Assembly (NCBI RefSeq): GCF_003713065.1
Contig: NZ_CP033433.1
Span: forward strand, 3,907,001-3,971,000
Direction of reading: 5' to 3'
DNA length: 64,000 bases
DNA from: Cohnella candidum
GTDB lineage: Bacteria > Bacillota > Bacilli > Paenibacillales > Paenibacillaceae
The notes beneath the pieces are model-generated. The model was not told the origin of the DNA. It was given only the letters and a program-made list of their open reading frames with translations, and did not search any database. Positions 1-64,000 of the stretch are shown in pieces. Within the stretch, counting starts at the first letter, position 1, and each line of letters starts with the position of its first letter. The position numbers and the translations under genes are program-made.

Positions 1-1
1 C

Positions 2-154
2 ATCACGGTTGACGTACGGGTCGGCGTGCCGGGCGATTTCACGATCCAGGAAGGCCACGACATCAGCCGCGAAATCCGCAACCGCATCATGGAGGCGGAC
101 CCCGACGTCATCGAAGTGCTCGTCCATCTCAATCCCTGGTACGAAGGCGAATAA
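2..154 (+). CDS. Cation diffusion facilitator family transporter, C-terminal fragment
   Basis: Only the last 50 codons are inside the window; the start lies upstream. The visible residues (VDVRVGVPGDFTI, then EGHDIS and VLVHLNPW) match the small cytoplasmic C-terminal domain of CDF metal-ion/H+ antiporters, which dimerises and senses divalent cations. The HDIS histidine and the final strand with VHLNP are typical of that domain. The membrane part that defines the metal (Zn, Mn, Fe or Co) is not visible, so specificity cannot be called. A strong terminator follows 22 bp after the stop. Confidence 0.75.
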   Translation: MTVDVRVGVPGDFTIQEGHDISREIRNRIMEADPDVIEVLVHLNPWYEGE

Positions 155-175
155 CCGCACATCGCGCAAAGACGC

Positions 176-208
176 AAAGAAGCGAGCCCGAATCGGGCTC
201 GCTTCTTT
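176..208 (+). terminator. Rho-independent terminator after the CDF transporter gene
   Basis: A 15-bp perfect stem (176-190 with 194-208) with a 3-nt loop AAT, followed by a T-rich stretch to about 217. The A-rich 5' side means it could also end the qox transcript arriving from the right on the minus strand. Confidence 0.9.
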
Positions 209-224
209 GTCTTTTTTCGCTCGT

Positions 225-554
225 TTATCCTACGTTGTTGTAAGTCATGATCCAGATCGATCCTCCGACGATCGTGATCAGGATGATGATCCCTAGAATA
301 AGGGCCAACAGGTTGTAGCGAGGTTTCTTCTCTTCGCGCAGGTGCATGAAGAAGACGAGCTGGACGACGAACTGCAGCACCGCGCAAATGAGCAGCACCG
401 CGCGCGCTCCGGTTCCCTGCATCCAGTCGTTCAGCACGACGGCCAGCGGGATCGCGGTCAGAATGAGCGACAGGACGAAACCGATGACGTAAGACTTCAG
501 CGAGCCGTGGGACTCGTGCTCATGCTCGCCATGGCTTGCGGTATGCTGCGCCAT
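225..554 (-). CDS. qoxD: Quinol oxidase subunit IV
   Basis: 109-residue integral membrane protein, last gene of the qoxABCD operon. Three hydrophobic helices (about 20-42, 50-71, 80-102) and the motif FFMHLREEKKPR between helices 2 and 3 are typical of subunit IV (CyoD/QoxD). The subunit stabilises the oxidase complex and has no redox centre. The N-terminus is His-rich (HTASHGEHEHESHG). The start is supported by GGGGGTGATGTAAG just upstream. It follows qoxC with one base between them, so translation is probably coupled. Confidence 0.93.
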   Translation of the reverse strand: MAQHTASHGEHEHESHGSLKSYVIGFVLSLILTAIPLAVVLNDWMQGTGARAVLLICAVLQFVVQLVFFMHLREEKKPRYNLLALILGIIILITIVGGSIWIMTYNNVG

Positions 555-555
555 C

Positions 556-1164
556 TTACATCACCCCCATCAGGTAAACGATCGTGAAGACGAAAATCCA
601 GACGACGTCGAGAAAGTGCCAGTACAGGCTGATGACGTTCACTTTGCGGCGGGTCACCGGCGTGATGCCGTGCCGGCCAATCTGGATCATCAAGGCAATC
701 ATCCAGCAAAGGCCGATCGAAACGTGAAGTCCGTGGGTACCGACCAGCGTGAAGAACCCGGAAAGGAACCCGCTCGTGCTAATCTTGGCTCCCTCGTGAA
801 CCATGTCGACGAATTCCGTCACTTCGAGCGTGATGAAGGATGCGCCGAGCAGAACGGTCACGATCAGCCAGCCGATCAAACCCTTACGATTGCCTTGGTT
901 CATGGACAGAACCGCGAGCCCGCTCGTGAACGAGCTCGTCAGCAGGATGAACGTCTCGGCGATGACGCCGTTCATTTTGAACAGCTCGTGTGCCGTCGGG
1001 CCGCCTGCCGTATTGGCGTGCAGGACGATATACGTCGCGAACAAGCTGCCGAACAGGATACAGTCGGTCATCAGGAAAATCCAGAAGCCCATCGACCGCA
1101 GCGATTCCAGGTCGTGATGCCCCTCATGCGAATGGGAGTGGGCGTTCGCGTTTCCGTGCGCCAT
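556..1164 (-). CDS. qoxC: Quinol oxidase subunit III
   Basis: 202 residues with five predicted transmembrane helices, matching subunit III of heme-copper quinol oxidases (CyoC/QoxC), which has no cofactor and supports stability and oxygen access. The motif GTHGLHVSIG is the subunit III signature. A His-rich head (HSHSHEGHH) precedes the first helix. The start codon overlaps the qoxB stop by one base (TGATG), a classic coupling arrangement. Length is close to the usual about 204 residues. Confidence 0.94.
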   Translation of the reverse strand: MAHGNANAHSHSHEGHHDLESLRSMGFWIFLMTDCILFGSLFATYIVLHANTAGGPTAHELFKMNGVIAETFILLTSSFTSGLAVLSMNQGNRKGLIGWLIVTVLLGASFITLEVTEFVDMVHEGAKISTSGFLSGFFTLVGTHGLHVSIGLCWMIALMIQIGRHGITPVTRRKVNVISLYWHFLDVVWIFVFTIVYLMGVM

Positions 1165-3134
1165 CAGACAGCCCCCCTTGCCGCAGCTTCCGTGCGTTCG
1201 ATCTCGTCCACCGGAATGTAGTAATCGGTATTATAGTTAAACGAATGCGCCAGCATGCATGCCGCTACGCCGATGAAGCCCGGTATCGCGATCCACAGCC
1301 AGTTGAACACGAGGCCGAAGCCCGCGAGGAACCAGCAGAACGACATGATGAACGGGATGCCGGAGTTTTTGGGCATGTGAATCGGCTCCAGAGGCGGCTG
1401 AGCCTTCGGCGCCTCGCCCCGCTCGCGGCGAAGCTTCTCTTCCCACCAAGGGTCCCTGCCGTCGACGATCGGAGTCAAGGCGAAATTGTAATGCGGCGCC
1501 GGGGACGGAATCGACCATTCCAGCGTACGGCCGCCCCACGGATCTCCCGTCGTGTCGCGTTCCATGAATTTGATGCTGTGAAGGATCTGCCATACTTGGA
1601 ACAGGAATGCGATCCCCATGATGAACCCGCCGATCGTGGAAACAAGGTTCATGCCCCACCAGCCGGTATCCCAGCCGTAGGTGCTGACGCGGCGCGTCAT
1701 GCCCATCAGGCCGACGGCATACTGCGGCATGAAGCAGACGTAGAACCCGATGTTCCAGAGCCAGAACGCCCATTTGCCGATTTTTTCGTTGAGCTTGAAT
1801 CCGAACACTTTCGGCCACCAGTAATACAGTCCCGCGAAATAAGAGAAAACGACGCCTCCGATCAGCACTTGGTGGAAGTGCGCGATCAGGAAGTAGCTGT
1901 TGTGGAACTGGAAGTCGGCCGGCGCGACGGACAACATGACGCCGGTCATGCCGCCGACGACGAAACAGAGAATCAATCCCATCACCCACAGCATGGGTGT
2001 CGGAAAGGAAACCCGGCCGCGGTACATCGTGAAAATCCAGTTGAACACCTTGACGCCCGTCGGGATCGCGATGATCATCGTCGATATCGCGAAGAAGATG
2101 TTCACGTCCGCGCCGGAACCCATGGTGAAGAAATGGTGCGCCCAGGTAAAGAAGGAGAAAACGGCGATGCACATAAGGGCGAACACCATCGACTTGTAGC
2201 CGAACAGCCTTTTGCGCGAGAACGTGGCCACGACCTCGGAGACGATCCCGAAGCCGGGCAGAATCACGATGTAAACCTCGGGGTGGCCCCACATCCAGAT
2301 GAGGTTGATGTACATCATCGGATTGCCGCCGCCGTCCAGCGTGAAGAAGTGCGCGCCGAAATAGCGGTCGATAAACAGCAAGGCCAGCGTAACGGTCAGA
2401 ATCGGGAACGCCATGATGATCGTCAGGCAGCTCGAGAGAACCGACCAGGAGAACATCGGCATTTTGAACAGCTTCATGCCGGGCGCCCGCATTTTGAGAA
2501 TGGTAACGATGAAGTTGATGCCGGTCATCAAGCTGCCGATACCGGAAATCTGGATGCCCCAAATATAGAAGTCCTGGCCGACGCCCGGGCTGTGCGACAT
2601 TTCGGACAGCGGCGGGTAAGACAGCCAGCCAGCGTCCGGCGAGCCGCCGATGACGAAGGACATGTTGAACAGCATCGCGCCCCAGAAGAACAGCCAGAAG
2701 CTGAGCGAGTTCAGGAACGGGAACGCGACGTCGCGCGCGCCGATCTGAAGCGGCACGACGAGGTTGAATAACCCGAACATCAATGGCATGGCCATGAACA
2801 AAATCATGATGACGCCGTGCGTCGTGAAAATGGCGTTATAGTGCTCAGGCGTCAGGAAGTCGTTGTTCGGAACCGCGAGCTGGGTGCGCATGAGCAGCGC
2901 GTCGACGCCGCCGCGGAACAGCATCAGCAAAGATGCGATGACGTACATGATGCCGATGCGTTTATGGTCGACGGTCGTCAGCCATTCGCGCCACAGCCAG
3001 GTCCATCTTTTGAAGTATGTCAGCACCGAGACGACCGCGATCAGCGTCATGACGATCGCGACGTCGGCACCGTAAATCAAGGGGTCGCCGGTGACGAAAA
3101 AACCGGAAGCGAACTCCTTTATCGAATCCCACAT
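1164..3134 (-). CDS. qoxB: Quinol oxidase subunit I (heme-copper catalytic subunit)
   Basis: 656 residues. It reduces O2 to water at a heme-Cu(B) centre while pumping protons in the cytoplasmic membrane. Ligands expected for the family are present: His106 and His421 (low-spin heme), His284-Tyr288 in WGHPEVY (cross-linked Cu(B) ligand and tyrosine), His333-His334 (Cu(B)), and His419 (high-spin heme). N-terminal FFVTGDPLIYGA and C-terminal YYIPVDEIERTE resemble Bacillus QoxB. The ribosome binding site AAAAGGAGGTACCGCC precedes the ATG. Whether the hemes are aa3 or bo3 cannot be told from this sequence. Confidence 0.97.
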   Translation of the reverse strand: MWDSIKEFASGFFVTGDPLIYGADVAIVMTLIAVVSVLTYFKRWTWLWREWLTTVDHKRIGIMYVIASLLMLFRGGVDALLMRTQLAVPNNDFLTPEHYNAIFTTHGVIMILFMAMPLMFGLFNLVVPLQIGARDVAFPFLNSLSFWLFFWGAMLFNMSFVIGGSPDAGWLSYPPLSEMSHSPGVGQDFYIWGIQISGIGSLMTGINFIVTILKMRAPGMKLFKMPMFSWSVLSSCLTIIMAFPILTVTLALLFIDRYFGAHFFTLDGGGNPMMYINLIWMWGHPEVYIVILPGFGIVSEVVATFSRKRLFGYKSMVFALMCIAVFSFFTWAHHFFTMGSGADVNIFFAISTMIIAIPTGVKVFNWIFTMYRGRVSFPTPMLWVMGLILCFVVGGMTGVMLSVAPADFQFHNSYFLIAHFHQVLIGGVVFSYFAGLYYWWPKVFGFKLNEKIGKWAFWLWNIGFYVCFMPQYAVGLMGMTRRVSTYGWDTGWWGMNLVSTIGGFIMGIAFLFQVWQILHSIKFMERDTTGDPWGGRTLEWSIPSPAPHYNFALTPIVDGRDPWWEEKLRRERGEAPKAQPPLEPIHMPKNSGIPFIMSFCWFLAGFGLVFNWLWIAIPGFIGVAACMLAHSFNYNTDYYIPVDEIERTEAAARGAV

Positions 3135-3158
3135 GGCGGTACCTCCTTTTCTTCGTTG

Positions 3159-4154
3159 TTAATGGTCATGCGCGGACTGAGCATCCGTCGTCGACTGCGA
3201 CGTCGACATGTCCATGCCGCTCATGTCCATGCCTTCCATGTTCATGTCGTTCATATCCGTGCTTGCCGAAGCGTCGCCGCCGTGTTGATGGATGACGGTT
3301 CCGTTGGTGTACTTCGTGACGATCTTATCGAACAGCCCTGCCGGGATGGACGAATAATCCTGCGTGCCCATCGTGCCCTGCTCGGCGAGCTTGTCATAGC
3401 CTTCTTGGGTCAGAGCGGGTGCCGTCGACTTGACGTTCTTCACCCAATTGTCGAACTCGGCTTGCGTCGTCGCCTTCGCGTCGAACCGCATTTTGCCGAA
3501 TTCCCGTCCGCTGAAGTTAGCGCCCATGCCCATGTACGTGCCGGGTTCGTCCGCCATCAAATTCAGCTTCATGGCCATGCCGGACATCGTGTAAATCTGC
3601 CCGCCGAGCTGCGGAATCCAGAACGAATTCATCGGGGCGTCCGAGGTCAGCTCGAAGCGCACGGGAACGTTCGCCGGGAACTCTACGTAGTTCACCGTCG
3701 CGATACCTTGATCGGGGTATTGGAACAGCCACTTCCAGTCCAGCGACGTTACCTGGATGACGATCGGTTTCTTATCGGAAGCCAGCGCCTTGGAAGGCTC
3801 CAATTTGTAAGTGTAATGAGCGGTGATCGCTCCCAAAATGACGATGATCAGAATCGGAATGCCCCACCACAGCAATTCGAGCTTGGTGTTGTGCTCCCAG
3901 GTCGGCTGGTAGTCCGCCTTGCTGCCTGCCCTGTTGCGGTACCGGTAGGCAAAAACGAATGCCATCACGATCACGGGCACGACAACGATCAAGCACAGTC
4001 CGGTGGTAATCAGGATCAAATCCAATTGATGTTTGCCCACGACGCCTTTCGGGTCCAGGACGACGAATTGTTCCCCGCATCCGGACAGCATCACCGCCAG
4101 GCCGAGAAGCGACAGGACAACCGCTAACCGGCGGAATCCTCGCGTAAGCTTCAT
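3159..4154 (-). CDS. qoxA: Quinol oxidase subunit II, lipoprotein
   Basis: 331 residues from an ATG with GGAGATGAAATC upstream; a longer reading to 4187 lacks a good ribosome site. A signal peptide ends in the lipobox LSGC (Cys26), followed by two transmembrane helices and a periplasm-side cupredoxin fold. The Cys and His residues of a CuA site are absent, which marks a quinol rather than cytochrome c oxidase. It is the first gene of qoxABCD. Odd feature: the last 45 residues are a Met/His-rich tail (MNDMNMEGMDMSGMDMS, then QSAHDH) that is not part of the family fold and could bind copper. Confidence 0.95.
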   Translation of the reverse strand: MKLTRGFRRLAVVLSLLGLAVMLSGCGEQFVVLDPKGVVGKHQLDLILITTGLCLIVVVPVIVMAFVFAYRYRNRAGSKADYQPTWEHNTKLELLWWGIPILIIVILGAITAHYTYKLEPSKALASDKKPIVIQVTSLDWKWLFQYPDQGIATVNYVEFPANVPVRFELTSDAPMNSFWIPQLGGQIYTMSGMAMKLNLMADEPGTYMGMGANFSGREFGKMRFDAKATTQAEFDNWVKNVKSTAPALTQEGYDKLAEQGTMGTQDYSSIPAGLFDKIVTKYTNGTVIHQHGGDASASTDMNDMNMEGMDMSGMDMSTSQSTTDAQSAHDH

Positions 4155-4306
4155 GATTTCATCTCCTCTGTCTCCTCTGTGATTCAAGATATCAGAATCC
4201 GACGCTCATGACTCCCCTGTTAACAAATGCGTCAACTTTCCGACGCAATTTGGCTATACTTTGTTCACCGTTTCGACGAGAGTTGAATCTTGGAAATCCG
4301 GCAAAC

Positions 4307-4358
4307 GCAAAAAGGACGTTTCCCGCAAGGCTTGAGCAGCCTTTCGGAATACGTCCTT
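4307..4358 (-). terminator. Long-stem terminator upstream of qoxA
   Basis: Read on the minus strand, AAGGACGT (4351-4358) pairs with ACGTCCTT (4312-4319), with an inner stem CCGNAAGGCT/AGCCTTGCGG, followed by a T run. It ends transcription of the gene at 4386-4754 and separates it from qoxABCD. The stretch 4155-4306 should hold the qox promoter, but I cannot point to convincing -35/-10 boxes. Confidence 0.75.
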
Positions 4359-4385
4359 CGATGAACGCGTCTATGTAAATCGGCA

Positions 4386-4754
4386 CTAGTGCCGATCGGA
4401 GGCGTCAGGGGATAAGGCGTAATGGGCTCGCTCGTTCCGCAGAATGACGCCGTCCTCGGACGCTTTGGAGATCGTCAGTCCGGCGATCGGAATCACGTAG
4501 CTGTCGCCGGGAAGAGGCGCCTCCTCCAAGTCCGTGACGATGGTGCCCTTGCCGTGAAGCACGAGTGCGGTTCCTTCCGTGTAGCCGTCGATCGAACGGT
4601 GGTCCGGCCGGTAACCGACCTCATGCAGCTGAAGGCGAACCTCGTCGAGGTCGTCGTCCTCTTTCTTCTGGATCATGATGGAATGGTTCGTCTGCGACTG
4701 GAGCCAATCCATCAATGTGCGTACCGTCGGTTCCATGCTCATGTCCATCCCCAT
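4386..4754 (-). CDS. Conserved hypothetical protein with Met-rich N-terminus
   Basis: 122 residues, soluble and acidic; family not recognised. It begins MGMDMSMEP, with spaced Met residues much like the copper-type MDM motifs in the qoxA tail next door. The rest mixes helical (VRTLMDWLQSQTNH) and strand-rich segments (GTALVLHGKGTIVT, DSYVIPIAGLTI), suggesting a small beta-fold domain. AAAGGAGGCGTC precedes the first ATG by four bases, so the ATG at 4748 is an equally good start. Its own terminator follows. Function unknown. Confidence 0.7.
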   Translation of the reverse strand: MGMDMSMEPTVRTLMDWLQSQTNHSIMIQKKEDDDLDEVRLQLHEVGYRPDHRSIDGYTEGTALVLHGKGTIVTDLEEAPLPGDSYVIPIAGLTISKASEDGVILRNERAHYALSPDASDRH

Positions 4755-4778
4755 GACGCCTCCTTTATATCTTCATGC

Positions 4779-4952
4779 TTAAGATTGGTTGTTCGAATCC
4801 TGTTTGTTGAACGCGCTGCGGCTGGCCATGTCGTTTTCGGTTCCGTATACGATTTCGGCCGCGCTTTCGGTATCCAGCTCCGGAACGGGAAGCTTGTTGG
4901 CCGGCGTGGTTTGGACGTCCGCCTTGGATGCCCGGTTCTTGGATTTCGCCAT
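4779..4952 (-). CDS. Small hydrophilic protein, possible gamma-type SASP-like spore protein
   Basis: 57 residues from an ATG with GGGAGGTGTCAACA upstream; a GTG nine bases earlier lies inside that ribosome site. Composition is like small acid-soluble spore proteins: no hydrophobic core, rich in Asn, Gln, Ser, Lys and Glu, with TESAAEIVYGTEND loosely like the TEFASETN stretch cut by the GPR protease in gamma-type SASP. The promoter at 4982-5011 looks sigma-G-like, which supports forespore expression. The similarity is weak, so the family call is tentative; the gene itself is well supported. Confidence 0.6.
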   Translation of the reverse strand: MAKSKNRASKADVQTTPANKLPVPELDTESAAEIVYGTENDMASRSAFNKQDSNNQS

Positions 4953-4981
4953 TGTTGACACCTCCCTCTTTTACCCTCGTT

Positions 4982-5011
4982 TAGGATAGGTGACTCCTTA
5001 AGCAATTATGC
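4982..5011 (-). promoter_or_regulatory. Sigma-G-like promoter for the small spore gene
   Basis: On the minus strand GCATA (5007-5011), an 18-base spacer, then TATCCTA (4982-4988). This fits the forespore consensus GHATR-N17/18-CATWHTA at all five -35 bases and five of seven -10 bases. It lies 30 bases before the start codon. Confidence 0.5.
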
Positions 5012-5026
5012 GGGCGTCCAAACGGC

Positions 5027-5065
5027 AAAAAAGCCGCTCCGGAGAGGACCTCCGGCTGCGGCTTT
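5027..5065 (-). terminator. Terminator downstream of the two-helix membrane protein gene
   Basis: AAAGCCGC-TCCGGAG pairs with CTCCGG-GCGGCTTT, with an A run on the plus-strand left side (T run when read on the minus strand). It closes the gene at 5092-5325 and insulates it from the small spore gene. Confidence 0.8.
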
Positions 5066-5091
5066 ACGGGAATGATCGGACAATTTTGCGG

Positions 5092-5325
5092 TTACTTCCG
5101 AACCGCTTCGGCCATTGCGCCGTCTTCTTGGCGCCGTTGCATCAGGGGAGCGATCGCCCCGAAAACCAAAATTTGCAATCCGCCGACCAGGAATCCGATC
5201 CCGACCATCAGGCCGAGGTTCCGGTCGTTGAATTCAGCCAAGTTCAAAATGCAGAAAACGGTACCCAACAAAACGACGATCGTCGCGATCCATTTGAGCG
5301 TGCGGGACATTTGACGGTTTTCCAT
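5092..5325 (-). CDS. Small two-helix membrane protein
   Basis: 77 residues with two hydrophobic helices (about 9-27 and 37-62) joined by a short polar turn (AEFNDRNLG), and a charged tail (MQRRQEDGAMAEAVRK). Family not recognised. GAGAGGTGAGCATCC precedes the ATG. An inverted repeat at 5358-5381 lies 33 bases upstream and may control it. Monocistronic, with its own terminator. Confidence 0.7.
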   Translation of the reverse strand: MENRQMSRTLKWIATIVVLLGTVFCILNLAEFNDRNLGLMVGIGFLVGGLQILVFGAIAPLMQRRQEDGAMAEAVRK

Positions 5326-5357
5326 GGATGCTCACCTCTCCGTGTGAAAGCGCTCTT

Positions 5358-5381
5358 CTTTGTGAACATTTTATCACAAAG
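5358..5381. promoter_or_regulatory. Perfect inverted repeat upstream of the small membrane protein gene
   Basis: CTTTGTGA (5358-5365), an 8-base spacer, then TCACAAAG (5374-5381), eight perfect base pairs. The half-sites resemble Rex (TTGTGAA) and Fnr/CRP (TGTGA) half-sites, but the spacer is two bases too long for either. It sits just upstream of the gene at 5092-5325 where an operator would lie. Confidence 0.5.
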
Positions 5382-5592
5382 ATGTGACGATTTATAGTCG
5401 TTATTTACACATTAACCGCCGGAACCTCTTTTTATTCGCCTCTTTTGGAGAAAGGCAGCGATAGAACAAGACCTTAGTCGGGGATCGATCGGACCGAGAG
5501 ACTGTTCAGTAAAGCGGCCGGATGCAGTAAACTTCCATTATCAGCCAATCGAACTTCACGAACGGCAGACAGCATGGAGGGGTAAATTTAAA

Positions 5593-6447
5593 ATGAGAAC
5601 TTTTTGGATGGTCGCCGGCCTTCTATTGGTCATGATCGGTCTTGCGGCTTTATCTTCTAATGCTTGGGGTTCCGGCAAATCGTTATCGTCTTTCGAGAAG
5701 AAGTGGACGTTTGGCGCCGGGGAGCTTCGGGATCTGAACGTCAAAAGCGACTACAAGGTCCGAATGAAATTCGTCAAAAGCACGGATGGCAGCAACTCCG
5801 TCTACGTAAACGGCAAAGGTCCGGAGAAAATGGCCGAAGCCGTCCAAGACATCAAGCTGGAGGACGGAAAATTGGCGCTGGATTTGCGGGAGCCGCGGAA
5901 ATGGTTCAGCTTGTTCGATTTCACTGCCCTCCGGGCGGACGAAGAGATCGTCGTCACAATGGCGGACGGGGCCGCACTCGAGAAGTTGGGGTTACATCTG
6001 GATTCGGGTAGCTTGACGCTCGATGACGCCAATGCGGCGACGGCCGACATCTCGATCGACTCCGGCAGCGTGGCGATCACCCGCCTGAGCGCCGGCAAGC
6101 TGAATCTTGAGGCCGATTCCGGCAGCATCAAGGCCGACGGCATCCAAACGAACGACGGCGAAGTCAGCGCGGATTCCGGTTCGATCAAGCTCGAGCACGT
6201 CACCGGTCCGCTCCGCGTCCAGGCGGATTCGGGCAGCATCAAGCTTTACAAGGACGACACCTCAAACGTAGAGCTGAAGGCCGATTCGGGAAGCGTGTAC
6301 GTTCACCTCCCCGAGTCCTACGCCGGCGACTTCGATTTGAAAACCGATTCGGGAAGCATCTTCGCCCCGGAGCCCAAGAGGGAAACGAAGGACCTCGTGA
6401 AGGTGCGCGCGGACAGCGGCAGCATCCGGATCGAGCAAGGGCCGTGA
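5593..6447 (+). CDS. DUF4097-family beta-repeat protein, membrane-anchored
   Basis: 284 residues: a short N-terminal hydrophobic anchor (TFWMVAGLLLVMIGLAALSS) and then an extracytoplasmic right-handed beta structure. From about residue 135 the motif DSGSI/L/V recurs every 17-25 residues (LDSGSLTL, IDSGSVAI, ADSGSIKA, ADSGSIKL, TDSGSIFA, ADSGSIRI), the hallmark of DUF4097 (putative adhesin) solenoids. Such proteins are often encoded beside LiaFSR/PspC-type envelope stress genes, but none is adjacent here. GGAGGGGTAAATTTAAA precedes the ATG. Exact role unknown. Confidence 0.85.
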   Translation: MRTFWMVAGLLLVMIGLAALSSNAWGSGKSLSSFEKKWTFGAGELRDLNVKSDYKVRMKFVKSTDGSNSVYVNGKGPEKMAEAVQDIKLEDGKLALDLREPRKWFSLFDFTALRADEEIVVTMADGAALEKLGLHLDSGSLTLDDANAATADISIDSGSVAITRLSAGKLNLEADSGSIKADGIQTNDGEVSADSGSIKLEHVTGPLRVQADSGSIKLYKDDTSNVELKADSGSVYVHLPESYAGDFDLKTDSGSIFAPEPKRETKDLVKVRADSGSIRIEQGP

Positions 6448-6482
6448 GCGCCTGTCTAAAACTTTCTCAAAACTTGGAGGTT

Positions 6483-6510
6483 TTGGACAACCGGATGCAT
6501 AGGATATGAT
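6483..6510 (+). promoter_or_regulatory. Sigma-A-type promoter for the gene at 6556
   Basis: TTGGAC (6483-6488), a 16-base spacer, TATGAT (6505-6510); the start codon is 45 bases downstream. The -10 box matches five of six consensus bases. Confidence 0.5.
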
Positions 6511-6555
6511 ATAAGGGAATAGCAGGAACTTAAATGAGCTAAGGGAGGTTCGGTC

Positions 6556-7185
6556 ATGTACGGCAATCTGGCAATCGTGGAAATGGGGTTCAGCCTGCTC
6601 CTATTCCTGTCCGCATGGCTCGCCGTGCGCCAAGGCACCCGCCTGCGCAACAGCGGAACCGCGGAAAGGCTGCATCGCAAAGCCCGCAAGCTATTGTCCT
6701 TGACCGGATGGCTGACCTTACCCGCGCTCGTCGTTTTCTTCTGCATCGGCACGATGATGGCTTCGCTGCCTTCCCTCTTCTGGGAAGACCGCTTGCTGCT
6801 AAATGCGCCTCTCATCGGGGCGCCTTTGCTCGCAGTTTGGTTTACGACCGTCCCGATGCTTTGGCAGCTACGCAAAACCAGCAGATCCTCCGGCGGACCG
6901 CTGAACGGCGCCATGAAAAGCCACCTGTGCAGCCGGTTGTTCATTCTTCCCTATCAAGCGACCGCGCTCGGTGCGGCAACCTCTTTCTATTGCACGTTGG
7001 TCTCTCCGGTTCCTTACGACCCGCTGAAGGTCGTGGCTCCTTTGACGGTATACGTTCTCGTGATGGCCGGGCTTTGGCTCAAGTACGAACGCCGGTTGTC
7101 CAAACTGAGGGAGTGGCTGCGCACCCATCCCGAGGCGGGAGCGGGCGACGCTTCGGCCCAGTCGATGCAGGACCGCCACGCTTGA
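6556..7185 (+). CDS. Hypothetical polytopic membrane protein
   Basis: 209 residues, family not recognised. Hydrophobic stretches at about 7-24, 50-70, 79-101, 135-152 and 158-176 suggest four or five helices. A basic loop (RQGTRLRNSGTAERLHRKARK) follows helix 1 and the hydrophilic C-terminus ends in QSMQDRHA. AAGGGAGGTTCGGTC gives an ideal ribosome site. It is transcribed alone and converges on the membrane protein gene at 7246. Confidence 0.75.
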   Translation: MYGNLAIVEMGFSLLLFLSAWLAVRQGTRLRNSGTAERLHRKARKLLSLTGWLTLPALVVFFCIGTMMASLPSLFWEDRLLLNAPLIGAPLLAVWFTTVPMLWQLRKTSRSSGGPLNGAMKSHLCSRLFILPYQATALGAATSFYCTLVSPVPYDPLKVVAPLTVYVLVMAGLWLKYERRLSKLREWLRTHPEAGAGDASAQSMQDRHA

Positions 7186-7195
7186 TCCGGTATGA

Positions 7196-7235
7196 TAAAC
7201 GTCCCTTTCGTCTATTGGCGGAAGGGACGTTTTTT
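7196..7235. terminator. Shared terminator between convergent genes
   Basis: AACGTCCCTT (7198-7207) pairs with AAGGGACGTT (7222-7231) around a 14-base loop, followed by seven T on the plus strand. It serves the plus-strand gene; the minus-strand side has a shorter A/T flank. Confidence 0.8.
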
Positions 7236-7245
7236 TCTTGCCTCG

Positions 7246-7911
7246 TCAGCTTGAAGCGTTCATTTGCACGGGCACAGACTCTTTCTTCTCGAACGCGAGG
7301 ATACCCCCGTACCAGGCGTGAATCAGGAAGGGCAGCGGGAACAAATACTTCGTCACCGGCCCGTACGGAAGAATGACGAAGACCAGCGAGACCAAGGTTG
7401 CGATGGCCGGCCATCTGGACAGCAACCGCGCCCTAAGCATCGCGATGCCTTCCAGAAGCGTCCCAAGCAGCATGAACGGGAACAGCAGCATCATGAGAAA
7501 CATGCCGGGTCCCTCTTGCGACTGGATGCGCGTCACCGTCTCGGTCGCGGCGGCCAAATCCGCTTCCGTATGCACGTCGCCGTAAAAGACCGGGTAATCG
7601 AAAATCTGCAGCGGCGCATGCATGAGATCGAGGACGTAAAACGCGAATATGAAGCCGAAGCTCAGCCAACCCCACCATTTTAGGCCGGACGACTGCCTGA
7701 GATACAGCCCGCTCAAGCCCATGAGGAATAACGTGTAAGCGACGACCAGCGCGATGTGCGTCCATACGGCAACGTCCACGAAGTACGACATTTGCCCCAT
7801 CCCGCTGGGAACGTCTTCGAGATGCGCGTATTGGACGATCGTCGTCAGCATGCTGCCCGCGAGGAGCATCCAGCCGCAAAACCGGAAATATCCGTTCGGC
7901 ACCGTTATCAT
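7246..7911 (-). CDS. Hypothetical six-helix membrane protein
   Basis: 221 residues with six hydrophobic segments and an extracytoplasmic loop containing YPVFYGDVHTEADL. Family not recognised; the pattern PNGYFRFCGWMLLAGS at the N-terminus resembles small DUF4386-like membrane proteins, but this is a guess. It is divergent from the sensor kinase gene at 8159, and the palindromes at 8002-8093 lie between the two genes, so the kinase/regulator pair may control it. GGAGAGGTTGCC precedes the ATG. Confidence 0.7.
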   Translation of the reverse strand: MITVPNGYFRFCGWMLLAGSMLTTIVQYAHLEDVPSGMGQMSYFVDVAVWTHIALVVAYTLFLMGLSGLYLRQSSGLKWWGWLSFGFIFAFYVLDLMHAPLQIFDYPVFYGDVHTEADLAAATETVTRIQSQEGPGMFLMMLLFPFMLLGTLLEGIAMLRARLLSRWPAIATLVSLVFVILPYGPVTKYLFPLPFLIHAWYGGILAFEKKESVPVQMNASS

Positions 7912-8001
7912 GGCAACCTCTCCTTAAACCGCCGTGAACCACGGCTTGATGAGTACGCCGCTCATCTTAAAACCGCCGGTATCCCGCCGGCAAGGGCGCT
8001 G

Positions 8002-8034
8002 TTCCCGGACGATCCGGGAACTTCCTTTCGGGAA
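8002..8034. promoter_or_regulatory. Palindromic operator candidate 1 (TTCCCGG-N5-CCGGGAA) with a half-strength copy
   Basis: TTCCCGG (8002-8008), ACGAT, CCGGGAA (8014-8020): seven perfect pairs. Directly after it TTCC-N5-GGAA (8022-8034) repeats the outer part of the motif. Together with the site at 8076-8093 it forms a cluster in the intergenic space of the divergent kinase and membrane-protein genes. Confidence 0.5.
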
Positions 8035-8075
8035 CCGGCCCATTGGATTTTCGGCAGGCGCGGCGACGCGCGAAA

Positions 8076-8093
8076 TTCCCGACCGGCCGGGAA
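8076..8093. promoter_or_regulatory. Palindromic operator candidate 2 (TTCCCG-N6-CGGGAA)
   Basis: TTCCCG (8076-8081), ACCGGC, CGGGAA (8088-8093). It covers the place where a -35 box would sit for the extended -10 at 8102-8110. Its centre is about 73 bp (seven helical turns) from that of candidate 1. Confidence 0.5.
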
Positions 8094-8101
8094 CGCGGCC
8101 G

Positions 8102-8110
8102 TGCTATACT
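8102..8110 (+). promoter_or_regulatory. Extended -10 promoter element of the kinase/regulator operon
   Basis: TGCTATACT is an extended -10 (TGN plus TATACT, five of six). No good -35 is seen; that position is occupied by a palindrome, which fits an activator-dependent promoter. Confidence 0.5.
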
Positions 8111-8158
8111 GGTCTCAACTTTACCTATTGGATGGATAAGGAAGGGACCGCAACCCCG

Positions 8159-10228
8159 ATGGATTCGACGACCACACGGCTCCGAACGGCCGCGCTTGCC
8201 GGCATGCACGCGCTTTGGTGGGCTTTGGCCCTTCTCTCCGCCGTCGTTTCGATCTATAACCACGCCCTCGGTTTCGATGCGTATGCCGCCCCTTGCTCCA
8301 ACGACGGCTGCTTCAGCTTCTTTCAGATGAACGAGGCCCAATTCAACCGTTTGTCCTTGCTCGGGATTGATCCCGGCCTGTACAATGCGCTCACTTTCGT
8401 CTTGCTCACCGTCCAGAACCTGTCGTCGTGGGCGGTCGGAATCCTGTTGTACCGTTATGGCTGGAAGGATTTCTATTGTCTAACCGCGTCGCTGATGCTC
8501 ATCGTGACGGGGACGATTTTCAACGTGGACGATCCGCTGTTCGCCGATTACCCGAGGTTAATGGACGGCTTCCTTTTCCTCAATGTCATCGGCTCCCTCT
8601 ATCTTTTCTTCCTGTTTCTCCTGCCTTACGGGAGGTTCGTGCCCCGCTGGACCGCGGTGCCGGCATTGCTGTGGCTGGCAGGCGTCGTTTTCGGATATTT
8701 GCTGCCCGACAATCCATATTTGAACAGCATGAATTGGAACCCGATCCTGCGGCTTATCTACGTCAACGCCGTTCATCTGCTCGTCGTTGGCGTTCAAATC
8801 GCGCGCTCCCGGAAGGAGAGCTCCCCCGAGCGACGGCGCCAAATCCGTTGGTTCGCCGTTGGGATGCTGGCCTATATGGCCGGCGGGACCGCGTCGTTGT
8901 TTCCGGCCGTGGGCTCGGAAGGCATCTTTAAGCTGCTGATGCACCTGGTTCTCTATTCCGGGTTGTTTCTTCTCCCGTTCTCGATCGGGCTGATGGCGTT
9001 CGAACAGCGTATCCGGCGCATGTCCAAAGCGTTCAACCGCGCGCTCGTCTATGTCGCTCTCAGTATCATGATGGTCATGGCGTATGCTTTGCTCGTCGGA
9101 GGGCTCGGCCTGCTGTTCCGGGGAAGGGTGAACGACATGATCTCGCTGCTGTCCGCCGGCTTCGTCGCCGTCCTGTTCCAGCCGCTGCGGAGTCAGGCGC
9201 AAACCGCCGTCAACCGTCTCGTCTACGGGGACCGGGAAGATCCCCATCAGCTTCTGTCCGGTCTGACGAAACGGCTGGAAGGCGCCCTCACCCACCACTC
9301 GCTTCTGCCCGCCGTCGCGGAGACGATCGCCCAAGCGCTTCGCATTCCCTATGCAGCCGTCGAAGTCGATTTCGGCAACGGAGACGAAAGGATAGCGGCT
9401 TATGGCACGCCCGGGGAAAGCGAAAGCGCCATCCCGCTTGATGTGCAAGGCGAACGAGTCGGGAGGCTTGTGCTCGGGATAGAAGAGCCGCGCGCGGCCT
9501 GGCCGCCGGGACGCCAAACTGCGCTGGACGACTTGATCCGCCAGGTCAGCATCGCCGTGCAATCGGTCCGCCTGACGGAAGAGCTTCACCGTTCGCGGGA
9601 GCGGATCGTCATCGCGCGGGAGGAGGAGCGCCGACGGCTGCGGCGGGACCTGCACGACGGGCTCGGCTCCAGCCTGGCCAGCATGATGCTGAGGCTGGAC
9701 GAGGCGCGCCAGCAGCACGGGCGCGAGCCCGCCCAATCGCTGCAGGCGATCGTGACGGTGCAGGCGCAAATGGGCGCGGCGCTCGATGATATCCGCAGGC
9801 TGGTCTACCAGCTGCGCCCTCCGGTGCTCGACGAATTGGGGCTCCGGTTCGCTCTGCGCGAGCTGGCCCTTCAGTTTCAGGATCCTTCCCTCGAAATCCG
9901 GTTGGACGACGCTTCGATCCCGAGCGAGCTGCCGGCCGCCGCCGAGGTCGCGGTTTACCGCATCGTGCAGGAAGCGCTGACGAATGTCGTCCGCCATTCC
10001 GGCGCGAAGATTTGCCGGATACGCGCTTGGGAAGAAGACGGCGAATTGCGGCTGACGGTCGAAGACGACGGCATCGGCATGGCCGAGCGAAACAAATCGG
10101 GCGTCGGCGTGAGGTCCATGAAGGAACGGGCGGAGGAACTGGGCGGGCACTGCGCGTGGGATTCTGAAATCGGCGGCGGAACCCGGATAAGGGTTGAATT
10201 GCCGTTGGCGGGAGGAAGATCGGCATGA
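8159..10228 (+). CDS. Multi-helix sensor histidine kinase, ComP-like (NarL-type partner)
   Basis: 689 residues from the ATG at 8159, preceded by GGAAGGGA; an in-frame ATG at 8132 is possible. About eight N-terminal transmembrane helices include an exported loop with a Cys pair (PCSNDGC). A segment with VAVLFQPLRSQAQTAVNRLV and YGDREDP is typical of ComP-type kinases, then a GAF-like region (about 385-470), then HisKA_3 (REEERRRLRRDLHDGLG, phospho-His in DLHDG) and HATPase_c (NVVRHSG, VEDDGIGM, GVGVRSMKERAEELGG). It should phosphorylate the regulator encoded next, with which it overlaps by 4 bp. No comQ/comX-like genes are present, so the signal is unknown. Confidence 0.9.
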   Translation: MDSTTTRLRTAALAGMHALWWALALLSAVVSIYNHALGFDAYAAPCSNDGCFSFFQMNEAQFNRLSLLGIDPGLYNALTFVLLTVQNLSSWAVGILLYRYGWKDFYCLTASLMLIVTGTIFNVDDPLFADYPRLMDGFLFLNVIGSLYLFFLFLLPYGRFVPRWTAVPALLWLAGVVFGYLLPDNPYLNSMNWNPILRLIYVNAVHLLVVGVQIARSRKESSPERRRQIRWFAVGMLAYMAGGTASLFPAVGSEGIFKLLMHLVLYSGLFLLPFSIGLMAFEQRIRRMSKAFNRALVYVALSIMMVMAYALLVGGLGLLFRGRVNDMISLLSAGFVAVLFQPLRSQAQTAVNRLVYGDREDPHQLLSGLTKRLEGALTHHSLLPAVAETIAQALRIPYAAVEVDFGNGDERIAAYGTPGESESAIPLDVQGERVGRLVLGIEEPRAAWPPGRQTALDDLIRQVSIAVQSVRLTEELHRSRERIVIAREEERRRLRRDLHDGLGSSLASMMLRLDEARQQHGREPAQSLQAIVTVQAQMGAALDDIRRLVYQLRPPVLDELGLRFALRELALQFQDPSLEIRLDDASIPSELPAAAEVAVYRIVQEALTNVVRHSGAKICRIRAWEEDGELRLTVEDDGIGMAERNKSGVGVRSMKERAEELGGHCAWDSEIGGGTRIRVELPLAGGRSA

Positions 10229-10902
10229 CGGAACGAAACGACGAGGGAATCGAGAAAACGAGGATTTTGCTGGCCGACGACCATCCAATGTTTTGCGAGG
10301 GGCTCATCGCCTCCTTGAAGACGGTGGACTCCTTCGAAATCGTCGGCCAGGCGGCGGACGGCGCGGAAGCGGTCCGGCTTGCAGAGTCGCTGCAGCCGGA
10401 TTTGGTGCTGATGGACGTGAACATGCCCGGGATGAACGGCATCGAAGCGACCCGGGAAATCATCCGCATGAGCCCGCACATAGGAATCCTGATGCTGACC
10501 ATGTTCGACGACGATTCTTCCGTGTTCGCGGCGATGAAGGCGGGAGCTCGGGGCTATCTGCTCAAAGGTGCCAACAAGGACGAAATCGTCCGCGCGCTGA
10601 ACGTCGTTGCCGGCGGGGACGTCGTTTTCGGCTCTACGATGGCCAGGAAGATCATGTACTATTTCGAAATGATGGGCGGCCGCGCCCCTGCGCATCCGCT
10701 GTTCCCGAACCTGACCGAACGCGAACGTGAAGTGCTGGGCCGGATCGCGTCCGGCCTCGGTAATGCCGAAATCGCACGCAAGCTCGGCTTGTCGCTGAAG
10801 ACGGTGCGCAACCATGTGTCTAACATCCTGAACAAGCTGCAGGTCGCGGACCGCGCCCAGGCCATTCTCCTCGCGAGGGAGGCCGGCTTGGGGGGGCCGT
10901 GA
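10225..10902 (+). CDS. NarL/FixJ-family response regulator
   Basis: 225 residues. An N-terminal receiver has the acidic pair DD in LLADDHPMF, phospho-acceptor Asp in LVLMDVNMPGMNG, and conserved Thr/Lys positions (LTMFDDDS, GYLLKGA). A C-terminal LuxR-type helix-turn-helix follows (LTEREREVLGRIASG, then NAEIARKLGLSLKTVRNHVS). The start ATG overlaps the kinase stop (ATGA). The palindromes at 8002-8093 are the nearest plausible binding sites, implying autoregulation. Confidence 0.95.
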   Translation: MTERNDEGIEKTRILLADDHPMFCEGLIASLKTVDSFEIVGQAADGAEAVRLAESLQPDLVLMDVNMPGMNGIEATREIIRMSPHIGILMLTMFDDDSSVFAAMKAGARGYLLKGANKDEIVRALNVVAGGDVVFGSTMARKIMYYFEMMGGRAPAHPLFPNLTEREREVLGRIASGLGNAEIARKLGLSLKTVRNHVSNILNKLQVADRAQAILLAREAGLGGP

Positions 10903-10924
10903 CTCTGGTTAGGCTCCGGTTAGG

Positions 10925-11584
10925 TTAGGCCTGATGGAGTTCGATATCCCCGCGGTAAACCTGGTATGCAGCGTGGTATTCCATCACCCTCGCCACCTCG
11001 GTGATGAAGTCCTCGCCGTAGCCCGCGCGCCGCAGCAGGTGGAAGCCCATCTCCATGCCCGACGCGATCCCTCCCGCCGTGATGATCCTGCCGCAATCGA
11101 CGACCCGGGCCCGGCTGATCCGGGCGGCGGGCGCGATTTCCGCGAGCCGGTCGATCGGCACTTTCCCCATGCCCGAGGCTTCGAGCCTATCGGGCTCTTT
11201 GCGGTTGGTGGCGGCGAGCCCATCGAGCAGTCCCATCCGGCCGTATACCCACGACCCCGTGCATACGCTTGTCAACAGGCACGATTCCGGCAGAGATTCG
11301 ATAAAGCGGTGAAGGCTGCGGTTGTGCATTTCCTGGCGGGTCCCGAAGCCGCCCGGGATCAGGAAAGCGTCCATGTCCGGCGCGTCCCGGAAGCCGTAAT
11401 TCGGAAGAACGGTAAGCCCCGCCTGCGTCTGGACCGGCCGCATCGCGTCCGCGACCAGGAAGGCGTCGAGCTCCGGATCCAGCCTGCGGGCGACGGAGAA
11501 TACCCCGTACGGCGCGGCGTAGTCGACAATCTCCGCGTCTTTGAATACGTACACGCCTAATCGGAAGCCTGATTTCTTGTTCAT
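10925..11584 (-). CDS. DJ-1/PfpI family protein
   Basis: 219 residues. The fold is that of class I glutamine amidotransferase-like DJ-1/PfpI proteins: the nucleophile elbow is SVCTGSWVYG with Cys, and LIPGGFGTR carries the preceding loop. Members include isonitrile hydratases, deglycases and ThiJ-like regulators; no AraC domain is fused here. The ATG at 11584 is chosen because GGAGGACATCGAAA lies just upstream; an earlier ATG overlaps this site. It is divergent from a LysR gene, which is the likely regulator. Confidence 0.85.
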   Translation of the reverse strand: MNKKSGFRLGVYVFKDAEIVDYAAPYGVFSVARRLDPELDAFLVADAMRPVQTQAGLTVLPNYGFRDAPDMDAFLIPGGFGTRQEMHNRSLHRFIESLPESCLLTSVCTGSWVYGRMGLLDGLAATNRKEPDRLEASGMGKVPIDRLAEIAPAARISRARVVDCGRIITAGGIASGMEMGFHLLRRAGYGEDFITEVARVMEYHAAYQVYRGDIELHQA

Positions 11585-11705
11585 TTTCGATGTCCTCCAT
11601 TCCATGGGATTGGAGATTATGCTATCATCAGCTTACCGATTTGAGAAACGAATGTTTAAAATGGTTGGTATCGCAAAATGAAATGGATGGGCGGCGAGGA
11701 ATCGG

Positions 11706-12593
11706 ATGTTGGATAAATTGGAGGGGCGTTTTTTCGTGACTTTCCTCGCGGTGCTTGAGGAAGGCAGTTTCAGCCAGGCGGCCGATAAGCTCGGCTACGT
11801 GCAATCGACCGTGACCGCGCAAATCCGCCAGTTGGAGCAGACCTGCGGGCAAACGTTGTTCCAGCGCCTGCCGAGGGGCGTCGTCCCGACGGAGGCCGGC
11901 CGGGAGATGGCCGACTATGCCCGCCGTTTCCGCCGGCTGGGAGAAATGCTCGAGGAGCGGATGAGCCGCCTGGAGGAGCCGCGAGGAACGGTCGTTCTTC
12001 GGACGATGGAATCGTTCTGCGTGACCCGTCTCTCCGGGTTTTTGCCCGGTTTTCTCGGCGAATATCCGGAGATCCGCCTTCGCCTCGAGACCGGCTTCCA
12101 ATCCGATATCGTCGACCAAGTCGCGCGGCACGCCGCGGATATCGGCATCGTTCCCCGCGATCCGGGACGGGACGATCTCACATTCGAACCCCTCGTCGAT
12201 GAAAAAATGATCTTCGCGGCCTCCGCCGAGCTTGCGCGCGGCATCGAGGACGAAGGCTGGTCCGCTTTGAACGGCCGCCCCGCGATCGGTTTCGGCCGAA
12301 GCTGCCTCTACCGGGCGGTCGCCGGAAAGCTGCTGGGAGAGCAAGGCGCTCCGGTGCCGGAGGAAACGGAATTTCCGAGCACGGAGCTGATCCGCCAAAT
12401 GGTGGCGGCCGGACACGGCGTGGCTTTCCTTCCCGAAATCGCCGTTCGTGGGGAAATCGCATCCGGGAGGGTCGCGGAAATTCCGATGCCCAGGGAAGTC
12501 CGTTTGACCCACGGCTTGATCACGCGTAAAGACCGGGTGCTGAACGCCCCGGCCCGCGCTTTGCGAAACAAACTGTCGGCTTATTTCGCGTAA
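11706..12593 (+). CDS. LysR-family transcriptional regulator
   Basis: 295 residues. N-terminal winged helix (FFVTFLAVLEEGSFSQAADK, VTAQIRQLEQ) and a C-terminal periplasmic-binding-like effector domain from about 90. It is divergent from the DJ-1 gene, the usual arrangement for a LysR regulator and its target. No effector can be inferred. Its 3' end overlaps the end of the convergent SDR gene by 13 bp. GGCGAGGAATCGG precedes the ATG. Confidence 0.92.
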   Translation: MLDKLEGRFFVTFLAVLEEGSFSQAADKLGYVQSTVTAQIRQLEQTCGQTLFQRLPRGVVPTEAGREMADYARRFRRLGEMLEERMSRLEEPRGTVVLRTMESFCVTRLSGFLPGFLGEYPEIRLRLETGFQSDIVDQVARHAADIGIVPRDPGRDDLTFEPLVDEKMIFAASAELARGIEDEGWSALNGRPAIGFGRSCLYRAVAGKLLGEQGAPVPEETEFPSTELIRQMVAAGHGVAFLPEIAVRGEIASGRVAEIPMPREVRLTHGLITRKDRVLNAPARALRNKLSAYFA

Positions 12594-13465
12594 AACCCTT
12601 GTTCTTCCGCATACCGGCCCCAATGGGGACGGTTGCCGTCCGCGTCGATGATCCCGTAATCGTCGGACAAGCCCCAAGACGAGAAGATCCCGCCGGTGCG
12701 CTGCAGGACGTTCGGATCCGCCGCCAGCGCCGCTATTCCCCTGGCTACGAAGGCCGGCGTTTCGGACATGATGAAATGCGGTTCCAGCTTCACGGCTTCC
12801 TTCCAGTTCTGTTCCGTCACGCCGAAATGGTCCAGCATTTCCTCCGAGCGTAGAAAGCCCGGCGTCACTGAAACCGCGGCCACCCCATGCGGCTTCAATT
12901 CCGCCGCCATGCTCTCAGCCAGATGAATCGCCGATATTTTCGCGAGACTGTAATAGAGGTTGCCGCGGTACCGGTAATCGAAGCCGTCGGTGATTTCTAG
13001 GATCAGTCCGCTTTTTCTTTCGACCATGAGCGGAGCTGCGTAGTAGCTGGCGATCATGTGCGTGTGCACCGCCCGCCGTTGCATCAGCAGCCCGTCTGCA
13101 AGCGAAGATTCCCAAAACGGCGTACCCCACGCGGTTAACTTCTCTCCGCCCCACACGTCGTTGACCAGGATGTCGAGCCGGCCTCCTTGCTCCTCCTTCA
13201 CCCTGCGGAACAGCGCAGCCACTTCTTCCTCCACGGTGTAGTCGACCCTTACGGCGATGCCTTTGCCGCCCCGGACTTCGATGCGCTCGGCCGTCTCTTC
13301 GATCGTTTCCGGACGGTTAAGGTCCGACGGATTGCCGCGCGTGCTGCGTCCCGTGCAGTAGACGGTGGCCCCGGCAGCGCCGAGCTCGACGGCGATCGCC
13401 CTGCCCGCTCCCCGTGTCGCGCCTGCAACGACGGCTACTTTTCCTTCCAAAGGTCTTTCCTTCAT
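12581..13465 (-). CDS. SDR-family oxidoreductase
   Basis: 294 residues, Rossmann fold. The cofactor motif is GATRGAGRAIA, a variant of TGXXXGXG; ARG in CTGRSTRG suggests NADP(H). The active-site Tyr and Lys are in YYSLAK. Length is slightly above the classic 250 residues because of a C-terminal extension ending HWGRYAEEQGFYAK. Substrate unknown. GGGAGGCAACCCAAA precedes the ATG. It is divergent from a WYL-type regulator and shares with it the palindrome at 13515-13537. Confidence 0.9.
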   Translation of the reverse strand: MKERPLEGKVAVVAGATRGAGRAIAVELGAAGATVYCTGRSTRGNPSDLNRPETIEETAERIEVRGGKGIAVRVDYTVEEEVAALFRRVKEEQGGRLDILVNDVWGGEKLTAWGTPFWESSLADGLLMQRRAVHTHMIASYYAAPLMVERKSGLILEITDGFDYRYRGNLYYSLAKISAIHLAESMAAELKPHGVAAVSVTPGFLRSEEMLDHFGVTEQNWKEAVKLEPHFIMSETPAFVARGIAALAADPNVLQRTGGIFSSWGLSDDYGIIDADGNRPHWGRYAEEQGFYAK

Positions 13466-13514
13466 TTTGGGTTGCCTCCCTATGTGGTTTTGACAATCCC
13501 ATCATAAAGTGAGG

Positions 13515-13537
13515 AATATGACAATGTCCGTCATATT
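13515..13537. promoter_or_regulatory. Perfect palindrome between SDR and WYL-regulator genes
   Basis: AATATGAC (13515-13522), seven bases, GTCATATT (13530-13537): eight perfect pairs. On the minus strand a TATGAT -10 lies 17 bases from a weak GGACAT that overlaps the palindrome, so bound protein would block the SDR promoter. It is the natural operator for the divergent WYL regulator. Confidence 0.6.
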
Positions 13538-13582
13538 GGTATGTTAAAATCAAAGCAAACGGAGAAAAAGGAGCGGCGGCGT

Positions 13583-14551
13583 TTGAAAGCGGACCGGCTG
13601 TTATCGATCCTTATGTGGCTGCAGACAAACGGACGGGCGACGGCCAGAGAGCTCGCCGCCCGGCTTGAGGTCTCGGAAAGAACCGTCCACCGCGACATGG
13701 AGACGCTGGGCATGGCGGGCATCCCGGTTGTAGCGGATCGCGGTTACCGCGGCGGTTGGTCGCTGCCGGAAGGATACCGTTCCCGGTTGACCGGGATGAC
13801 GGCGGACGAAATATCTTCGTTGCTGCTGCTCGGCACTTCCAGTGTGGTGAAGGATCTGGGTTTGACCGACAGCGCGCAGGCCGCGTTCCGCAAGCTGCTG
13901 GCGGCGCTGCCCGCATCCGTTCGCGAGAATGCGGAGATCGCCCGCCAGCGGATTCACGTCGACGGAGCCGGTTGGCGCCCGCCCGCGGGTTCTTCCTCCG
14001 CCGACGCCGAGCGCCTTTCCATCATCCAGCAGGCGGTGTGGGAGGAGAGAACGCTTCGGATCCTCTACCGTGCGGTCGTCGCTGATATGGACAAAGAGCG
14101 TGTCGTCGCTCCTTTGGGCTTGGTGGCCAAACAGAGCGTTTGGTATATGATCGCGATCGCGGACGGCGATATGCGCACGTACCGGATTTCCCGGCTGTCC
14201 GCGGTTACGCTGCTCGATGAGCGCTTCGAACGGCCTGACGGGTTCGAGTTGGCGGCATATTGGGAGCAATCGACGGAGCGGTTTCGGGCGACTTTACCGC
14301 GGTATCCCGCTCGGGTGAGGGTGTCCGAAGCCAGGTGGCCCCGTTTTGCGGCAGAAAGGTATGTGTACTTGCAGGGGGAGAGATTGCCGGTGGACGGCTG
14401 GATCGAGGCGGACGTCGAGTTCCATACGCTCGACTCCGCCTGCGGCATCATGCTCAGCTACGGAAAGCACGCGGAAGCGTTGGAGCCGGAAGAGCTGCGG
14501 CTCGCTGTTCGCTCGGAACTTCAAGCGCTTGGCGAGCTCTATGGCATATGA
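13583..14551 (+). CDS. YafY-type regulator: DeoR-like helix-turn-helix plus WYL domain
   Basis: 322 residues from a TTG at 13583; AAAAAGGAG lies nine bases upstream and the resulting N-terminus LKADRLLSILMWLQ is the canonical start of this family. An ATG at 13541 lies next to the palindrome and has no ribosome site. HTH_11 occupies about 5-60 (TARELAARLEVSERTVHRDM), and a WYL domain about 150-230 (IAIADGDMRTYRISR). WYL domains sense small ligands or nucleic acid. It probably controls itself and the divergent SDR gene. Confidence 0.9.
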   Translation: MKADRLLSILMWLQTNGRATARELAARLEVSERTVHRDMETLGMAGIPVVADRGYRGGWSLPEGYRSRLTGMTADEISSLLLLGTSSVVKDLGLTDSAQAAFRKLLAALPASVRENAEIARQRIHVDGAGWRPPAGSSSADAERLSIIQQAVWEERTLRILYRAVVADMDKERVVAPLGLVAKQSVWYMIAIADGDMRTYRISRLSAVTLLDERFERPDGFELAAYWEQSTERFRATLPRYPARVRVSEARWPRFAAERYVYLQGERLPVDGWIEADVEFHTLDSACGIMLSYGKHAEALEPEELRLAVRSELQALGELYGI

Positions 14552-14592
14552 CAAAGGCTGCTTCGGATTTTGTCCCAGTCAGCCTTTTTTTC
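14552..14592 (+). terminator. Weak terminator after the WYL regulator
   Basis: AAGGCTG (14554-14560) pairs with CAGCCTT (14580-14586) around a 19-base loop, followed by seven T. The short stem makes it a weak terminator. Confidence 0.55.
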
Positions 14593-14610
14593 ATACCTCA
14601 GTTACGCGCC

Positions 14611-14763
14611 GTTAGACGGTAAGACCGTCTTCGGTAACGCCAAAGTAACCAAATCCGCTCCGCAAGACGGTGAGAACGTCTTCGGTACTGCCAAAGTAAC
14701 CGAATCTGCTCCACAAGACGGCGAAATCGTCTTCGGTAATGTCAGAGTAACGGAAATCACTCC
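14611..14763. repeat. Tandem hairpin repeat, family A (three units, 51-bp period)
   Basis: Units begin at about 14613, 14664 and 14715. Each has a palindrome: AGACGGT-AAG-ACCGTCT, then AAGACG-N7-CGTCTT twice, each followed by TCGGTA and a conserved flank including GTAAC and CCGCTCC/CTGCTCC. The same family recurs at 43235-43408. It lies between the convergent WYL and PP-loop ATPase genes. A minus-strand reading frame across it encodes 17-residue repeats and is judged spurious. Confidence 0.9.
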
Positions 14764-14879
14764 GGTAACAGCACACGCTCACGCACGCGCGTCCTCCCTT
14801 ACCGGGTTTTTCCCGGCTACAGCACTCTACCACACTCTCACGTCCGCTCTAACCGGGATTTTCCCGGTTACAGCACTCT
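14750..14879. repeat. Tandem hairpin repeat, family B (two good units and one decayed, 51-bp period)
   Basis: ACCGGG-TTTTT-CCCGGCT (14801-14817) and AACCGGGA-TTT-TCCCGGTT (14851-14869) are 51 bp apart and both are followed by ACAGCACTCT. A decayed unit at about 14754-14766 (AACGGA...TCCGGT, then AACAGCAC) is 50-51 bp earlier. Family B also occurs at 43153-43224, there before rather than after family A. Confidence 0.88.
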
Positions 14880-14922
14880 CAGCGCTTGAACATCCTCTCA
14901 AGGGAAGCCCGAGAGGCTTCCC

Positions 14923-15582
14923 TTATCCGTGGTGCTCCAGCCGTTTGGTCGTTTCCAGTTGCAGGACCTCGCCTTTGCGAAACGGAACCGGGCGGCGGAA
15001 AAGCGGCCCGTCGTAGACGAAAGTGTGGTATTCCCCGCCTTCTCCCATCGGGCATACGTTTTCCATGGCGATATCTTCGTAGAAGGACCGGTCCACCTCG
15101 CGCCCCAGCCAATCCTCGGTCAGCGCGCCGTCGCGTACCCGAATGACGACCGCACGGTAGCCCGACTCCACGAAAGTTAGCAGGGCGTCCCGGGTTCCGG
15201 AAGGCTCCATCCACAACGGATACAACGCCTCTAAGCCGGCGGCGGAAGCTGCGCCCGTTCCCCATTCGCGATGCTCCTCCAGGAAGAGATCGCCGAATGC
15301 GACGGCCTCCAACTGATACTTTGCTTTCAATTCCTTAAGTGTCCGAACGTAATCTTCCGTATAGCCGGCGAACGTGCAAGCAATCCACTCGACCGGGAGT
15401 CCGAGCGCGTCCGCTTGTTCCCCGATCCGCTCCGCCCTCTCCCCGTGGCCGAACGTGCGGCCGATGTCGGCCGGCAGCGTCGTCAACAGGCAGGCGACTT
15501 CGTGACCGTCTTTGACGAGACGGTCGAGCGCCATGCAGCTGTCTTTGCCCCCGCTCCAGGAGAGCGCGACTCTCTTTTTCAC
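14923..15582 (-). CDS. Dph6-related PP-loop ATP pyrophosphatase
   Basis: 219 residues from a GTG at 15582, chosen because GGGGGAGGAAGGACGCT lies directly upstream; longer readings contain this ribosome site. The PP-loop is SWSGGKDSCMALDRL, followed by an alpha/beta domain with AFGDLFLEEHREW, as in diphthine-ammonia ligases (Dph6/MJ0570 type). Bacteria do not make diphthamide, so the physiological amidation or adenylation substrate is unknown. Transcribed alone on the minus strand. Confidence 0.85.
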   Translation of the reverse strand: MKKRVALSWSGGKDSCMALDRLVKDGHEVACLLTTLPADIGRTFGHGERAERIGEQADALGLPVEWIACTFAGYTEDYVRTLKELKAKYQLEAVAFGDLFLEEHREWGTGAASAAGLEALYPLWMEPSGTRDALLTFVESGYRAVVIRVRDGALTEDWLGREVDRSFYEDIAMENVCPMGEGGEYHTFVYDGPLFRRPVPFRKGEVLQLETTKRLEHHG

Positions 15583-15702
15583 AGCGTCCTTCCTCCCCCT
15601 AGTCGCCACTTGCAATCATCTTACAACAATTCCGCGCGCCTGGGCCAAGCGCCCGGACGAATCTCCGCTCCCGCCATATCGTAGGAGCAGGAGGTGCGGC
15701 GA

Positions 15703-16041
15703 ATGCCGAATTACCGCATTATCGTCGACTTGTCGGACAGAAGGCTCTACTTGCTGGACGGCGACGCGGTCGTCCGGTCGTTTCCCGTCGGTATCGGACG
15801 CATCGCGGCGGCGACGCCGACCGGCAGGCTGCACATCGTGAACAAATCGCCGAATCCGGGCGGCCCATTCGGGGTCATGTGGATGGGACTTTCCAAGCCG
15901 CATTACGGCATCCACGGCACGAACGACCCGTCATCGATTGGCAAAATGGTGTCCCATGGCTGCATCCGAATGTACAACCAAGACGTTCTGGCGCTCTCCC
16001 GGCTCGTTCCCGTAGGGACGTCGGTCACCATACGCAATTGA
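15703..16041 (+). CDS. L,D-transpeptidase, YkuD catalytic domain only
   Basis: 112 residues; AGGAGGTGCGGCGA precedes the ATG at 15703. The YkuD signature is complete: His71 in GIHGTN and SHGCIRM with catalytic Cys87. The protein has neither signal peptide nor LysM domain, as in several short sporulation-associated homologues of Bacilli. The reaction is 3-3 peptidoglycan cross-linking or protein anchoring, if the protein reaches the cell wall. Confidence 0.88.
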
Positions 16042-16094
16042 CACCCCGTCCTCCCGGTGTTATGAAGGAGAGGAAGAGACGGGAGGTTGGGATC

Positions 16095-17012
16095 GTGAAA
16101 ATATTGATCGCCGGAGCCGGTGCGGTCGGCGGCTATGCGGCAGCCAGGATGCTCGAAGCGGGCGCCGACGTTACGCTGCTCGTCCGGGAGAACCGGAAAA
16201 GGCTTTTGGAGGAAAACGGGCTTACGGTGATAAGCCCGGTCGGCAACTTCTCGGGCAAGCCCAAGGTGATCACGGCGGGTGAGGCGGCCGGTCCTTATGA
16301 TCTCATCGTCGTCGCCATGAAAGCTTACGGCTTGGAGCAGGCGCTCGAGGACCTGCGGCCTTATGCCGGCGAAAACACGGCGCTGCTGCCTTTCCTGAAC
16401 GGCATCCGGCATATGGACTTGATCACGGCGAGCTTCCCTGGCCGCCCGCTGCTCGGCGGCGTCGCCCGGATCGAAACGACGTTGGACGAGCAGGGACGGA
16501 TTGTCCATTTTAGTCCCATGCAATCGTTCACCTATGGGCGTTACGGGGATATGACCGATGAACGCTACGCGGAGCTGCGGACGGAGTTGTCGAAAATCCC
16601 GCTATTACGGGAGCATGACGACATCGTACGGGATTTGTGGGAAAAGTATATGTTCATCAGCGTCATGTCCGGCTTGACCACGCTGTTCGACGCGACGGTC
16701 GGCGAAATTCGCGACGCCGCGGGAATGGTGCCGTTCGAGCGGTTTTCGGCGGAAGCGGCGAATACGATTGCGGCCGCCGGCGGCAGACTGGGGGACGGCA
16801 TCCGGGAGCGCCAGCTGCAGGCGATTGCCGGGATGGCGCCCGGCAGCACGACTTCAATGCTTCGTGACATGCGCCAGGGACTGCCGACGGAAAGCCGGCA
16901 CATTCAAGGTTACCTGCTGGAGCTGGCAGGTCGGCACGGAATCGACACTCCATTGCTGGAGACGGCCTACCATAAGCTCTCGATCTACGAGAACGCAAAA
17001 CGGACCCGCTAG
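16095..17012 (+). CDS. panE: 2-dehydropantoate 2-reductase (ketopantoate reductase family)
   Basis: 305 residues from a GTG at 16095 with GGGAGGTTGGGATC upstream. The N-terminal Rossmann motif is IAGAGAVGGYAAARM (NADPH), and the C-terminal ApbA_C helical domain carries the conserved WEKYMFIS and the Lys/Glu active-site region. The reaction is ketopantoate to pantoate in pantothenate synthesis. Many genomes have several paralogues, some not acting on ketopantoate, and no other pan gene is nearby. A terminator overlaps the stop. Confidence 0.82.
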   Translation: MKILIAGAGAVGGYAAARMLEAGADVTLLVRENRKRLLEENGLTVISPVGNFSGKPKVITAGEAAGPYDLIVVAMKAYGLEQALEDLRPYAGENTALLPFLNGIRHMDLITASFPGRPLLGGVARIETTLDEQGRIVHFSPMQSFTYGRYGDMTDERYAELRTELSKIPLLREHDDIVRDLWEKYMFISVMSGLTTLFDATVGEIRDAAGMVPFERFSAEAANTIAAAGGRLGDGIRERQLQAIAGMAPGSTTSMLRDMRQGLPTESRHIQGYLLELAGRHGIDTPLLETAYHKLSIYENAKRTR

Positions 17013-17024
17013 GGTCCGTTTTTT
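16997..17024. terminator. Bidirectional terminator between panE-like and HxlR genes
   Basis: AAAACGGACCC (16997-17007), loop GCTA, GGGTCCGTTTT (17012-17022), then more T. A flank on the left and T on the right let it act on both convergent genes. Confidence 0.9.
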
Positions 17025-17388
17025 ATTTCGGCGAAGCAGCCGCCTCTTGGCCGATCCGATGGGAGAATTCGTCTCCCCAAGCCTTCATGCTGCTGATGAT
17101 CGGCGCCAGGGTGCGGCCGAAATCGGTCATCGAGTACTCCACCTTCGGCGGAACCTCCCGGTACACCTCGCGGTGGATCACTCCGTCGTCTTCCAGCTCC
17201 CGAAGCTGCAGCGTCAGCATCCTTTGCGTGACCCCGGGAATGAGCCGGCGGAAATCGCTGAATCTTTTGGTCCCGCCCAAAAGATGATAGAGGATGATGC
17301 TTTTCCATTTGCCGCCGATCACGTCCAGCGCCGCCTCCACCGAACAGGAATACTTTCGCCCGGCAGCCGCTTCTTTAGAACTCCCCAT
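17023..17388 (-). CDS. HxlR-family transcriptional regulator
   Basis: 121 residues from the ATG at 17388 with GGGAGGAGACGCGGCC upstream. Winged-helix HxlR domain: an early Cys in YSCSVEAALDVIGGKWKS, where family members often sense electrophiles or oxidants, then LIPGVTQRMLTLQLRELE (recognition helix) and the wing VEYSMTDFG. It is divergent from a nitroreductase gene, a very common HxlR target. The palindrome at 17419-17433 is the likely operator. Confidence 0.93.
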   Translation of the reverse strand: MGSSKEAAAGRKYSCSVEAALDVIGGKWKSIILYHLLGGTKRFSDFRRLIPGVTQRMLTLQLRELEDDGVIHREVYREVPPKVEYSMTDFGRTLAPIISSMKAWGDEFSHRIGQEAAASPK

Positions 17389-17418
17389 GGCCGCGTCTCC
17401 TCCCAATGGTATAAAAAG

Positions 17419-17433
17419 TGTGACTATATCACA
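17419..17433. promoter_or_regulatory. Palindrome TGTGA-CTATA-TCACA between HxlR and nitroreductase
   Basis: Arms TGTGA and TCACA around CTATA, 30 bases before the HxlR start and 70 before the nitroreductase start. Position and symmetry fit an HxlR operator. For the nitroreductase, TACAAT at 17470-17475 is a possible -10. Confidence 0.5.
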
Positions 17434-17503
17434 ACAATGTGCGTACTTCCCATCATACCACATATTCCCTACAATGAGACCACACACAAAGGAGGAGAGA
17501 ATC

Positions 17504-18169
17504 TTGACCCTGCAAAAAGAAGAGATTTTGTCGGCTTATAACTTCCGCCATGCATGCAAGGAATTTGATCCCGACCGGAAAATAACCGACGAGGATTTCG
17601 CCTTCCTGCTCGAAACGGCCCGCTTGTCCCCGAGCTCCTACGGCTTCGAACCGTGGAAAATCGCGGTGCTGCAGGATCCCGTCATCCGGGAGAAGCTTCG
17701 GCCTTATTCCTGGGGCGCCCAGAAGCAGCTGCCGACCGCCAGCCATTTCGTACTGTTCCTCGCCCGTACGCGGGATGCACTCATGCCGGGATCCGAACAC
17801 ATTCGCCATATGGTCGAGGATGTACAAAAGCTGCCTCCGGAAGCCGTCGAGAATAAGAAACGCGTCTACCGCAAATTCCTGGAGTCCGACTTCGAACTCC
17901 TGGACACCGATCGCGCGGTATGGGATTGGGCAGGCAAGCAGGCGTACATTGCGCTCGGAAACATGATGACTGCTGCGGCCTTGATCGGCATCGATTCCTG
18001 CCCCATTGAAGGGTTCGAGCATGAGCCGGTCGAGCGGATTCTTCGCGAAGAGGGAATCGCGGACGGCGAGCAGCTGCGGCTCGTCTGCATGGTCGGCTTC
18101 GGCTTCCGCGTTCGTGAACCCCGCCCGAAAACGAGACAATCGATCGAGGAGATCGTGACCTGGCGGTAA
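17504..18169 (+). CDS. NAD(P)H-dependent nitroreductase-family flavoenzyme
   Basis: 221 residues from a TTG at 17504 with AGGAGGAGAGAATC upstream; no ATG fits the domain boundary. Family features: FMN-binding RHACKEFDP near the N-terminus, ARLSPSSYGFEPWK, and C-terminal IDSCPIEGFEHE and FGFRVREPRPKTRQS. It probably reduces nitro compounds, quinones or electrophilic stressors with FMN. It is divergent from and probably controlled by the HxlR regulator. Confidence 0.92.
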   Translation: MTLQKEEILSAYNFRHACKEFDPDRKITDEDFAFLLETARLSPSSYGFEPWKIAVLQDPVIREKLRPYSWGAQKQLPTASHFVLFLARTRDALMPGSEHIRHMVEDVQKLPPEAVENKKRVYRKFLESDFELLDTDRAVWDWAGKQAYIALGNMMTAAALIGIDSCPIEGFEHEPVERILREEGIADGEQLRLVCMVGFGFRVREPRPKTRQSIEEIVTWR

Positions 18170-18185
18170 ATACTCCATAAATGCG

Positions 18186-18222
18186 AACAAGCGGGCCCTT
18201 GAACGGGCCCGCTTGTTTTTTG
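18186..18222 (+). terminator. Strong terminator after the nitroreductase gene
   Basis: AACAAGCGGGCCC (18186-18198) pairs with GGGCCCGCTTGTT (18205-18217), followed by T. Thirteen perfect base pairs. Confidence 0.93.
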
Positions 18223-18280
18223 ATTCCCGGAACAATCCGCGAATCAAACACGTCTATACAGCATAAGGAGGCGTTGACCT

Positions 18281-18739
18281 ATGGCCAAGTGGCTGATCGC
18301 AGTCAGTTTAACCATCCTCTTGCTCGGATGCGCGGACAAACCCGACGCGAAACCGCATGGAGCAAATCCGCCTGACGCCACGGTCCAAGTCGGGGACCGG
18401 ACTTTCGCAACCAAGCTCGGCACCTACTGCTGGGGCCGATGCGTGGACATGGTCGGTGCCGCTCAGCTCCTGGAAGGCCGAGAACCGATCCGTGTGAATC
18501 CTAACCAAGAGGTTTCGCTCACGATGGCTTATGAACCGCAGCCGAATCAGTTCCATCTCATGCAAGAAAGCGGTTCGGGTCAGACGGAAATTTCGCTAAG
18601 CGGCAACGCTTTCAAAGCTCCCGCCCAGCCCGGCCTCTATTACTATACTTACAGCGTGTGGTGGATGGACGAAGAACGCGCCAACGTTTCGAACGGCGAC
18701 GCCTCTTACGTTTTCGCGCTTCAAGTAGCGACCGAGTGA
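18281..18739 (+). CDS. Hypothetical lipoprotein
   Basis: 152 residues with a lipoprotein signal peptide and lipobox LLGC (Cys17). The mature part begins with a polar linker and contains a Cys pair (YCWGRC) that could form a disulfide; the rest looks beta-rich (QVSLTMAYEPQPNQF, GLYYYTYSVWW), like a small Ig-type domain. Family not recognised. AAGGAGGCGTTGACCT precedes the ATG. It converges on the TPM gene with only 6 bp between stops and no clear terminator. Confidence 0.75.
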   Translation: MAKWLIAVSLTILLLGCADKPDAKPHGANPPDATVQVGDRTFATKLGTYCWGRCVDMVGAAQLLEGREPIRVNPNQEVSLTMAYEPQPNQFHLMQESGSGQTEISLSGNAFKAPAQPGLYYYTYSVWWMDEERANVSNGDASYVFALQVATE

Positions 18740-18745
18740 TTCCGG

Positions 18746-19540
18746 CTACCTGCTTGCCCCGCCACCGCCGGAGGAGCCCCCACCTCCCCCGCCGCCCCAA
18801 CGCCCGCCGCCTGAGGAGCCTCCTCCGGACGATCCTCCTCTGCGACCTAGCATACTCAAGATTCCGTACGTGACGGCGCCGCCCGTAAACTTAAAATCCA
18901 GCAGGATCAGAACCGCAATCCCGAGGCCACCCAACAGCTTGATCGGCCAAGGCAGCGAGCTCCAAAATCCCCCGCCTTCATCGCCGTAATCGGGGACCGG
19001 CATGTCCCCCGATCCGATGGAAGATGCGTCGACGCCGTACTCCGCCGCCATCTCGCGGATCAGCGCGCTCTGCGTCTTGAAGAACGCGTCATCCAGGTGA
19101 CCGGCGTTCCGGTTCGGAACGAAATACCGATCGAGGATCTCCCCGGCCTTGCCGTCCGGGATCCGCCCTTCCATGCCGTATCCGACTTCGATCCGCACAT
19201 GGTTTTCTTGTTTGGCGTACAGCAGCAGCACGCCGTCATTCCGTTTCTTGTCCCCTAAACCCAGTTCGCGGAACTTCGCGACCGCGTACTCCTCAAGCGT
19301 GCGGCTGCCCAGATCGGTTACGGTCACGACGCCGATTTGGGCCGTACCGGTCTGCTCGTGAAGCCAGACGGCTTGGCGATACAACGCTTCCACGGTCTGT
19401 CCGGAAATGACCCCGGCTTCATCCTGCACATAGACGCCGTACCGGGAATCCGCCTGCGCAAACGCTCCCCCCGCCGCAGCGAACAGGGCGAGCACCGCGA
19501 GACAAGCCGCGGCGAAAACCTTCAGCCGCCCCTCCGCCAT
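18746..19540 (-). CDS. TPM-domain membrane protein
   Basis: 264 residues. A signal peptide (to about residue 29) is followed by a TPM domain (VYVQDEAGVISGQTVEAL, then IGVVTVTDLGSRTLEEYA and GYGMEGRIPDGKAGEILD), a transmembrane helix (about 195-215) and a Gly/Ser-rich tail with an RWGGGGGGG stretch. TPM proteins (YgcG-like) are often paired with LemA, as here: the LemA stop lies one base upstream. Their function is unclear; roles in envelope stress and photosystem-type assembly are known from homologues. Confidence 0.9.
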   Translation of the reverse strand: MAEGRLKVFAAACLAVLALFAAAGGAFAQADSRYGVYVQDEAGVISGQTVEALYRQAVWLHEQTGTAQIGVVTVTDLGSRTLEEYAVAKFRELGLGDKKRNDGVLLLYAKQENHVRIEVGYGMEGRIPDGKAGEILDRYFVPNRNAGHLDDAFFKTQSALIREMAAEYGVDASSIGSGDMPVPDYGDEGGGFWSSLPWPIKLLGGLGIAVLILLDFKFTGGAVTYGILSMLGRRGGSSGGGSSGGGRWGGGGGGGSSGGGGASR

Positions 19541-19541
19541 C

Positions 19542-20105
19542 TCAGAACTTCACGTCGGGAGCATTTTCCGCCCCCGCTTTGGCTTGGAAGTAGGTCTTCT
19601 TGTCGAACCCGAACATTCCGGCAAAGATCGCCGCGGGAAACTTCCGGACCTTCGTGTTATAGACCGAAACCGCATCGTTATAATCCTTACGGGCGACCGC
19701 GATCCGGTTCTCCGTGCCCGACAGTTCGTCCATCAGCCTCGTGAACTGGGCATCCGCTTTCAGATCCGGGTAGTTCTCCACCACGACCAACAGCCTGGAC
19801 AGCGCACTTGTCAGCTCCGAATCGGCCGCCGCTTTCTGCTCGGGCGTGCCGGCCCCGGCCAGCCGGGCGCGCGCGTCGGAAATCGCGGTCAGCACTTCTT
19901 TTTCGTGCGCGGCATACCCTTTGACCGTTTGGACCAAATTCGGAATCAGATCCGCCCGGCGCTGCAACTGGACGTCAATCGTCGCGAATTTATTGTCCAC
20001 GTCCGTTTCCGAAGAGACGAGCCGGTTGTAAGATCCGATGCCCGTGAAAAGCAGAATCAAAACGAGTGCCCCAATGATGATCAAACTCATCGTCGAACGT
20101 TTCAT
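19542..20105 (-). CDS. LemA-family membrane protein
   Basis: 187 residues from the ATG at 20105 after GGGGGCAAACGC; an ATG at 20123 has no ribosome site. One N-terminal helix (SLIIIGALVLILLFTGI) and a long helical-bundle domain with the family motif YNRLVSSETDVDNKFATIDVQ and, near the end, FPAAIFAGMFGFDKK. LemA faces outside with its helical domain. It forms an operon with the TPM gene. Confidence 0.93.
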   Translation of the reverse strand: MKRSTMSLIIIGALVLILLFTGIGSYNRLVSSETDVDNKFATIDVQLQRRADLIPNLVQTVKGYAAHEKEVLTAISDARARLAGAGTPEQKAAADSELTSALSRLLVVVENYPDLKADAQFTRLMDELSGTENRIAVARKDYNDAVSVYNTKVRKFPAAIFAGMFGFDKKTYFQAKAGAENAPDVKF

Positions 20106-20288
20106 GCGTTTGCCCCCATCCATCCGTTCTGCGCCTCGAACCAGAGGCTGTCCTTCCTACTCTACTCTCCGAAAATGCCACCTATGCCGGAAGAATTGCA
20201 AAGGACCCGATTGCTTGGTCATCTCTTACCCCAATTCGCGAGAGTCGCACCGCTGGAGAATGGCCCCCGAATAACAGCGTTCCCCATG

Positions 20289-20334
20289 CGAAAAAGCCCC
20301 AACCGTCCATCCCATAAGGGATGGCAGATTGGGG
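20289..20334 (-). terminator. Terminator of the DUF3900-like gene
   Basis: Read on the minus strand GCCCCAA and TTGGGGC flank an inner stem CCATCCC/GGGATGG, followed by five T. It lies 25 bases after the stop. Confidence 0.88.
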
Positions 20335-20357
20335 CCGCCTTTGTTGTCTTATTCTCC

Positions 20358-21545
20358 CTAGCCTTCGGGATAACCTTCCCCGTAACCGCCTGCGGCTGCT
20401 GCCTCATCTTCCTCTTCGGCCCGCTTCCGCATCCGCTCCAGCACGACCGAAATATCGTCGGGCTGGAGCAGCTCGACCGGGGAGACTCCCTTCTCGAATT
20501 CGAAGTTGTCCCCTTCGATCACGACGACGTAGCGCCCGTTATGGCTGGCCAAATGAATCGATTTCCCGTAATCGGCCATATGGCCGCGCACGGAAATCCC
20601 CGCGAGCTTCAGCTTCAGCTCAAGCTCCGGCTGGTACGCGGTGAGTCTCGTCGCCGCCTCCAGTACCCGCTCGTGCGCCCACAGCTCCTGCAGCTCCCGC
20701 TTCTCCGAAGCGGACCAGAGCTCGAATTGTTTTCTCTCCCTCTCGAGCTCATCGATCCCCTCGACCCCCGCGAACCGCGCCTCGTTCACCTCCGGCTCTT
20801 CCAATGCCGCGGCGGCGACTGCGGCGGCTTCGGGCCACTTGGTCTCCATGTATTCCGTGAACATCTCTGCCACCTGGTCGCTGACGATTTCCGGCTTGGA
20901 CTTCTCGTACGAAACGTACTTGAGAAAATCCTCGAAATACCGCGCATGCGATGCCTGGTGGATTTTGAGCTCCCACTCCTCAAGCATTCCCGGCTCCGGC
21001 ATGTGGGGGTACATGATGGACTTGATGTTTCGTGCGTTAATGGCCATTTCCACTTTGGAAATCAGGCTGTGCTCGTCGGAAATGCGGGCGATTTTGTTCT
21101 CGAAGTCGCATTTGAGCAGGAAAACGAACGGATCGTCGAATAACTCGTTCAGCTTTGCGAGCGCTACGATGAACGCTCCTCCGCGAACCGCGCTGGCGTC
21201 CATATAGATGCGGATCAGATCGTCGCCCATCATGTGGAATTGCTGCTTGTCCGGAGCGGTTCGAAGCCGCTGGAACAGGTTGTAGTTCGGGTTGCTCGTC
21301 AACTCATGGCCCGGCTCGACCATGAAACGCCCGATTTTGGTCGGCACCGCCTCGCTGATCGGATTGACTTCCGCCTTGCGTTTGCCGATGCGAGCGAATT
21401 CGCTGTCCAGGAATTCCTTGAGCTCGCTGTCCTGGTATTCCTCATGGGTCAATGTCTGATAGTGCTTATATCGCTTGGTTGTATCGGTCTCGGAACCATC
21501 GGAATGGATCACGAAAAAGCTCAGGTATTGGACGGAAAATTTCAT
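20358..21545 (-). CDS. DUF3900-like / nucleoid-associated-like protein
   Basis: 395 soluble residues. The sequence resembles proteins annotated DUF3900 in Bacilli and, more distantly, the NdpA/YejK nucleoid-associated family (segment MLEEWELKIHQASHARYFEDF and the repeated FLK/FEN stretch about 140-160). A long acidic-basic helix (VNEARFAGVEGIDELERERK, about 255-300) may be a coiled coil. The C-terminus has an Ala/Glu run ending GGYGEGYPEG. AAGGAGACCGCGCTCAC precedes the ATG. Function unknown. Confidence 0.7.
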   Translation of the reverse strand: MKFSVQYLSFFVIHSDGSETDTTKRYKHYQTLTHEEYQDSELKEFLDSEFARIGKRKAEVNPISEAVPTKIGRFMVEPGHELTSNPNYNLFQRLRTAPDKQQFHMMGDDLIRIYMDASAVRGGAFIVALAKLNELFDDPFVFLLKCDFENKIARISDEHSLISKVEMAINARNIKSIMYPHMPEPGMLEEWELKIHQASHARYFEDFLKYVSYEKSKPEIVSDQVAEMFTEYMETKWPEAAAVAAAALEEPEVNEARFAGVEGIDELERERKQFELWSASEKRELQELWAHERVLEAATRLTAYQPELELKLKLAGISVRGHMADYGKSIHLASHNGRYVVVIEGDNFEFEKGVSPVELLQPDDISVVLERMRKRAEEEDEAAAAGGYGEGYPEG

Positions 21546-21654
21546 GTGAGCGCGGTCTCCTTATGGGGCGTTCTCCTAACTGTTTTATTTTAAAGCACGT
21601 CCGCCTTTCATGTAAAAAGGAAAAACGGCGCAATTGACCCTGTTCATCCGCCTG

Positions 21655-21683
21655 TACGGCTCGACCCCCAAGTCCATACGATA
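21655..21683 (+). promoter_or_regulatory. Sigma-K-like promoter for the Lys-rich repeat protein
   Basis: An AC at 21655-21656, 18 bases, then CATACGATA (21675-21683), an exact match to the sigma-K -10 form CATANNNTA. The start codon is 67 bases downstream. Weak -35 definition keeps confidence low. Confidence 0.4.
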
Positions 21684-21749
21684 ACATGCGGCAAAGGAAA
21701 GGCAAGGCCGCTTCCCGACATCCTTGTTCGAGGAAGGGGGTGAAGCAGC

Positions 21750-22019
21750 ATGTGGTTCGGAGGCAAAAAGCACTGCGTCAAAAACATCCGTTCGAAAAAG
21801 GTGAAAACCTTTAACATCGAAAGGGTTAAAGTCAAAAAATTCAACATCAAAAAAGTCAAAGTCAAAAAGTTCAACATCAAAAAAGTCAACGTCAAAAAGT
21901 TCAATGTCGACGTGTTCGACGTTAAAAAAATCCGCGTCAGAAAACACCGTATCGTCAAAGTCGAACATGCGAAAAAACACCGCAAGCACCACAACAAGCA
22001 CCGGAAGCTTCATTGGTAA
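21750..22019 (+). CDS. Lys/His-rich repeat protein, possible spore coat component
   Basis: 89 residues, very basic, no family recognised. After MWFGGKKHC the sequence is an alternating pattern of branched or aromatic and Lys residues (VKVKKFNIKK and variants at about 26-60; unit KKFNI(K/D)xVxV, about 10 residues), then a His/Lys tail (KKHRKHHNKHRKLHW). AGGAAGGGGGTGAAGCAGC precedes the ATG. AAA/AAC-rich codons contrast with the GC-rich neighbours. The pattern and possible sigma-K promoter recall CotG-like spore coat proteins, but this is inference. Confidence 0.65.
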   Translation: MWFGGKKHCVKNIRSKKVKTFNIERVKVKKFNIKKVKVKKFNIKKVNVKKFNVDVFDVKKIRVRKHRIVKVEHAKKHRKHHNKHRKLHW

Positions 22020-22045
22020 TCCCCGGCTAATACCCAATTCCGTTT

Positions 22046-22090
22046 AAGCCCTTTCTCTTCCCTCGGGAAGTCGAAAGGGCCTTTTTTTTG
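22046..22090 (+). terminator. Terminator after the Lys-rich repeat gene
   Basis: AAGCCCTTTC (22046-22055) pairs with GAAAGGGC (22073-22080), with CTTCCC/GGGAAG in between, followed by eight T. Confidence 0.85.
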
Positions 22091-22102
22091 CCTTTCCGGC
22101 GT

Positions 22103-22132
22103 GGATAACGGTGGATAACCGGGTAAATACTG
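22103..22132 (+). promoter_or_regulatory. Sigma-G-like promoter of sspH
   Basis: GGATA (22103-22107), 18 bases, AATACTG (22126-22132), a partial match to GHATR-N17/18-CATWHTA, 19 bases before the start codon of a forespore-type gene. Confidence 0.4.
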
Positions 22133-22150
22133 TGCGAGAGGTGATGACTG

Positions 22151-22360
22151 ATGAACGCTCAAAGAGCGCAAGAAATCGCGGAATCCCCGGAAATGATCGA
22201 TGTCTCTTACTACGGCGTGCCCGTCTACATCCAGCACGTCAACGTGGAGGAAGGGACCGCCAGAATCTTTCAGCGTGAACTTCCGGAAGAGGAGCAAACC
22301 GTCCCACTCGACGCGTTGTCGGAGGAATTCACGACGGAAACGGATCTTCCGTTCGTCTGA
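22151..22360 (+). CDS. sspH: H-type small acid-soluble spore protein
   Basis: 69 residues. MNAQRAQEIAESPEMIDV followed by YYGVPVYIQHVNVEEGTARI is the H-type SASP family signature (SspH). The usual length is about 59; the extra residues form an acidic C-terminus (SEEFTTETDLPFV). Minor spore protein made in the forespore; it does not protect DNA the way alpha/beta SASP do. GAGAGGTGATGACTG precedes the ATG. Convergent with the ABC-F gene. Confidence 0.92.
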   Translation: MNAQRAQEIAESPEMIDVSYYGVPVYIQHVNVEEGTARIFQRELPEEEQTVPLDALSEEFTTETDLPFV

Positions 22361-22372
22361 AGAGACGGGCGT

Positions 22373-24292
22373 TTATTGCCCCGCCATCCATTCTTCGTAC
22401 AAACGGTCCAATCGTTCCTGCAGTTTCTCACGGCTCTCCCAGGCTTTCGCCAATTCAGCGGCATCGGAGGTCGTTCCCGCAATTTCCAGTTCTGCGTCCA
22501 GCCGGCCTAATTCGGCCTCCGTTGCGGAGATCGCCGACTCCAGATCCCGAGCAGCCTCCGTCTTCGCGGCGGGGGCTTTCGCGCGTTTGGCATCGGCTCC
22601 CCCGGCGGAAGTTGCGGCCGGAACGGAAGCGATGACGCGCGTCGCGGATAGATCATCGGCAACGCCAAGCCGCGCGCGTTGCTCCCGGTAATCGTCATAG
22701 TGGCCCAGGAAGCTCGTCAGGCCGCCGTTCCGGACTTCCCAGATCCGCCCGGCGATCCGGTTCATGAAATAGCGGTCGTGAGATACGACAAGCACGGTGC
22801 CCGGGAATTCATCCAAAGCCTCTTCCAACGCCTCGCGGGATACGATGTCGAGATGGTTGGTCGGCTCGTCCAGCAAGAGCAGATTCGGCTTCCGGTGCAT
22901 GAGCAGCGCAAGGCGAAGCCGGGTCCACTCTCCGCCGGAAATCGAGGACAACGATTTGAACACGTCCGGCCCGTAGAACAGCTGCTTGGCCAGCAGCCGC
23001 CTCGCCTCTCCTTCTTCCAATTGCGCCTCTTCCTTGAAGAAGGCCAGGATGCTGGTTTTTCCCCCCGGTTTCTCTTCCTGTCCCAGATAGCCGATTTCGA
23101 CCCTCGCGCCCAGCCTGACTTCGCCGCCGTCCGGCGAAATCTCCCCCAGGAGCAGCTTGAACAGCGTGCTTTTACCGGCGCCGTTGTCCCCGACGATCGC
23201 CGTCTTGTCTCCGTAACGCAGGCTCCCGTCGATGCGGTCTAGAATGGTTCGGGACCCGAAGGACTTCGTTAAGCGCTCGAAGGCGATGACGTCCGTACCG
23301 GAACGGTCGGCCGCGCCCGCCGCGAAATCCGCCGTTTTGGGATCCAGGACCGGGCGTTTGATTTTCTCCATCCGATCCAGCGCTTTGCGCATGGAAGCCG
23401 CCCTCCGGAAAAACTTCTCGTTCCCCCCGATTCGGCCCCACGTTTCCAGTTGCTTGATCGTTTCCTTCATTTTAGCGATTTGCTTCTGCTGTTCCTGATA
23501 CTGGGCAAACTGCCGCAGCAGCCGTTCTTCCTTCTCCTTGACGTATTCCGAATAGGAGGTCAAATAAAGCGATGCTTCACCGTCTTCGATTTCGACGATC
23601 CGGGTGACGACTTTATCCAAAAAGTAGCGGTCGTGGGAGACGATGACGCAGGTGCCGCCGTAATCCCGCAGGTAATCTTCGAGCCATTCGACGCCGCGCA
23701 GGTCCAAATGGTTGGTCGGCTCGTCAAGCAGCAGCAGCGTCGGGCGTTCGATCAGCAGGGAGGCGAGCGCGACTTTCGTTTTCTCGCCGCCCGACAGGGA
23801 GCCGTATCCGCGTTCGAATTGTCCGGCGTCGATCCGCAGCCCCGCCGCGACCTGCGCGATGCGGGCTTCCATCTCGTATCCGCCTCCGTGCTCGAACCGT
23901 TCCTGGGCAGAAGCGTACTGCCTCAGCAGCTCCGTGAGCCGATCGGGGTCACCGGCAAGAGCGGGGTCCGACATCGCTTGCTCCAGCTCCCCCATCCGCT
24001 CCTTCAGCTGAAGCACTTCCCTGTAGCCCCGGGCCAGAATATCATAAACGGCGAGATGCTCTTCCGCTTCCGGGATCTGCTTCAAATAACCGATGCGAGT
24101 GTCTTTGCGGATGGCCAGCTCCCCTTCGTCCGGCCTTTCTTCTCCTGCGATCAAGCGGAGCAGCGTCGTTTTGCCGCATCCATTGCGGCCGATCAGGCCG
24201 ACTCGTCCCCCTTCGGGGATTTCGAAAGTGACTTGTTCCAGCACCAGTTGGGCGCCGTGGTATTTTTTAACGTTTTGGCAGCTTACGATCAT
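22373..24292 (-). CDS. ABC-F family ATPase (ribosome-associated, two nucleotide-binding domains)
   Basis: 639 residues from the ATG at 24292 with TTAGGAGGAACTCTATC upstream. NBD1: Walker A GRNGCGKT (35-42), LSGGE (166-170), LLLDEPTNHLD (about 188-198). A linker of about 80 residues (241-320) is the tRNA-contacting motif. NBD2: Walker A GDNGAGKST (368-376), SISGGEW, LLLDEPTNHLD. A C-terminal coiled coil covers about 575-639. No membrane domain. ABC-F proteins act on the ribosomal E site in translation or antibiotic protection. A leader ORF and terminator precede it. Confidence 0.93.
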   Translation of the reverse strand: MIVSCQNVKKYHGAQLVLEQVTFEIPEGGRVGLIGRNGCGKTTLLRLIAGEERPDEGELAIRKDTRIGYLKQIPEAEEHLAVYDILARGYREVLQLKERMGELEQAMSDPALAGDPDRLTELLRQYASAQERFEHGGGYEMEARIAQVAAGLRIDAGQFERGYGSLSGGEKTKVALASLLIERPTLLLLDEPTNHLDLRGVEWLEDYLRDYGGTCVIVSHDRYFLDKVVTRIVEIEDGEASLYLTSYSEYVKEKEERLLRQFAQYQEQQKQIAKMKETIKQLETWGRIGGNEKFFRRAASMRKALDRMEKIKRPVLDPKTADFAAGAADRSGTDVIAFERLTKSFGSRTILDRIDGSLRYGDKTAIVGDNGAGKSTLFKLLLGEISPDGGEVRLGARVEIGYLGQEEKPGGKTSILAFFKEEAQLEEGEARRLLAKQLFYGPDVFKSLSSISGGEWTRLRLALLMHRKPNLLLLDEPTNHLDIVSREALEEALDEFPGTVLVVSHDRYFMNRIAGRIWEVRNGGLTSFLGHYDDYREQRARLGVADDLSATRVIASVPAATSAGGADAKRAKAPAAKTEAARDLESAISATEAELGRLDAELEIAGTTSDAAELAKAWESREKLQERLDRLYEEWMAGQ

Positions 24293-24343
24293 GATAGAGT
24301 TCCTCCTAAGTGGATTCCCTCCCGGCCGACGCCGAATGTCTGC

Positions 24344-24379
24344 GGAAAACGAAAAAGACGCGGGAAACATCCCGCGCCT
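24344..24379 (-). terminator. Terminator between leader ORF and ABC-F gene (candidate attenuator)
   Basis: Read on the minus strand GGCGCGGGA-TGTT-TCCCGCGTC (24357-24378) forms a nine-pair stem (one G-U in RNA), followed by TTTTTCGTTTT. It lies 52 bases before the ABC-F start. No other promoter is evident between it and the gene, so ABC-F expression would need read-through. Confidence 0.75.
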
Positions 24380-24414
24380 TCGCCTTCACGTATCCGTAGA
24401 GGTCGAGACAGGAA

Positions 24415-24546
24415 TCATTTCGCGATGGGAATAACCGTATGGGCAAAAATGGACAGACTTCTCCCGTCTACCGTCCATTCATGCACGATGCCAGCGGCCT
24501 GTATCGGCTCCCGGCTCAGTTGGTTATTCTCGCATTCGCGATTCAT
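24415..24546 (-). CDS. Short ORF (43 residues) ahead of the ABC-F gene, possible leader peptide
   Basis: MNRECENNQLSREPIQAAGI is the first part; it ends FAHTVIPIAK. AAGGAGGTGGGGCAGG gives an excellent ribosome site with 7-base spacing, and promoter boxes lie directly upstream, so the ORF is very probably translated. No family recognised. Its last codons (VIPIA) contain TCCCATCGCG, which could pair with the 5' arm of the downstream terminator as an antiterminator. It may be a ribosome-stalling leader or an independent small gene. Confidence 0.7.
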   Translation of the reverse strand: MNRECENNQLSREPIQAAGIVHEWTVDGRSLSIFAHTVIPIAK

Positions 24547-24578
24547 CCTGCCCCACCTCCTTCCAGTCAATTGGATAG

Positions 24579-24608
24579 AGCATACCATAAATTGTTGGAA
24601 CCTGGCAA
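24579..24608 (-). promoter_or_regulatory. Sigma-A promoter of the leader ORF/ABC-F unit
   Basis: On the minus strand TTGCCA (24603-24608), 18 bases, TATGCT (24579-24584). Five of six and four of six consensus matches; the leader ORF starts about 33 bases downstream. The -35 overlaps the last bases before the upstream gene's stop. Confidence 0.6.
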
Positions 24609-24611
24609 TCG

Positions 24612-25634
24612 TCAGGACCCGATATAGCGATCGTAGAGGCTTCTGGCTCTGGACGGATTCTCCGTACCCTGAACGAGCACCCGGCCGTCGGGGAAGAGCA
24701 CGAGCCGTTCTCCTTCGGGCAGTTCAGCACGCAACAGGAAAGGATTGCGCGTGATGGTGCAGGACGGAGACAAACGCTGCTCCCATTGCTCCAGATCGAA
24801 CGGCCGCGGACCTTGGATTTGCACCGTTTCACGGCCGCACAGCGTGGACGCTTCCACTGCGTCGGCTGTTAACGCAGGATATTCCTTCGTGCCGCAGGTC
24901 GGACAGCCGGCTTTCGGCCCGGGCAGCTTCAGGTTCATCGAGTGGTAGTGCCACACCTCGAGAGACAGCAGCCCCCCGCGCCGGGCGTCGGTATTCCCCA
25001 CCATGTATTTTAGCGCTTCGATCGCTTGGAATGATGCGATGATATCCACGATGGGCGCGATCACGCCGACCGTATCGCAGGTTTGCCCCCCGCCTCCGTC
25101 ACCGGAACCGATCAGGCATCGCAGGCAGCAGGTCTCACCGGGGACCAGCATCGCGGTCATGCCCTGCGCGCTCACGGCTCCGCCGTATACCAGCGGGATG
25201 CCTCGCTTGAAGCAGGCATCGTTGAGGAGCAGCCGCGTTTGAAAATTGTCCGTTCCGTCCAACACGAGGTCGATTCCGTCCATCAGTTTTTCGATGTTCA
25301 GCGGCGTGACGTCCGAGACGATCGTCTCGAGCACGACCTCCGAATTGATGCGGGAGAGTTTTCGCCCGGCCGCGACCGCTTTGGGCAGCGATTGGGCGAC
25401 GTCTTCCTCGTCGTAGAGCATTTGGCGCTGCAGGTTACTCGGCTCTACGTAGTCGCGGTCAGCCATGCGAAGGGTGCCGACGCCTGCGCGAACCATGTGG
25501 CTCGCAAGCACCGTTCCGAGCGCGCCCATGCCGACGACCAGCACGCGGGAGGAGGATATTTTGCGTTGCCCTTCCGGTCCGATCGGTTTGAACAGCATTT
25601 GCCTGGAGTATCTTTGTTCCGGCGTGATCGGCAT
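24612..25634 (-). CDS. ThiF/MoeB-family adenylyltransferase (E1-like)
   Basis: 340 residues from the ATG at 25634 (AAAGGAAGCTGACCATC upstream). Core E1 features: VVGMGALGTVLASHM (nucleotide loop), ADRDYVEPSNLQRQMLYDE, DGTDNFQTRLLLND, and zinc Cys pairs CLRC and CPTC. A C-terminal part of about 90 residues with LVLFPDGRVLVQGT and ARSLYDRYIG replaces the rhodanese domain of MoeZ-type proteins. It should adenylate the C-terminal Gly of a sulfur carrier, most likely the MoaD-like protein encoded upstream. It could serve molybdopterin, thiamine or thio-modification. Confidence 0.9.
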   Translation of the reverse strand: MPITPEQRYSRQMLFKPIGPEGQRKISSSRVLVVGMGALGTVLASHMVRAGVGTLRMADRDYVEPSNLQRQMLYDEEDVAQSLPKAVAAGRKLSRINSEVVLETIVSDVTPLNIEKLMDGIDLVLDGTDNFQTRLLLNDACFKRGIPLVYGGAVSAQGMTAMLVPGETCCLRCLIGSGDGGGGQTCDTVGVIAPIVDIIASFQAIEALKYMVGNTDARRGGLLSLEVWHYHSMNLKLPGPKAGCPTCGTKEYPALTADAVEASTLCGRETVQIQGPRPFDLEQWEQRLSPSCTITRNPFLLRAELPEGERLVLFPDGRVLVQGTENPSRARSLYDRYIGS

Positions 25635-25702
25635 GATGGTCAGCTTCCTTTCCTGCGCGGGGCGGCGGTTTCGGGACGTTGCGGTCCTGATGGATCGCTC
25701 GC

Positions 25703-25978
25703 TTAACCCCCGGATACCGCCTGAAGCACCCGCAGCTTGTCGCCGGGCCGGATCGGGATGTCGAGGTCGTCCAGCCAAGCGATATTATCGTCATTATAAT
25801 AGAGCAGCACGTGCTCGCGCACTTCGCCCTGTTCGTTATATAGATGCACCTTCAGCAAAGGGTAAGTTTCGACAAGCGTGCGGAGCGCCTCCGCAAGCGT
25901 GCCGGCTTCCAGCGGAAACCGCGTCTTGCCCTTGGTGCAATCGCTGATCAGCAGCGGTACGCTGACTTCAAGCTGCAT
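25703..25978 (-). CDS. MoaD/ThiS-family ubiquitin-like sulfur carrier
   Basis: 91 residues with the beta-grasp pattern and a C-terminal VSGG, whose terminal Gly is the adenylation and thiocarboxylation site. MoaD features: LAEALRTLVETYPLLKVHL and IPIRPGDKLRVLQAVSGG. The E1-like gene is 68 bp downstream and the BNR-repeat gene 6 bp upstream on the same strand, so all three form one operon. No moaE, moaA or thi genes are nearby, so the sulfur acceptor is open. Confidence 0.92.
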   Translation of the reverse strand: MQLEVSVPLLISDCTKGKTRFPLEAGTLAEALRTLVETYPLLKVHLYNEQGEVREHVLLYYNDDNIAWLDDLDIPIRPGDKLRVLQAVSGG

Positions 25979-25984
25979 ACTCGA

Positions 25985-27085
25985 TCAATCCTCCACAACC
26001 CATGGTTTGACGCATAGGATGCGCGACAGCTGGCCCGGCAGCCGGTCCCAAGTGCGGCCGCGGTCGAGCGAGCAAAACACTTCGCCGGAAGTCGTCCCGA
26101 AATAGAGGCCGTAGGGATCGAACGCGTCGATCGTCATGGCGTCGCGAAGCACGCTGACGTGGCGGGGCTCGTCCGGCATCGCGTCCCCGACAGGCGCCCA
26201 GCTCGTGTCGCCTTTGTGCCTGCCGTACACCAGCAATTTGCCTTCGGCAACCGCACGTTGTTCGCTGCTCTCCAGCGGGACGAGGAACAGGTCTCCGTTC
26301 GGCGCCACGACGATCGGGAAACCGAACGGCATGTCGCCTTCCCGCAGCGTGACGCCTTCCTCTATCGTGAACCAGTTATCGCCGCCGTCGTTCGACTGGA
26401 ACACGCCGCCGTGCTCTTGCATGTACATGATGTCGGGATTGAACGGATCCAGCACGATTTTATGCACGCAGAATCCCACGTCTTCCTGCGGTTGACCGGT
26501 CGGCACGCGGGCGAGGCCTTGGTTGCGCGGCGTCCACGTTTCGCCGCCGTCGTCCGTGCGGAACACGCCGACTGCCGAGATGCCGACCCACATCCGTTTC
26601 GGATTCCGGGGGTCGATCAGGATCGTGTGGAGGCACATGCCTCCGGCTCCGGGAAACCAACCCGGCCGGGAGGGGTGCTTCGTCAGGACGTCCAGCTCGC
26701 GCCAAGTCGCGCCGCGGTCGCGGCTGACGAAGATCCCCGCTTCCTCGACGCCGGCGAATACGGTGTCCGGCTCCGAGGGGTGACCGGGGGCGATCTGCCA
26801 AATCCGGTTCAGGCTGAAACCGGACTCCTTCGAGTAAGAGGGGCCGTGTTCGACTTGCGTCCAGCTCTCGCCGAAGTCGTCGGACACGCGGATCGTCGCC
26901 CCGTAAGCGGCATGGGAAGTGCCGGCGTAAATCCGGTTGCCGTGACGGCTGTCCCCGAGCACGCTGTAGACTTCCCAGCCCGGCAGGAAGGGCCCTTTGA
27001 GGCTCCATTCTTTGCGGTTCGCATCTGCTGTGTACATGAATACGCCTTTGTTCGTGCCGACGAGCAAGACCATTCGTTTTGCCAT
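25985..27085 (-). CDS. BNR/sortilin-type beta-propeller protein
   Basis: 366 residues without a signal peptide. Repeated Asp-box motifs SxDxGxTW are visible: SDDFGESWTQ, SRDRGATWRE, TDDGGETWTP, SNDGGDNWFT, SLDRGRTWDR, spaced 45-90 residues, indicating a six- or seven-bladed propeller (WD40/YVTN/BNR-like; often annotated glycosyl hydrolase). Sialidase catalytic residues are not evident, so hydrolase activity is doubtful. It starts the operon with MoaD- and E1-like genes. GGGAGGTTTAAACCAAA precedes the ATG. A 50-bp repeat array lies upstream. Confidence 0.85.
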   Translation of the reverse strand: MAKRMVLLVGTNKGVFMYTADANRKEWSLKGPFLPGWEVYSVLGDSRHGNRIYAGTSHAAYGATIRVSDDFGESWTQVEHGPSYSKESGFSLNRIWQIAPGHPSEPDTVFAGVEEAGIFVSRDRGATWRELDVLTKHPSRPGWFPGAGGMCLHTILIDPRNPKRMWVGISAVGVFRTDDGGETWTPRNQGLARVPTGQPQEDVGFCVHKIVLDPFNPDIMYMQEHGGVFQSNDGGDNWFTIEEGVTLREGDMPFGFPIVVAPNGDLFLVPLESSEQRAVAEGKLLVYGRHKGDTSWAPVGDAMPDEPRHVSVLRDAMTIDAFDPYGLYFGTTSGEVFCSLDRGRTWDRLPGQLSRILCVKPWVVED

Positions 27086-27243
27086 TTTGGTTTAAACCTC
27101 CCGTGGTTGGTGACGGTTCCGGGATGCGTTTTCTCTACCGTTGGAAATTCGTTGGCAGACAGGTGAAATCCTGCCTATGGGAAGGCGGGATATTAGGTAT
27201 TTAAGCGAGTTCGGTGAGGATGTATCAGATTCGGTGGCAGATG

Positions 27244-27630
27244 AGCGAGTAGATTAGCGCGTGTGACGCGCTATTTCGGCGGATTGGCGGGGGAACGCGC
27301 CATTTAGCGCGGGTGGCGCGCTATTTTGGTGGATTGGCGGGAGAGCGAGCAGATTAGCGCGGGTGGCGCGCTATTTCGATGGATTAGCGGAAGAGCGGGC
27401 CGATTAGCGCGGGTGCCGCGCTATTTCGATGGATTAGCGGAAGAGCGGGCCGATTAGCGCGGGTGCCGCGCTATTTCGGCGGATTGGCGGGGGAGCGTGC
27501 CGATTAGCGCGAGTGCCGCGCTATTTCGGAGCAGCAAATAAGGTGCACGAAATTAGTGGACGTGGGACACTATTTCGGCGCTTCGATGGGAGAGCGGGCA
27601 ATTTAGTGGACGTGGGACACTATTTCCGCG
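27244..27630. repeat. Tandem hairpin repeat, family C (eight units, 49-50-bp period)
   Basis: TTAGCGC or TTAGTG begins at 27254, 27304, 27354, 27404, 27454, 27504, 27553 and 27603. Units 1-6 have TAGCGCG-N5-CGCGCTA (seven pairs); units 7-8 have TAGTG...CACTA in the same 19-base frame, so the C-G pair four bases from the end became T-A on both arms. The stretch between hairpins (TTTCG.TGGATT.GCGG..GAGCG.GC) is also conserved. The 612-bp gap 27086-27698 contains nothing else recognisable. Another copy is at 61771-61845. Confidence 0.92.
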
Positions 27631-27654
27631 CATCCGGCGGCACTACGAGCAAAC

Positions 27655-27685
27655 GAAAAAGCGGCCCCGGCGAGCGGGGCCGCTT
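27655..27685 (-). terminator. Terminator of the sugar operon
   Basis: AAGCGGCCCC (27659-27668) pairs with GGGGCCGCTT (27676-27685); read on the minus strand it is followed by TTTTTCGTTT. It closes the operon 14 bases after the GH4 stop. Confidence 0.92.
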
Positions 27686-27698
27686 CAACACAATAGCG

Positions 27699-29000
27699 TT
27701 AAGAGAAGAAGGCCGGCAAATACGGTTTGTTCTTCTCGAGCATCTCGTTCAGCAGCGTTTTGGCGACGCTGACGGACGGAACGAGCGGATGGTGCGCCAG
27801 CGCTTGCAGCGCAATGCCGCGGTCGCCGGTGACGGCGGCTTCGATCGCGAGGCGCTCGTAGGTTTTCACCGCGTGGATCAAACCTTTGACTTGCTCCGGC
27901 ACCTTCGTGACCGGCAGCGGGATCGGCCCCTGGCCGGTCACGACGCAGTTGACCTCGATGCACGCGTCCTCCGGCAGGAAGTCGAGAATCTTTCCGTTGG
28001 TGACGTTCAAGGTCTGGATGTCGCGACGATCGTTATACAGCGAGTCCATCAGGTTGACGGCCGCTTCCGAATAGTAGGCGCCGCCGCGTTTCTCGAGCTG
28101 CTTCGGCTTCTCCTGCAGATTCGGATCCTTGTACAGCTCGAACAGCTCGTCTTCGACCCGTTTGACGACCTCGGCTCTCGTCCCGTTCGCCCGTAACGAC
28201 TCGAGCTGCTCGGCCAGCATTTCCGGCGTCATGTAGTAATATTTCAAATAATAGCTCGGCAAGCCGCCCAGCGTGCGGAGGAAGTCCGGATCCCACTCGG
28301 TGGCGGGCACGTTTTTGCCGGTAAACTCTTCGCGCCGGTCCAGCAGCTCCGGCAGCTTGTCTTCGCCGGCGACTTCGATCCGCGTCACCCAGTGCAGATG
28401 GTTGATCCCGACGAACTCGGCGTAAATCCGGTCGATCGGCGTATCGTATTTGCCGCTCAGCCACTTGTACATGCCGATCGGCGCGTTGCACAAGCCGATG
28501 CTTTTCACCTTAGAGTAGCGATGGATCGCTTCGGTGACCATCCCTGCCGGGTTGGTGAAGTTCAGCAGCCAAGCGTTCGGGCTCAGCTCTTCAATGTCTC
28601 GGCAGATGCCGAGCAGGACCGGAATGGTGCGCAGCGCCTTCATCATGCCTCCCGGCCCGGTCGTTTCCTGGCCGATGACGCCGTGCAGATTCGGAATATG
28701 CTCGTCCCACTTCCTCGCTTCGAGCAATCCGACGCGCAGCTGCGTCGTGACGAAATCCGCGCCCTCGATCGCGCGCCGCCGGTCCAGCGTCAGATGGACG
28801 TCGATCGGCAGCCCCGACTTCGCCACCATCCGCTTCGCCAACTCGCCGACGATTTCCAGCTTGTGCCGGCCCTCCTCGATGTCGACGAGCCACAGCTCCC
28901 GAACCGGCAGCTGCTCGTAGCGCTTAATAAAACCTTCCACGATTTCGGGCGTATAGGAGGAGCCTCCTCCGATGACTGCGATTTTCAACCCTTGTTTCAC
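27699..29000 (-). CDS. GH4 family 6-phospho-glycosidase (6-phospho-beta-glucosidase type)
   Basis: 433 residues. NAD-binding IGGGSSYTPEIVEG at the N-terminus, LNFTNPAGM, the metal ligands Cys171 in GLCNAPIG and His201 in GINHLHW. GH4 enzymes use NAD+ and Mn2+ with redox elimination. CNxPI rather than CHSV points to 6-phospho-beta-glucosides. The start codon overlaps the kinase stop by 4 bp. Because the operon has an ABC importer and not a PTS, the phosphate must come from the kinase encoded upstream. Confidence 0.93.
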   Translation of the reverse strand: MKQGLKIAVIGGGSSYTPEIVEGFIKRYEQLPVRELWLVDIEEGRHKLEIVGELAKRMVAKSGLPIDVHLTLDRRRAIEGADFVTTQLRVGLLEARKWDEHIPNLHGVIGQETTGPGGMMKALRTIPVLLGICRDIEELSPNAWLLNFTNPAGMVTEAIHRYSKVKSIGLCNAPIGMYKWLSGKYDTPIDRIYAEFVGINHLHWVTRIEVAGEDKLPELLDRREEFTGKNVPATEWDPDFLRTLGGLPSYYLKYYYMTPEMLAEQLESLRANGTRAEVVKRVEDELFELYKDPNLQEKPKQLEKRGGAYYSEAAVNLMDSLYNDRRDIQTLNVTNGKILDFLPEDACIEVNCVVTGQGPIPLPVTKVPEQVKGLIHAVKTYERLAIEAAVTGDRGIALQALAHHPLVPSVSVAKTLLNEMLEKNKPYLPAFFS

Positions 29001-30028
29001 TTGGATACGCCTCCCTTTCCTTCTGTTCCTTCTCCGTTTTCCGGCCGAAGCACAGCAACAGCCTCGAACTCGGCCACGCCTTTCAGGTTTTCATAAACTT
29101 CCGAAGGCAACGAACCGCCCGAGGCCTCAAACGCCATCCAGACCGCGCCGACGACAGGCTCCACGCTCAACCTCACGAGGGAGGCATCCGGCGCCGCTGC
29201 CTTCAAGGCCTCGCGGATCGGCGCATGGACGAAGTCCCCTTTGCCTTTCGCGAGAATGCTTCCGGCGAGCACGACGTCGAAGCCGTCGTTCTCCATGCCG
29301 AGCCGCCGAACGACCGCAACCGCAGCCCGGCCGAGCTCCTCGCCCTGTACGCGCAAGATCCTCCGGGCGGTTTCATCGCCCTCCTCGGCCGCTTCGAACA
29401 GAAGCTTAACGGTATCGATCGGCGGGAACCGGTTGTGGTCGAGGTAATCGTCGAACATATCCTGCACGGACGCATACCCTAGGAACCGCAGCAATTTATC
29501 GGTCAGCAGGGTCGGATTTTCACGTCCGTCCCAAGCACGGATGACCGACCGGAACAATTCGACGCACAGCGTCGCTCCGCCGCCGAAATCCCCGAACAGG
29601 TAAGAGAAGCCGCCGCATTGGTAAAAGCCGCCTTCCCGGTTTCTTCCCGCGCTGTTCGTCCCGGAACCGCAGATAAGCACCACCCCGTAAGGACGGTCCG
29701 TGCCCGCCCGCATGGCGATCATCGTGTCGCAATTGATTTCATGGCGCGCGAATCCGAGTTCCGCGATCATCGGCCGCAAAATCCGGTAATCCGCTTCCCG
29801 GTCCGCTCCCGCCAAACCGAAGTACGCAAATTCGATTTGCTCCCGGGTAAGCCCAGCCTGCGCCAACGCCATTTCCGCGGATTCCCGGATATGACGCCTC
29901 GCTTGCTCGGCGCCGCCCTGGTGGTTGCCGTTGCCGCTTTTGCCCTTGCCGACCACCCGGCCCTGCTCGTCGACGATCAAGGTGTACGTCTTGCTGCCGC
30001 CCCCGTCGACGCCCATGTAATATTTCAA
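28997..30028 (-). CDS. BadF/BadG-type sugar kinase (N-acetylglucosamine-kinase-like)
   Basis: 343 residues of the ASKHA fold: phosphate loops MGVDGGGSKTYTLI and CGSGTNSAGR, GLAGADREAD, and LAGSILAKG. The family includes eukaryote-type N-acetylglucosamine kinase and MurK. The gene lies between lacI-type and GH4 genes in an ABC sugar operon, which suggests it phosphorylates an imported disaccharide or amino sugar at C6 to make the GH4 substrate. That assignment is inference from context. AGGAGTGAGCCGTTTTGA precedes the ATG. Confidence 0.88.
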   Translation of the reverse strand: MKYYMGVDGGGSKTYTLIVDEQGRVVGKGKSGNGNHQGGAEQARRHIRESAEMALAQAGLTREQIEFAYFGLAGADREADYRILRPMIAELGFARHEINCDTMIAMRAGTDRPYGVVLICGSGTNSAGRNREGGFYQCGGFSYLFGDFGGGATLCVELFRSVIRAWDGRENPTLLTDKLLRFLGYASVQDMFDDYLDHNRFPPIDTVKLLFEAAEEGDETARRILRVQGEELGRAAVAVVRRLGMENDGFDVVLAGSILAKGKGDFVHAPIREALKAAAPDASLVRLSVEPVVGAVWMAFEASGGSLPSEVYENLKGVAEFEAVAVLRPENGEGTEGKGGVSK

Positions 30029-30046
30029 AACGGCTCACTCCTAAGC

Positions 30047-31054
30047 TTATGTCTTATCCTTCAACGGCGGCGCGGTCGATTCCCGCACGATCAATTCCGG
30101 CTCCAACAGCACGGTGGCATTGCGTTTGGACGCCGTTCCGGCCATGCTTCTCAGCAATAGATCGACGCCGCTTTTCGCCATTTTGTCCGCCGGCTGGCGG
30201 ACGGTGGTCAGCATCGGGCGGAATTCCGACGACAAAATCTGGTCGTCGAAGCCCACGACGGATACGTCCCCGGGGATGCGGATGCCTTCGTTCTTCAGCG
30301 CGTCCATCACCCCGAGCGCCACGTAATCGTCCGCCGCGAACACCGCCGTCGGCAGCGTGCCCTTCTCGATCCAGCCGCGCGCGATCCGGTAGCCCGACGA
30401 GACGTCGAACGTTGCATGCTCGACGTTCAGCGCCGGCAGGCCCGCCTCCGCCATCGCGGCCCGGTAACCCCGTTCCCGCTCCTTGCTGGAGAGGAACGGT
30501 TCCGGCCCGCGGATGTGGACGATTTTGCGGTGCCCGAGCTCGATCAGATGGCGGGTCGCTTCGTACCCGCCTTTGAAATTGTCCACGATGACGGACGGCG
30601 CCGAGGATGTCTGATGCTGATTGTCCAGCATGACGAACGGAATTCTCTTCTTCTTCAACTCCATGACGTACTCGTCTTCGCGCAAGGGCGACAGCAGGAT
30701 GACGCCGTCGACGCGGTCCTCCTGGAACAAGGAACGCCTGAACGAATCGTCGTCTCCGGACGAGATCGCGAGCGCGAGGAAATAGCCATGCTCGGCCAGC
30801 CGGTCGTTAATTTCCTTCACTACGGCATCCAGGAACGAGTCCTGCAGCGTCGTCAGCGTGAGGCCGATGATGCCGGTCTTCCCTTTCGCGAGGCTGCGCG
30901 CGGCGGCGTTCGGCTGGTAATCCAGCTCTTTCATCGCCTGCAGCACTTTATCGCGGTTTTTCGGCCGGACCGACGACGAATTGTTGAGTACGCGGGAAAC
31001 CGTGACGACGGACAGCCCCGATTTCCTGGCGACGTCGAAAATGCTGACCTTCAT
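30047..31054 (-). CDS. LacI-family transcriptional regulator of the sugar operon
   Basis: 335 residues. N-terminal HTH: VSIFDVARKSGLSVVTVSRV, hinge helix PNAAARSLAKGKTG, then a periplasmic-binding-like domain (IIGLTLTTLQDSFLDAVVKE). It is the fourth gene of the operon, so it is probably autoregulated. The two GTTNAANCNCTTTAAC palindromes at 34286-34382 upstream of the first gene are typical LacI-type operators and its likely targets. Confidence 0.94.
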   Translation of the reverse strand: MKVSIFDVARKSGLSVVTVSRVLNNSSSVRPKNRDKVLQAMKELDYQPNAAARSLAKGKTGIIGLTLTTLQDSFLDAVVKEINDRLAEHGYFLALAISSGDDDSFRRSLFQEDRVDGVILLSPLREDEYVMELKKKRIPFVMLDNQHQTSSAPSVIVDNFKGGYEATRHLIELGHRKIVHIRGPEPFLSSKERERGYRAAMAEAGLPALNVEHATFDVSSGYRIARGWIEKGTLPTAVFAADDYVALGVMDALKNEGIRIPGDVSVVGFDDQILSSEFRPMLTTVRQPADKMAKSGVDLLLRSMAGTASKRNATVLLEPELIVRESTAPPLKDKT

Positions 31055-31108
31055 GGATCCATTCGCTCCCGTAACTACGCCAGTCTATCACCCTTATCCT
31101 ACCACAAC

Positions 31109-32458
31109 CTACTTGTTCACGCGCTCCAGCAATTTCTGCAATTTCTCCTGGATGCCCGGAAGCGCTTCGGACGCCTTTTTGTCGCCGTTCTCCACGCCGG
31201 CCAGCTCGTTGATGAACAGCTCGTTGATCTGCGAATAGTTGGAAATCAGGTGGTTGTAGGACTCGAAGCCGTATTTGTAAGCTCCTTCGAACACTTGCTT
31301 GATCTGCTCCGGATCGATGCCCTCGAAATTGCTATAGTACTTGTCGGCCGCTTTCTGGTTGACGGGCGGGTTGCCGCCGGACAGCTCGATCGACTTCTCC
31401 TGCACGTCCGTCGTCAGCAGGTATTTGATCCACTCGAACGCTTCCTTGGGATGTTTGGAGTCTTTCAAAATGAACAGCGGATCGACGTAGAGCACGCTTC
31501 TGACCTTGGGATTCGGACCTTGCGGCACCGCGGCGACGCCGACTTTGAAATTGAAGTTGCTCGAAGCCGCGAGACTCCACGAGCCGACGACAGACATGGC
31601 GATTTTGCCGGAAAGGAACGGATCGCCGAACTGGCCGGAGACCGATTTGGAGAACGCCGGCGTCGGAGACACCTTCTGATCGTAGATGAGGCCGTAAATC
31701 TTCTCATACGCGGCAACCACTTCCGGCTTGGTCAGATTGACCTGGGACGGCTTGCCTCCGTTCGTCCAGGTATCTTCGGAGTAGACATCAGCTCCGAAGT
31801 ATTGCGGCCGCTGGTCGCGCTCGCCCCATCCGAAGTCGACCCCATACTGCGCTTTGGAGATGTCCGTGGAATCTACCGTCATTTTCTTGGCGTACTCCAC
31901 CATTTTGTCGAATGTCCAGCTCTTGTCCTCGTAATCGGTCGGCGGATAAGGAAGACCCGCTTTGTCGAACAAATCCTTGTTGTACAGCATCACCGTTACG
32001 TAGCTGTTGAGCGGGATGCCGTACGTTTTGCCGTCCACCTTGTAGATGTTCATGACGTCTTCGGGGATGTTGTAGTCCGAAGCCTTGAAGCCGTCCATGA
32101 GCGGAGTCATGTCCGCCAGCATGCCTTTGTTGTAATACTCCATGAACCCGCCGTAGCCCCAGTGGGACGTGACGTCCGGCGCATTGTGCGCCGCGATGGA
32201 AGACTGGAGCTTCGAGTCGAATTGCTCGTAAGGCGCTTTGGTCACCTTGACCTTGATGTTCGGATGTTTCGCTTCAAAATCGGGGATCAGCTTTTCCACG
32301 AACGTGCGGTCGGGAGAATCGATCGTGTAGTGCGTGATCGTCACGGTGTCGCCTTTGCCGCCGCTGCCGCCTCCGCATGCCGTTGCCGCCAATGTGAAGA
32401 CGAGAAGCACGGAAGCCAGAATGACGGCCGTTTTGCTGCCTTTCGTTTTCTTAATCAT
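31109..32458 (-). CDS. Sugar ABC transporter substrate-binding lipoprotein
   Basis: 449 residues. Signal peptide with lipobox ATAC (Cys28), then a cluster-B solute-binding fold: VTITHYTIDSPDRTFVEKLI, ALPGIQEKLQ at the end, and FLSGKIAMSVVGSWS, as in family 1 carbohydrate-binding proteins. It captures the sugar outside and delivers it to the two permeases encoded upstream. No ATPase gene is in the operon; such importers usually share an MsmX-type ATPase encoded elsewhere. Confidence 0.95.
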   Translation of the reverse strand: MIKKTKGSKTAVILASVLLVFTLAATACGGGSGGKGDTVTITHYTIDSPDRTFVEKLIPDFEAKHPNIKVKVTKAPYEQFDSKLQSSIAAHNAPDVTSHWGYGGFMEYYNKGMLADMTPLMDGFKASDYNIPEDVMNIYKVDGKTYGIPLNSYVTVMLYNKDLFDKAGLPYPPTDYEDKSWTFDKMVEYAKKMTVDSTDISKAQYGVDFGWGERDQRPQYFGADVYSEDTWTNGGKPSQVNLTKPEVVAAYEKIYGLIYDQKVSPTPAFSKSVSGQFGDPFLSGKIAMSVVGSWSLAASSNFNFKVGVAAVPQGPNPKVRSVLYVDPLFILKDSKHPKEAFEWIKYLLTTDVQEKSIELSGGNPPVNQKAADKYYSNFEGIDPEQIKQVFEGAYKYGFESYNHLISNYSQINELFINELAGVENGDKKASEALPGIQEKLQKLLERVNK

Positions 32459-32496
32459 GGTCTACCCCCATCGATATGGATTTGGCGTATGTGAAT

Positions 32497-33345
32497 TCAC
32501 TTGATGCCGGTAAGGACGATTCCCTGCACGAACCTCCGCTGCGCAAGCGCGAAAATGACCACGATCGGCAAGGTCGACAGCAGCGAGGCGGCCATCAGCA
32601 GATTCCAAGGCGCGATCCGGAATTTCGAGGACAGCATGGCGGCCATCCCGATCGGAAGCGTGAAGTTCTCCTGCGAATCCAGATACAGCACCGGGGAGAG
32701 CAGGTCGTTCCAGCTCCAGATGAAGGAGAAGATCGAAACGGTCGCCAGGGCGGGCCCCGCCAACGGCAGCGTCAGGTTCCAGTACAGGCGGAACTCGCTG
32801 CAGCCGTCGATCCTCCCGGCGTCGTACAGTTCACCGGGAAGAGTCGTGAAGAACTGGCGGAGCAGGAAAATCATGTACGCCGACCCGAAAAAGGAAGGCA
32901 GGATGAGAGGCAGCAGCGAATCGTGCAGCCCCAGCTTGGTGAAAAGCAGGAATTGCGGAATCATGATCGCGGGATACGGAAGCATGAGGGTACTGAGCAC
33001 GAGCATGAAGAGAAAGCCGCTCCCTTTAGCCCGGTAACGGGCGAAACCGAAGGCTACGAGCGATGAAGAGATCACGGTGCCGACCACCGAGAATACCGCG
33101 ACGATCAAGCTGTTCGCGTATTGCTGGCCGAACTTGATGTCGCTGTTCGCGAACAGTTCCCGGAAATTGCTCCAGGCGAAAACTTCGGGAATCCACCGCG
33201 GCGGGTATACGAGCATTTCCTTGGTCGTCTTGAGCGCCGTCGACAGCATGAAGACGAGCGGAGCGAGCATGGCGGCGGTCACGGCGAGCAGAATCAGGAA
33301 AAGGAGCAGCCGGGAAGGAAGCTGCTTGATCTCGGCCCTGTTCAT
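32497..33345 (-). CDS. Carbohydrate ABC transporter permease, MalG type
   Basis: 282 residues with six transmembrane helices. The coupling-helix (EAA-like) motif is LYDAGRIDGCSEFRLYWNL with P downstream in TLPLAGP. The C-terminus RRFVQGIVLTGIK is typical of MalG-type permeases. It overlaps the preceding permease gene by 4 bp, so the two subunits are made in equal amount. Confidence 0.95.
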   Translation of the reverse strand: MNRAEIKQLPSRLLLFLILLAVTAAMLAPLVFMLSTALKTTKEMLVYPPRWIPEVFAWSNFRELFANSDIKFGQQYANSLIVAVFSVVGTVISSSLVAFGFARYRAKGSGFLFMLVLSTLMLPYPAIMIPQFLLFTKLGLHDSLLPLILPSFFGSAYMIFLLRQFFTTLPGELYDAGRIDGCSEFRLYWNLTLPLAGPALATVSIFSFIWSWNDLLSPVLYLDSQENFTLPIGMAAMLSSKFRIAPWNLLMAASLLSTLPIVVIFALAQRRFVQGIVLTGIK

Positions 33346-34241
33346 CGGCTTTGCCCCCCTTCGTAGTACACGTAGCGGTTCGACAGCTTCAGGATCAGAT
33401 ACGTAATGGCCAAGACGGCGACCAGGAGCAGCCAGGACATGGCGGAAGCGTAGCCGTAACGGAAATTTTTGAAAGCGTTAATGTAAATGTTGTAGACATA
33501 GAACCAGGTGGAGTAATTGGGACCGCCCTGCGTGATCGTGTAAGCTTGCGTGAACACCTGGAAGGAATCGATGACGCCGATGATCAACTGGAACAGGAAA
33601 ACGGGCGAGATCATCGGGAACGTCACGCTCCAGAACGACCGCCATCTGCCGGCCCCGTCGAGCTTGGCCGCCTCGTGAAGGTGCGCGGGCACTCCTTGCA
33701 GGCCCGCCAGGAAGATCAGCATGCCTCCGCCCATGCCCCAGAACGACATGATGACGAGCGCCCACATCGCGTATTTCTCGTCCAGAAACCAATGGATCGG
33801 CTCCACGCCGAACCAGGACAGGAAGTAGTTGAACAGCCCCGCCTGCGGATTGAACACCCAAAACCAGAGAAGGGACATCCCGACCCCCGAAACCATGCTC
33901 GGGAAGTACATCGCCGTCCGGAAAAACCCGCGAAAAGGCACCTTCCGATTGATCAGCAAAGCGAAGACCAAGGACAAGACCAGGGTCAGGGGGACGCTGA
34001 CGAACGTGTACTGAAGCGTGACGCGGATGGACTTCCAAAACTGTTCGTCCTGGAACAGTTCCCGGTAGTTGCCCAGCCCGACATAGACGGGCGCGTGGAT
34101 GATGTCATAGTCCGTCAGGCTGTAGTAGAACGACGCGGCGACCGGAAATAAAGCGAACACGAGGAACCCGACAAGCCACGGCGACGCGAACAAATAAAAA
34201 TACTTCGCCTCTCGCCGCCCTTCTTTCCGTACTCTCGCCAT
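33342..34241 (-). CDS. Carbohydrate ABC transporter permease, MalF type
   Basis: 299 residues from the ATG at 34241 with AAAGGGGAGGCTGC upstream; a TTG at 34262 overlaps this site. Six helices, first near 18-40 (FYLFASPWLVGFLVFALFPV). Coupling motif LHEAAKLDGAGRWRSFWSV. It is the first gene of the operon; the region upstream carries two LacI-type operators. Confidence 0.94.
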   Translation of the reverse strand: MARVRKEGRREAKYFYLFASPWLVGFLVFALFPVAASFYYSLTDYDIIHAPVYVGLGNYRELFQDEQFWKSIRVTLQYTFVSVPLTLVLSLVFALLINRKVPFRGFFRTAMYFPSMVSGVGMSLLWFWVFNPQAGLFNYFLSWFGVEPIHWFLDEKYAMWALVIMSFWGMGGGMLIFLAGLQGVPAHLHEAAKLDGAGRWRSFWSVTFPMISPVFLFQLIIGVIDSFQVFTQAYTITQGGPNYSTWFYVYNIYINAFKNFRYGYASAMSWLLLVAVLAITYLILKLSNRYVYYEGGQSR

Positions 34242-34285
34242 GCAGCCTCCCCTTTCCCTCAAATGACGACAAATTTACCACGGAA

Positions 34286-34301
34286 GTTTAATCGCTTTAA
34301 C
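34286..34301. promoter_or_regulatory. LacI-type operator O1 of the sugar operon
   Basis: GTTTAATCGCTTTAAC, a near-perfect 16-bp palindrome with the central CG of LacI-family sites, 45 bases before the first start codon. Confidence 0.75.
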
Positions 34302-34363
34302 TTTAAAGCCTAAAATAGTGCTCCAACTTTGTTTTGCTTTTGGAAGGTCCAAACCCCAACCAC

Positions 34364-34385
34364 AAAGTTAAAGCACTTTAACTTT
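34364..34385. promoter_or_regulatory. LacI-type operator O2 of the sugar operon
   Basis: Core GTTAAAGCACTTTAAC (34367-34382) extended by AAA and TTT on either side. Its centre is 81 bp from that of O1, so looping or two-site occupancy is possible. AT-rich boxes between the two sites presumably hold the promoter, but I cannot fix -35/-10. Confidence 0.75.
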
Positions 34386-34498
34386 CATTATTATAATTGG
34401 AAGCGCATCCGTCTTTCAAGAGAAAATTTTAACCTCCGATTGGCGAAGGGCTTATCCGGGTAAAGACTGATAACCTCAATCTGCAAAGGAGAGTTATG

Positions 34499-34702
34499 AT
34501 GAACCACAACGTGCCCAAAGGCAAATGGAAGCAGTTCAAGGGCGAGTCGAAGAAGCAGTGGGGCAAGCTGACCAAGGATGAACTGGATACGTGGGAAGGC
34601 GAAGGAACGAAGCTTGTGGGAAAAGTCCAGGAAGACTACGGCCATCTGCGGAACCGCGTAGACCGAGAGATCGACGACCATCGGAAGCATCCCGGCGATT
34701 GA
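34499..34702 (+). CDS. CsbD-family stress protein
   Basis: 67 residues from the second of two adjacent ATGs (spacing 7 from GGAG; the first ATG at 34496 is only 4 away). The CsbD pattern is clear: WKQFKGESKKQWGKLTKDEL and GKVQEDYG. Small hydrophilic protein of unknown function; in Bacillus it is stress-induced. A terminator follows at 34723. Confidence 0.9.
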   Translation: MNHNVPKGKWKQFKGESKKQWGKLTKDELDTWEGEGTKLVGKVQEDYGHLRNRVDREIDDHRKHPGD

Positions 34703-34722
34703 TAAGACGCCGCGACAAGGAT

Positions 34723-34754
34723 GAGAGGCCGTGCCCGCCGGGCCGGCCTCTTTT
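34723..34754 (+). terminator. Terminator after the csbD-like gene
   Basis: AGAGGCC (34724-34730) pairs with GGCCTCT (34745-34751), with CCCGCC/GGGCCGG inside, then TTTT. Confidence 0.75.
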
Positions 34755-34785
34755 ATGATTCCGGCGGAAACACGCCGCGGAAACG

Positions 34786-34816
34786 GCAAAAAGCGGGAGC
34801 CACCCGGCTCCCGCTT
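34786..34816 (-). terminator. Terminator of the DUF3243 gene
   Basis: AGCGGGAGCC (34792-34801) pairs with GGCTCCCGCT (34806-34815); read on the minus strand it is followed by TTTTTGCC. Confidence 0.9.
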
Positions 34817-34829
34817 CATTCGTGCCTGC

Positions 34830-35186
34830 TTATTGCGTCGACGTATTCGAGGACTGCGCCATCCGGACGAGCATGTGCGACAGCGCATGGCGTTCTTCCG
34901 GCTGGCCGACCTTCCACAGCTCCTGAAGAAGCTTCTCCTCGCTGTTGCGCGGCTGCTCATGCTCCGCCAAATAGTCGCCGACGCGCTGGGCGATTTTCGC
35001 CAGCTGCTCTTCGCCGAGCCCGATGTTCCCGGCCATATCGATCCGTTTATGAAGGTAGCTTTTGAACGTTTCAAAATCGCTCAAAATCCGTTCCTTCTGC
35101 CCCTCGTCCATGTTCATGATCGCGTCGTCCACCCGGCCTGTATTCACTTCGCCGTCTTTTTGCACCACATGGTTGAATTCCGACAT
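34830..35186 (-). CDS. DUF3243 family protein (YmfJ-like)
   Basis: 118 residues. The family core is unmistakable: ILSDFETFKSYLHKRIDMAG, NIGLGEEQLAKIAQRVGDYL, and RNSEEKLLQELWKVG. An N-terminal stretch of about 30 residues (VVQKDGEVNTGRVDD) and a Ser/Thr tail exceed the usual 85-residue length. Soluble, helical; function unknown. AAGGAGGACTTCAA precedes the ATG. Confidence 0.92.
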   Translation of the reverse strand: MSEFNHVVQKDGEVNTGRVDDAIMNMDEGQKERILSDFETFKSYLHKRIDMAGNIGLGEEQLAKIAQRVGDYLAEHEQPRNSEEKLLQELWKVGQPEERHALSHMLVRMAQSSNTSTQ

Positions 35187-35228
35187 TTGAAGTCCTCCTT
35201 CGGGGGTAAAGTGGGTATCGCTAATCTA

Positions 35229-35732
35229 TTACACCTTACCGGCCCGTTTGAACACTTTCATCAAAATCCGGAAGAAAACGACGGTCAGCAACTGGACGAT
35301 GACGTAGATCAAGAAAGAATCATAGGTGGACCAATCTTTGTATTGGAAAACGCGAAACACGACGGACAGCTTTTCGAAGCATGCCCCCAGAATAGCCCAC
35401 GCCAGCACATAGAGGGGAATGCCCAAGCCCCCGATCTTCCACAGGTCGTATAAATAAATGAAAACATACCCGAAAATGGGATACATGCACCAGGTGAGAA
35501 AATCCGTAAACGTCAAAGCCGGATTGATGTTCGTATCGTAGACATCGATCGGCGGGCTGCCGATCGAATGGTCCATGCATAAAGGCGTCGCTACGCTCCA
35601 TAGCATCACCAGTGCGGCGACGCTCTTCGGCAGGCGGGGAGGCAGCCGGTAGACCATGAAGTAACCGACAGCCAGGGAAGCCAGCACGAACCAAGCATTA
35701 ATTCCGGGTAACCGTATCAATTCGCACACCAT
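35229..35732 (-). CDS. Membrane protein, CBO0543-like
   Basis: 167 residues with four or five transmembrane helices; WCMYPIFGYVFIYLYDLWK, with aromatic residues and a conserved Asp, resembles proteins annotated CBO0543 family in Bacilli. Function unknown. The start ATG at 35732 lies inside the preceding gene (35-bp overlap), so expression is probably coupled. Ribosome site weak. Confidence 0.6.
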   Translation of the reverse strand: MVCELIRLPGINAWFVLASLAVGYFMVYRLPPRLPKSVAALVMLWSVATPLCMDHSIGSPPIDVYDTNINPALTFTDFLTWCMYPIFGYVFIYLYDLWKIGGLGIPLYVLAWAILGACFEKLSVVFRVFQYKDWSTYDSFLIYVIVQLLTVVFFRILMKVFKRAGKV

Positions 35733-36189
35733 CTTTCCGCATGAGATAGCGGACGAGACTTACCGAACATAAGGCCGCGAGCAACACGATCGCCTTAAGC
35801 GGAATGTAAAACAGCCAACCGGCCGGTTTAAACCGGATAATCCCCCATCGGTCCAAAAACCAGCCTCCCCCGAGCAGGACGGCCAGCATCGCCAGGTAGA
35901 CCGGTATCCTGGCGAGCGGCCGCAGCCGGACGAGCGCCCAATCCAGCACCCAAGCGAAGAAAAGCGAGTTCAATACCATCGTGTAGACGATCCGCACCAA
36001 GGCGAACTCCCGGTTCTCCGGCACTTCGATCCACCCCTGGTTGATCAGAAAATACGAATAGGCCGGCGCATTGACGACGATCACGGCCAGCCATATGGCG
36101 ACGATTTCGAAAAGGTGGAGCCTCTTGCGTTTGAGGCAGAACGCGGTGACCAGCAGGATGGCGGCGGACAACACGACGACCATGAGCAC
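35698..36189 (-). CDS. Hypothetical membrane protein paired with the CBO0543-like gene
   Basis: 163 residues from a GTG at 36189 (GAGAGGGGGCTCTACCC upstream); a GTG at 36261 would extend it into the helicase gene and has no ribosome site. Four or five helices: LSAAILLVTAFCL, VAIWLAVIVVNAPAYSYFLI, a helix near 75-93, and IPLKAIVLLAALCSVSLVRYL. Family not recognised. It follows the helicase gene by 57 bp and overlaps the next membrane protein gene. Confidence 0.6.
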   Translation of the reverse strand: MLMVVVLSAAILLVTAFCLKRKRLHLFEIVAIWLAVIVVNAPAYSYFLINQGWIEVPENREFALVRIVYTMVLNSLFFAWVLDWALVRLRPLARIPVYLAMLAVLLGGGWFLDRWGIIRFKPAGWLFYIPLKAIVLLAALCSVSLVRYLMRKDGVRIDTVTRN

Positions 36190-36245
36190 GGGTAGAGCCC
36201 CCTCTCCATCCAATGAAAGGAGATGATGGTAATCAATATGCCCGT

Positions 36246-38519
36246 TTAGTCGGTTTTCCACTCGTCCGGCAGCAGCCTTTGGTACCGCGCTTGCCGATAA
36301 CGATCGTCGACCAGGACGAGCACACCCTGGTCCGTTTCCGTGCGGATGAGCCTTCCTCCCGCCTGCAGCACTTTGTTGATGCCGGGATACACGTAGGCGT
36401 AGTCAAAGCCGTTTTTTCCCGACTCGTCAAAATGGCGCTTCAGCGCTTCCCGCTCCGGCCCCAGCTGGGGAAGGCCTACGCCGACCACGACGACGCCGTT
36501 CAGCCGGTCCCCCGCCATGTCGATTCCTTCGGAGAATACCCCGCCGAGCACCGCGAACCCGGCCAGCGTTTCCGGATTGGCCTCATCAAAGGCCGATAGG
36601 AAACGTTCCCGCTCCTCTTCCGTCATGAGCGACTGCTGCACGAGCGTGCGGAAAGGCGGGCCGTCCGCTTCGAAAGCTTCATAAACGGCGTTCATGTAGT
36701 CGTAGGACGGGAAGAAAAAGAAGTATTTGCCGGGACGTGTGGACGGCAGTTCCTTCAGCAGCCGGACCAGCGGCCCGATGGATCGTTCGCGGTCCGCGTA
36801 GCGGGTCGAGAGCGGCACGATCGATACGTCCCACTGCTCCGGGGAGAACGGGGAAGGAACGGACAGCCCGTAATCGTCCGGTTCCGCGCCCAGCATGTCC
36901 ATAAAATAGGCGGCCGGCGTCAGCGTCGCGGAGAAATGGACGCGGGAACGGTACCCTTTGCCCGTCTGGCGAAGCAGCTCCGAGGGATCCAGGCAGAGAA
37001 GCTTCAGCCGGACATCCTGCTTGGTGACGTCGGCGTATGTCGCATACCTCTCGTCATACATGCCGCCCACCCGGACGAATGCCTGAGCCGCGAAATAAGC
37101 GTCGAGAAGCGGCTGCGGAGCGGTTTCCGATTGCTGCAGCGCCAGCTCCGCTTCCCGGACGAAGTCTTCGGCCAGCTCGAGCAGCGCAGCCGGGGTTTCC
37201 TTCCAAATCCGATGGCGGTCGCCGCTATCTTTCCGCAACGCGATAAAATGGCCGTTGATCGCTTTAGCCGCCAGATGAACGCCGGGATAAGCCGATTTGT
37301 ACTCCCGTTGGAGCGCGAGGAAATCGGACTTTACGAGCTCAGCCGAGAACATTTCCCGTGCGCGGTCGACCAGGTTATGGGCTTCGTCCACGAGCAGCGC
37401 GGCCTGCTTCTTCCCTTCGCCGGTCAGCCGCTTGAGCGACACGCGGGGATCGAAGACGTAGTTATAATCGCAGATAAGTGCATCTGCCGCGTAGGCGGCA
37501 TCCAGGGAAAATTCGAACGGGCAAACCCGGTGCTTCCGGGCGTATTCCTCGATGACCGGCCGCGTCATCAGCGTCTCGTTCCCGAGCATGTCGAGGATCG
37601 CGCCGTTAATGCGGTCATAGTAGCCGTCCGCGAAAGGGCACGACTCTTTGCTGCACCGCACTTCCTCCTGAAAACAAACCTTCTCCTTCGCGGTCAGCGT
37701 GACCGTCTGCAGATGAAGGCCTTGATCGCGAAGCAGCGAGAGGGTGTCCTCCGCCGCCGCGCGGGTCGTCGTTTTGGCGGTCAGGTAGAAGAAACGGCGG
37801 ATCAGCCCTTGCCCGACCGCCTTTATCGCGGGAAACAACACCGATACCGTCTTGCCGATGCCCGTAGGCGCTTGGGCGAAAAGCCCGACGCCTTCTTCGA
37901 TCGTCTTGTAGACGGCCCCCGCCAGCTTGCGTTGGCCTTGCCGATAAGCGGGAAACGGAAAGGACAGACCGGCGATGCTCTCGTCCCGAAGACGCGTTTG
38001 CTCCAGCGTCATGCGCGCGTAAGGAACATACGCCTCGATCGACGCTTTTACTTCCCATTCGAGTTCGTTGTAGGAAGCGTCGCGTTCGTAAACCATGCGT
38101 TCCCCCGAGTCCACGTGCACGTAGACGAGCCGGAGGCGCATTTTGGGCAATCCGTTTGCTTTAGCGTACAGATAGGCGTAACAACCCGCTTGCGCCCAAT
38201 GGACGGGATATTGGTTTTCCGCGATATGCCGCGGATCCAGCACGGTGGACTTGATCTCTTCCAGCACGATCCGTTCCGCGTCCACTCTCAGGCCGTCACA
38301 ACGGCCTTCCAATACGAAAAGGAGATCCCCATACGGAATCTCCGATGACAGAAACACTTCTTTCGAATCTTGTTCCCCGTAACCCTGCTGCACCTCTCGA
38401 TGGACCCTGGAACCTTCCGTCATCGAGCCAACCGTCCTAAAACCCGTGGTCTCGATATCCCCGCTTCGGTGCGCGTATTCCACCAACGCGCGGACCGACA
38501 GCCGAACCGTATCCGGCAT
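36246..38519 (-). CDS. XPD/DinG-like DNA helicase with N-terminal PD-(D/E)XK nuclease domain
   Basis: 757 residues from the ATG at 38519 (GGGAGGCTGAC upstream). The N-terminal 115 residues look like a Cas4-type nuclease: His40, Asp75 in GRCDG, Glu88-Ile-Lys90 in EEIKS, and the QxxxY motif (Gln110, Tyr114). Then a Rad3-type helicase: Walker A APTGIGKT (217-224), four Cys likely holding a 4Fe-4S cluster (282, 289, 294, 333), DEAH (379-382), and C-terminal motifs GGVFSEGIDMAGDRLNG and QAGGRLIRTETDQG. It should unwind 5'-3' and cut DNA, probably in repair. Confidence 0.9.
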   Translation of the reverse strand: MPDTVRLSVRALVEYAHRSGDIETTGFRTVGSMTEGSRVHREVQQGYGEQDSKEVFLSSEIPYGDLLFVLEGRCDGLRVDAERIVLEEIKSTVLDPRHIAENQYPVHWAQAGCYAYLYAKANGLPKMRLRLVYVHVDSGERMVYERDASYNELEWEVKASIEAYVPYARMTLEQTRLRDESIAGLSFPFPAYRQGQRKLAGAVYKTIEEGVGLFAQAPTGIGKTVSVLFPAIKAVGQGLIRRFFYLTAKTTTRAAAEDTLSLLRDQGLHLQTVTLTAKEKVCFQEEVRCSKESCPFADGYYDRINGAILDMLGNETLMTRPVIEEYARKHRVCPFEFSLDAAYAADALICDYNYVFDPRVSLKRLTGEGKKQAALLVDEAHNLVDRAREMFSAELVKSDFLALQREYKSAYPGVHLAAKAINGHFIALRKDSGDRHRIWKETPAALLELAEDFVREAELALQQSETAPQPLLDAYFAAQAFVRVGGMYDERYATYADVTKQDVRLKLLCLDPSELLRQTGKGYRSRVHFSATLTPAAYFMDMLGAEPDDYGLSVPSPFSPEQWDVSIVPLSTRYADRERSIGPLVRLLKELPSTRPGKYFFFFPSYDYMNAVYEAFEADGPPFRTLVQQSLMTEEERERFLSAFDEANPETLAGFAVLGGVFSEGIDMAGDRLNGVVVVGVGLPQLGPEREALKRHFDESGKNGFDYAYVYPGINKVLQAGGRLIRTETDQGVLVLVDDRYRQARYQRLLPDEWKTD

Positions 38520-38520
38520 G

Positions 38521-39198
38521 TCAGCCTCCCGCGCGGGCACCCACGAACTCTTCCAAGTCGCGGTCCGCCTTGGACTGGTTGCATTCATTGCATGCGCACA
38601 CGCAATTGTCCGGCGTCGTATGTCCGCCTTTGGCCCGCGGCAGCAGATGATCGATCGTGTCGCCGTATTGCCCGCAATAATGGCAGGTATGCTTGTCCCG
38701 AGTCAGAATATATCGACGGAAATCCTTGTTGCTGAACAGCCGGCGGATCGTATGCCGGTTCACGACGACGGCCGCCCGCTCCTTCACGAGCGTCACGGCG
38801 AGCGGGAGATCGATCTCCTGGAACCACCGGCGGCCTTTGTCCGTCCGTCCCCGCATGCGGATGAAGCCTTGCCGGGTCGGGACGAGGGCCGAAGCGTCCG
38901 TCGGGTCCGCGATCGCATGGCCGGCCGACTCCGGCTGCCTTTTGCGAGTGGCCGCAGTCGGCCGCGGCGGATGTTTGGGCATGCCGCTCCTTGGCTTGGG
39001 CGCGGGGTGAACGCGAGGCTCCGGTGCAGCCGTGGCTGCGGCCGGGACTCGGCGCTTCCGCCGCATGCAGCTCTTGCAGGTGCCCCGGCGCGCCTGCTGG
39101 CCGGCTTTGCGGCCGGTCCTCCGCGGGAAATCGTCGAGCGGCTTCATTTCCCCGCAGGCCGAGCATGCTTTATGCAAACCTTTGTCCGAGTGCGTCAT
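38521..39198 (-). CDS. HNH endonuclease with N-terminal zinc-ribbon-like region
   Basis: 225 residues. The C-terminal HNH domain is YILTRDKHTCHYCGQYGDTI, DHLLPRAKGG, NCVCACNECNQSKAD, with two CxxC pairs. A second Cys set at the N-terminus (CSACGE, CKSCMRRKRR) suggests a zinc ribbon; a Pro/Ala-rich linker joins them. Its stop is 1 bp before the helicase start, so both are co-expressed. Many stand-alone HNH genes next to repair genes are of unknown role. GGAGGGGACGCCGC precedes the ATG. Confidence 0.85.
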   Translation of the reverse strand: MTHSDKGLHKACSACGEMKPLDDFPRRTGRKAGQQARRGTCKSCMRRKRRVPAAATAAPEPRVHPAPKPRSGMPKHPPRPTAATRKRQPESAGHAIADPTDASALVPTRQGFIRMRGRTDKGRRWFQEIDLPLAVTLVKERAAVVVNRHTIRRLFSNKDFRRYILTRDKHTCHYCGQYGDTIDHLLPRAKGGHTTPDNCVCACNECNQSKADRDLEEFVGARAGG

Positions 39199-39815
39199 GC
39201 GGCGTCCCCTCCTCTCCGTTCCGCGTTTTCGGCGAATCGCCGTTCGATTTTTTTACTGATGTACAGAGAAACTCCCACGAACAACACGACATAAATCAGC
39301 TCCGCCGGACGTTCGATGAATCGGCCGACGTCATGTCCGATGATCGAAACGGCGAAAACCATGATCGCCTTGCCGAAGACGATCGCGATCAGAAAGGACC
39401 GAAACGACATCCGGGCGGCCGCGGCGGCCATGTTGATGACCACGAAGGGGCCGACCGGGAACAGGCTCAGCAAAAACACGTAACTGAAGGCGTTCCGCCG
39501 AACCCAGGCCAAGCTTTTCTGTACCTTCGGTTTTTGCGCCCAACGGTCCAGCCAGGGATGGCCGGCAATGCTCCGCACGATCAGGAACGTCGTCACGCAT
39601 CCCGCCACGATGCCGATCCAGGAATAGAGAAAACCAAGCCACAGCCCATACACCGCCGCATTTACGCCAACAATGAGAATCGTGGGCAGCGGCGGGATGA
39701 ACGACTTGGCGAAGGTAAGCAGAATGCCGGGAAGGGGGCCGAGCGAACGGTATCTTTCCAGCCAGGACTTCAGATCCTCTTCCGTCAGGGAAGAGACGTA
39801 ATGGGATAGACTCAT
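39195..39815 (-). CDS. VTT-domain (TVP38/DedA-like) membrane protein
   Basis: 206 residues from the ATG at 39815; a longer reading runs through repeat DNA and is rejected. SNARE-associated/VTT core: FAKSFIPPLPTILIVGVNA, GCVTTFLIVRSI and FPVGPFVVINMAAAAARM. Such proteins scramble or transport lipids (including polyprenyl-phosphate carriers). The start codon region overlaps the HNH gene end on the other side by 4 bp (HNH start within its stop), making a three-gene unit with the helicase. The ribosome site is weak. Confidence 0.85.
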   Translation of the reverse strand: MSLSHYVSSLTEEDLKSWLERYRSLGPLPGILLTFAKSFIPPLPTILIVGVNAAVYGLWLGFLYSWIGIVAGCVTTFLIVRSIAGHPWLDRWAQKPKVQKSLAWVRRNAFSYVFLLSLFPVGPFVVINMAAAAARMSFRSFLIAIVFGKAIMVFAVSIIGHDVGRFIERPAELIYVVLFVGVSLYISKKIERRFAENAERRGGDAA

Positions 39816-39867
39816 GATGGCACCCGCGCGAATGTACTTATGGAGTAAGTATACCATGGGCCCGCCA

Positions 39868-39900
39868 AAGAAACAGGCACCTCTTGGGGAGGTGCCTGTT
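39868..39900. terminator. Hairpin upstream of the VTT gene
   Basis: AACAGGCACCTC (39872-39883) pairs with GAGGTGCCTGTT (39889-39900), twelve perfect pairs. On the minus strand it is followed by TCTTTGG, so it could stop transcription coming from the repeat region, 57 bases before the VTT start. The VTT promoter would then have to lie in 39816-39871. Confidence 0.6.
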
Positions 39901-39934
39901 TGGCCGGAATTGGAGGGCGATTCATTTTTGCAGC

Positions 39935-40120
39935 GCAGTTCGATTTTGCACAACTGCACGGAAGAAAGTGTCCCGAGGGCAGGCTGTAGTTCGAAAATGC
40001 ACAACTAATCGGGGATTTTCGGAAGGCGTTTTACAAAAAACCTCTCTAAGAGTGCAAAATCGAATAGCAGCGTATGTGCGGGTAGGCGCGTCGACTCCAA
40101 GCGTGCAAAATCGAACTGCA
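39935..40120. repeat. Hairpin repeat, family E (two pairs of units, 51-bp period, opposite orientation)
   Basis: GCAGTT-N11-AACTGC (39935-39957) and TAGTT-N11-AACTA (39987-40007), with shared core CGATTTTGCAC or CGAAAATGCAC, are 51 bp apart. The reverse complement core TGCAAAATCGA occurs at 40053 and 40104, again 51 bp apart. The two direct units keep their arms paired although one C-G pair is T-A in the second. It lies between the VTT gene and the end of the TetR gene; the gap 39816-40167 holds nothing else except the hairpin at 39868-39900. Confidence 0.82.
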
Positions 40121-40144
40121 TGCTCGCCGAGGGTGGTTGTCATA

Positions 40145-40182
40145 CAAAAAAAACGCCTCCCCCTGTCTCAGGAGGAAGCGTT
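40145..40182 (-). terminator. Terminator of the MFS/M42/TetR operon
   Basis: ACGCCTCC (40153-40160) pairs with GGAGG-AAGCGT (40171-40181); read on the minus strand eight T follow. It overlaps the last codons of the TetR gene. Confidence 0.82.
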
Positions 40183-40785
40183 GCCGATGTATCGCAAAAC
40201 CATTTGTTCCGCCTCGTTCAAGTAACGCCCGTAGTCCGCCGCCTCGCCGTCGAGAAGAAATTGCAGCGCAAGTCCGTCCCTAACGGCCCAAAACAGGTAA
40301 GTCGCCGCATTTTCGTCCAGGTCCTGCCGGCATTCGCCGGTCCGTTTGCCTTCCTCGAAAATCTCGCGCAACAACTGGATCGCCTTGTTGGAATAAGCGG
40401 CGAGCGTGTCGACGAGCGCCGGTTGGCGGGACGCGTACAGCATGAACTCGAGGTGGAACGTCATCCATTTGCGGATTTCGTCCAAGCTTTGGTTGCGGAA
40501 TCGGCCGAACAGGAACCGGATTCTATCCGTCGCTCCCGGCATGTTCTTGAATTGCTCGTGAAGACTTTGGACCATCGCGTCCATCCGGCCGTTGGACATC
40601 TGGATGTACATGTCTTCCTTGCTGGCGAAATACCCGTATATGGCTCCTTTGCTCATGCCGAGATGCCGGACGATGTCCTCGACCTTCGTGGCCTGGAACC
40701 CTTTCTCCGTGAAACAGTGAAGGGCGCCCTCCAGGATGGCCGCGCGTTTCTCTTCCTTGTAGGCATCGGAAACCTTCGGTGACAT
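40168..40785 (-). CDS. TetR/AcrR-family transcriptional regulator
   Basis: 205 residues. N-terminal HTH: AAILEGALHCFTEKGFQATK, VEDIVRHLGMSKGAIYGYFA, SKEDMY. The C-terminal ligand domain is variable. It is the third gene of an operon after MFS and M42 genes (11 bp after the M42 stop). The palindrome GACCGGTC with A/T-rich extensions at 43431-43462, upstream of the MFS gene, resembles TetR-type operators. Likely represses the operon; ligand unknown. AGGAGTTGCAGCC precedes the ATG. Confidence 0.92.
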   Translation of the reverse strand: MSPKVSDAYKEEKRAAILEGALHCFTEKGFQATKVEDIVRHLGMSKGAIYGYFASKEDMYIQMSNGRMDAMVQSLHEQFKNMPGATDRIRFLFGRFRNQSLDEIRKWMTFHLEFMLYASRQPALVDTLAAYSNKAIQLLREIFEEGKRTGECRQDLDENAATYLFWAVRDGLALQFLLDGEAADYGRYLNEAEQMVLRYIGNASS

Positions 40786-40796
40786 GGCTGCAACTC

Positions 40797-41870
40797 CTAA
40801 TGAAAAAATGCTTGGATCCGCTCGCGGCTCAGCTTTTTGACCACTTCGGTGACGAGCTCGGCGGTCTGTTCGAAATCCCGCCGCGACATGACCGCGTTAT
40901 GAGTATGAATATACCTCGTGGCGAATCCGAGCGCAACGGAGGGGCAGCCGATGCCGTTCATGTGGAACCGCCCGGCGTCCGTCCCGCCGCCCATGCTGAC
41001 CGCCGTCTGCACCGGGATGCCCAGCTCTTCGGCCGTGTCGAGCACGAGATTGCGCAAGCCGGGATGCGAGACCATGTGCGCGTCGAGCAGCACGACGATC
41101 GGACCTTTGTCCATGTCGCAGGGAACCTGCTGGCCGTCCAGTCCGGGCGTATCCATCGAGACGCCGACGTCCACCGCGATGGCGATGTCCGGCTTGACCA
41201 GCTCGGCCAGCGTCGCGGCTCCGCGCAGTCCAACTTCCTCCTGGACGGTCGCCCCCGCGAAGAGGATATTCGGATGGCTCTCTCCCTGCAGCCGCTCCAG
41301 CACTTCAATGGCCAGCGCACAGCCCGCGCGGTTATCCAGCGCTTTGCCGGCCCAAAGCCGATCCTCCTTCAGGGTGAAGAAATCCGCGGCGGGGATGATC
41401 GGGTCGCCCGGCCGGACGCCCATTTCTGAGACTTCCTCCGGACTGGTAGCCCCGATGTCAATGTACATTTCTTCCAGCTTCATCACCTTGCCGCGTTCTT
41501 CCGCGGGAAGGACGTGAGGCGCTTTGGCTCCGACGATTCCGATGACGTCGCCGCGCCGCGTTTTGATTTTCACGCGTTGGGACAGCAGGCTGTGCGGCCA
41601 CCATCCCCCGAGCTGCTGGAAGCGGAGAAAGCCTTTGGGCGTAATATGGGAAACGATGAATCCGACCTCGTCCAAATGCCCTGCCAGCAAAATCCTCGGA
41701 CCTTCCGCCAGCCCCGTTTTCACGCCGACGACTCCGCCCAAGCGGTCCCGCCGGATTTCATCCGCAACCGGGGCCAGCCAGCGTTCCATTTCGGTCCGCA
41801 CCTCGTGCTCGAAGCCGGGTACTCCGTCAACCTCCGACAGCCGTTTCATCAACTGGGTCAATTTGTCCAT
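40797..41870 (-). CDS. M42-family metallopeptidase (glutamyl/deblocking aminopeptidase type)
   Basis: 357 residues. Di-metal aminopeptidase: LLAGHLDEVGFIV (His65, Asp67), ALDNRAGCALAIEVL, the catalytic Glu pair in VQEEVGLRGA, and DVGVSMDTPG. These enzymes form tetrahedral dodecamers and trim peptides in the cytoplasm; some homologues act as cellulases or FrvX. Its 5' end overlaps the MFS gene by 44 bp. Its place between a transporter and a TetR gene suggests peptide or peptide-antibiotic handling, which is only inference. Confidence 0.92.
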   Translation of the reverse strand: MDKLTQLMKRLSEVDGVPGFEHEVRTEMERWLAPVADEIRRDRLGGVVGVKTGLAEGPRILLAGHLDEVGFIVSHITPKGFLRFQQLGGWWPHSLLSQRVKIKTRRGDVIGIVGAKAPHVLPAEERGKVMKLEEMYIDIGATSPEEVSEMGVRPGDPIIPAADFFTLKEDRLWAGKALDNRAGCALAIEVLERLQGESHPNILFAGATVQEEVGLRGAATLAELVKPDIAIAVDVGVSMDTPGLDGQQVPCDMDKGPIVVLLDAHMVSHPGLRNLVLDTAEELGIPVQTAVSMGGGTDAGRFHMNGIGCPSVALGFATRYIHTHNAVMSRRDFEQTAELVTEVVKKLSRERIQAFFH

Positions 41871-43113
41871 GGGCTTCTTTCCTCTCAGCGTTGACTGTTG
41901 TGGTTCGGTAAAGCAAAATGCCGATCAAAGCGGCGGCAATAACGAAACCGTGGAGCGTGATGACCATTTCGAACAGGTTGAGCTTCTCCATGATCAGCGG
42001 GGCCGCGATGAAACCGAGCCCGAAGCCGAGCCGGTTCAGCACGGCGGAGACGCCGAAAATCCGGCCGCGGATCCGGTTTTCCGTCTGCTGGAACACCGTC
42101 ATCAGCGTCGTCATCGCGATGGCATCGGCGATCCCGGTGGCGAAGGATGCCGGCAGGACCCATTCGACCTGCTCGGTGGCGAACATCCCGATGAACCCGA
42201 GCGACATGAAAGGCGTGGCGAGCAGGTAAATCCGTCCCGGGTGGCGGCGGAACCAGGCGATTTTCGGCATGATGAAGGTGGATAGCACGTTGCCCGCTCC
42301 CCAGGTCGCCCAAATCAGTCCGTAAAATAGCGCCTGCCGGTTCGGATCCAGCTTTTCGGCCAGGAGAGGCGCGCCCAGGTTGTGGGAACCGGCGCCGAAT
42401 GTGTCGGCTAGGAACACCATGAAGACGATGAGGAGCGCGGTTTGGGTTTTGAGGAACGCCGCGACCTCCTTCAGGTCTCCCCACTGCTGCCGTAAGACGC
42501 TGCCGATGCTGCTCTTCGGGAGTGCGGCGGCGGTGTCGCTGCCTGCGTCGTTGGCTTCGGGCGGTGCGGCGCGGGCGTGATCCCACTTCATCCGTTGCAA
42601 AGCGATGGCGGACAGGAGGAAGGACAGGGAGTCGATCACGAGCACGGCTTCATAACCGAGCTGGTCCTGCAGCACACCGCCGGCGAGGAACCCGATGACC
42701 ATGCTGACGGCGCCGAGGCGGGAGATCAGCGCGTTGACGTTGAGCAAATTTTGGTCCCCGTAGATTTGCGGTACTTCCGCGTTGTAGCTCACCTCGAAAA
42801 AGCTGCCCACGAGGCCCATGAGGAACCGGACGAGCAAAATCATTTCCGGCTGCGGGAACGGAATGAGCAGCAGGATGAGTCCGCACCTCAGCCAGTCCGT
42901 GACGATCATGATCTTCTTGCGGTCGAAGCGGTCGGCAACGACGCCGGACACGAACCCGGACAGCAGGCCTCCGATGACGCCGGCCGCCATGGACGCGGAC
43001 AGCCAGCCGACGCTCTGGGTCGCGGCGTAAATAAGCGCGCCGAGCACGATCGTGTCCATGCGCGAGCCGAGGTCGGAGAACGCTTTCACGTAGAGGTAAA
43101 GTTTGTTTTTCAT
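41827..43113 (-). CDS. MFS transporter, first gene of the MFS/M42/TetR operon
   Basis: 428 residues from the ATG at 43113 with GGGAGGTCCCG upstream; a longer reading begins inside the hairpin array. Twelve helices with the cytoplasmic signature GVVADRFDRKKIMIV. Resembles MFS_3-type exporters (macrolide-efflux/enterobactin-exporter-like, e.g. LVRFLMGLVGSFFEVSYNAE). Substrate unknown. Overlaps the M42 gene by 44 bp. Its 5' leader would include the repeat array at 43153-43408 if transcription starts near 43420. Confidence 0.9.
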   Translation of the reverse strand: MKNKLYLYVKAFSDLGSRMDTIVLGALIYAATQSVGWLSASMAAGVIGGLLSGFVSGVVADRFDRKKIMIVTDWLRCGLILLLIPFPQPEMILLVRFLMGLVGSFFEVSYNAEVPQIYGDQNLLNVNALISRLGAVSMVIGFLAGGVLQDQLGYEAVLVIDSLSFLLSAIALQRMKWDHARAAPPEANDAGSDTAAALPKSSIGSVLRQQWGDLKEVAAFLKTQTALLIVFMVFLADTFGAGSHNLGAPLLAEKLDPNRQALFYGLIWATWGAGNVLSTFIMPKIAWFRRHPGRIYLLATPFMSLGFIGMFATEQVEWVLPASFATGIADAIAMTTLMTVFQQTENRIRGRIFGVSAVLNRLGFGLGFIAAPLIMEKLNLFEMVITLHGFVIAAALIGILLYRTTTVNAERKEAHGQIDPVDETAVGG

Positions 43114-43152
43114 CGGGACCTCCCAGGGGGTGGGGTGGATGGGGACGCTGCA

Positions 43153-43224
43153 TCCGGGTTTTTCCCGGTTACAACGGTGGGACAAGCGGTTTGGCGCTCT
43201 CTAGCCGGGTTTTTCCCGGTTACA
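43153..43224. repeat. Tandem hairpin repeat, family B (second locus, two units, 51-bp period)
   Basis: CCGGG-TTTTT-CCCGG at 43154-43168 and 43205-43219, each followed by TTACA as in the first locus at 14801-14870. Confidence 0.9.
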
Positions 43225-43230
43225 GGATTG

Positions 43231-43412
43231 CCGTAAGACGGTTAAACCGTCTTAGGGCACCGTCCGCGCACATGAAAAGCTCCGCAAGACGGCCTCATCG
43301 CCTTAGAGTAACAACCATACGCAGGTAAGGGCTCTGTAAGACGACCAAACCGTCTTGGAGTAACTCGCTTCTGCCCTATTCGGCTATGCAAGACGGCCAA
43401 ACCGTCTTAAAA
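43231..43412. repeat. Tandem hairpin repeat, family A (second locus, four units, 51-52-bp period)
   Basis: Units begin at 43235, 43286, 43338 and 43390. Unit 1 is AAGACGGTT-A-AACCGTCTT (nine pairs); units 3 and 4 have AAGACG...CGTCTT and AAGACGG...CCGTCTT. Unit 2 is decayed. Each is followed by T(A/T)G(A/G)G and, in units 2-3, GAGTAAC, as in the first locus. Here family A follows family B; at 14.6 kb it precedes it. Confidence 0.9.
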
Positions 43413-43430
43413 GCACCTTGCCTCCAAAAT

Positions 43431-43462
43431 AAATAAAACCGACCGGTCGTTCATTTTTATTT
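43431..43462. promoter_or_regulatory. TetR-type operator upstream of the MFS/M42/TetR operon
   Basis: A perfect core GACCGGTC (43441-43448) lies within AAATAAAA...TTTTATTT arms (43431-43438 and 43455-43462). On the minus strand TGAACG and TATTTT with a 16-base spacer flank it as possible -35/-10 boxes. The operon's own TetR protein is the natural ligand. Confidence 0.55.
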
Positions 43463-43544
43463 AAACACAAAAAAAGATCCTCCACAAGGGCGAATCTTAC
43501 GATTGCTTGCGTCATGTTCCTCGTTCCACCGCGGAGGCTTAAAC

Positions 43545-43722
43545 ACATCGTCGCAAAATGTGACTTTATCGCACCACCCCAAATAAAACCGCCGATTATC
43601 GTTACAAAATGTGACTATAAACTGCCACCCCGCACAAAACCGCTCACCATCGTCGCAAAATGTGACTATTATCTGCCACTCTACGCACAGCCGCCCATCA
43701 TCGTCGCAAAATGAGACCATCC
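43545..43722. repeat. Tandem hairpin repeat, family D (four units, exactly 51-bp period)
   Basis: CGTCGC or CGTTAC begins at 43549, 43600, 43651 and 43702. The core GTCGCA-AAA-TGTGAC (GTTACA-AAA-TGTGAC in unit 2) forms a six-pair hairpin when G-U is allowed; unit 4 has one mismatch (TGAGAC). The flank with CTGCCAC and CACAAAACCGC is also repeated. The minus-strand frame over it encodes 17-residue repeats (VTFCDDGERFCAGW) and is judged spurious. It lies between the TetR-type operator and the DUF4023 gene. Confidence 0.9.
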
Positions 43723-43835
43723 AACCGACGCCCCACAACCCGATACTCCCGCAATGGAGGTTTCGTTCCGTTCCCGATTACCAAAACCGATCCAGAGGGA
43801 ATCCTAAGCGGAAACGCCCGAAAGGAGGAGACACG

Positions 43836-43964
43836 ATGGATAGCACCGGGGAATTCGTGAACAAGCTGGAGGAAAACCAGGAAAAACAGGAGCATAACCG
43901 CAAGCACGCCCAAGGCAATCCGGGCAAGCAGCTGCCCAACAAACGCAAAGGCACGATGAAATGA
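43836..43964 (+). CDS. DUF4023 family small protein
   Basis: 42 residues: MDSTGEFVNKLEENQEKQEH, then a basic tail with GNPGKQLPNKRKG. This matches the DUF4023 family of about 40-residue proteins of spore-forming Bacilli. AAAGGAGGAGACACG gives an ideal ribosome site at this ATG; the longer reading upstream crosses repeat DNA. Function unknown, possibly sporulation-related. Confidence 0.85.
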   Translation: MDSTGEFVNKLEENQEKQEHNRKHAQGNPGKQLPNKRKGTMK

Positions 43965-43965
43965 A

Positions 43966-44007
43966 AACAAGCCATGACGCCGGCGATTCGGTGTCATGGC
44001 TTTCTTC
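43966..44007 (+). terminator. Terminator of the DUF4023 gene
   Basis: AAGCCATGAC (43969-43978) pairs with GTCATGGCTT (43993-44002), CGCC/GGTG inside, then TCTTCG. It begins at the stop codon. Confidence 0.8.
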
Positions 44008-44016
44008 GTTTTCGGC

Positions 44017-45387
44017 TTACGTTTGAGGCTGCTCGCGGGCGTCGTCGTTTCCCTGAAAATCGCCGTGAGCGATGTGCTCGAGGGCCGGCCGCTTATGCCG
44101 GACATGGTCCCGTTCCTCCGAGCCTTGCACGAAGAAGGGAACGGCTCGCGCCGCCGAGTGATCCCGTTCCAGCTTGGGGGCTAGCCTATCTCGCATGAAA
44201 AACCAGCTTATAATCGGGGCGCTCCCGATCAGCAGCATCATCCAGTTGATGACCGCGGGCGCTTTGCTGATGCTCAGCGTGACGATGAATACGGTCATCC
44301 CGAGAATGCGTCCAACGTTTAACGACAGCTCCCGGAGCACGACGTATTCCGACCGCTGGCGGACGCTTTCCTCGTTCGTGCCGATCAGGTCGAACACCGA
44401 CGACGTCATCGGAATCGTGAAAAACGGGATAAACAGCGAGGTGCCGATCCCGAAAATCAGCAGCGTCGTATAGTTCACGCCGAAGAAGAAAGGCAGGATG
44501 ACCAGCGTCATCGCAATCGTCCCGACGAGCATGCCGATCCGGCGCCAGCGGGGCTTCAGCCATCGGCCGACCGCGAAGAAGGTCACGAACGCCACGATCT
44601 GGGTGATCAAAGAGTAGTTGCCGAGTTTCATTTCGCTGCCGGTATGGATATACACGAGAAGCCCGATCAGAACGCCGAACACGGTCTCCCGGAATCCTTG
44701 CGCGATGAGCGCTCCGATAACCGGCCGCCAAGGCGTGCGCGGGACCCGCCAGATCTTGGCCGGAAGGCGCCATTGGTATTGCCCGCCCGGCTCCCGGTTA
44801 TGAAGCAGGAAGCTGACGAGCACCCCCGCGACGAAAATGCCGAGAGAGACCATGAAAATGATCCGGTACCCGCTCTCCCCCGCCATATGCGAAATGAAAT
44901 AACCGGAGCCCCAAGGCGCGGCCATCCCGACCAGGGAACCCGTCACTCCGGCAAACCCATTGAATTTGTCGCGGTTGGCGGCATTCGTCGCCTCGAAATA
45001 AATCACGTTAAAGCCAAGCCAAAACAGGCCGACCGCGAGTCCCTGCACCATGCCGAGCAGCCATACATAGTTAACGGCCGCTTTGCCCAGCAGCAGCACG
45101 ATGCCGTAAAAAACGGCGGAAACCCCGATTCCCAGACGGATGCAGGTGCCGCTGCGGCCTTTTTTGGCCAGGTACCCCGCTATCCAGAAGGTCACGGCCA
45201 TCAAGACGTGGGTGAGCAGCGTAAACCAGCCGAGAAGCACGAAATTGCGGGAGGCTTTCCATATGTAAATCCCGAGAAACGTGCCGGACAACAGGCTGGC
45301 GGTAATGTACAAACCGTTCACCAGCAGCAAGAGCCGCGTCTGGCCGTCGAGCCGGCGGGTGCCGGCGGAGGATGGGCTTGAGGGCAT
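44017..45387 (-). CDS. MFS transporter with His/Arg-rich tail
   Basis: 456 residues from the ATG at 45387 (AAAGGGGACCAGCCTGC upstream). Twelve helices; GLYITASLLSGTFLGIYIW opens the first, and GYLAKKGRSGTC marks the loop between helices 2 and 3. It resembles the YqgE-like MFS group of Bacilli. The last 45 residues (HSAARAVPFF, EERDHVRHKRPALEHIAHGD) are hydrophilic and His-rich and run nearly to the DUF4023 terminator. Substrate unknown. Confidence 0.85.
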   Translation of the reverse strand: MPSSPSSAGTRRLDGQTRLLLLVNGLYITASLLSGTFLGIYIWKASRNFVLLGWFTLLTHVLMAVTFWIAGYLAKKGRSGTCIRLGIGVSAVFYGIVLLLGKAAVNYVWLLGMVQGLAVGLFWLGFNVIYFEATNAANRDKFNGFAGVTGSLVGMAAPWGSGYFISHMAGESGYRIIFMVSLGIFVAGVLVSFLLHNREPGGQYQWRLPAKIWRVPRTPWRPVIGALIAQGFRETVFGVLIGLLVYIHTGSEMKLGNYSLITQIVAFVTFFAVGRWLKPRWRRIGMLVGTIAMTLVILPFFFGVNYTTLLIFGIGTSLFIPFFTIPMTSSVFDLIGTNEESVRQRSEYVVLRELSLNVGRILGMTVFIVTLSISKAPAVINWMMLLIGSAPIISWFFMRDRLAPKLERDHSAARAVPFFVQGSEERDHVRHKRPALEHIAHGDFQGNDDAREQPQT

Positions 45388-45493
45388 GCAGGCTGGTCCC
45401 CTTTCCTTGGACTGTAGGATCGGTGCCATCCGAAGCACCGTCTTACTCTGCCCAAAAAAGAGCGGCACGAAACGAAAAAACTTCCGTTAAAGG

Positions 45494-45522
45494 CAAAAAG
45501 CCGCCGGTCATTCGCCGGCGGC
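45494..45522 (-). terminator. Terminator of the ABC exporter operon
   Basis: GCCGCCGG (45500-45507) pairs with CCGGCGGC (45515-45522); read on the minus strand TTTTTGCC follows. It overlaps the last codons and stop of the exporter gene. Confidence 0.85.
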
Positions 45523-47388
45523 CTTCTCTTCGAGGTTTCCGAACTGGTTCATGTACATCCGATAGTAGACGCCCTTGCGCTCCATCAATTCATCATGGCT
45601 GCCGTGCTCCACGATCTGCCCGTGGTCGATGACCATGATCCGGTCCGCCTCGCGGATCGTGTTCAGCCGGTGAGCGATGATGAACGAGGTTCTCCCCTTC
45701 ATGACCTGCAGCATGGCATCCTGGATCTGGAGCTCCGTGCGGGTGTCGATGCTGCTCGTCGCCTCGTCCAGGATGAGGATCGAAGGCTTCGCCAGGATGA
45801 CCCGCGCGATCGCGAGCAGCTGACGCTGCCCTTGGCTGAGATTGCCCCCGTTCTCCGCGAGCACCGTATCGTAGCCGTTCGGCAGCCTGCGGATAAAGGT
45901 GTCCGCGTTGGCGAGAACCGCGGCTTCCCGAATCTCTTCGTCCGTCGCTTCCGGATTGCCGTACCGGATGTTCTCCTTGATCGTTCCGGAGAAAAGGTAC
46001 GTATCCTGAAGCACGATGCCGAAGCTTCGGCGAAGGCTGTCCATCGTATAAGTACGGATATCTCGTTCGTCGATTTCAATGGAGCCGCCGGTTACGTCAT
46101 AAAACCGGGTGAGCAGGTTGACGATCGTCGTTTTGCCCGCGCCGGTAGGACCCACGAAAGCCGTGCTCGTGCCTGCAGGCGCCTCGAAGCTGATGCCCTT
46201 CAGGATCGGCACGTCGGGCCGGTAACCGAACGAAACATTGTCAAACCGCACATGCCCCGACGTGTTTTCGAGCCGGACCGCTTCCGGCGGATCCGCCGGC
46301 TCCTCTTCCTCGTCCAACACCTCAAACACCCGTTCCGCGCCGGCGATGCCGGATTGCAGTTGGTTAAACGTATTGGCCAAGTCGTTAAGCGGACGGACGA
46401 ATTGCCGGGAATAGCTCAGGAAGCTGGCGATCACGCCGACGGTGATCATTTTTTCCACGGCCATCCACGAGCCGGTGATCGCGATCGCGGCGAAGCCGAC
46501 GTTGCCGATCACGTTCATGAGCGGCATGAGAAAGCCGGAACGGATTTGCGCCTGAACGCCGACCTTGCACAGCTCGTCGTTGACCGCCTCGAATTCGCGG
46601 ATGACCTTCTCTTCCCGGTTGAAAGCTTTGACGATGTGAATGCCGGAGATCGTTTCCTCCACTTGCCCGTTCAGCGCGCCGAGCCGTACCTGCTGCTCCT
46701 TGAATAGCGGCCCGGTTTTGCGTGCTATCGTATTCGTCAGCAGGAAAACCGCGGGCACCGTGATCAAGCTCGCCAACGTCAGCAGCGGGCTGAGGTAAAG
46801 CATCATGATGAGCGCGCCCAGGATGGAAATCGAACCGGTCATGACCTGCACGACGGCCTGGGCCACCGTGGAACTGACGTTGTCGATATCGTTGGACAGC
46901 CGGCTCATCAGCTCCCCGTGGGAACGGGTATCGAAGAAGCGCAGCGGAAGCCTCTGGATTTTGGCGAACAGCGACCGCCTCAAGCGAAGGACGATACGCT
47001 GCGACACGCCCGCCATCAACCAGCCCTGCGCGAAGGTCAGCGCCGCGTCGGACAAGTAGGCCGCCATCAGCGCGATCAGCACGATTTGCAGCTGATTGAA
47101 ATCGACTTGACCGCGCCCGTTCGCCATCGTGTCGATGGACAAGCCGATCAAATAAGGACCGGCGAGCGTAATCGCGGAGTCGACGATCACCATGCAGAAG
47201 GTGAACGTGAGCAGTCCTTTTTCTTTCCCGAAGTAGGACCACAAGCGCTTCAGCGTGCTTTTCCAATCCTTCGGTTTCACTTTGGGGCCGCCTCTTCCGG
47301 GATGCCCTCCTCCGGGACCGAAGCCGCCCGCCCGCGGAGCGGGAACGGCGCCGCGCGGACCGGCCGCGTCACGAGGTGGCTGAGACAT
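45508..47388 (-). CDS. Heterodimeric ABC exporter subunit with the complete Walker B (catalytic Glu)
   Basis: 626 residues: a Gly/Pro/Arg-rich N-terminal stretch (PRAGGFGPGGGHPGRGG), six helices (about 60-330), then an NBD with Walker A FVGPTGAGKTT, signature NLSQGQRQLLAIARVI (non-canonical LSQGQ), Walker B ILILDEATSSID with the catalytic Glu, and IAHRLNTI. The partner gene overlaps by 20 bp upstream. The arrangement matches YheH/BmrD-type subunits of multidrug or lipid exporters. Substrate unknown. Confidence 0.93.
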   Translation of the reverse strand: MSQPPRDAAGPRGAVPAPRAGGFGPGGGHPGRGGPKVKPKDWKSTLKRLWSYFGKEKGLLTFTFCMVIVDSAITLAGPYLIGLSIDTMANGRGQVDFNQLQIVLIALMAAYLSDAALTFAQGWLMAGVSQRIVLRLRRSLFAKIQRLPLRFFDTRSHGELMSRLSNDIDNVSSTVAQAVVQVMTGSISILGALIMMLYLSPLLTLASLITVPAVFLLTNTIARKTGPLFKEQQVRLGALNGQVEETISGIHIVKAFNREEKVIREFEAVNDELCKVGVQAQIRSGFLMPLMNVIGNVGFAAIAITGSWMAVEKMITVGVIASFLSYSRQFVRPLNDLANTFNQLQSGIAGAERVFEVLDEEEEPADPPEAVRLENTSGHVRFDNVSFGYRPDVPILKGISFEAPAGTSTAFVGPTGAGKTTIVNLLTRFYDVTGGSIEIDERDIRTYTMDSLRRSFGIVLQDTYLFSGTIKENIRYGNPEATDEEIREAAVLANADTFIRRLPNGYDTVLAENGGNLSQGQRQLLAIARVILAKPSILILDEATSSIDTRTELQIQDAMLQVMKGRTSFIIAHRLNTIREADRIMVIDHGQIVEHGSHDELMERKGVYYRMYMNQFGNLEEKAAGE

Positions 47389-49129
47389 TCGCGCTCACCT
47401 CCTTGCCGATCTGGGACCGGAAAATTTCCTGATAGCTTCGGCACATCCTGAGCAGTTCGTCATGCTTGCCGATGCCCGCGATCTCGCCGTCGTCAAGCAC
47501 GATGATTTTGTCCGCATCGATGACGGACGTGATCCGCTGGGCGATGATCAGGCAAGTAATCCCTTGCGCGTAGGCTTTCAGCGCCTGCTTGATCCGCGTC
47601 TCCGTCGCCGTATCCACCGCGCTCGTGCTGTCGTCTAGGATCAGGATATCCGGCCGGCGGATGAGCGCCCTGGCAATCGACAGCCGCTGCTTCTGCCCGC
47701 CGGACAAATTGACGCCCCCTTGTCCCAGCGGGGTGCCGTACCGCTCCGGAAATTTGGAGATGAACTCTTCGGCTTGCGCCATGCGCGCCGCTTGAGCCAC
47801 TTCCTCCTCGGTCGCGTCTTCTTTGCCCCAACGGATGTTGCTTTCGATCGTCCCGGTGAACAGGATCGATTTTTGCGGGACGACCGCGATCTTTTCCCGC
47901 AACTCTTGCGGCTCCAGCGACCGGACATCAACGCCGTCGACGCGGACTGCGCCGGCCGAAACGTCGTAGAACCTCGGGATCAAGCTGACCAAGGTGCTTT
48001 TACCGGAGCCCGTGGAGCCGATGATGCCGACCGTTTCCCCCGCCAAGCACGAGAACGAGACTTTTTTCAGCACCGGATCCCCGGACGCGCCTTCGTACGA
48101 GAAACTCACCCGGTCGAACTCCAGCTTAGGCGCAGGCCCTCCAGCAGGCGCCGCTCCTGCCTCGCGCGCAGGTTCCCGTTCCATCCGCCGCCCTTCCTCG
48201 AACACCTCGCCGATCCGCTCCGCCGAAGCTTTGGCCCGCACGAACATGTTGAACACGAACGAGATCATAAGCAGCGAGAACAGAATCTGAGTCATGTAGT
48301 GGATGAAAGCGAGAATATCGCCCACCTGCATGCTGCCGGCATTGACGCGCAGGCCGCCGATCCAAATGATCGCCGCGATGCCGAAATTGACCGTCAGCAT
48401 GACGCCGGGGCTGAACACCGCCATCACCCGCGAAGCCACCGTCGTACGCTCCCGATACTCCTCGTTCGCCCGGTCGAACTTCCCCATTTCATGGTCGAAC
48501 CGGTTAAATGCTTTAACGACCCGTACTCCCGACAAATACTCGCGGGACGCTCCGTTGATCCGGTCCAGCGCCCCTTGCACCTTCGCGAACAGCGGGAACC
48601 CGATCCTCATGTTGATGAAGATGAGCAGCCCGACGACCGGAACGACGATCAGCAGCACCAACGCCAAATGGCGATTGAGATTCGCGGCCATGATGAGACT
48701 GCCGATGCAGATCATCGGCGCCTTCACGAAAATGCGCATGAGGCCGTTGACGAAATTCTGCACCTGCGTCACGTCGTTCGTCAGACGCGTCATGAGCGAG
48801 GGCCGGTCGAACTTGTCGATGCTCTCGAACGTGAACGTCTGGATTTTGCGGAACAGATCCGACCGCACGTCCGCGCCGAACCGCTGGGACACCCGGCTCG
48901 CGATCAAGTTGCGGATCGTCGCGCCAAGCGCGCCACCTGCCGTCACGAGGAGCATCAGGCCGCCCAGCCGCAGCACTTCATGCATGTCGGAGCCGGTGAC
49001 GCCGTCATCGACCATCCGCGCCATGATCGTCGGCAGCAGCAGATCGGCGGCGGACTCGATCATCAAGAAGAAAATCGCGATCAGAAAAAGCTTTCCGTAC
49101 TTCCGCACATAAGGACGAAAGACACCCAC
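47369..49129 (-). CDS. Heterodimeric ABC exporter subunit with degenerate Walker B (Asp for Glu)
   Basis: 586 residues: six helices, then an NBD with Walker A IIGSTGSGKSTL, canonical signature NLSGGQKQRLSIARAL, and Walker B ILILDDSTSAVD where Asp replaces the catalytic Glu; IAQRITSV replaces the H-loop His by Gln. Combined with LSQGQ in the partner, one ATP site is degenerate and one active, as in TmrAB and BmrCD. It is the first gene of the two-gene operon. Confidence 0.93.
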   Translation of the reverse strand: MGVFRPYVRKYGKLFLIAIFFLMIESAADLLLPTIMARMVDDGVTGSDMHEVLRLGGLMLLVTAGGALGATIRNLIASRVSQRFGADVRSDLFRKIQTFTFESIDKFDRPSLMTRLTNDVTQVQNFVNGLMRIFVKAPMICIGSLIMAANLNRHLALVLLIVVPVVGLLIFINMRIGFPLFAKVQGALDRINGASREYLSGVRVVKAFNRFDHEMGKFDRANEEYRERTTVASRVMAVFSPGVMLTVNFGIAAIIWIGGLRVNAGSMQVGDILAFIHYMTQILFSLLMISFVFNMFVRAKASAERIGEVFEEGRRMEREPAREAGAAPAGGPAPKLEFDRVSFSYEGASGDPVLKKVSFSCLAGETVGIIGSTGSGKSTLVSLIPRFYDVSAGAVRVDGVDVRSLEPQELREKIAVVPQKSILFTGTIESNIRWGKEDATEEEVAQAARMAQAEEFISKFPERYGTPLGQGGVNLSGGQKQRLSIARALIRRPDILILDDSTSAVDTATETRIKQALKAYAQGITCLIIAQRITSVIDADKIIVLDDGEIAGIGKHDELLRMCRSYQEIFRSQIGKEVSANVSATS

Positions 49130-49245
49130 TCCGCACCCTCCTCTGCCTTAACAATAATACCTCGGGACCCCGAAGGCCCCCTTCCCGAAAACCCTGCATG
49201 TTTAAAGATACTGCTGTGGAAACCAAAAGTCACGACCCCCTCCCT

Positions 49246-49274
49246 TTGACAGCACCTTACGTTAGCGTTAATTT
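49246..49274 (+). promoter_or_regulatory. Sigma-A promoter of mqnB-mqnD
   Basis: TTGACA (49246-49251), a 17-base spacer, TAATTT (49269-49274). The -35 is perfect and the -10 is four of six; the start codon is 61 bases downstream. Confidence 0.7.
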
Positions 49275-49335
49275 GGATGAAGGGATTTTTTTCGGACGAA
49301 TGGGATTCGAGCGAGCTGGCGAGGAGACGAAAACG

Positions 49336-49989
49336 ATGGGGAAAAAGGTGCTCGTGATGACCGCGGTGGATGCCGAGCGGGAGGCGGTACTGCGCGGATT
49401 GGACGGCGACGCCCGGTTTGAGGTCGCATTGGCCGGAGTCGGTCCGGCCATGGCGGCCGCCCGCACGGCGGCCAAGCTGGCCGGCGGCGATTACGGGCTC
49501 GTGGTGAGCGCGGGAATCGGCGGCGGATTTATCGGAACCGCCCCGGTCGGCAGCCTGGTCGTCGCAAGCGAAATCGTCGCGGCGGATCTTGGCACCGAGA
49601 CGCCGTCCGGCTTCCTTCCGCTGGACGAGCTGGGGTTCGGCTCGGCCAGGGCGAAGCCGGACAAGGCGCTGGCGGACAAGCTGGCGCGGGCGATCGAAGG
49701 AGCCGGGCTGCCGGTCCGCCTCGGTCCCGTACTGACGGTATGTACCGTCACGGGCACGGCCGATTCGGCGGCGGCACGGGCCAGGCGGACTCCCGGCGCG
49801 GCCGCGGAAGGCATGGAAGGTTACGGCGTGGCCGTCGCCGCGGGCGAACGGGGGTTGCCGGTGCTGGAATTCCGCGCCATCTCCAACCCCGTCGGTCCCC
49901 GCGACCGCGCCGCATGGAAGATCCCACAAGCGCTGAAGGCTCTCGAAGCCGCATGCGCGTTATTACCGGAGGTGTTAGGAAACGCATGA
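49336..49989 (+). CDS. mqnB: Futalosine hydrolase
   Basis: 217 residues from the ATG at 49336 (GGCGAGGAGACGAAAACG upstream). Nucleoside-phosphorylase-like fold: LVMTAVDAEREAVLRGL, ALAGVGPAMAAARTA, LVVSAGIGGGF, GMEGYGVAVAA, LEFRAISNPVGPRDR. It removes the base from futalosine in the futalosine route to menaquinone. The mqnD start overlaps its stop by 4 bp. mqnA, mqnC and mqnE are not in the window. Confidence 0.92.
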   Translation: MGKKVLVMTAVDAEREAVLRGLDGDARFEVALAGVGPAMAAARTAAKLAGGDYGLVVSAGIGGGFIGTAPVGSLVVASEIVAADLGTETPSGFLPLDELGFGSARAKPDKALADKLARAIEGAGLPVRLGPVLTVCTVTGTADSAAARARRTPGAAAEGMEGYGVAVAAGERGLPVLEFRAISNPVGPRDRAAWKIPQALKALEAACALLPEVLGNA

Positions 49990-50825
49990 AAATCGCTTTT
50001 TCTCCTTGTCCCAACGATACGTTCGTCTTTCATGCCTGGGTGCACGGGCTCATTCCCGGGGCGCCTGAGCTGGACGTCCTGTACGCGGATATCGATATCA
50101 CCAATCACTTAGCGGCGGAACCGAACGGACCGGAAGTCCTCAAAATCTCGTACGCCGCTCTCCCTTATGTGCTGGATCAGTACCGGCTCATCCCTTGCGG
50201 GGGAGCGCTCGGCCGGGGCAACGGACCGCTCGTCCTGACGGCCGGCGAAGCGTCCGGGATCTCGAGCCCGGCGTCGCTCGCCGGTAAGCGGGTCGCCGTT
50301 CCGAGCGAGAGGTCGACCGCTTACCTGCTGTTCCGGCTCTGGGCGGCCCAGCAGGTGCCGGGCGGCTTCGGCGAGATTGTCGTGATGCCGTTCCACGAGA
50401 TCATGCCCGCCGTGCGGGACGGCAAGATCGACGCCGGCCTCGTCATCCACGAAGCCCGGTTCACCTACCCGAATTACGGCCTGACGAAGCTGGCCGACAT
50501 GGGAAGCTGGTGGGAAGCCGACACCGGCCTGCCGATTCCGCTGGGCGCCATCATCGCCCGACGGGACCAAGACGCGGAGCGGATCGCTTCCTGGGCGCGC
50601 CAATCCGTCGAGTATGCGTGGGCGCACCCTGAAGCCTCGAAGGAGTATGTCCTGGGGCATGCGCAAGAGATGGACCCGAAGGTGGCGCAGGATCACATCG
50701 ATCTCTATGTGAACAAGTTTACCGCCGACCTCGGCGAAGAAGGCTTCGCCGCGATCGAAGCGCTGCTCGGGCGCGCCGCGCGGGAAGGCTTGGTGCCGGC
50801 GATCGACCCGGCAGCCCTGCGGTAA
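49986..50825 (+). CDS. mqnD: 1,4-dihydroxy-6-naphthoate synthase
   Basis: 279 residues. Periplasmic-binding-like fold of MqnA/MqnD: IAFSPCPNDTFVFHAWVHG, GGALGRGNGPLV, HEARFTYPNYGL, GLPIPLGAIIARRD. It converts cyclic dehypoxanthine futalosine to 1,4-dihydroxy-6-naphthoate. The ATG overlaps the mqnB stop. Menaquinone made here would feed the Qox oxidase encoded at the start of the window. Confidence 0.93.
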   Translation: MKIAFSPCPNDTFVFHAWVHGLIPGAPELDVLYADIDITNHLAAEPNGPEVLKISYAALPYVLDQYRLIPCGGALGRGNGPLVLTAGEASGISSPASLAGKRVAVPSERSTAYLLFRLWAAQQVPGGFGEIVVMPFHEIMPAVRDGKIDAGLVIHEARFTYPNYGLTKLADMGSWWEADTGLPIPLGAIIARRDQDAERIASWARQSVEYAWAHPEASKEYVLGHAQEMDPKVAQDHIDLYVNKFTADLGEEGFAAIEALLGRAAREGLVPAIDPAALR

Positions 50826-50858
50826 CGAAAAAATCATTGGAACGGGGAGTCAAGAACG

Positions 50859-51581
50859 ATGAAGACAAGCAAGCTTCGATTAACGATGTTTCTCGTACTC
50901 GCGCTTACGATGATCCTGGCGGCATGCGGCAAGAAGAACGAAACCAATGCGGGCGGCGCCTCGCCTTCCGCCTCCGAATCGGCTGCCGAATCGGCTTCTT
51001 CGTCTCCGGCCGCTTCCGCTGCGAGCGATACGGCCCCGCATTCGGACAAAAACCCGGTCGTCACGATCGAGATGGACAACGGGCACACGATCAAGCTCGA
51101 GCTGTTCCCGGACATCGCGCCGAACACGGTCAACAACTACATTTCGCTCATCAAGAAGGGCTTCTACGACGGCACCATTTTCCACCGCGTCATGCCCGGC
51201 TTCATGATCCAGGGCGGCGACCCGAACGGCAACGGAACCGGCGGCCCCGGGTATTCGATCAAAGGCGAGTTCACGGCCAACGGCTTCCAAAACGATCTGA
51301 AGCATAAGCGCGGCATCCTCTCGATGGCTCGCAAATCGCAGCCGCTCGACTCGGCAGGCTCGCAATTCTTCATCATGGTCGCCGACGCCCCGTCCCTCGA
51401 CGGCCAATACGCGGCATTCGGCAACGTCTTGGAGGGCATGGACACGGTGGACGAAATCGTGAACCAGAAGATCGACCCGAGCGATCCGTACGGGACGATG
51501 CCCTTGAAGCCGATGGCGATCAAGAAAATGACCGTCGACACCAAAGGCGTGGAATACAAGGAACCGGAAACGATCAAGTAA
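50859..51581 (+). CDS. Cyclophilin-type peptidyl-prolyl isomerase, lipoprotein
   Basis: 240 residues. Signal peptide with lipobox LAAC (Cys23), a Ser/Ala-rich linker (to about 60), then a cyclophilin domain: IELEMDNGHT-type start, YDGTIFHRVMPGFMIQGGDP, GSQFFIMVADAP, FGNVLEGMDTVDEI. The Arg of FHRV and the GSQFF motif are catalytic-site features. It folds exported proteins at the outer face of the membrane. GGAACGGGGAGTCAAGAACG precedes the ATG. Confidence 0.93.
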   Translation: MKTSKLRLTMFLVLALTMILAACGKKNETNAGGASPSASESAAESASSSPAASAASDTAPHSDKNPVVTIEMDNGHTIKLELFPDIAPNTVNNYISLIKKGFYDGTIFHRVMPGFMIQGGDPNGNGTGGPGYSIKGEFTANGFQNDLKHKRGILSMARKSQPLDSAGSQFFIMVADAPSLDGQYAAFGNVLEGMDTVDEIVNQKIDPSDPYGTMPLKPMAIKKMTVDTKGVEYKEPETIK

Positions 51582-51603
51582 CCGAAAATGGCCGAAACGC
51601 CAG

Positions 51604-51639
51604 ACGCCCAGGGCTCATCAAGAGCTTTGGGCGTTTTTG
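51604..51639 (+). terminator. Terminator of the cyclophilin gene
   Basis: ACGCCCA (51604-51610) pairs with TGGGCGT (51628-51634), with GGGCT/AGCTT inside, then TTTT. Confidence 0.82.
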
Positions 51640-51647
51640 CCGTCCCG

Positions 51648-51678
51648 GTTTATGATTTTGCGGCGGTTGGTAAAAATA
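51648..51678 (+). promoter_or_regulatory. Sigma-F-like promoter of the catalase gene
   Basis: GTTTA (51648-51652), a 16-base spacer, then GGTAAAAATA (51669-51678), matching the forespore sigma-F consensus GYWTA-N15/16-GGNRANANTW at every defined base. A sigma-B reading (GTTTAT-N15-GGTAAA) is also possible. Confidence 0.55.
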
Positions 51679-51713
51679 CCGGGGACATCCATCTTCCGAA
51701 AGGCGGCGAATTG

Positions 51714-53288
51714 ATGACTGACGAAACGCAGAACCGCTCCGGCGGTTCCGGAAACGAAGATACGCTGACCAACCGCCAAGGCCACCCGATCCACGACAAC
51801 CAGAATGTCCGAACGGTCGGCAGCCGCGGGCCGACGACGCTGGAGAACTACCATTTTATCGAGAAAATCACCCATTTCGACCGCGAACGCATTCCGGAGC
51901 GCGTCGTTCACGGCAGGGGCGCTGGCGCACACGGCGTCTTCGAAGCGTATGGCAAAGTCGGCGACGAACCGGTATCCAAGTACACCCGGGCGAAGCTTTT
52001 CCAAGCAACCGGCAAGCAAACCCCCGTCTTCGTCCGCTTTTCCACCGTCATTCACGGCATCCATTCCCCGGAGACGCTGCGCGACCCGCGCGGATTCGCC
52101 GTCAAATTTTACACCGAAGACGGAAACTGGGACCTGGTCGGCAACAACCTGAAAATTTTCTTCATCCGCGATCCGATCAAATTTCCCGACATGGTCCATG
52201 CGTTCAAGCCCGATCCGATTACCAACGTGCAAAGCATGGAGCGTTTCTTCGACTTCGTCTCTCTATCTCCCGAAGCGACGCACATGGTCACGTTCTTGTT
52301 CTCGCCGTGGGGCATTCCGGCCAACTACCGGCAAATGCAGGGCTCCGGCGTCAATACGTACAAATGGGTGAACCAGGAAGGCAAAGGCGTGCTGGTCAAG
52401 TACCATTGGGAGCCGCTGAAGCAGGGCATTAAAAACCTCACGCAAAAAGAAGCGAACGAGATCCAGGCCACCGATTTCAACCACGCCACGATGGATTTGT
52501 ACCAAGCGATCGAGCGGGGCGATTACCCGGAGTGGGAACTGTGCGTCCAGATCATGGAGGACGGCGAACATTCAGAGCTCGATTTCGATCCGCTGGACGA
52601 TACCAAGCTGTGGCCGAAGGATCAGTTCCCGTTCCTGCCTGTAGGCAAAATGACGCTGAACCGCAATCCCGAGGATTACTTCAACGAAGTGGAGCAAGCG
52701 GCGTTCGGCACCGGCGTGCTCGTGGACGGCCTGGACTTCTCCGACGATAAAATGCTGCAAGGCCGCACGTTCTCGTATTCCGACACCCAGCGGTACCGCG
52801 TCGGCCCGAACTACCTGCAGCTTCCGATCAACGCCCCGAAGGCGAGAGTCGCGACCAACCAGCAGGGCGGCCAGATGCAGTACAAGGTCGACCGCGCGCC
52901 GGGACAAAACCCGCACGTCAACTACGAGCCCTCTTCGCTGGGCGGGCTCCGCGAGGCGCCGCGGGACGGCAAGCCGCACGAGCCGGAATATAACGCCCGA
53001 CTGGTCCGGGAGAAAATCAGCCGGACGAATGATTTCGGGCAAGCCGGGCAGACGTACCGGGAGTTCGAGGATTGGGAGCGCGAAGAGCTGATCGCCAATC
53101 TGGCCGGCGCCCTCAGCCAGTGCAAGGAGGATATCCGGGAGCGGATGATCGGCTACTTCACGCAAGCCGATCCGGAATACGGACGGCGGGTGAAGGAAGC
53201 GATCGTGAGCGGCGCAATGTCGGACACGATCTCCGGCGCGGATAAGAAGAATTCCGGCCAGATGGGTCACCAAGCCGATCCGTATTGA
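51714..53288 (+). CDS. Heme catalase (small-subunit clade, possible spore catalase)
   Basis: 524 residues from the ATG at 51714 (AAAGGCGGCGAATTG upstream). Catalytic His in [19 protein letters not shown] with [16 protein letters not shown], Asn in [13 protein letters not shown], and heme Tyr region [15 protein letters not shown]. It converts H2O2 to water and O2. A sigma-F-like promoter suggests forespore expression, as for Bacillus katX, though the sequence is not obviously KatX itself. Cytoplasmic. Confidence 0.95.
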
Positions 53289-53300
53289 AAATGTTACGTT

Positions 53301-53335
53301 CGAAGGCCGCCCGGCAAGGGGCGGCCTTCGCGATA
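53301..53335 (+). terminator. Hairpin between catalase and CPBP genes
   Basis: CGAAGGCCGCC (53301-53311) pairs with GGCGGCCTTCG (53320-53330). The T run is poor on both strands, so termination is likely but weaker. Confidence 0.6.
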
Positions 53336-53346
53336 TTATGCGCGCT

Positions 53347-54171
53347 TTAAGCGGTTACCGCGCTCGATACCGCCTTCGCTGCGGGCTTCCTCCACATCCA
53401 CAGCGTCAATCCGGCGTAGAAGAGCACGACGACCAAGCTCATGTCGCCGGAGACATAAGCCGCGGCATCCGACTTGTTAACATACAGCTCCGCCAACACC
53501 GCCCAAGTCAGGTTGTGCGTCGTGTGCATCATGGAAGCCGTCCATACGCTCCCCGTTTTCAGCCGAAGCCTTCCGATTACCGGAGCCAGGAACATCGTGC
53601 TCAGCACCATGAGCGGGAACAGGATCCATACGTTTTCGCCGTCATGGTATTCCGTCGTGTTCAAAATGATGGGAGCGTGCCAGACGCCGTGAAGAAGCCC
53701 GTTCAGCAGCAAGCCTTTGCGCTCGTTGTTCCCGACCATCCTCGGCAGCAGGTAACCCCGCCAGCCCACTTCTTCCCCAAGCGATTCGAACAGCACCGAT
53801 TTCACGTATACGATGACCAGAACGATCGGAGCCGCGCTCCACTCGAAGCCGAACAGCTTGTCCGGCACCCGCCATTCCGACAATCCGAACGCCCAGGCCG
53901 CCGCATAGCTCAAGGCCAGCGGAATCACCGGCACGATCAAGGCGAACGGCCAGCCGCGCAGCCCCAGCTTATGAAGGCCGAGCTTCTTCCAGCCTTCCTT
54001 GCGGTATCCCTCCTTAGTCAGCACCATCGTCATCAGCAGAGCGGCCAGCATCGGAGTGAACATGTAAACCGTCGAGCTGATCCCGGCGATGTAACTGAAG
54101 CCTACCCCCAACGCAAGTACCATAATCGCGAACAGCCAAGCTTTTCCGGAATCCTTCAAGTTGTCGAACAT
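53347..54171 (-). CDS. CPBP-family intramembrane metalloprotease
   Basis: 274 residues with about eight helices. CPBP (Abi) motifs: EEVGWRGYL (Glu pair and Arg), HGVWHAP, and HTTHN in the last motif. Members cleave membrane or signal peptides, including bacteriocin-immunity and CaaX-like functions. No bacteriocin gene is adjacent. AAGGAGATAAACCC precedes the ATG. Transcribed alone. Confidence 0.92.
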   Translation of the reverse strand: MFDNLKDSGKAWLFAIMVLALGVGFSYIAGISSTVYMFTPMLAALLMTMVLTKEGYRKEGWKKLGLHKLGLRGWPFALIVPVIPLALSYAAAWAFGLSEWRVPDKLFGFEWSAAPIVLVIVYVKSVLFESLGEEVGWRGYLLPRMVGNNERKGLLLNGLLHGVWHAPIILNTTEYHDGENVWILFPLMVLSTMFLAPVIGRLRLKTGSVWTASMMHTTHNLTWAVLAELYVNKSDAAAYVSGDMSLVVVLFYAGLTLWMWRKPAAKAVSSAVTA

Positions 54172-54235
54172 GGGTTTATCTCCTTATTTTCGAGGTCGTG
54201 ATTTAAGAGGCTTATCGCCCTTCGAAAACAAGGTA

Positions 54236-54267
54236 ACAAAAAAAAGTCACCCCCTGGGAGTGACTTT
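54236..54267 (-). terminator. Terminator of the sigma/anti-sigma/lipoprotein operon
   Basis: AAAGTCAC (54243-54250) pairs with GTGACTTT (54260-54267); on the minus strand eight T follow. It is 67 bases after the lipoprotein stop. Confidence 0.88.
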
Positions 54268-54333
54268 CGGATAACTTGAAGTCACGATTTGAGCCGCCGG
54301 CGGTTAGCCGAAAGTCATCCGTGCCCTTCCCCG

Positions 54334-54873
54334 TCAAAATACGGTTGCGCTCTTGGCGATCTTCATCGCCTCGTCTTCCTGCACCTGCTTGGCGTCGAAG
54401 CGAAGGTCGTACACGACTTTCTGATCGGCAAGGAAAAAGAAATAGTGCAGTTCTTCTCGTTTGCCGTCTTCCCCTTCGCCTTCTATCGTGAGCTTCGCTT
54501 CGATCGTTTTCACCGGAAAATCCTTGAGCTCGGTTTGCGAGTCGACGGTTGCGCCATTCGGCAGCAGCCCTTCGAGCGTATCGTTGTAGCCCAAACCATC
54601 CAGGCCGCCGACCGGCGTTCCTCCATTTTGGAAGGTGAACGATTCTTCCCCGTTTTGCGTCGTCCATGCCGAAGGCAGGAGGATGGAAAGGTGAATGGCC
54701 TTGACCGGCGTGCCCTTGTCCAAGGGCGCAGCTTCAGGCTGTGCAGATCCCGACGCGGATGCGGACGGGGCCGCAGAGGAAGGCGAAGCCTCTTGGTTCG
54801 ATTTCGCGGTGCTGCAGGCCGCTGCCGTGAGCAGCAAGCCCGCGGACAGCAGAATCAGGAATCTTTTCATCAT
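54334..54873 (-). CDS. Hypothetical lipoprotein, third gene of the ECF sigma operon
   Basis: 179 residues from an ATG at 54873 (GGAGATGACCGTC upstream; the ATG at 54882 overlaps the ribosome site). Lipobox AAAC (Cys20), then a Ser/Ala/Glu-rich linker and a domain with KAIHLSILLPSAW, TLEGLLPNGATVD and EDEAMKIAKSAT at the end, which resembles lipoproteins of the PsbP/DUF1795-like shape. It follows the anti-sigma gene by 12 bp. Possibly a surface sensor feeding the anti-sigma factor; no direct evidence. Confidence 0.75.
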   Translation of the reverse strand: MMKRFLILLSAGLLLTAAACSTAKSNQEASPSSAAPSASASGSAQPEAAPLDKGTPVKAIHLSILLPSAWTTQNGEESFTFQNGGTPVGGLDGLGYNDTLEGLLPNGATVDSQTELKDFPVKTIEAKLTIEGEGEDGKREELHYFFFLADQKVVYDLRFDAKQVQEDEAMKIAKSATVF

Positions 54874-54885
54874 GACGGTCATCTC

Positions 54886-56220
54886 CTAGCGGTATGCGAT
54901 GTTGAGTTCTTGCAGCGCAAAATGCGGGCCTTTCTCTTCGTTCGTGTTGCGGGAGAACACAATGCGGGCGCCGTCCGGCGACCAAGCCGGGCTTTCTTCG
55001 GAACTAATGGCGCTGACGGTGTATGCGGCCGACGTCTCACCTTTGGCGTCGGATTCGGCCAGCAGGCGCTTGATCCTATCTTCCGGGTAAATACCGGTCG
55101 TCAGCGGCGTCTCCTTGCCGCTCTCGGCGTTCACCGCCCACAGCTCTTGATACGTGACGTCAGCCGTGAAGGTTTCCTTTCCTTTCGCGTCCGTCCGCAG
55201 GGCGCGATGCTCGATCCGGGTTTTGACGAACGCGATGAACGGGCCGTTCGGGGACCAAGCCGGCTGGCTGCCGGAGACGAGAGCGCGGTCATGCCCGCTG
55301 CCGTTGACGTCGACGATATGGATCTCCGTTATGCCCGAATCCGTCGGCGCCGCGTAGGCGATTTGGCTGCCGTCCCGCGACCACGAAGGCTCCTTGCCTT
55401 TCGCAACGGCGGTAAGGCCGGTACCGTCGGCGTTCACGATCATGACCCTCTGCTCCTGCACAACGCCTGTTTCGTCCGACAGCGTCGCATGGGTGGCGGT
55501 GAAGGCGATCTTCTTGCCGTCGGGGGACCAGACGGGGCTTTCGTACGCCGTATCGTCGTCGCCCGGTTTGGCGATTTCCTTCGGTGCGCTTCCATCGCGT
55601 TGGACAACCCATAGGCCCGGCGAAGAAGGCCCTGGCGTGCCGGACTCGTAACCCACGAATGCTGCCAGGCTGCCGTCCGGCGACCAAGCCATATCCCGCA
55701 TGTAAGCGAAGCCGAGCGGGAAAGCCTGCGATGTGTAGTCGACCCGATTCCAAACATTCACCCGATCATCCGTACCGTAGGTGACGGTGTCCAGGTTCCC
55801 GGCATACCGCGGGTAGAGGGCGGCCTGTACGCCCAGATCCGCGAGCTCTCCGCTGCCGGTCACCCGGATCTCGGAGGCGCTGACCGTCTCGCCGGACCAC
55901 CACTGGCTGGAGAACACGGCCGCCGCGACCATCAGCGATGCCGCCGCCGTCAGCCAACCTCGCTTTCGCCAGGACGGACGTACCCGGCGCGCCGGAGGCG
56001 CCTCCTTCACGACCGTCGGTGTCGCTTTCGTTTCCTGCAGGATCCGCTGCCAGCCCCGCTCTTCGAAGCCCGCCGAAGCCGGCTCGAACGTACGGGCGGA
56101 ACGGACGCGCTCGATCGTTTCCGCGATGCCCGCCAGTTCCGGGTCGGCGGACAACAACCTTTCCCAATCTTGCTCCTCGTCCAATAAGGCCGATACCTGT
56201 CGTTCCCTTGCATCGGTCAT
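54886..56220 (-). CDS. Membrane anti-sigma factor with extracytoplasmic TolB/WD40-like beta-propeller
   Basis: 444 residues: about 87 cytoplasmic residues (acidic, SALLDEEQDWERLL), one transmembrane helix (about 88-107), then a propeller with repeats WSPDGSLAAFVG, WSPDGKKIAFTA, WSRDGSQIAYAA, WSPNGPFIAFVK, WSPDGARIVFSR. This layout fits an anti-sigma factor whose outer domain senses a ligand. Its start overlaps the sigma gene stop by 4 bp. No zinc His-Cys-Cys anti-sigma motif is visible, so the binding mode is unclear. Confidence 0.82.
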   Translation of the reverse strand: MTDARERQVSALLDEEQDWERLLSADPELAGIAETIERVRSARTFEPASAGFEERGWQRILQETKATPTVVKEAPPARRVRPSWRKRGWLTAAASLMVAAAVFSSQWWSGETVSASEIRVTGSGELADLGVQAALYPRYAGNLDTVTYGTDDRVNVWNRVDYTSQAFPLGFAYMRDMAWSPDGSLAAFVGYESGTPGPSSPGLWVVQRDGSAPKEIAKPGDDDTAYESPVWSPDGKKIAFTATHATLSDETGVVQEQRVMIVNADGTGLTAVAKGKEPSWSRDGSQIAYAAPTDSGITEIHIVDVNGSGHDRALVSGSQPAWSPNGPFIAFVKTRIEHRALRTDAKGKETFTADVTYQELWAVNAESGKETPLTTGIYPEDRIKRLLAESDAKGETSAAYTVSAISSEESPAWSPDGARIVFSRNTNEEKGPHFALQELNIAYR

Positions 56221-56723
56221 GTGATCATCTCTCCTTGCCCGGCCTTGATGCCAAGCGCTTGTTGAATGGTTCGTATCGCGCGGAATTGCAGCGTTCGAAC
56301 GGAGGTTTCGGTTTTGCCGGTCAGTTCCGCGGTTTCCCTGACGGAATACCCTTGGATCAGCCGAAGCCGGACGATCGTCCGCTGGTCTTCGTTCAGGACG
56401 TCCAGCGCCTGGCGGACCTGCTCGTCGTGAATGTACCGGTGTTCCGGATCGCCCGATCCATCGTCACCTAAGACCCTGTCGTCCATCGCCACCGTTTGGG
56501 CCCGGCTTTTGTCGCTCCTCCACCGGTCGATGATGAGCCGCATGGCCGTCCGTTTCAGCAAACCGACGATCGGGGAGTCCGCGTAATCCTTGCCGCTGCG
56601 CATGAGGCGGATGAAGGTCTCCTGCGTCAAATCCTCCGCTTCCTGCCTGCTTCCGACTTTGTAGTAAATGTATCTGTACGTTTCCTGCCAATGTTCTTTC
56701 CAGATGCTTTCCCAGTCCAACAT
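56217..56723 (-). CDS. ECF-type RNA polymerase sigma factor
   Basis: 168 residues from an ATG at 56723 with GGAGGATCGATC upstream. Region 2: ETYRYIYYKVGSRQEAEDLT, QETFIRLMR; region 4: QRTIVRLRLIQGYSVRETAE, TGKTETSVRTLQFRAIRTIQ. It drives RNA polymerase to its own operon and unknown other promoters. The promoter at 56763-56789 has an ECF-type TGTAAC-N16-CGTTT sequence, so autoregulation is likely. Confidence 0.94.
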   Translation of the reverse strand: MLDWESIWKEHWQETYRYIYYKVGSRQEAEDLTQETFIRLMRSGKDYADSPIVGLLKRTAMRLIIDRWRSDKSRAQTVAMDDRVLGDDGSGDPEHRYIHDEQVRQALDVLNEDQRTIVRLRLIQGYSVRETAELTGKTETSVRTLQFRAIRTIQQALGIKAGQGEMIT

Positions 56724-56762
56724 GATCGATCCTCCGTGAATAAGAGCCGGCTCTGTCATTGT

Positions 56763-56789
56763 AAACGAGCGCCGTTTCATTTCGTTACA
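56763..56789 (-). promoter_or_regulatory. ECF-type autoregulatory promoter of the sigma operon
   Basis: On the minus strand TGTAAC (56784-56789), a 16-base spacer, CGTTT (56763-56767). -35 AAC and -10 CGT are the ECF group hallmarks. The sigma start codon lies 40 bases further downstream. Confidence 0.65.
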
Positions 56790-56797
56790 GGACCGCG

Positions 56798-56831
56798 CAA
56801 AAAAAACGCCTGCCCCCTCGGGACAGGCGTT
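56798..56831 (-). terminator. Terminator of the SRPBCC/ArsR operon
   Basis: AACGCCTG (56805-56812) pairs with CAGGCGTT (56824-56831); eight T follow on the minus strand. Confidence 0.88.
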
Positions 56832-56836
56832 CGGAT

Positions 56837-57163
56837 TCAAGCTTCGTCGGATTCGACGTACCGCTGGAGAGCGGCCAATTTGTTTTCCCAATAACGTTCG
56901 AAATAGTTCAGCCAGCGTTTGAGCTCAAGCAGCGGATCCGGATCCATGCGGTACCGGGTTTCCCGGCCGACCTTGCGCTCCTTGACGAGGCCGGCGTCGG
57001 CGAGGATGCGCAGATGTTTGGACACGGCCGTGCGGCTCATCGGAAAATGCCCGCTGAGCGCGGTCACTGGCATCTCCCCTTCGTCGAGCAGCAGCAGCAG
57101 CTTGCGGCGGGTCGGATCGGCAATCGCTTGGAAGACGTCGTGTTTCGGCAACGTCTCCGGCAT
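56837..57163 (-). CDS. ArsR/SmtB-family winged-helix regulator
   Basis: 108 residues from the ATG at 57163; the longer reading extends through the SRPBCC gene and has no ribosome site. Winged helix: VFQAIADPTRRKLLLLLDEG, MPVTALSGHFPMSRTAVSKH, LRILADAGLVKERKVGRETR. No metal-binding Cys motif. ArsR-SRPBCC pairs are common and the regulator represses the pair. It lies 1 bp after the SRPBCC stop. The GAAACC palindromes at 57604-57656 are the probable operators. Confidence 0.92.
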   Translation of the reverse strand: MPETLPKHDVFQAIADPTRRKLLLLLDEGEMPVTALSGHFPMSRTAVSKHLRILADAGLVKERKVGRETRYRMDPDPLLELKRWLNYFERYWENKLAALQRYVESDEA

Positions 57164-57164
57164 T

Positions 57165-57581
57165 TCAGCCCTCGATGAACTGAGCCAGTTTGTTGCCGAT
57201 ACCGGACCAGCCGTTCGCCATGATTTCGCGCACCTGCGTGTGCGGTTGGTTGAATTCGGTAACCTTCTCGGCATCCCAACCGCCGTGGATCAGCGTGAAT
57301 TCCGTGCCGCCTTCCGGCAGCTCCTTCAATTCGAACGTCAGCGTCCAATCCTTGCCCCAGTTGAATGACACGCGATTCGGCGGATCGATGACCGTCACTT
57401 TGCAAGGAGATTGGCCGAACGGGCCGGCTTCGAGATGGAACTCATGGCCGACGACCGGCTGGAAGTCGTTCGGCATGAACCAAGAAGAGATGCCTTCCGC
57501 CGTGGAGACGGCTTCCCATACTTTGGAGATCGGCGCTTTCAATACTTTCGTCTGACGAATATCCGGCAATGTTTGCGACAT
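57165..57581 (-). CDS. SRPBCC (AHSA1-type) ligand-binding protein
   Basis: 138 residues: TKVLKAPISKVWEAVSTAEG, ISSWFMP, LEAGPFGQSPCKVTVIDPPN, FELKELPEGGTEFTLIHGGW. START/Bet v1-like cavity fold of the AHSA1 branch. Ligand unknown. First gene of an operon with ArsR. GAAGGAGGATAACATC precedes the ATG. Consensus promoter and two palindromes lie just upstream. Confidence 0.92.
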   Translation of the reverse strand: MSQTLPDIRQTKVLKAPISKVWEAVSTAEGISSWFMPNDFQPVVGHEFHLEAGPFGQSPCKVTVIDPPNRVSFNWGKDWTLTFELKELPEGGTEFTLIHGGWDAEKVTEFNQPHTQVREIMANGWSGIGNKLAQFIEG

Positions 57582-57603
57582 GATGTTATCCTCCTTCTGT
57601 TAC

Positions 57604-57619
57604 GAAACCATTTGGTTTC
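57604..57619. promoter_or_regulatory. ArsR-type operator 2 (perfect palindrome)
   Basis: GAAACCA-TT-TGGTTTC, seven perfect pairs, just downstream of the expected transcription start near 57627. Binding here would block elongation. Confidence 0.8.
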
Positions 57620-57633
57620 ACTTCATGAGATCG

Positions 57634-57663
57634 ATTATACGAAACTAAAAGGTTTCATGTCAA
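57634..57663 (-). promoter_or_regulatory. Consensus sigma-A promoter of the SRPBCC/ArsR operon
   Basis: On the minus strand TTGACA (57658-57663), an 18-base spacer, TATAAT (57634-57639): both boxes are perfect consensus. The spacer contains operator 1 at 57641-57656. Confidence 0.88.
57641..57656. promoter_or_regulatory. ArsR-type operator 1 in the promoter spacer
   Basis: GAAACT-AAAA-GGTTTC, a near-palindrome (five of six arm pairs) of the same type as operator 2, centres 37 bp apart. It fills the spacer between -35 and -10. Confidence 0.75.
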
Positions 57664-57680
57664 CTGGAAGATACTCGGGT

Positions 57681-59570
57681 TCAAATCCGGTGTTTTCTTC
57701 GCTCAATGACCGGGAACTCCCCGATGCGCAGCTTGGCGCCGGCATAGGGAACGAGCGTAAGCTCCACGATCGGCGACCCGTCCGTATCCGGCACGAGCGG
57801 CGGCGTCCCGGCGTTGTTGCCTTCCATCGCCCAATTCCGCACCGGCTGGCCCAAAGCGGTGATGCGCACCGGCGACTGCGATGCGTCGAACGGCTGCTCC
57901 GGAAGCTCTGGGATGTCTTCCTGCCGGTTGAACCGGAACTCCGTGCCTTCAAGGAGCCCGTACTTCCAAGGGGAGGCCGGGTAGATCTCCCAATCTTGAA
58001 AACGTGCGCGGCGGGTGAGCTGCTGCCAGTTCTCGCCGATCGGAAGCGCGTAGACGAGCGGGCCCCGCTCCACGCTGACCGCGTTGAAATGCCGGCTCTC
58101 CGTGCGGATTTCCATCGGCAGTCCGATCACGACCGTGTCGCCGTCCGCCCATTCGCGATGCAATTGCACGTATCCCTTATCCGGGATCCCGGCTACGACC
58201 GGAGTTCCGTTTACCGTAATGGTCGGTGCCGCGCACCAGCCCGGAATTCTCAGCGCAAGCGCGAAGGTCGCGGGACGATCAAGCGACAGGCGCAGAGTCG
58301 CCTCTTCCCGGAACGGATACTCTCCCTCCACTTTCATCCGTAATTGTGCCCCATCTCCAACCCGGGCACTCACTTCGCACGGGGCGTAGGACACTGCGGC
58401 CAATCCGCCGCGCCCGTCGGCCACCCACAGATGCGAAGCCAGCTTGGGCCAGCCTTGGTGCATGTTGGCCGTGCAGCAACCGAAGTTCGGCTCCAGGCCG
58501 AACAGGTTCGCTTCCGGCCCGTTGCTCCAGGCGCGCGGCGCGACGTTGCACACGATCTGGTTCACCTGCTGATCGTACTGGTGCGAGGTCCAATCCTTCG
58601 AGATGGCCGCGGGAAGCGCGTTAAACGCCACTTTTTCCAAAATGTCGCCGTACCGGCCGTCCCCGAAAACGCGGACCAACTGCTCCATCGTGAACATGTA
58701 TTCCACGACGGCGCACAGCTCTACCCCTTGGCTCGGGTGCGTGCCGGACAGCCATTCGTCCCCGGAAAACATGCCGTGAGCCTGTCCGTGATACGTCATC
58801 AGGCTGTCGATGCCGCGGTCCACGGCTTCTTTGAGTTCCGGCGTGCCGTCCAGCTCGTATTGAATGGCCGGCGTTTTGAGCCCCATGGCCACGTTTACCA
58901 CATGGGTGCGCCAATCCCACTGCTCGACTTTGCGCCAGTACGGGAAGTTCCGGAAAATGCCCGTCCAATCCGTCGTCTGCTCCGCGATCACTTCCGCCAG
59001 CTCCAGCAGCATCGGATCCGGCTGACGTCTGTGCAGCCACAGCACGCCCAGCAGCAAGTCCGCGCCCCGGGCTTCCGCCCAGCCCCGCAGCGGCTGCTCG
59101 CCGATCGTCCGGTTCACGTAACCGAAAAATTTCGCCAGAAAAGGAACGACCCGCTCGTCCCCCGTCGCTTCCTGATACTGCGTGAGCACCTTGACCATGA
59201 TCGTCAGGTGCCACCAATCCTGCTTTTTGTCCACGTCGTGATTAACGGTCGCGATGTGATCCGGACCGAAATTCCCTTCTTCCCGCTGGCTGCCCAGCGT
59301 CCATTCGATCCACCGGCCCGCTTTGGCGATCAGCTTCTCGTCCTCGAGCAAGTACGCCAGCGGCACCAGCCCGTCGAGGTAATAAGGGCCGCGTTCCCAA
59401 CTGTCTCCTTGGCCTCCGATCCAGCCGTTGTCCGGCCCGACGTCCGGCCAATGCTCCTCCAGATGCCCGGTCAGGCCCTCCGCCTGAATGCGAAGTTGGT
59501 TTCTCAGCCAGCCTGCAGGTTTGATGCTTCCGAGGGGCAGCGATTCGAATGCGGTCGGATATACGTTCAT
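57681..59570 (-). CDS. GH127-family glycosidase (beta-L-arabinofuranosidase type)
   Basis: 629 residues without signal peptide. N-terminal alpha/alpha barrel then beta-sandwich domains (formerly DUF1680). The zinc/nucleophile Cys pair is NFGCCTANMHQGWPK, with Glu-X-Cys in VELCAVVEYM, matching the three-Cys zinc site in HypBA1-type enzymes. It should release beta-L-arabinofuranose (or a related sugar) from short oligosaccharides in the cytoplasm. The divergent AraC regulator probably controls it. Confidence 0.92.
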   Translation of the reverse strand: MNVYPTAFESLPLGSIKPAGWLRNQLRIQAEGLTGHLEEHWPDVGPDNGWIGGQGDSWERGPYYLDGLVPLAYLLEDEKLIAKAGRWIEWTLGSQREEGNFGPDHIATVNHDVDKKQDWWHLTIMVKVLTQYQEATGDERVVPFLAKFFGYVNRTIGEQPLRGWAEARGADLLLGVLWLHRRQPDPMLLELAEVIAEQTTDWTGIFRNFPYWRKVEQWDWRTHVVNVAMGLKTPAIQYELDGTPELKEAVDRGIDSLMTYHGQAHGMFSGDEWLSGTHPSQGVELCAVVEYMFTMEQLVRVFGDGRYGDILEKVAFNALPAAISKDWTSHQYDQQVNQIVCNVAPRAWSNGPEANLFGLEPNFGCCTANMHQGWPKLASHLWVADGRGGLAAVSYAPCEVSARVGDGAQLRMKVEGEYPFREEATLRLSLDRPATFALALRIPGWCAAPTITVNGTPVVAGIPDKGYVQLHREWADGDTVVIGLPMEIRTESRHFNAVSVERGPLVYALPIGENWQQLTRRARFQDWEIYPASPWKYGLLEGTEFRFNRQEDIPELPEQPFDASQSPVRITALGQPVRNWAMEGNNAGTPPLVPDTDGSPIVELTLVPYAGAKLRIGEFPVIERRKHRI

Positions 59571-59759
59571 GTTCGCTCTTCCTTCCCTGATGGAATGATG
59601 CGTTCGCGACCACTATACACCTCTTTCGCACCCTGTTCCTATACACGATCGCACTTCGTTTTTATCCTATCGCAACATTGTTGGAGTTTGGGCGGTTTTC
59701 CGTTCCGGCTCTTCAGCGTTACAATAGAGACATGAACGAGTTGAGAGGGCGTGCTCCGA

Positions 59760-60656
59760 ATGTTGCGATTCGTATCTCCACCCATGCCCCATATCACGTT
59801 GGGCGGAGAAGATACCTACCCCGTGGGAGGCACGCATCCCAACCGCTCGCAAATCGGCGTTTTCGACCTCCTCGTCGTCACGAGAGGGGGATTGTTTCTC
59901 GAGGAAAACGGCATCGCGCATGACGTGCCCGCCGGCCATTACGTCATCCTGCGGCCGGACATGCCGCATCGGACGCGAATGCCTTGCCGCGAAGAAACGC
60001 ATTTTTACTGGATCCATTTTCATACGGTCGGCAGTTGGAGCGAGACGGAAGAGCGGCAGCCGCTGTCGGCTATCGACGACGGCAAGCCGTATTCGCCGAT
60101 CGAGTCCTTCTCGTTCTATCTGCCCGCGCACGGCTCTTGGATGAGCTCGCCCGGCGTTCCGGAGCTGATCCGGCGCTTGCTGCCGCTTCAGGATGAGCAG
60201 TCGGCAGTCTCCCGATGGAAGCAGCAACAGCTGTTCCATGAGCTGCTGCTTCAGCTTCAGCAGGAAGCGGAGCCGCCCTCAGACAGCCCGCATTATGCGG
60301 TCGCCGAGAAAGCGGCCGCCTTCCTCCGCGACCATTACCGCGAGGAAGTCGGCTACCGCCGGTTGTCCGAGGCGCTGCATTTTCATGCCAACTACATTTC
60401 CATCTGCATGAAGCGAACGTTCGGCTGCACGCCGCTCGACTATTTGACCCGCCATCGGGTCGAACAAGCGAAACGGCTGCTCATCCATACCGACGGAAAA
60501 ATCGGCGGCATCGCGGAGGAGACGGGGTTCGGCTCGTTCCCTTACTTCGTGCGCTGTTTTACGCGGTACGCGGGCATGACGCCCAAAGCCTTCCGCAAAC
60601 AGTACCGGCAGACGGAGCCGGGGGCTGAGCGCATGCAAACCTTGCCGGAAATTTGA
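59760..60656 (+). CDS. AraC-family transcriptional regulator
   Basis: 298 residues from an ATG at 59760 (GAGAGGGCGTGCTCCGA upstream). N-terminal cupin sensor domain ([26 protein letters not shown]), C-terminal double [63 protein letters not shown]. Divergent from the GH127 gene, the typical arrangement of an arabinose-like responsive regulator. A TACAAT -10 lies at 59720-59725. Confidence 0.92.
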
Positions 60657-60696
60657 TATGCTAATACAACGACCCTACGAAACGGAGGCTGATCTC

Positions 60697-61707
60697 ATGA
60701 CCGCGGGAATACCCGGTATTACTTTGTCCGTCCTTGATTTGGCTCCCATCGTCGAAGGCGGAACCCCGGCGGAAGCCCTCCGCAACACGCTGGACCTCGC
60801 CCGCCATGCCGAGCAATGGGGTTACCGGCGCTACTGGCTGGCGGAGCACCATAACATGCCGGGCATCGCCAGTTCGGCGACGTCGCTCGTCATCGGCCAC
60901 GTTGCCGCCGGCACGGAGAAAATCCGCGTCGGCTCCGGCGGGATCATGCTGCCAAACCACGCGCCGCTGGTGATCGCCGAGCAGTTCGGTACGCTGGAGT
61001 CGCTCTACCCCGGCCGGATCGATCTGGGGCTCGGCCGCGCGCCCGGCTCCGACATGCGGACGGCCCGTGCGCTTCGCAGAACGCTGGGCAGCAACGGGGA
61101 CGATTTTCCCGAGCTGCTGAGCGAGCTTCGCGCTTATTTCGATCCTTCGTTCGAGCCGTTCACGCCTGGAGTTCGCGCCATTCCCGGAGAGGGTCTCGAC
61201 ATTCCGATCTGGCTGCTCGGCTCCAGCGGATTCAGCGCCCAATTGGCGGCCCGGCTGGGACTTCCGTTCGCGTTCGCCAGCCATTTTGCGCCCGAGTACC
61301 TGTTGCCTGCCTTGGAGCTCTACCGCAGCAACTTCCAGCCCTCCAAGGACCTCGCCAAGCCGTACGTCATGGTCGGCATGAACGTCATTGCCGCCGAAAC
61401 GGAAGAAGAGGCCCGCCGGCTGGCGACCTCTCCTCTGCAGCAGTTTTTGAATATCATCCGCGGCCGGACCGGCCAGCTCAAGCCCCCGGTGGATAGCATG
61501 GACGGATTGTGGTCCGAACAAGAGAAAATGATGGTGGAGTCCATGCTCCGTTACGCGATCATCGGGGACCGAAACACGATCCGCGAGAAGCTTCCCGCGT
61601 ATCTGGAGGAAACGAAGGCCGACGAGATCATCGTTACCGCGCAAATTTTCGACCATCAAGACCGGTTGAAATCGTATCAAATCCTCGCCGAGACCGTTCT
61701 CGGCTAA
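60697..61707 (+). CDS. LLM-class flavin-dependent oxidoreductase
   Basis: 336 residues from the ATG at 60697 (ACGGAGGCTGATCTC upstream). Luciferase-like TIM barrel: [72 protein letters not shown]. Members use FMNH2 or F420; this subgroup (YhbW-like) is FMN-dependent. Substrate unknown. A possible extended -10 TGATATGCT lies at 60655-60663, so it may be transcribed apart from the AraC gene. Confidence 0.92.
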
Positions 61708-61710
61708 CTC

Positions 61711-61748
61711 AAAAAGGGTAGAGCTCGTTGAGCTCTGCCCTTTTTTTC
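61711..61748 (+). terminator. Terminator of the LLM gene
   Basis: AAAGGGTAGAGCT (61713-61725) pairs with AGCTCTGCCCTTT (61731-61743), one mismatch, then more T. Confidence 0.9.
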
Positions 61749-61770
61749 CTCTATCTTTGGTGATGTGCCG

Positions 61771-61845
61771 AATAGCGCGGGTGGCGCGTTATTTCGTTGC
61801 GATTTCGAAAGTGCGTGCCAAATAGCGCGGATGGCGCGCTATTTC
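61771..61845. repeat. Tandem hairpin repeat, family C (second locus, two units, 50-bp period)
   Basis: AATAGCGCG-N5-CGCGTTATT begins at 61771 and AATAGCGCG-N5-CGCGCTATT at 61821, exactly 50 bp apart; nine pairs each (one G-U in the first). The spacer also matches the 27.2-kb array. It lies between convergent LLM and MFS genes. Confidence 0.9.
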
Positions 61846-61915
61846 GACGGAATCGCGGAACATGAGCGAACGGGATACCCGAGTCAGGCGACTTTTAGAC
61901 ATGCGATTCCCCTCT

Positions 61916-63097
61916 TCACCCAGCCACGCCCGCTTCCACCCCGGCCTCCACCTTCCGCGGACGGAACAAAAACCCCAGCAGCGCAAAACCCAAAAACGCG
62001 AATCCCAAGAACAAAAAGATGCTGTGAATCGAGACATAGCGGATCCCGTATCCTCCAAGCATAGGGCCCATCACGCTGCCAATGCTGAAGTGGATCGAAG
62101 CGATCACGTTCGCCGCGGGCAGAATCGGCCGGGGCAGGATGTCGGCGGCGTAGGCCAGGCCGAGCGAATAGAACGAGCCCACCACCCCGCCGGCGACGGC
62201 GAACAACAGGAACAGCAGCGCAAGCGAACTGCCGGCCAGCGGAACGCACAGAAATGCCGCCGATCCGATCACGGCGCAGCCGACGAGCACCGGTTTGCGG
62301 CCGATCCGGTCGCTCAACATGCCCAACGGCAGCTGCAGCACCAGGGCGCCGATACCGAATGCGAGCAGCAGCAAGGAAATCCAGTCCTCACGCAAACTGA
62401 TGCGAAGGCCGTACAGCGGAAAGCTGCTGTTCATGGAGGCTTCCATAAGCCCGTACAGCAAGCTCGGAATCAGCACGAACCAAGCCAGCCGGTACGTCCG
62501 GACGAACCGGTTCTCCGACGACTCCGACTTGCCCGCCCGTTCGACGTGTTCGTTCGGAATCCGCAACAACAGCAGCAATACAGTCAGGAAGAATACCCCG
62601 TTGACCAGGAACGGCACAGCCTGGCCGAACGGCAGCAAGTTGATCCCCAGCGGGCCCACGCTGAACCCGACCCCGTATGCCATGCCGTACAGCGAGATGT
62701 AACGCCCTCTCCGGTCCGCCGGACTGGAGCTGACGATCCACAGCTGCGTGGCGAAGTGCAAGGAACTGTCCCCGATGCCGATCAGCAGCCGAAGGACGAA
62801 CCACAAACCTAAAGATTGGCTCACCGGAAACAGCAGCATGGAAACCGCCACCAACCCGATGCCCGCCAAAATCACCTTTTTATATCCGAACCGCAGCACC
62901 GGCTTCTCCACGAAAAACATCGTACAAAATATACCGATATACAAAGCCGCGGAATTGATCCCGTTCATATCCGAGGATACGCCTGACCGCTCCAACAGGA
63001 TGGACAACAGCGGCAGCAGCAGGCCTTGGCTCATACCCGCCACGACGACGACTAGAAGCAAAACGATGAAGCGATATTGCGCGGAGATGGCCTTCAC
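61916..63097 (-). CDS. MFS transporter
   Basis: 393 residues from a GTG (GGGGGAATAGAAA upstream). Twelve helices; signature GMLSDRIGRKPVLVG between helices 8 and 9 and FVEKPVLRFGYKKVILAG between 2 and 3. It resembles the YfkF/SetA-type MFS group. The C-terminus is basic (FRPRKVEAGVEAGVAG). Substrate unknown. Convergent with the LLM gene. Confidence 0.9.
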   Translation of the reverse strand: MKAISAQYRFIVLLLVVVVAGMSQGLLLPLLSILLERSGVSSDMNGINSAALYIGIFCTMFFVEKPVLRFGYKKVILAGIGLVAVSMLLFPVSQSLGLWFVLRLLIGIGDSSLHFATQLWIVSSSPADRRGRYISLYGMAYGVGFSVGPLGINLLPFGQAVPFLVNGVFFLTVLLLLLRIPNEHVERAGKSESSENRFVRTYRLAWFVLIPSLLYGLMEASMNSSFPLYGLRISLREDWISLLLLAFGIGALVLQLPLGMLSDRIGRKPVLVGCAVIGSAAFLCVPLAGSSLALLFLLFAVAGGVVGSFYSLGLAYAADILPRPILPAANVIASIHFSIGSVMGPMLGGYGIRYVSIHSIFLFLGFAFLGFALLGFLFRPRKVEAGVEAGVAG

Positions 63098-63113
63098 TTT
63101 CTATTCCCCCGAA

Positions 63114-63148
63114 AACAAAATGAAAAGTGGCTCCCGGAGCCACTTTTC
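63114..63148 (-). terminator. Terminator between dioxygenase and MFS genes
   Basis: GAAAAGTGGCTCC (63122-63134) pairs with GGAGCCACTTTTC (63136-63148); on the minus strand TTTTGTTTTC follows. It ends the dioxygenase transcript 16 bases before the MFS GTG region. Confidence 0.9.
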
Positions 63149-63179
63149 ACATGGTAACACGCTTATTCGCGATACGCCA

Positions 63180-63959
63180 TCATCCGTACTGATAAACGCT
63201 GTTGGTGAATGCATCCATCATGAGGCTCAGATGGATCATCTCCGTCTTGCGCTCTTCATCCGCCGCACCCATCGCATAGAAGATCGGCACGAAATGCTCC
63301 TTCGCCTGCGGAGGCACCGCGATTTTGGCATAAGGCGCAAGCTCTTCGTAACGGAACAAGGAATCGAGGTCCCATTGCACCATGTGATCCTTAAGCCATT
63401 GCTCGAAACCGACGGCCAAAGCCTTCACCGCCGCCTTATCCTGAACGCCGAACAAGCCGAAATTGTGCACCGTCACGCCGCTGCCGATAATGAGAACGTC
63501 TTGTTCCCGCAAAGGGGCGAGCGCCTGGCCGATCCGGTACTGCTCCTCGGGAGTCAGATCCGGATTGACCGACATGGCGATGAGCGGAATGTCCGCATTC
63601 GGGTAGATCCGGTTCAGGATCGTCCACGAGCCGTGGTCGAGCCCGCGCTTCGTTTCGGCGCGATTTTCGATCCCCGCGTCGGTCAGCAGCTGCTGAATTT
63701 GCCGGGACAATTCCTTATCGCCTTTAGCCGGATAAACCACCTGATAAAGCTCGTTCGGGAATCCCCCGAAATCGTAAATCATCGAATAGTCGTCGATTTC
63801 GCTGACCATTTGGACGCGGCTCTCCCAATGCGCGGAGAACAACACGATCGCTTTGGGGCGCGGAAACGTACGGCCCAGCTGCTCCAGGAATTGCGCGTAT
63901 TCGCTTTGCTCAATGGCCACCATCGGCGAGCCATGGGCTATGAATAGGGATGGAATCAT
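63180..63959 (-). CDS. DODA-type (YgiD-like) extradiol dioxygenase
   Basis: 259 residues from the ATG at 63959 (GGGGGTTCAAACTT upstream). Class III extradiol fold: FIAHGSPM (His9), LFSAHWESR (His44), GSGVTVHNFG, and AKEHFVPIFYAMGA supply the metal ligands. Family members cleave DOPA (4,5-DOPA dioxygenase) and related catechols. The 41 bases left of the window end upstream do not reveal a promoter. Confidence 0.93.
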   Translation of the reverse strand: MIPSLFIAHGSPMVAIEQSEYAQFLEQLGRTFPRPKAIVLFSAHWESRVQMVSEIDDYSMIYDFGGFPNELYQVVYPAKGDKELSRQIQQLLTDAGIENRAETKRGLDHGSWTILNRIYPNADIPLIAMSVNPDLTPEEQYRIGQALAPLREQDVLIIGSGVTVHNFGLFGVQDKAAVKALAVGFEQWLKDHMVQWDLDSLFRYEELAPYAKIAVPPQAKEHFVPIFYAMGAADEERKTEMIHLSLMMDAFTNSVYQYG

Positions 63960-64000
63960 AAGTTTGAACCCCCAAACTGAACTTGAATTAAGCACAGTAT

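Follow-up and report, generated by a model that had tools for sequence, protein, structure and literature searches.

How is the ABC-F gene of this locus controlled, given that a promoter, a short ORF and an intrinsic terminator stand in front of it? The window analysed here is a 64,000-nucleotide stretch of Cohnella candidum DNA, and the locus lies on its minus strand from 24608 to 22373, in the order promoter, strong ribosome site, 43-codon ORF (uORF), intrinsic terminator and ABC-F gene (Table 1). All of these elements, including the ideal ribosome site, had been named in a preliminary description of the locus, and all are present in the sequence; the range given there, 24344-24608, was correct for the leader, with the ribosome site and start of the ABC-F gene falling just outside. 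A promoter scan found the leader promoter to be the sole promoter-like site within 22000-27500, with none between the terminator and the ABC-F gene, including the interval 24292-24344, where that description depended on the lack of one.

The ABC-F protein passes the NCBIfam model NF000355 (ribosomal protection-like ABC-F) with 486 bits against a cut-off of 380, and falls below the NCBIfam cut-offs of EttA, Uup and the named resistance subfamilies. We infer that this ABC-F confers resistance; membership in NF000355 is not proof of it, because a paralog encoded in the same genome passes the model as well. Upstream of the leader (25703-27085, minus strand), genes for a MoaD/SAMP-like small modifier, a MoeB/ThiF-like E1 enzyme and a sialidase-looking repeat protein lie close together, and the window also holds a short ORF of near repeats, VKKFNIKKVKVKKFN, at 21750-22019 on the plus strand.

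Table 1. Positions of leader and ABC-F features in the window, from promoter to gene.
Feature	Position	Strand	Remarks
Leader promoter, extended -10, TTGCCA-18-TGgTATGCT	24579..24608	-	-35 TTGCCA; -10 TATGCT with TG
Shine-Dalgarno (SD) of the uORF, AAGGAGGTG	24554..24562	-	conserved in leader alignment
uORF, 43 codons, peptide MNRECENNQLSREPIQAAGIVHEWTVDGRSLSIFAHTVIPIAK	24415..24546	-	ATG at 24546, TGA 24417-24415; coding selection
P1 5' strand (SD/AUG region of uORF)	24546..24557	-	covarying pairs with 24413-24401
P2/P3 5' strands	24522..24541	-	TCGCGA 24541-24536; GAATAACC 24529-24522
P4 hairpin, GCCGG...GCTGGC	24490..24515	-	93% of cells paired; changes on both sides in 8/8 pairs
P6 hairpin, GACGGGA-NNN-GTCTGTCC	24451..24468	-	nearly invariant at all codon positions
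P2/P3 3' strands	24420..24436	-	GGTTATTC 24436-24429; TCGCGA 24425-24420; includes TCCCATCGCG
P1 3' strand, directly past the uORF stop (post-stop segment)	24401..24413	-	proposed antiterminator strand; covariation and folding
Proposed antiterminator hairpin: post-stop segment and terminator 5' arm, small apical hairpin	24367..24415	-	predicted by folding only
Intrinsic terminator hairpin, 12 pairs, then T run	24354..24381	-	
ABC-F ribosome site and partly complementary upstream segment	24300..24314	-	weak in this genome, stronger in relatives
ABC-F protein, 639 aa, NF000355	22373..24292	-	ATG at 24292

Conservation of the leader and its coupling to ABC-F

The uORF occupies the same position before an orthologous ABC-F gene in some 24 relatives, and when 81 relatives were searched with the leader peptide, the clear matches directly preceded that ortholog. 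Of 300 Paenibacillaceae genomes, 230 were matched at E up to 0.01 by a covariance model (R1) derived from 24 leaders. Co-occurrence was assessed in the 49 family genomes common to the leader and ABC-F searches, with the ABC-F ortholog called at E up to 1e-150: leader and ortholog were both present in 26 and both absent in 22, the one exception (G036) holding a decayed leader remnant without the ortholog. Gain and loss of the leader thus go with gain and loss of the ABC-F gene.

In the remnant itself (L145; G036:C19:124378-124430) the interior of the ORF is deleted and the terminator left, such that little separates the SD and start from the post-stop segment and terminator. The leader had no match on plasmids, and scanning against Rfam turned up no family, whether in the window (gathering thresholds) or in 11 related loci (E values as high as 1).

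The signals flanking the uORF are retained as well. Upstream of the uORF start, at 36-41 nt, most of 99 leaders keep the -10 element, and the leader promoter has a mean score of 9.2, compared with 5.9 for shuffled sequence. A scan assigned a terminator hairpin in 98 of the 99, a few of these assignments being weak, and in most leaders the hairpin and U tract lie ∼12-40 nt past the modelled core. Judged by sequence comparison, the leader is well beyond chance.

Coding selection, RNA fold and proposed switch

Selection on the uORF was estimated from single-base codon differences between close pairs among 81 distinct leaders with no indels from the start to P6, a hairpin within the uORF. The synonymous fraction was 0.62 in the uORF frame vs 0.17 and 0.16 in the other two frames, and this excess indicates that translation of the peptide, and selection on it, extend as far as P6. 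The peptide follows a conserved pattern (MNxExVNNxxSxLPIAMAGIVH...), and uORF length ranges from 43 to 57 codons across leaders. After P6 the frame is lost (distances to the post-stop segment, taken modulo 3, are distributed 65, 17 and 5) and the C-terminal peptides differ; downstream of P6 the sequence is maintained as RNA. In two sister leaders the reading frame is shifted upstream of P6, and P6 is retained nonetheless.

Single-sequence folds of relatives share one architecture, consisting of P1, P2-P3, P4 and a branch of P5 and P6, in which P2-P3 pairs the first uORF codons with the last ones. When the 99 leaders were aligned by fitting to the covariance model, a procedure that favours the model, 37 of 48 pairs had changes on both sides and 93-95% of cells were paired in P1 and P4; a plain MAFFT alignment of 24 leaders gave the same trend, more weakly. 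Cells with changes on both sides numbered 297, vs 115 in shuffles (0 of 500) and 41-93 with the strands slid.

A ribosome-controlled attenuator ahead of the ABC-F gene, the central proposal of the preliminary description, is strongly supported by these comparisons: the ORF is under coding selection, long-range pairs of the RNA covary, terminator and promoter are conserved, and leader and ABC-F co-occur strictly. The antiterminator proposed along with the attenuator did not stand. We consider it probable that the leader is a ribosome-sensing transcription attenuator with P6 most likely serving as a pause hairpin. With no stalled ribosome, the nascent leader would close into a rod-and-branch structure, P1-P6; with P1 closed, the post-stop segment would be held by the ribosome-binding site of the uORF, the terminator would form and ABC-F would stay off. 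A ribosome completing the uORF would cover the post-stop segment, with the same outcome. An antibiotic that stalls the ribosome within the uORF would leave the 5' strands covered and the post-stop segment free, and pairing of this segment with the terminator 5' arm would then let RNA polymerase read through into ABC-F. The invariant P6 would most likely pause RNA polymerase and so keep polymerase and ribosome in step. An antibiotic is presumably the signal of the leader, with its stall site in the uORF, and polymerase pausing is the role that we infer for P6. Weighing against this reading are the lack of coevolution between post-stop segment and terminator arm, the invariance of the P6 pairs, which leaves that hairpin itself unsupported by covariation, its often missing T run and unenriched TTNTTT motif in these leaders, the weak SD hairpin of this genome and two sister leaders that shift frame ahead of P6.

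Folding of 91 leaders, taken as nascent RNA in which the terminator 3' arm has yet to be synthesised, suggests how such a switch may operate. The post-stop segment captured the terminator 5' arm in 4% of leaders when no ribosome was present and in 1% when one sat at the stop, as against 78, 73, 85 and 89% with the ribosome at codons 3, 10, 18 and 27, respectively. Complementarity between segment and arm was −9.1 kcal/mol vs −7.5 kcal/mol for composition-shuffled segments, and no coevolution of the two was detected (matched −9.05, shuffled between genomes −9.00). In these folds, the post-stop segment is predicted to act as the antiterminator. The earlier candidate, pairing of TCCCATCGCG with CGCGGGA of the terminator stem, is possible in this sequence; relatives have not retained the segment (it is absent, for example, in the leaders L020 and L032), and in the conserved fold it pairs instead with TCGCGA at the ORF start (24541-24536). 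This pairing was rejected as antiterminator since it is not conserved, and the folds favour 24413-24401 as the better candidate strand.

The P6 hairpin inside and outside this leader family

P6, which has the sequence ACGGGANNNGUCUGUCC inside the leader ORF, is both invariant and portable. In the present ABC-F group it lies inside the uORF and is translated as (D/N)G(R/I)SLS; none of its 6 pairs has changes on both sides, and its G-U wobble pairs hardly vary. P6 is followed by a T run in 44% of present ABC-F leaders (10% expected) and in 83% of leaders outside the group (19% expected), while the NusG pause motif TTNTTT follows it in 3% of present leaders, where it is not enriched, and in 28% of the others. 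We also considered, as a general feature, a variable helix enclosing P6; it is enriched (8 or more pairs in 8-17% vs 1%) yet not general, and was rejected. In this genome P6 can extend to ATGGAC..GTCCAT followed by five T (24479-24446, minus strand), and resembles a weak terminator within the uORF.

Partial R1 matches far from this ABC-F gene fell on P6 alone. The exact P6 pattern gave 73 matches in 121 family genomes vs 1 for a reversed control pattern, and was far above control in 350 genomes of the class, both within and outside the family. A scan for P6 with a T run across 257 Gb (about 85,000 genomes) returned at least 80 loci, and the 80 listed are confined to Bacilli by their record titles. 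Among the 75 listed loci with a downstream ORF, 52 precede ABC-F, 4 Erm, 4 RlmAII, 3 Mef-like and 3 Mph genes; looser sorting of the listed loci assigned 56 of 74 to ABC-F. In the loci classified, P6 is in sense orientation to the downstream gene. Leaders with a uORF and P6 precede other ABC-F subfamilies as well as Erm (L160), RlmAII (L156), Mef-like (L210), Mph (L221), Cfr (L209), CatB/Vat-like acetyltransferase (L194) and MFS efflux (L192) genes, and in the Erm, Mph and Mef leaders P6 comes after the uORF stop, followed by a T run. In L150-L155 and L188, P6 stands between a common leader peptide, MKKRS..GYSTAVFF, and a RidA-like or GNAT gene.

Other matches are of a different kind. One (L270) is a gcvT terminator arm, probably of a glycine riboswitch and not a resistance leader, and some lie within coding sequence (L226). 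P6-like sequences follow shortly after transposase genes in several genera (L190, L212; probably also L254 and L312), where they are perhaps part of insertion-element ends. The surroundings of the Vga-like paralog in the present genome contained no P6.

Two further observations concern the P6 leaders themselves. The peptide before the RidA-like and GNAT genes, in fuller form MKKRS..xLSxGxGYSTAVFF, is a second conserved leader peptide and recurs with P6 behind it in L150, L153, L154, L155, L188, L189, L191, L200, L203, L204 and L207. In one genus (L193, L195, L197, L198) the ABC-F leader carries a second, partial copy of P6, ACCCGTCTGTCC, downstream of the first, and the CCCGT in this partial copy might base-pair with the ACGGG of the complete one.

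Known systems and alternative explanations

The closest counterpart is vmlR of B. subtilis, in which a uORF within an anti-antiterminator, a pause hairpin, a terminator and an SD hairpin have been established experimentally and a drug-stalled ribosome permits read-through (PMC9226507). The present locus resembles it in its ABC-F gene, uORF, putative pause hairpin, intrinsic terminator and SD-sequestering hairpin (weak in this genome), and in its proposed switch logic, which here is drawn from comparison and folding. A translated uORF (SD, start, synonymous bias) lies upstream of ABC-F with an intrinsic terminator between them, and P1-P5 covariation documents a structure that includes the uORF, its role as anti-antiterminator being predicted from folding. 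The vmlR uORF, however, has 3 codons (MIN), whereas those of the present leaders have 43-57 codons under coding selection, and the vmlR pause hairpin comes after SL-1, whereas P6 here is nested in both the uORF and the anti-antiterminator (PMC9226507). In tlrB (yxjB, RlmAII) of B. subtilis, a leader peptide, a NusG-dependent pause hairpin between uORF and gene, a terminator and an SD hairpin are likewise found, but the gene encodes RlmAII and the peptide is a 9-codon RYR peptide; its pause hairpin is likened to P6 by description only (PMC6851288). In the portions used of the report on cplR, lsaA and vmlR2, ABC-F induction is also uORF-controlled, but the uORFs have 3-4 codons and those portions mention no P6-like element (PMC10201436). 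An ErmD-like leader (MTHSMRLRFPTLN) of B. glycinifermentans (L308) carries P6 and a T run between peptide and terminators, that is, after the leader ORF and not within it as here; through this leader the present one may be likened to the ermD/ermK leader of the Bacillus licheniformis group (Kwak 1991, cited in PMC5418344). Given that experiments have established pause hairpins for both vmlR and tlrB (PMC9226507, PMC6851288) and that the ErmD-like leader carries P6, the mechanism family is already known.

Several other explanations of the leader were weighed against ribosome-sensing attenuation. An independent small protein gene with an ordinary terminator, ABC-F being reached by read-through or from another promoter, would suit the conserved peptide, but this reading is highly improbable: apart from the decayed remnant no copy was found away from ABC-F, as the preliminary description had also required, the frame is lost after P6, covariation pairs the SD with the post-stop segment, and there is no promoter-like site before ABC-F. 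A riboswitch in which the conserved fold is the direct receptor of a drug or metabolite, the ORF being incidental, would suit the multi-branched fold, the invariant unpaired or wobble positions and the fixed sequence of P6. We think it unlikely in view of the strong synonymous bias in the ORF frame and the conserved SD and start, and no single aptamer is shared, since the surroundings of P6 and the leader peptides differ widely. Mainly translational control, with P1 or the ABC-F SD hairpin gating ribosome access and the terminator minor, is likewise improbable; pairing of the ABC-F SD with the segment upstream does exceed expectation (6.25 vs 4.5 nt), but strong U-tract terminators are kept in nearly all leaders and the SD hairpin is weak in this genome, at about 3 pairs.

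The last alternative concerns the role of P6 and not the attenuator as a whole. P6 might be the binding site of a trans-acting factor, either a protein or a specialised RNA-polymerase factor, that sets or reports antibiotic stress for many leaders. All P6 positions are fixed, including G-U wobbles that would be free to vary under plain pairing, the T run is often absent in the Paenibacillus ABC-F group, and the orientation of P6 to downstream genes is consistent with such a site. The enrichment of the T run in other leaders, on the other hand, is like that of pause sites, and vmlR and tlrB have comparable pause hairpins (PMC9226507, PMC6851288), so that a dedicated factor is possible but on the doubtful side, and pausing by P6 remains our preferred reading.

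Beyond this locus, we regard it as an even call whether P6 (ACGGGA-NNN-GUCUGUCC, usually with a T run) represents an RNA control module that is general to the Bacilli and sequence-specific, plugged into unrelated uORF leaders (ABC-F, Erm, RlmAII, Mph, Mef, Cfr, acetyltransferase) and read by RNA polymerase with Nus factors or by another factor, such that one regulatory part would serve many resistance genes. Neither P6 as a shared element nor the Paenibacillus ABC-F leader was found described in Rfam or the open-licence literature, a coverage outside which the original ermD/ermK papers and figures fall; the shared control element is thus provisionally regarded as undescribed.

The leader family is present in most Paenibacillaceae. 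Inducible resistance to ribosome-targeting drugs in Gram-positives has usually been studied leader by leader, and a hairpin shared by leaders from six or more unrelated families of resistance genes would supply one testable part for many such inducible systems. P6 would serve as a sequence-only signature for new drug-responsive genes, and the question it poses is what reads it.
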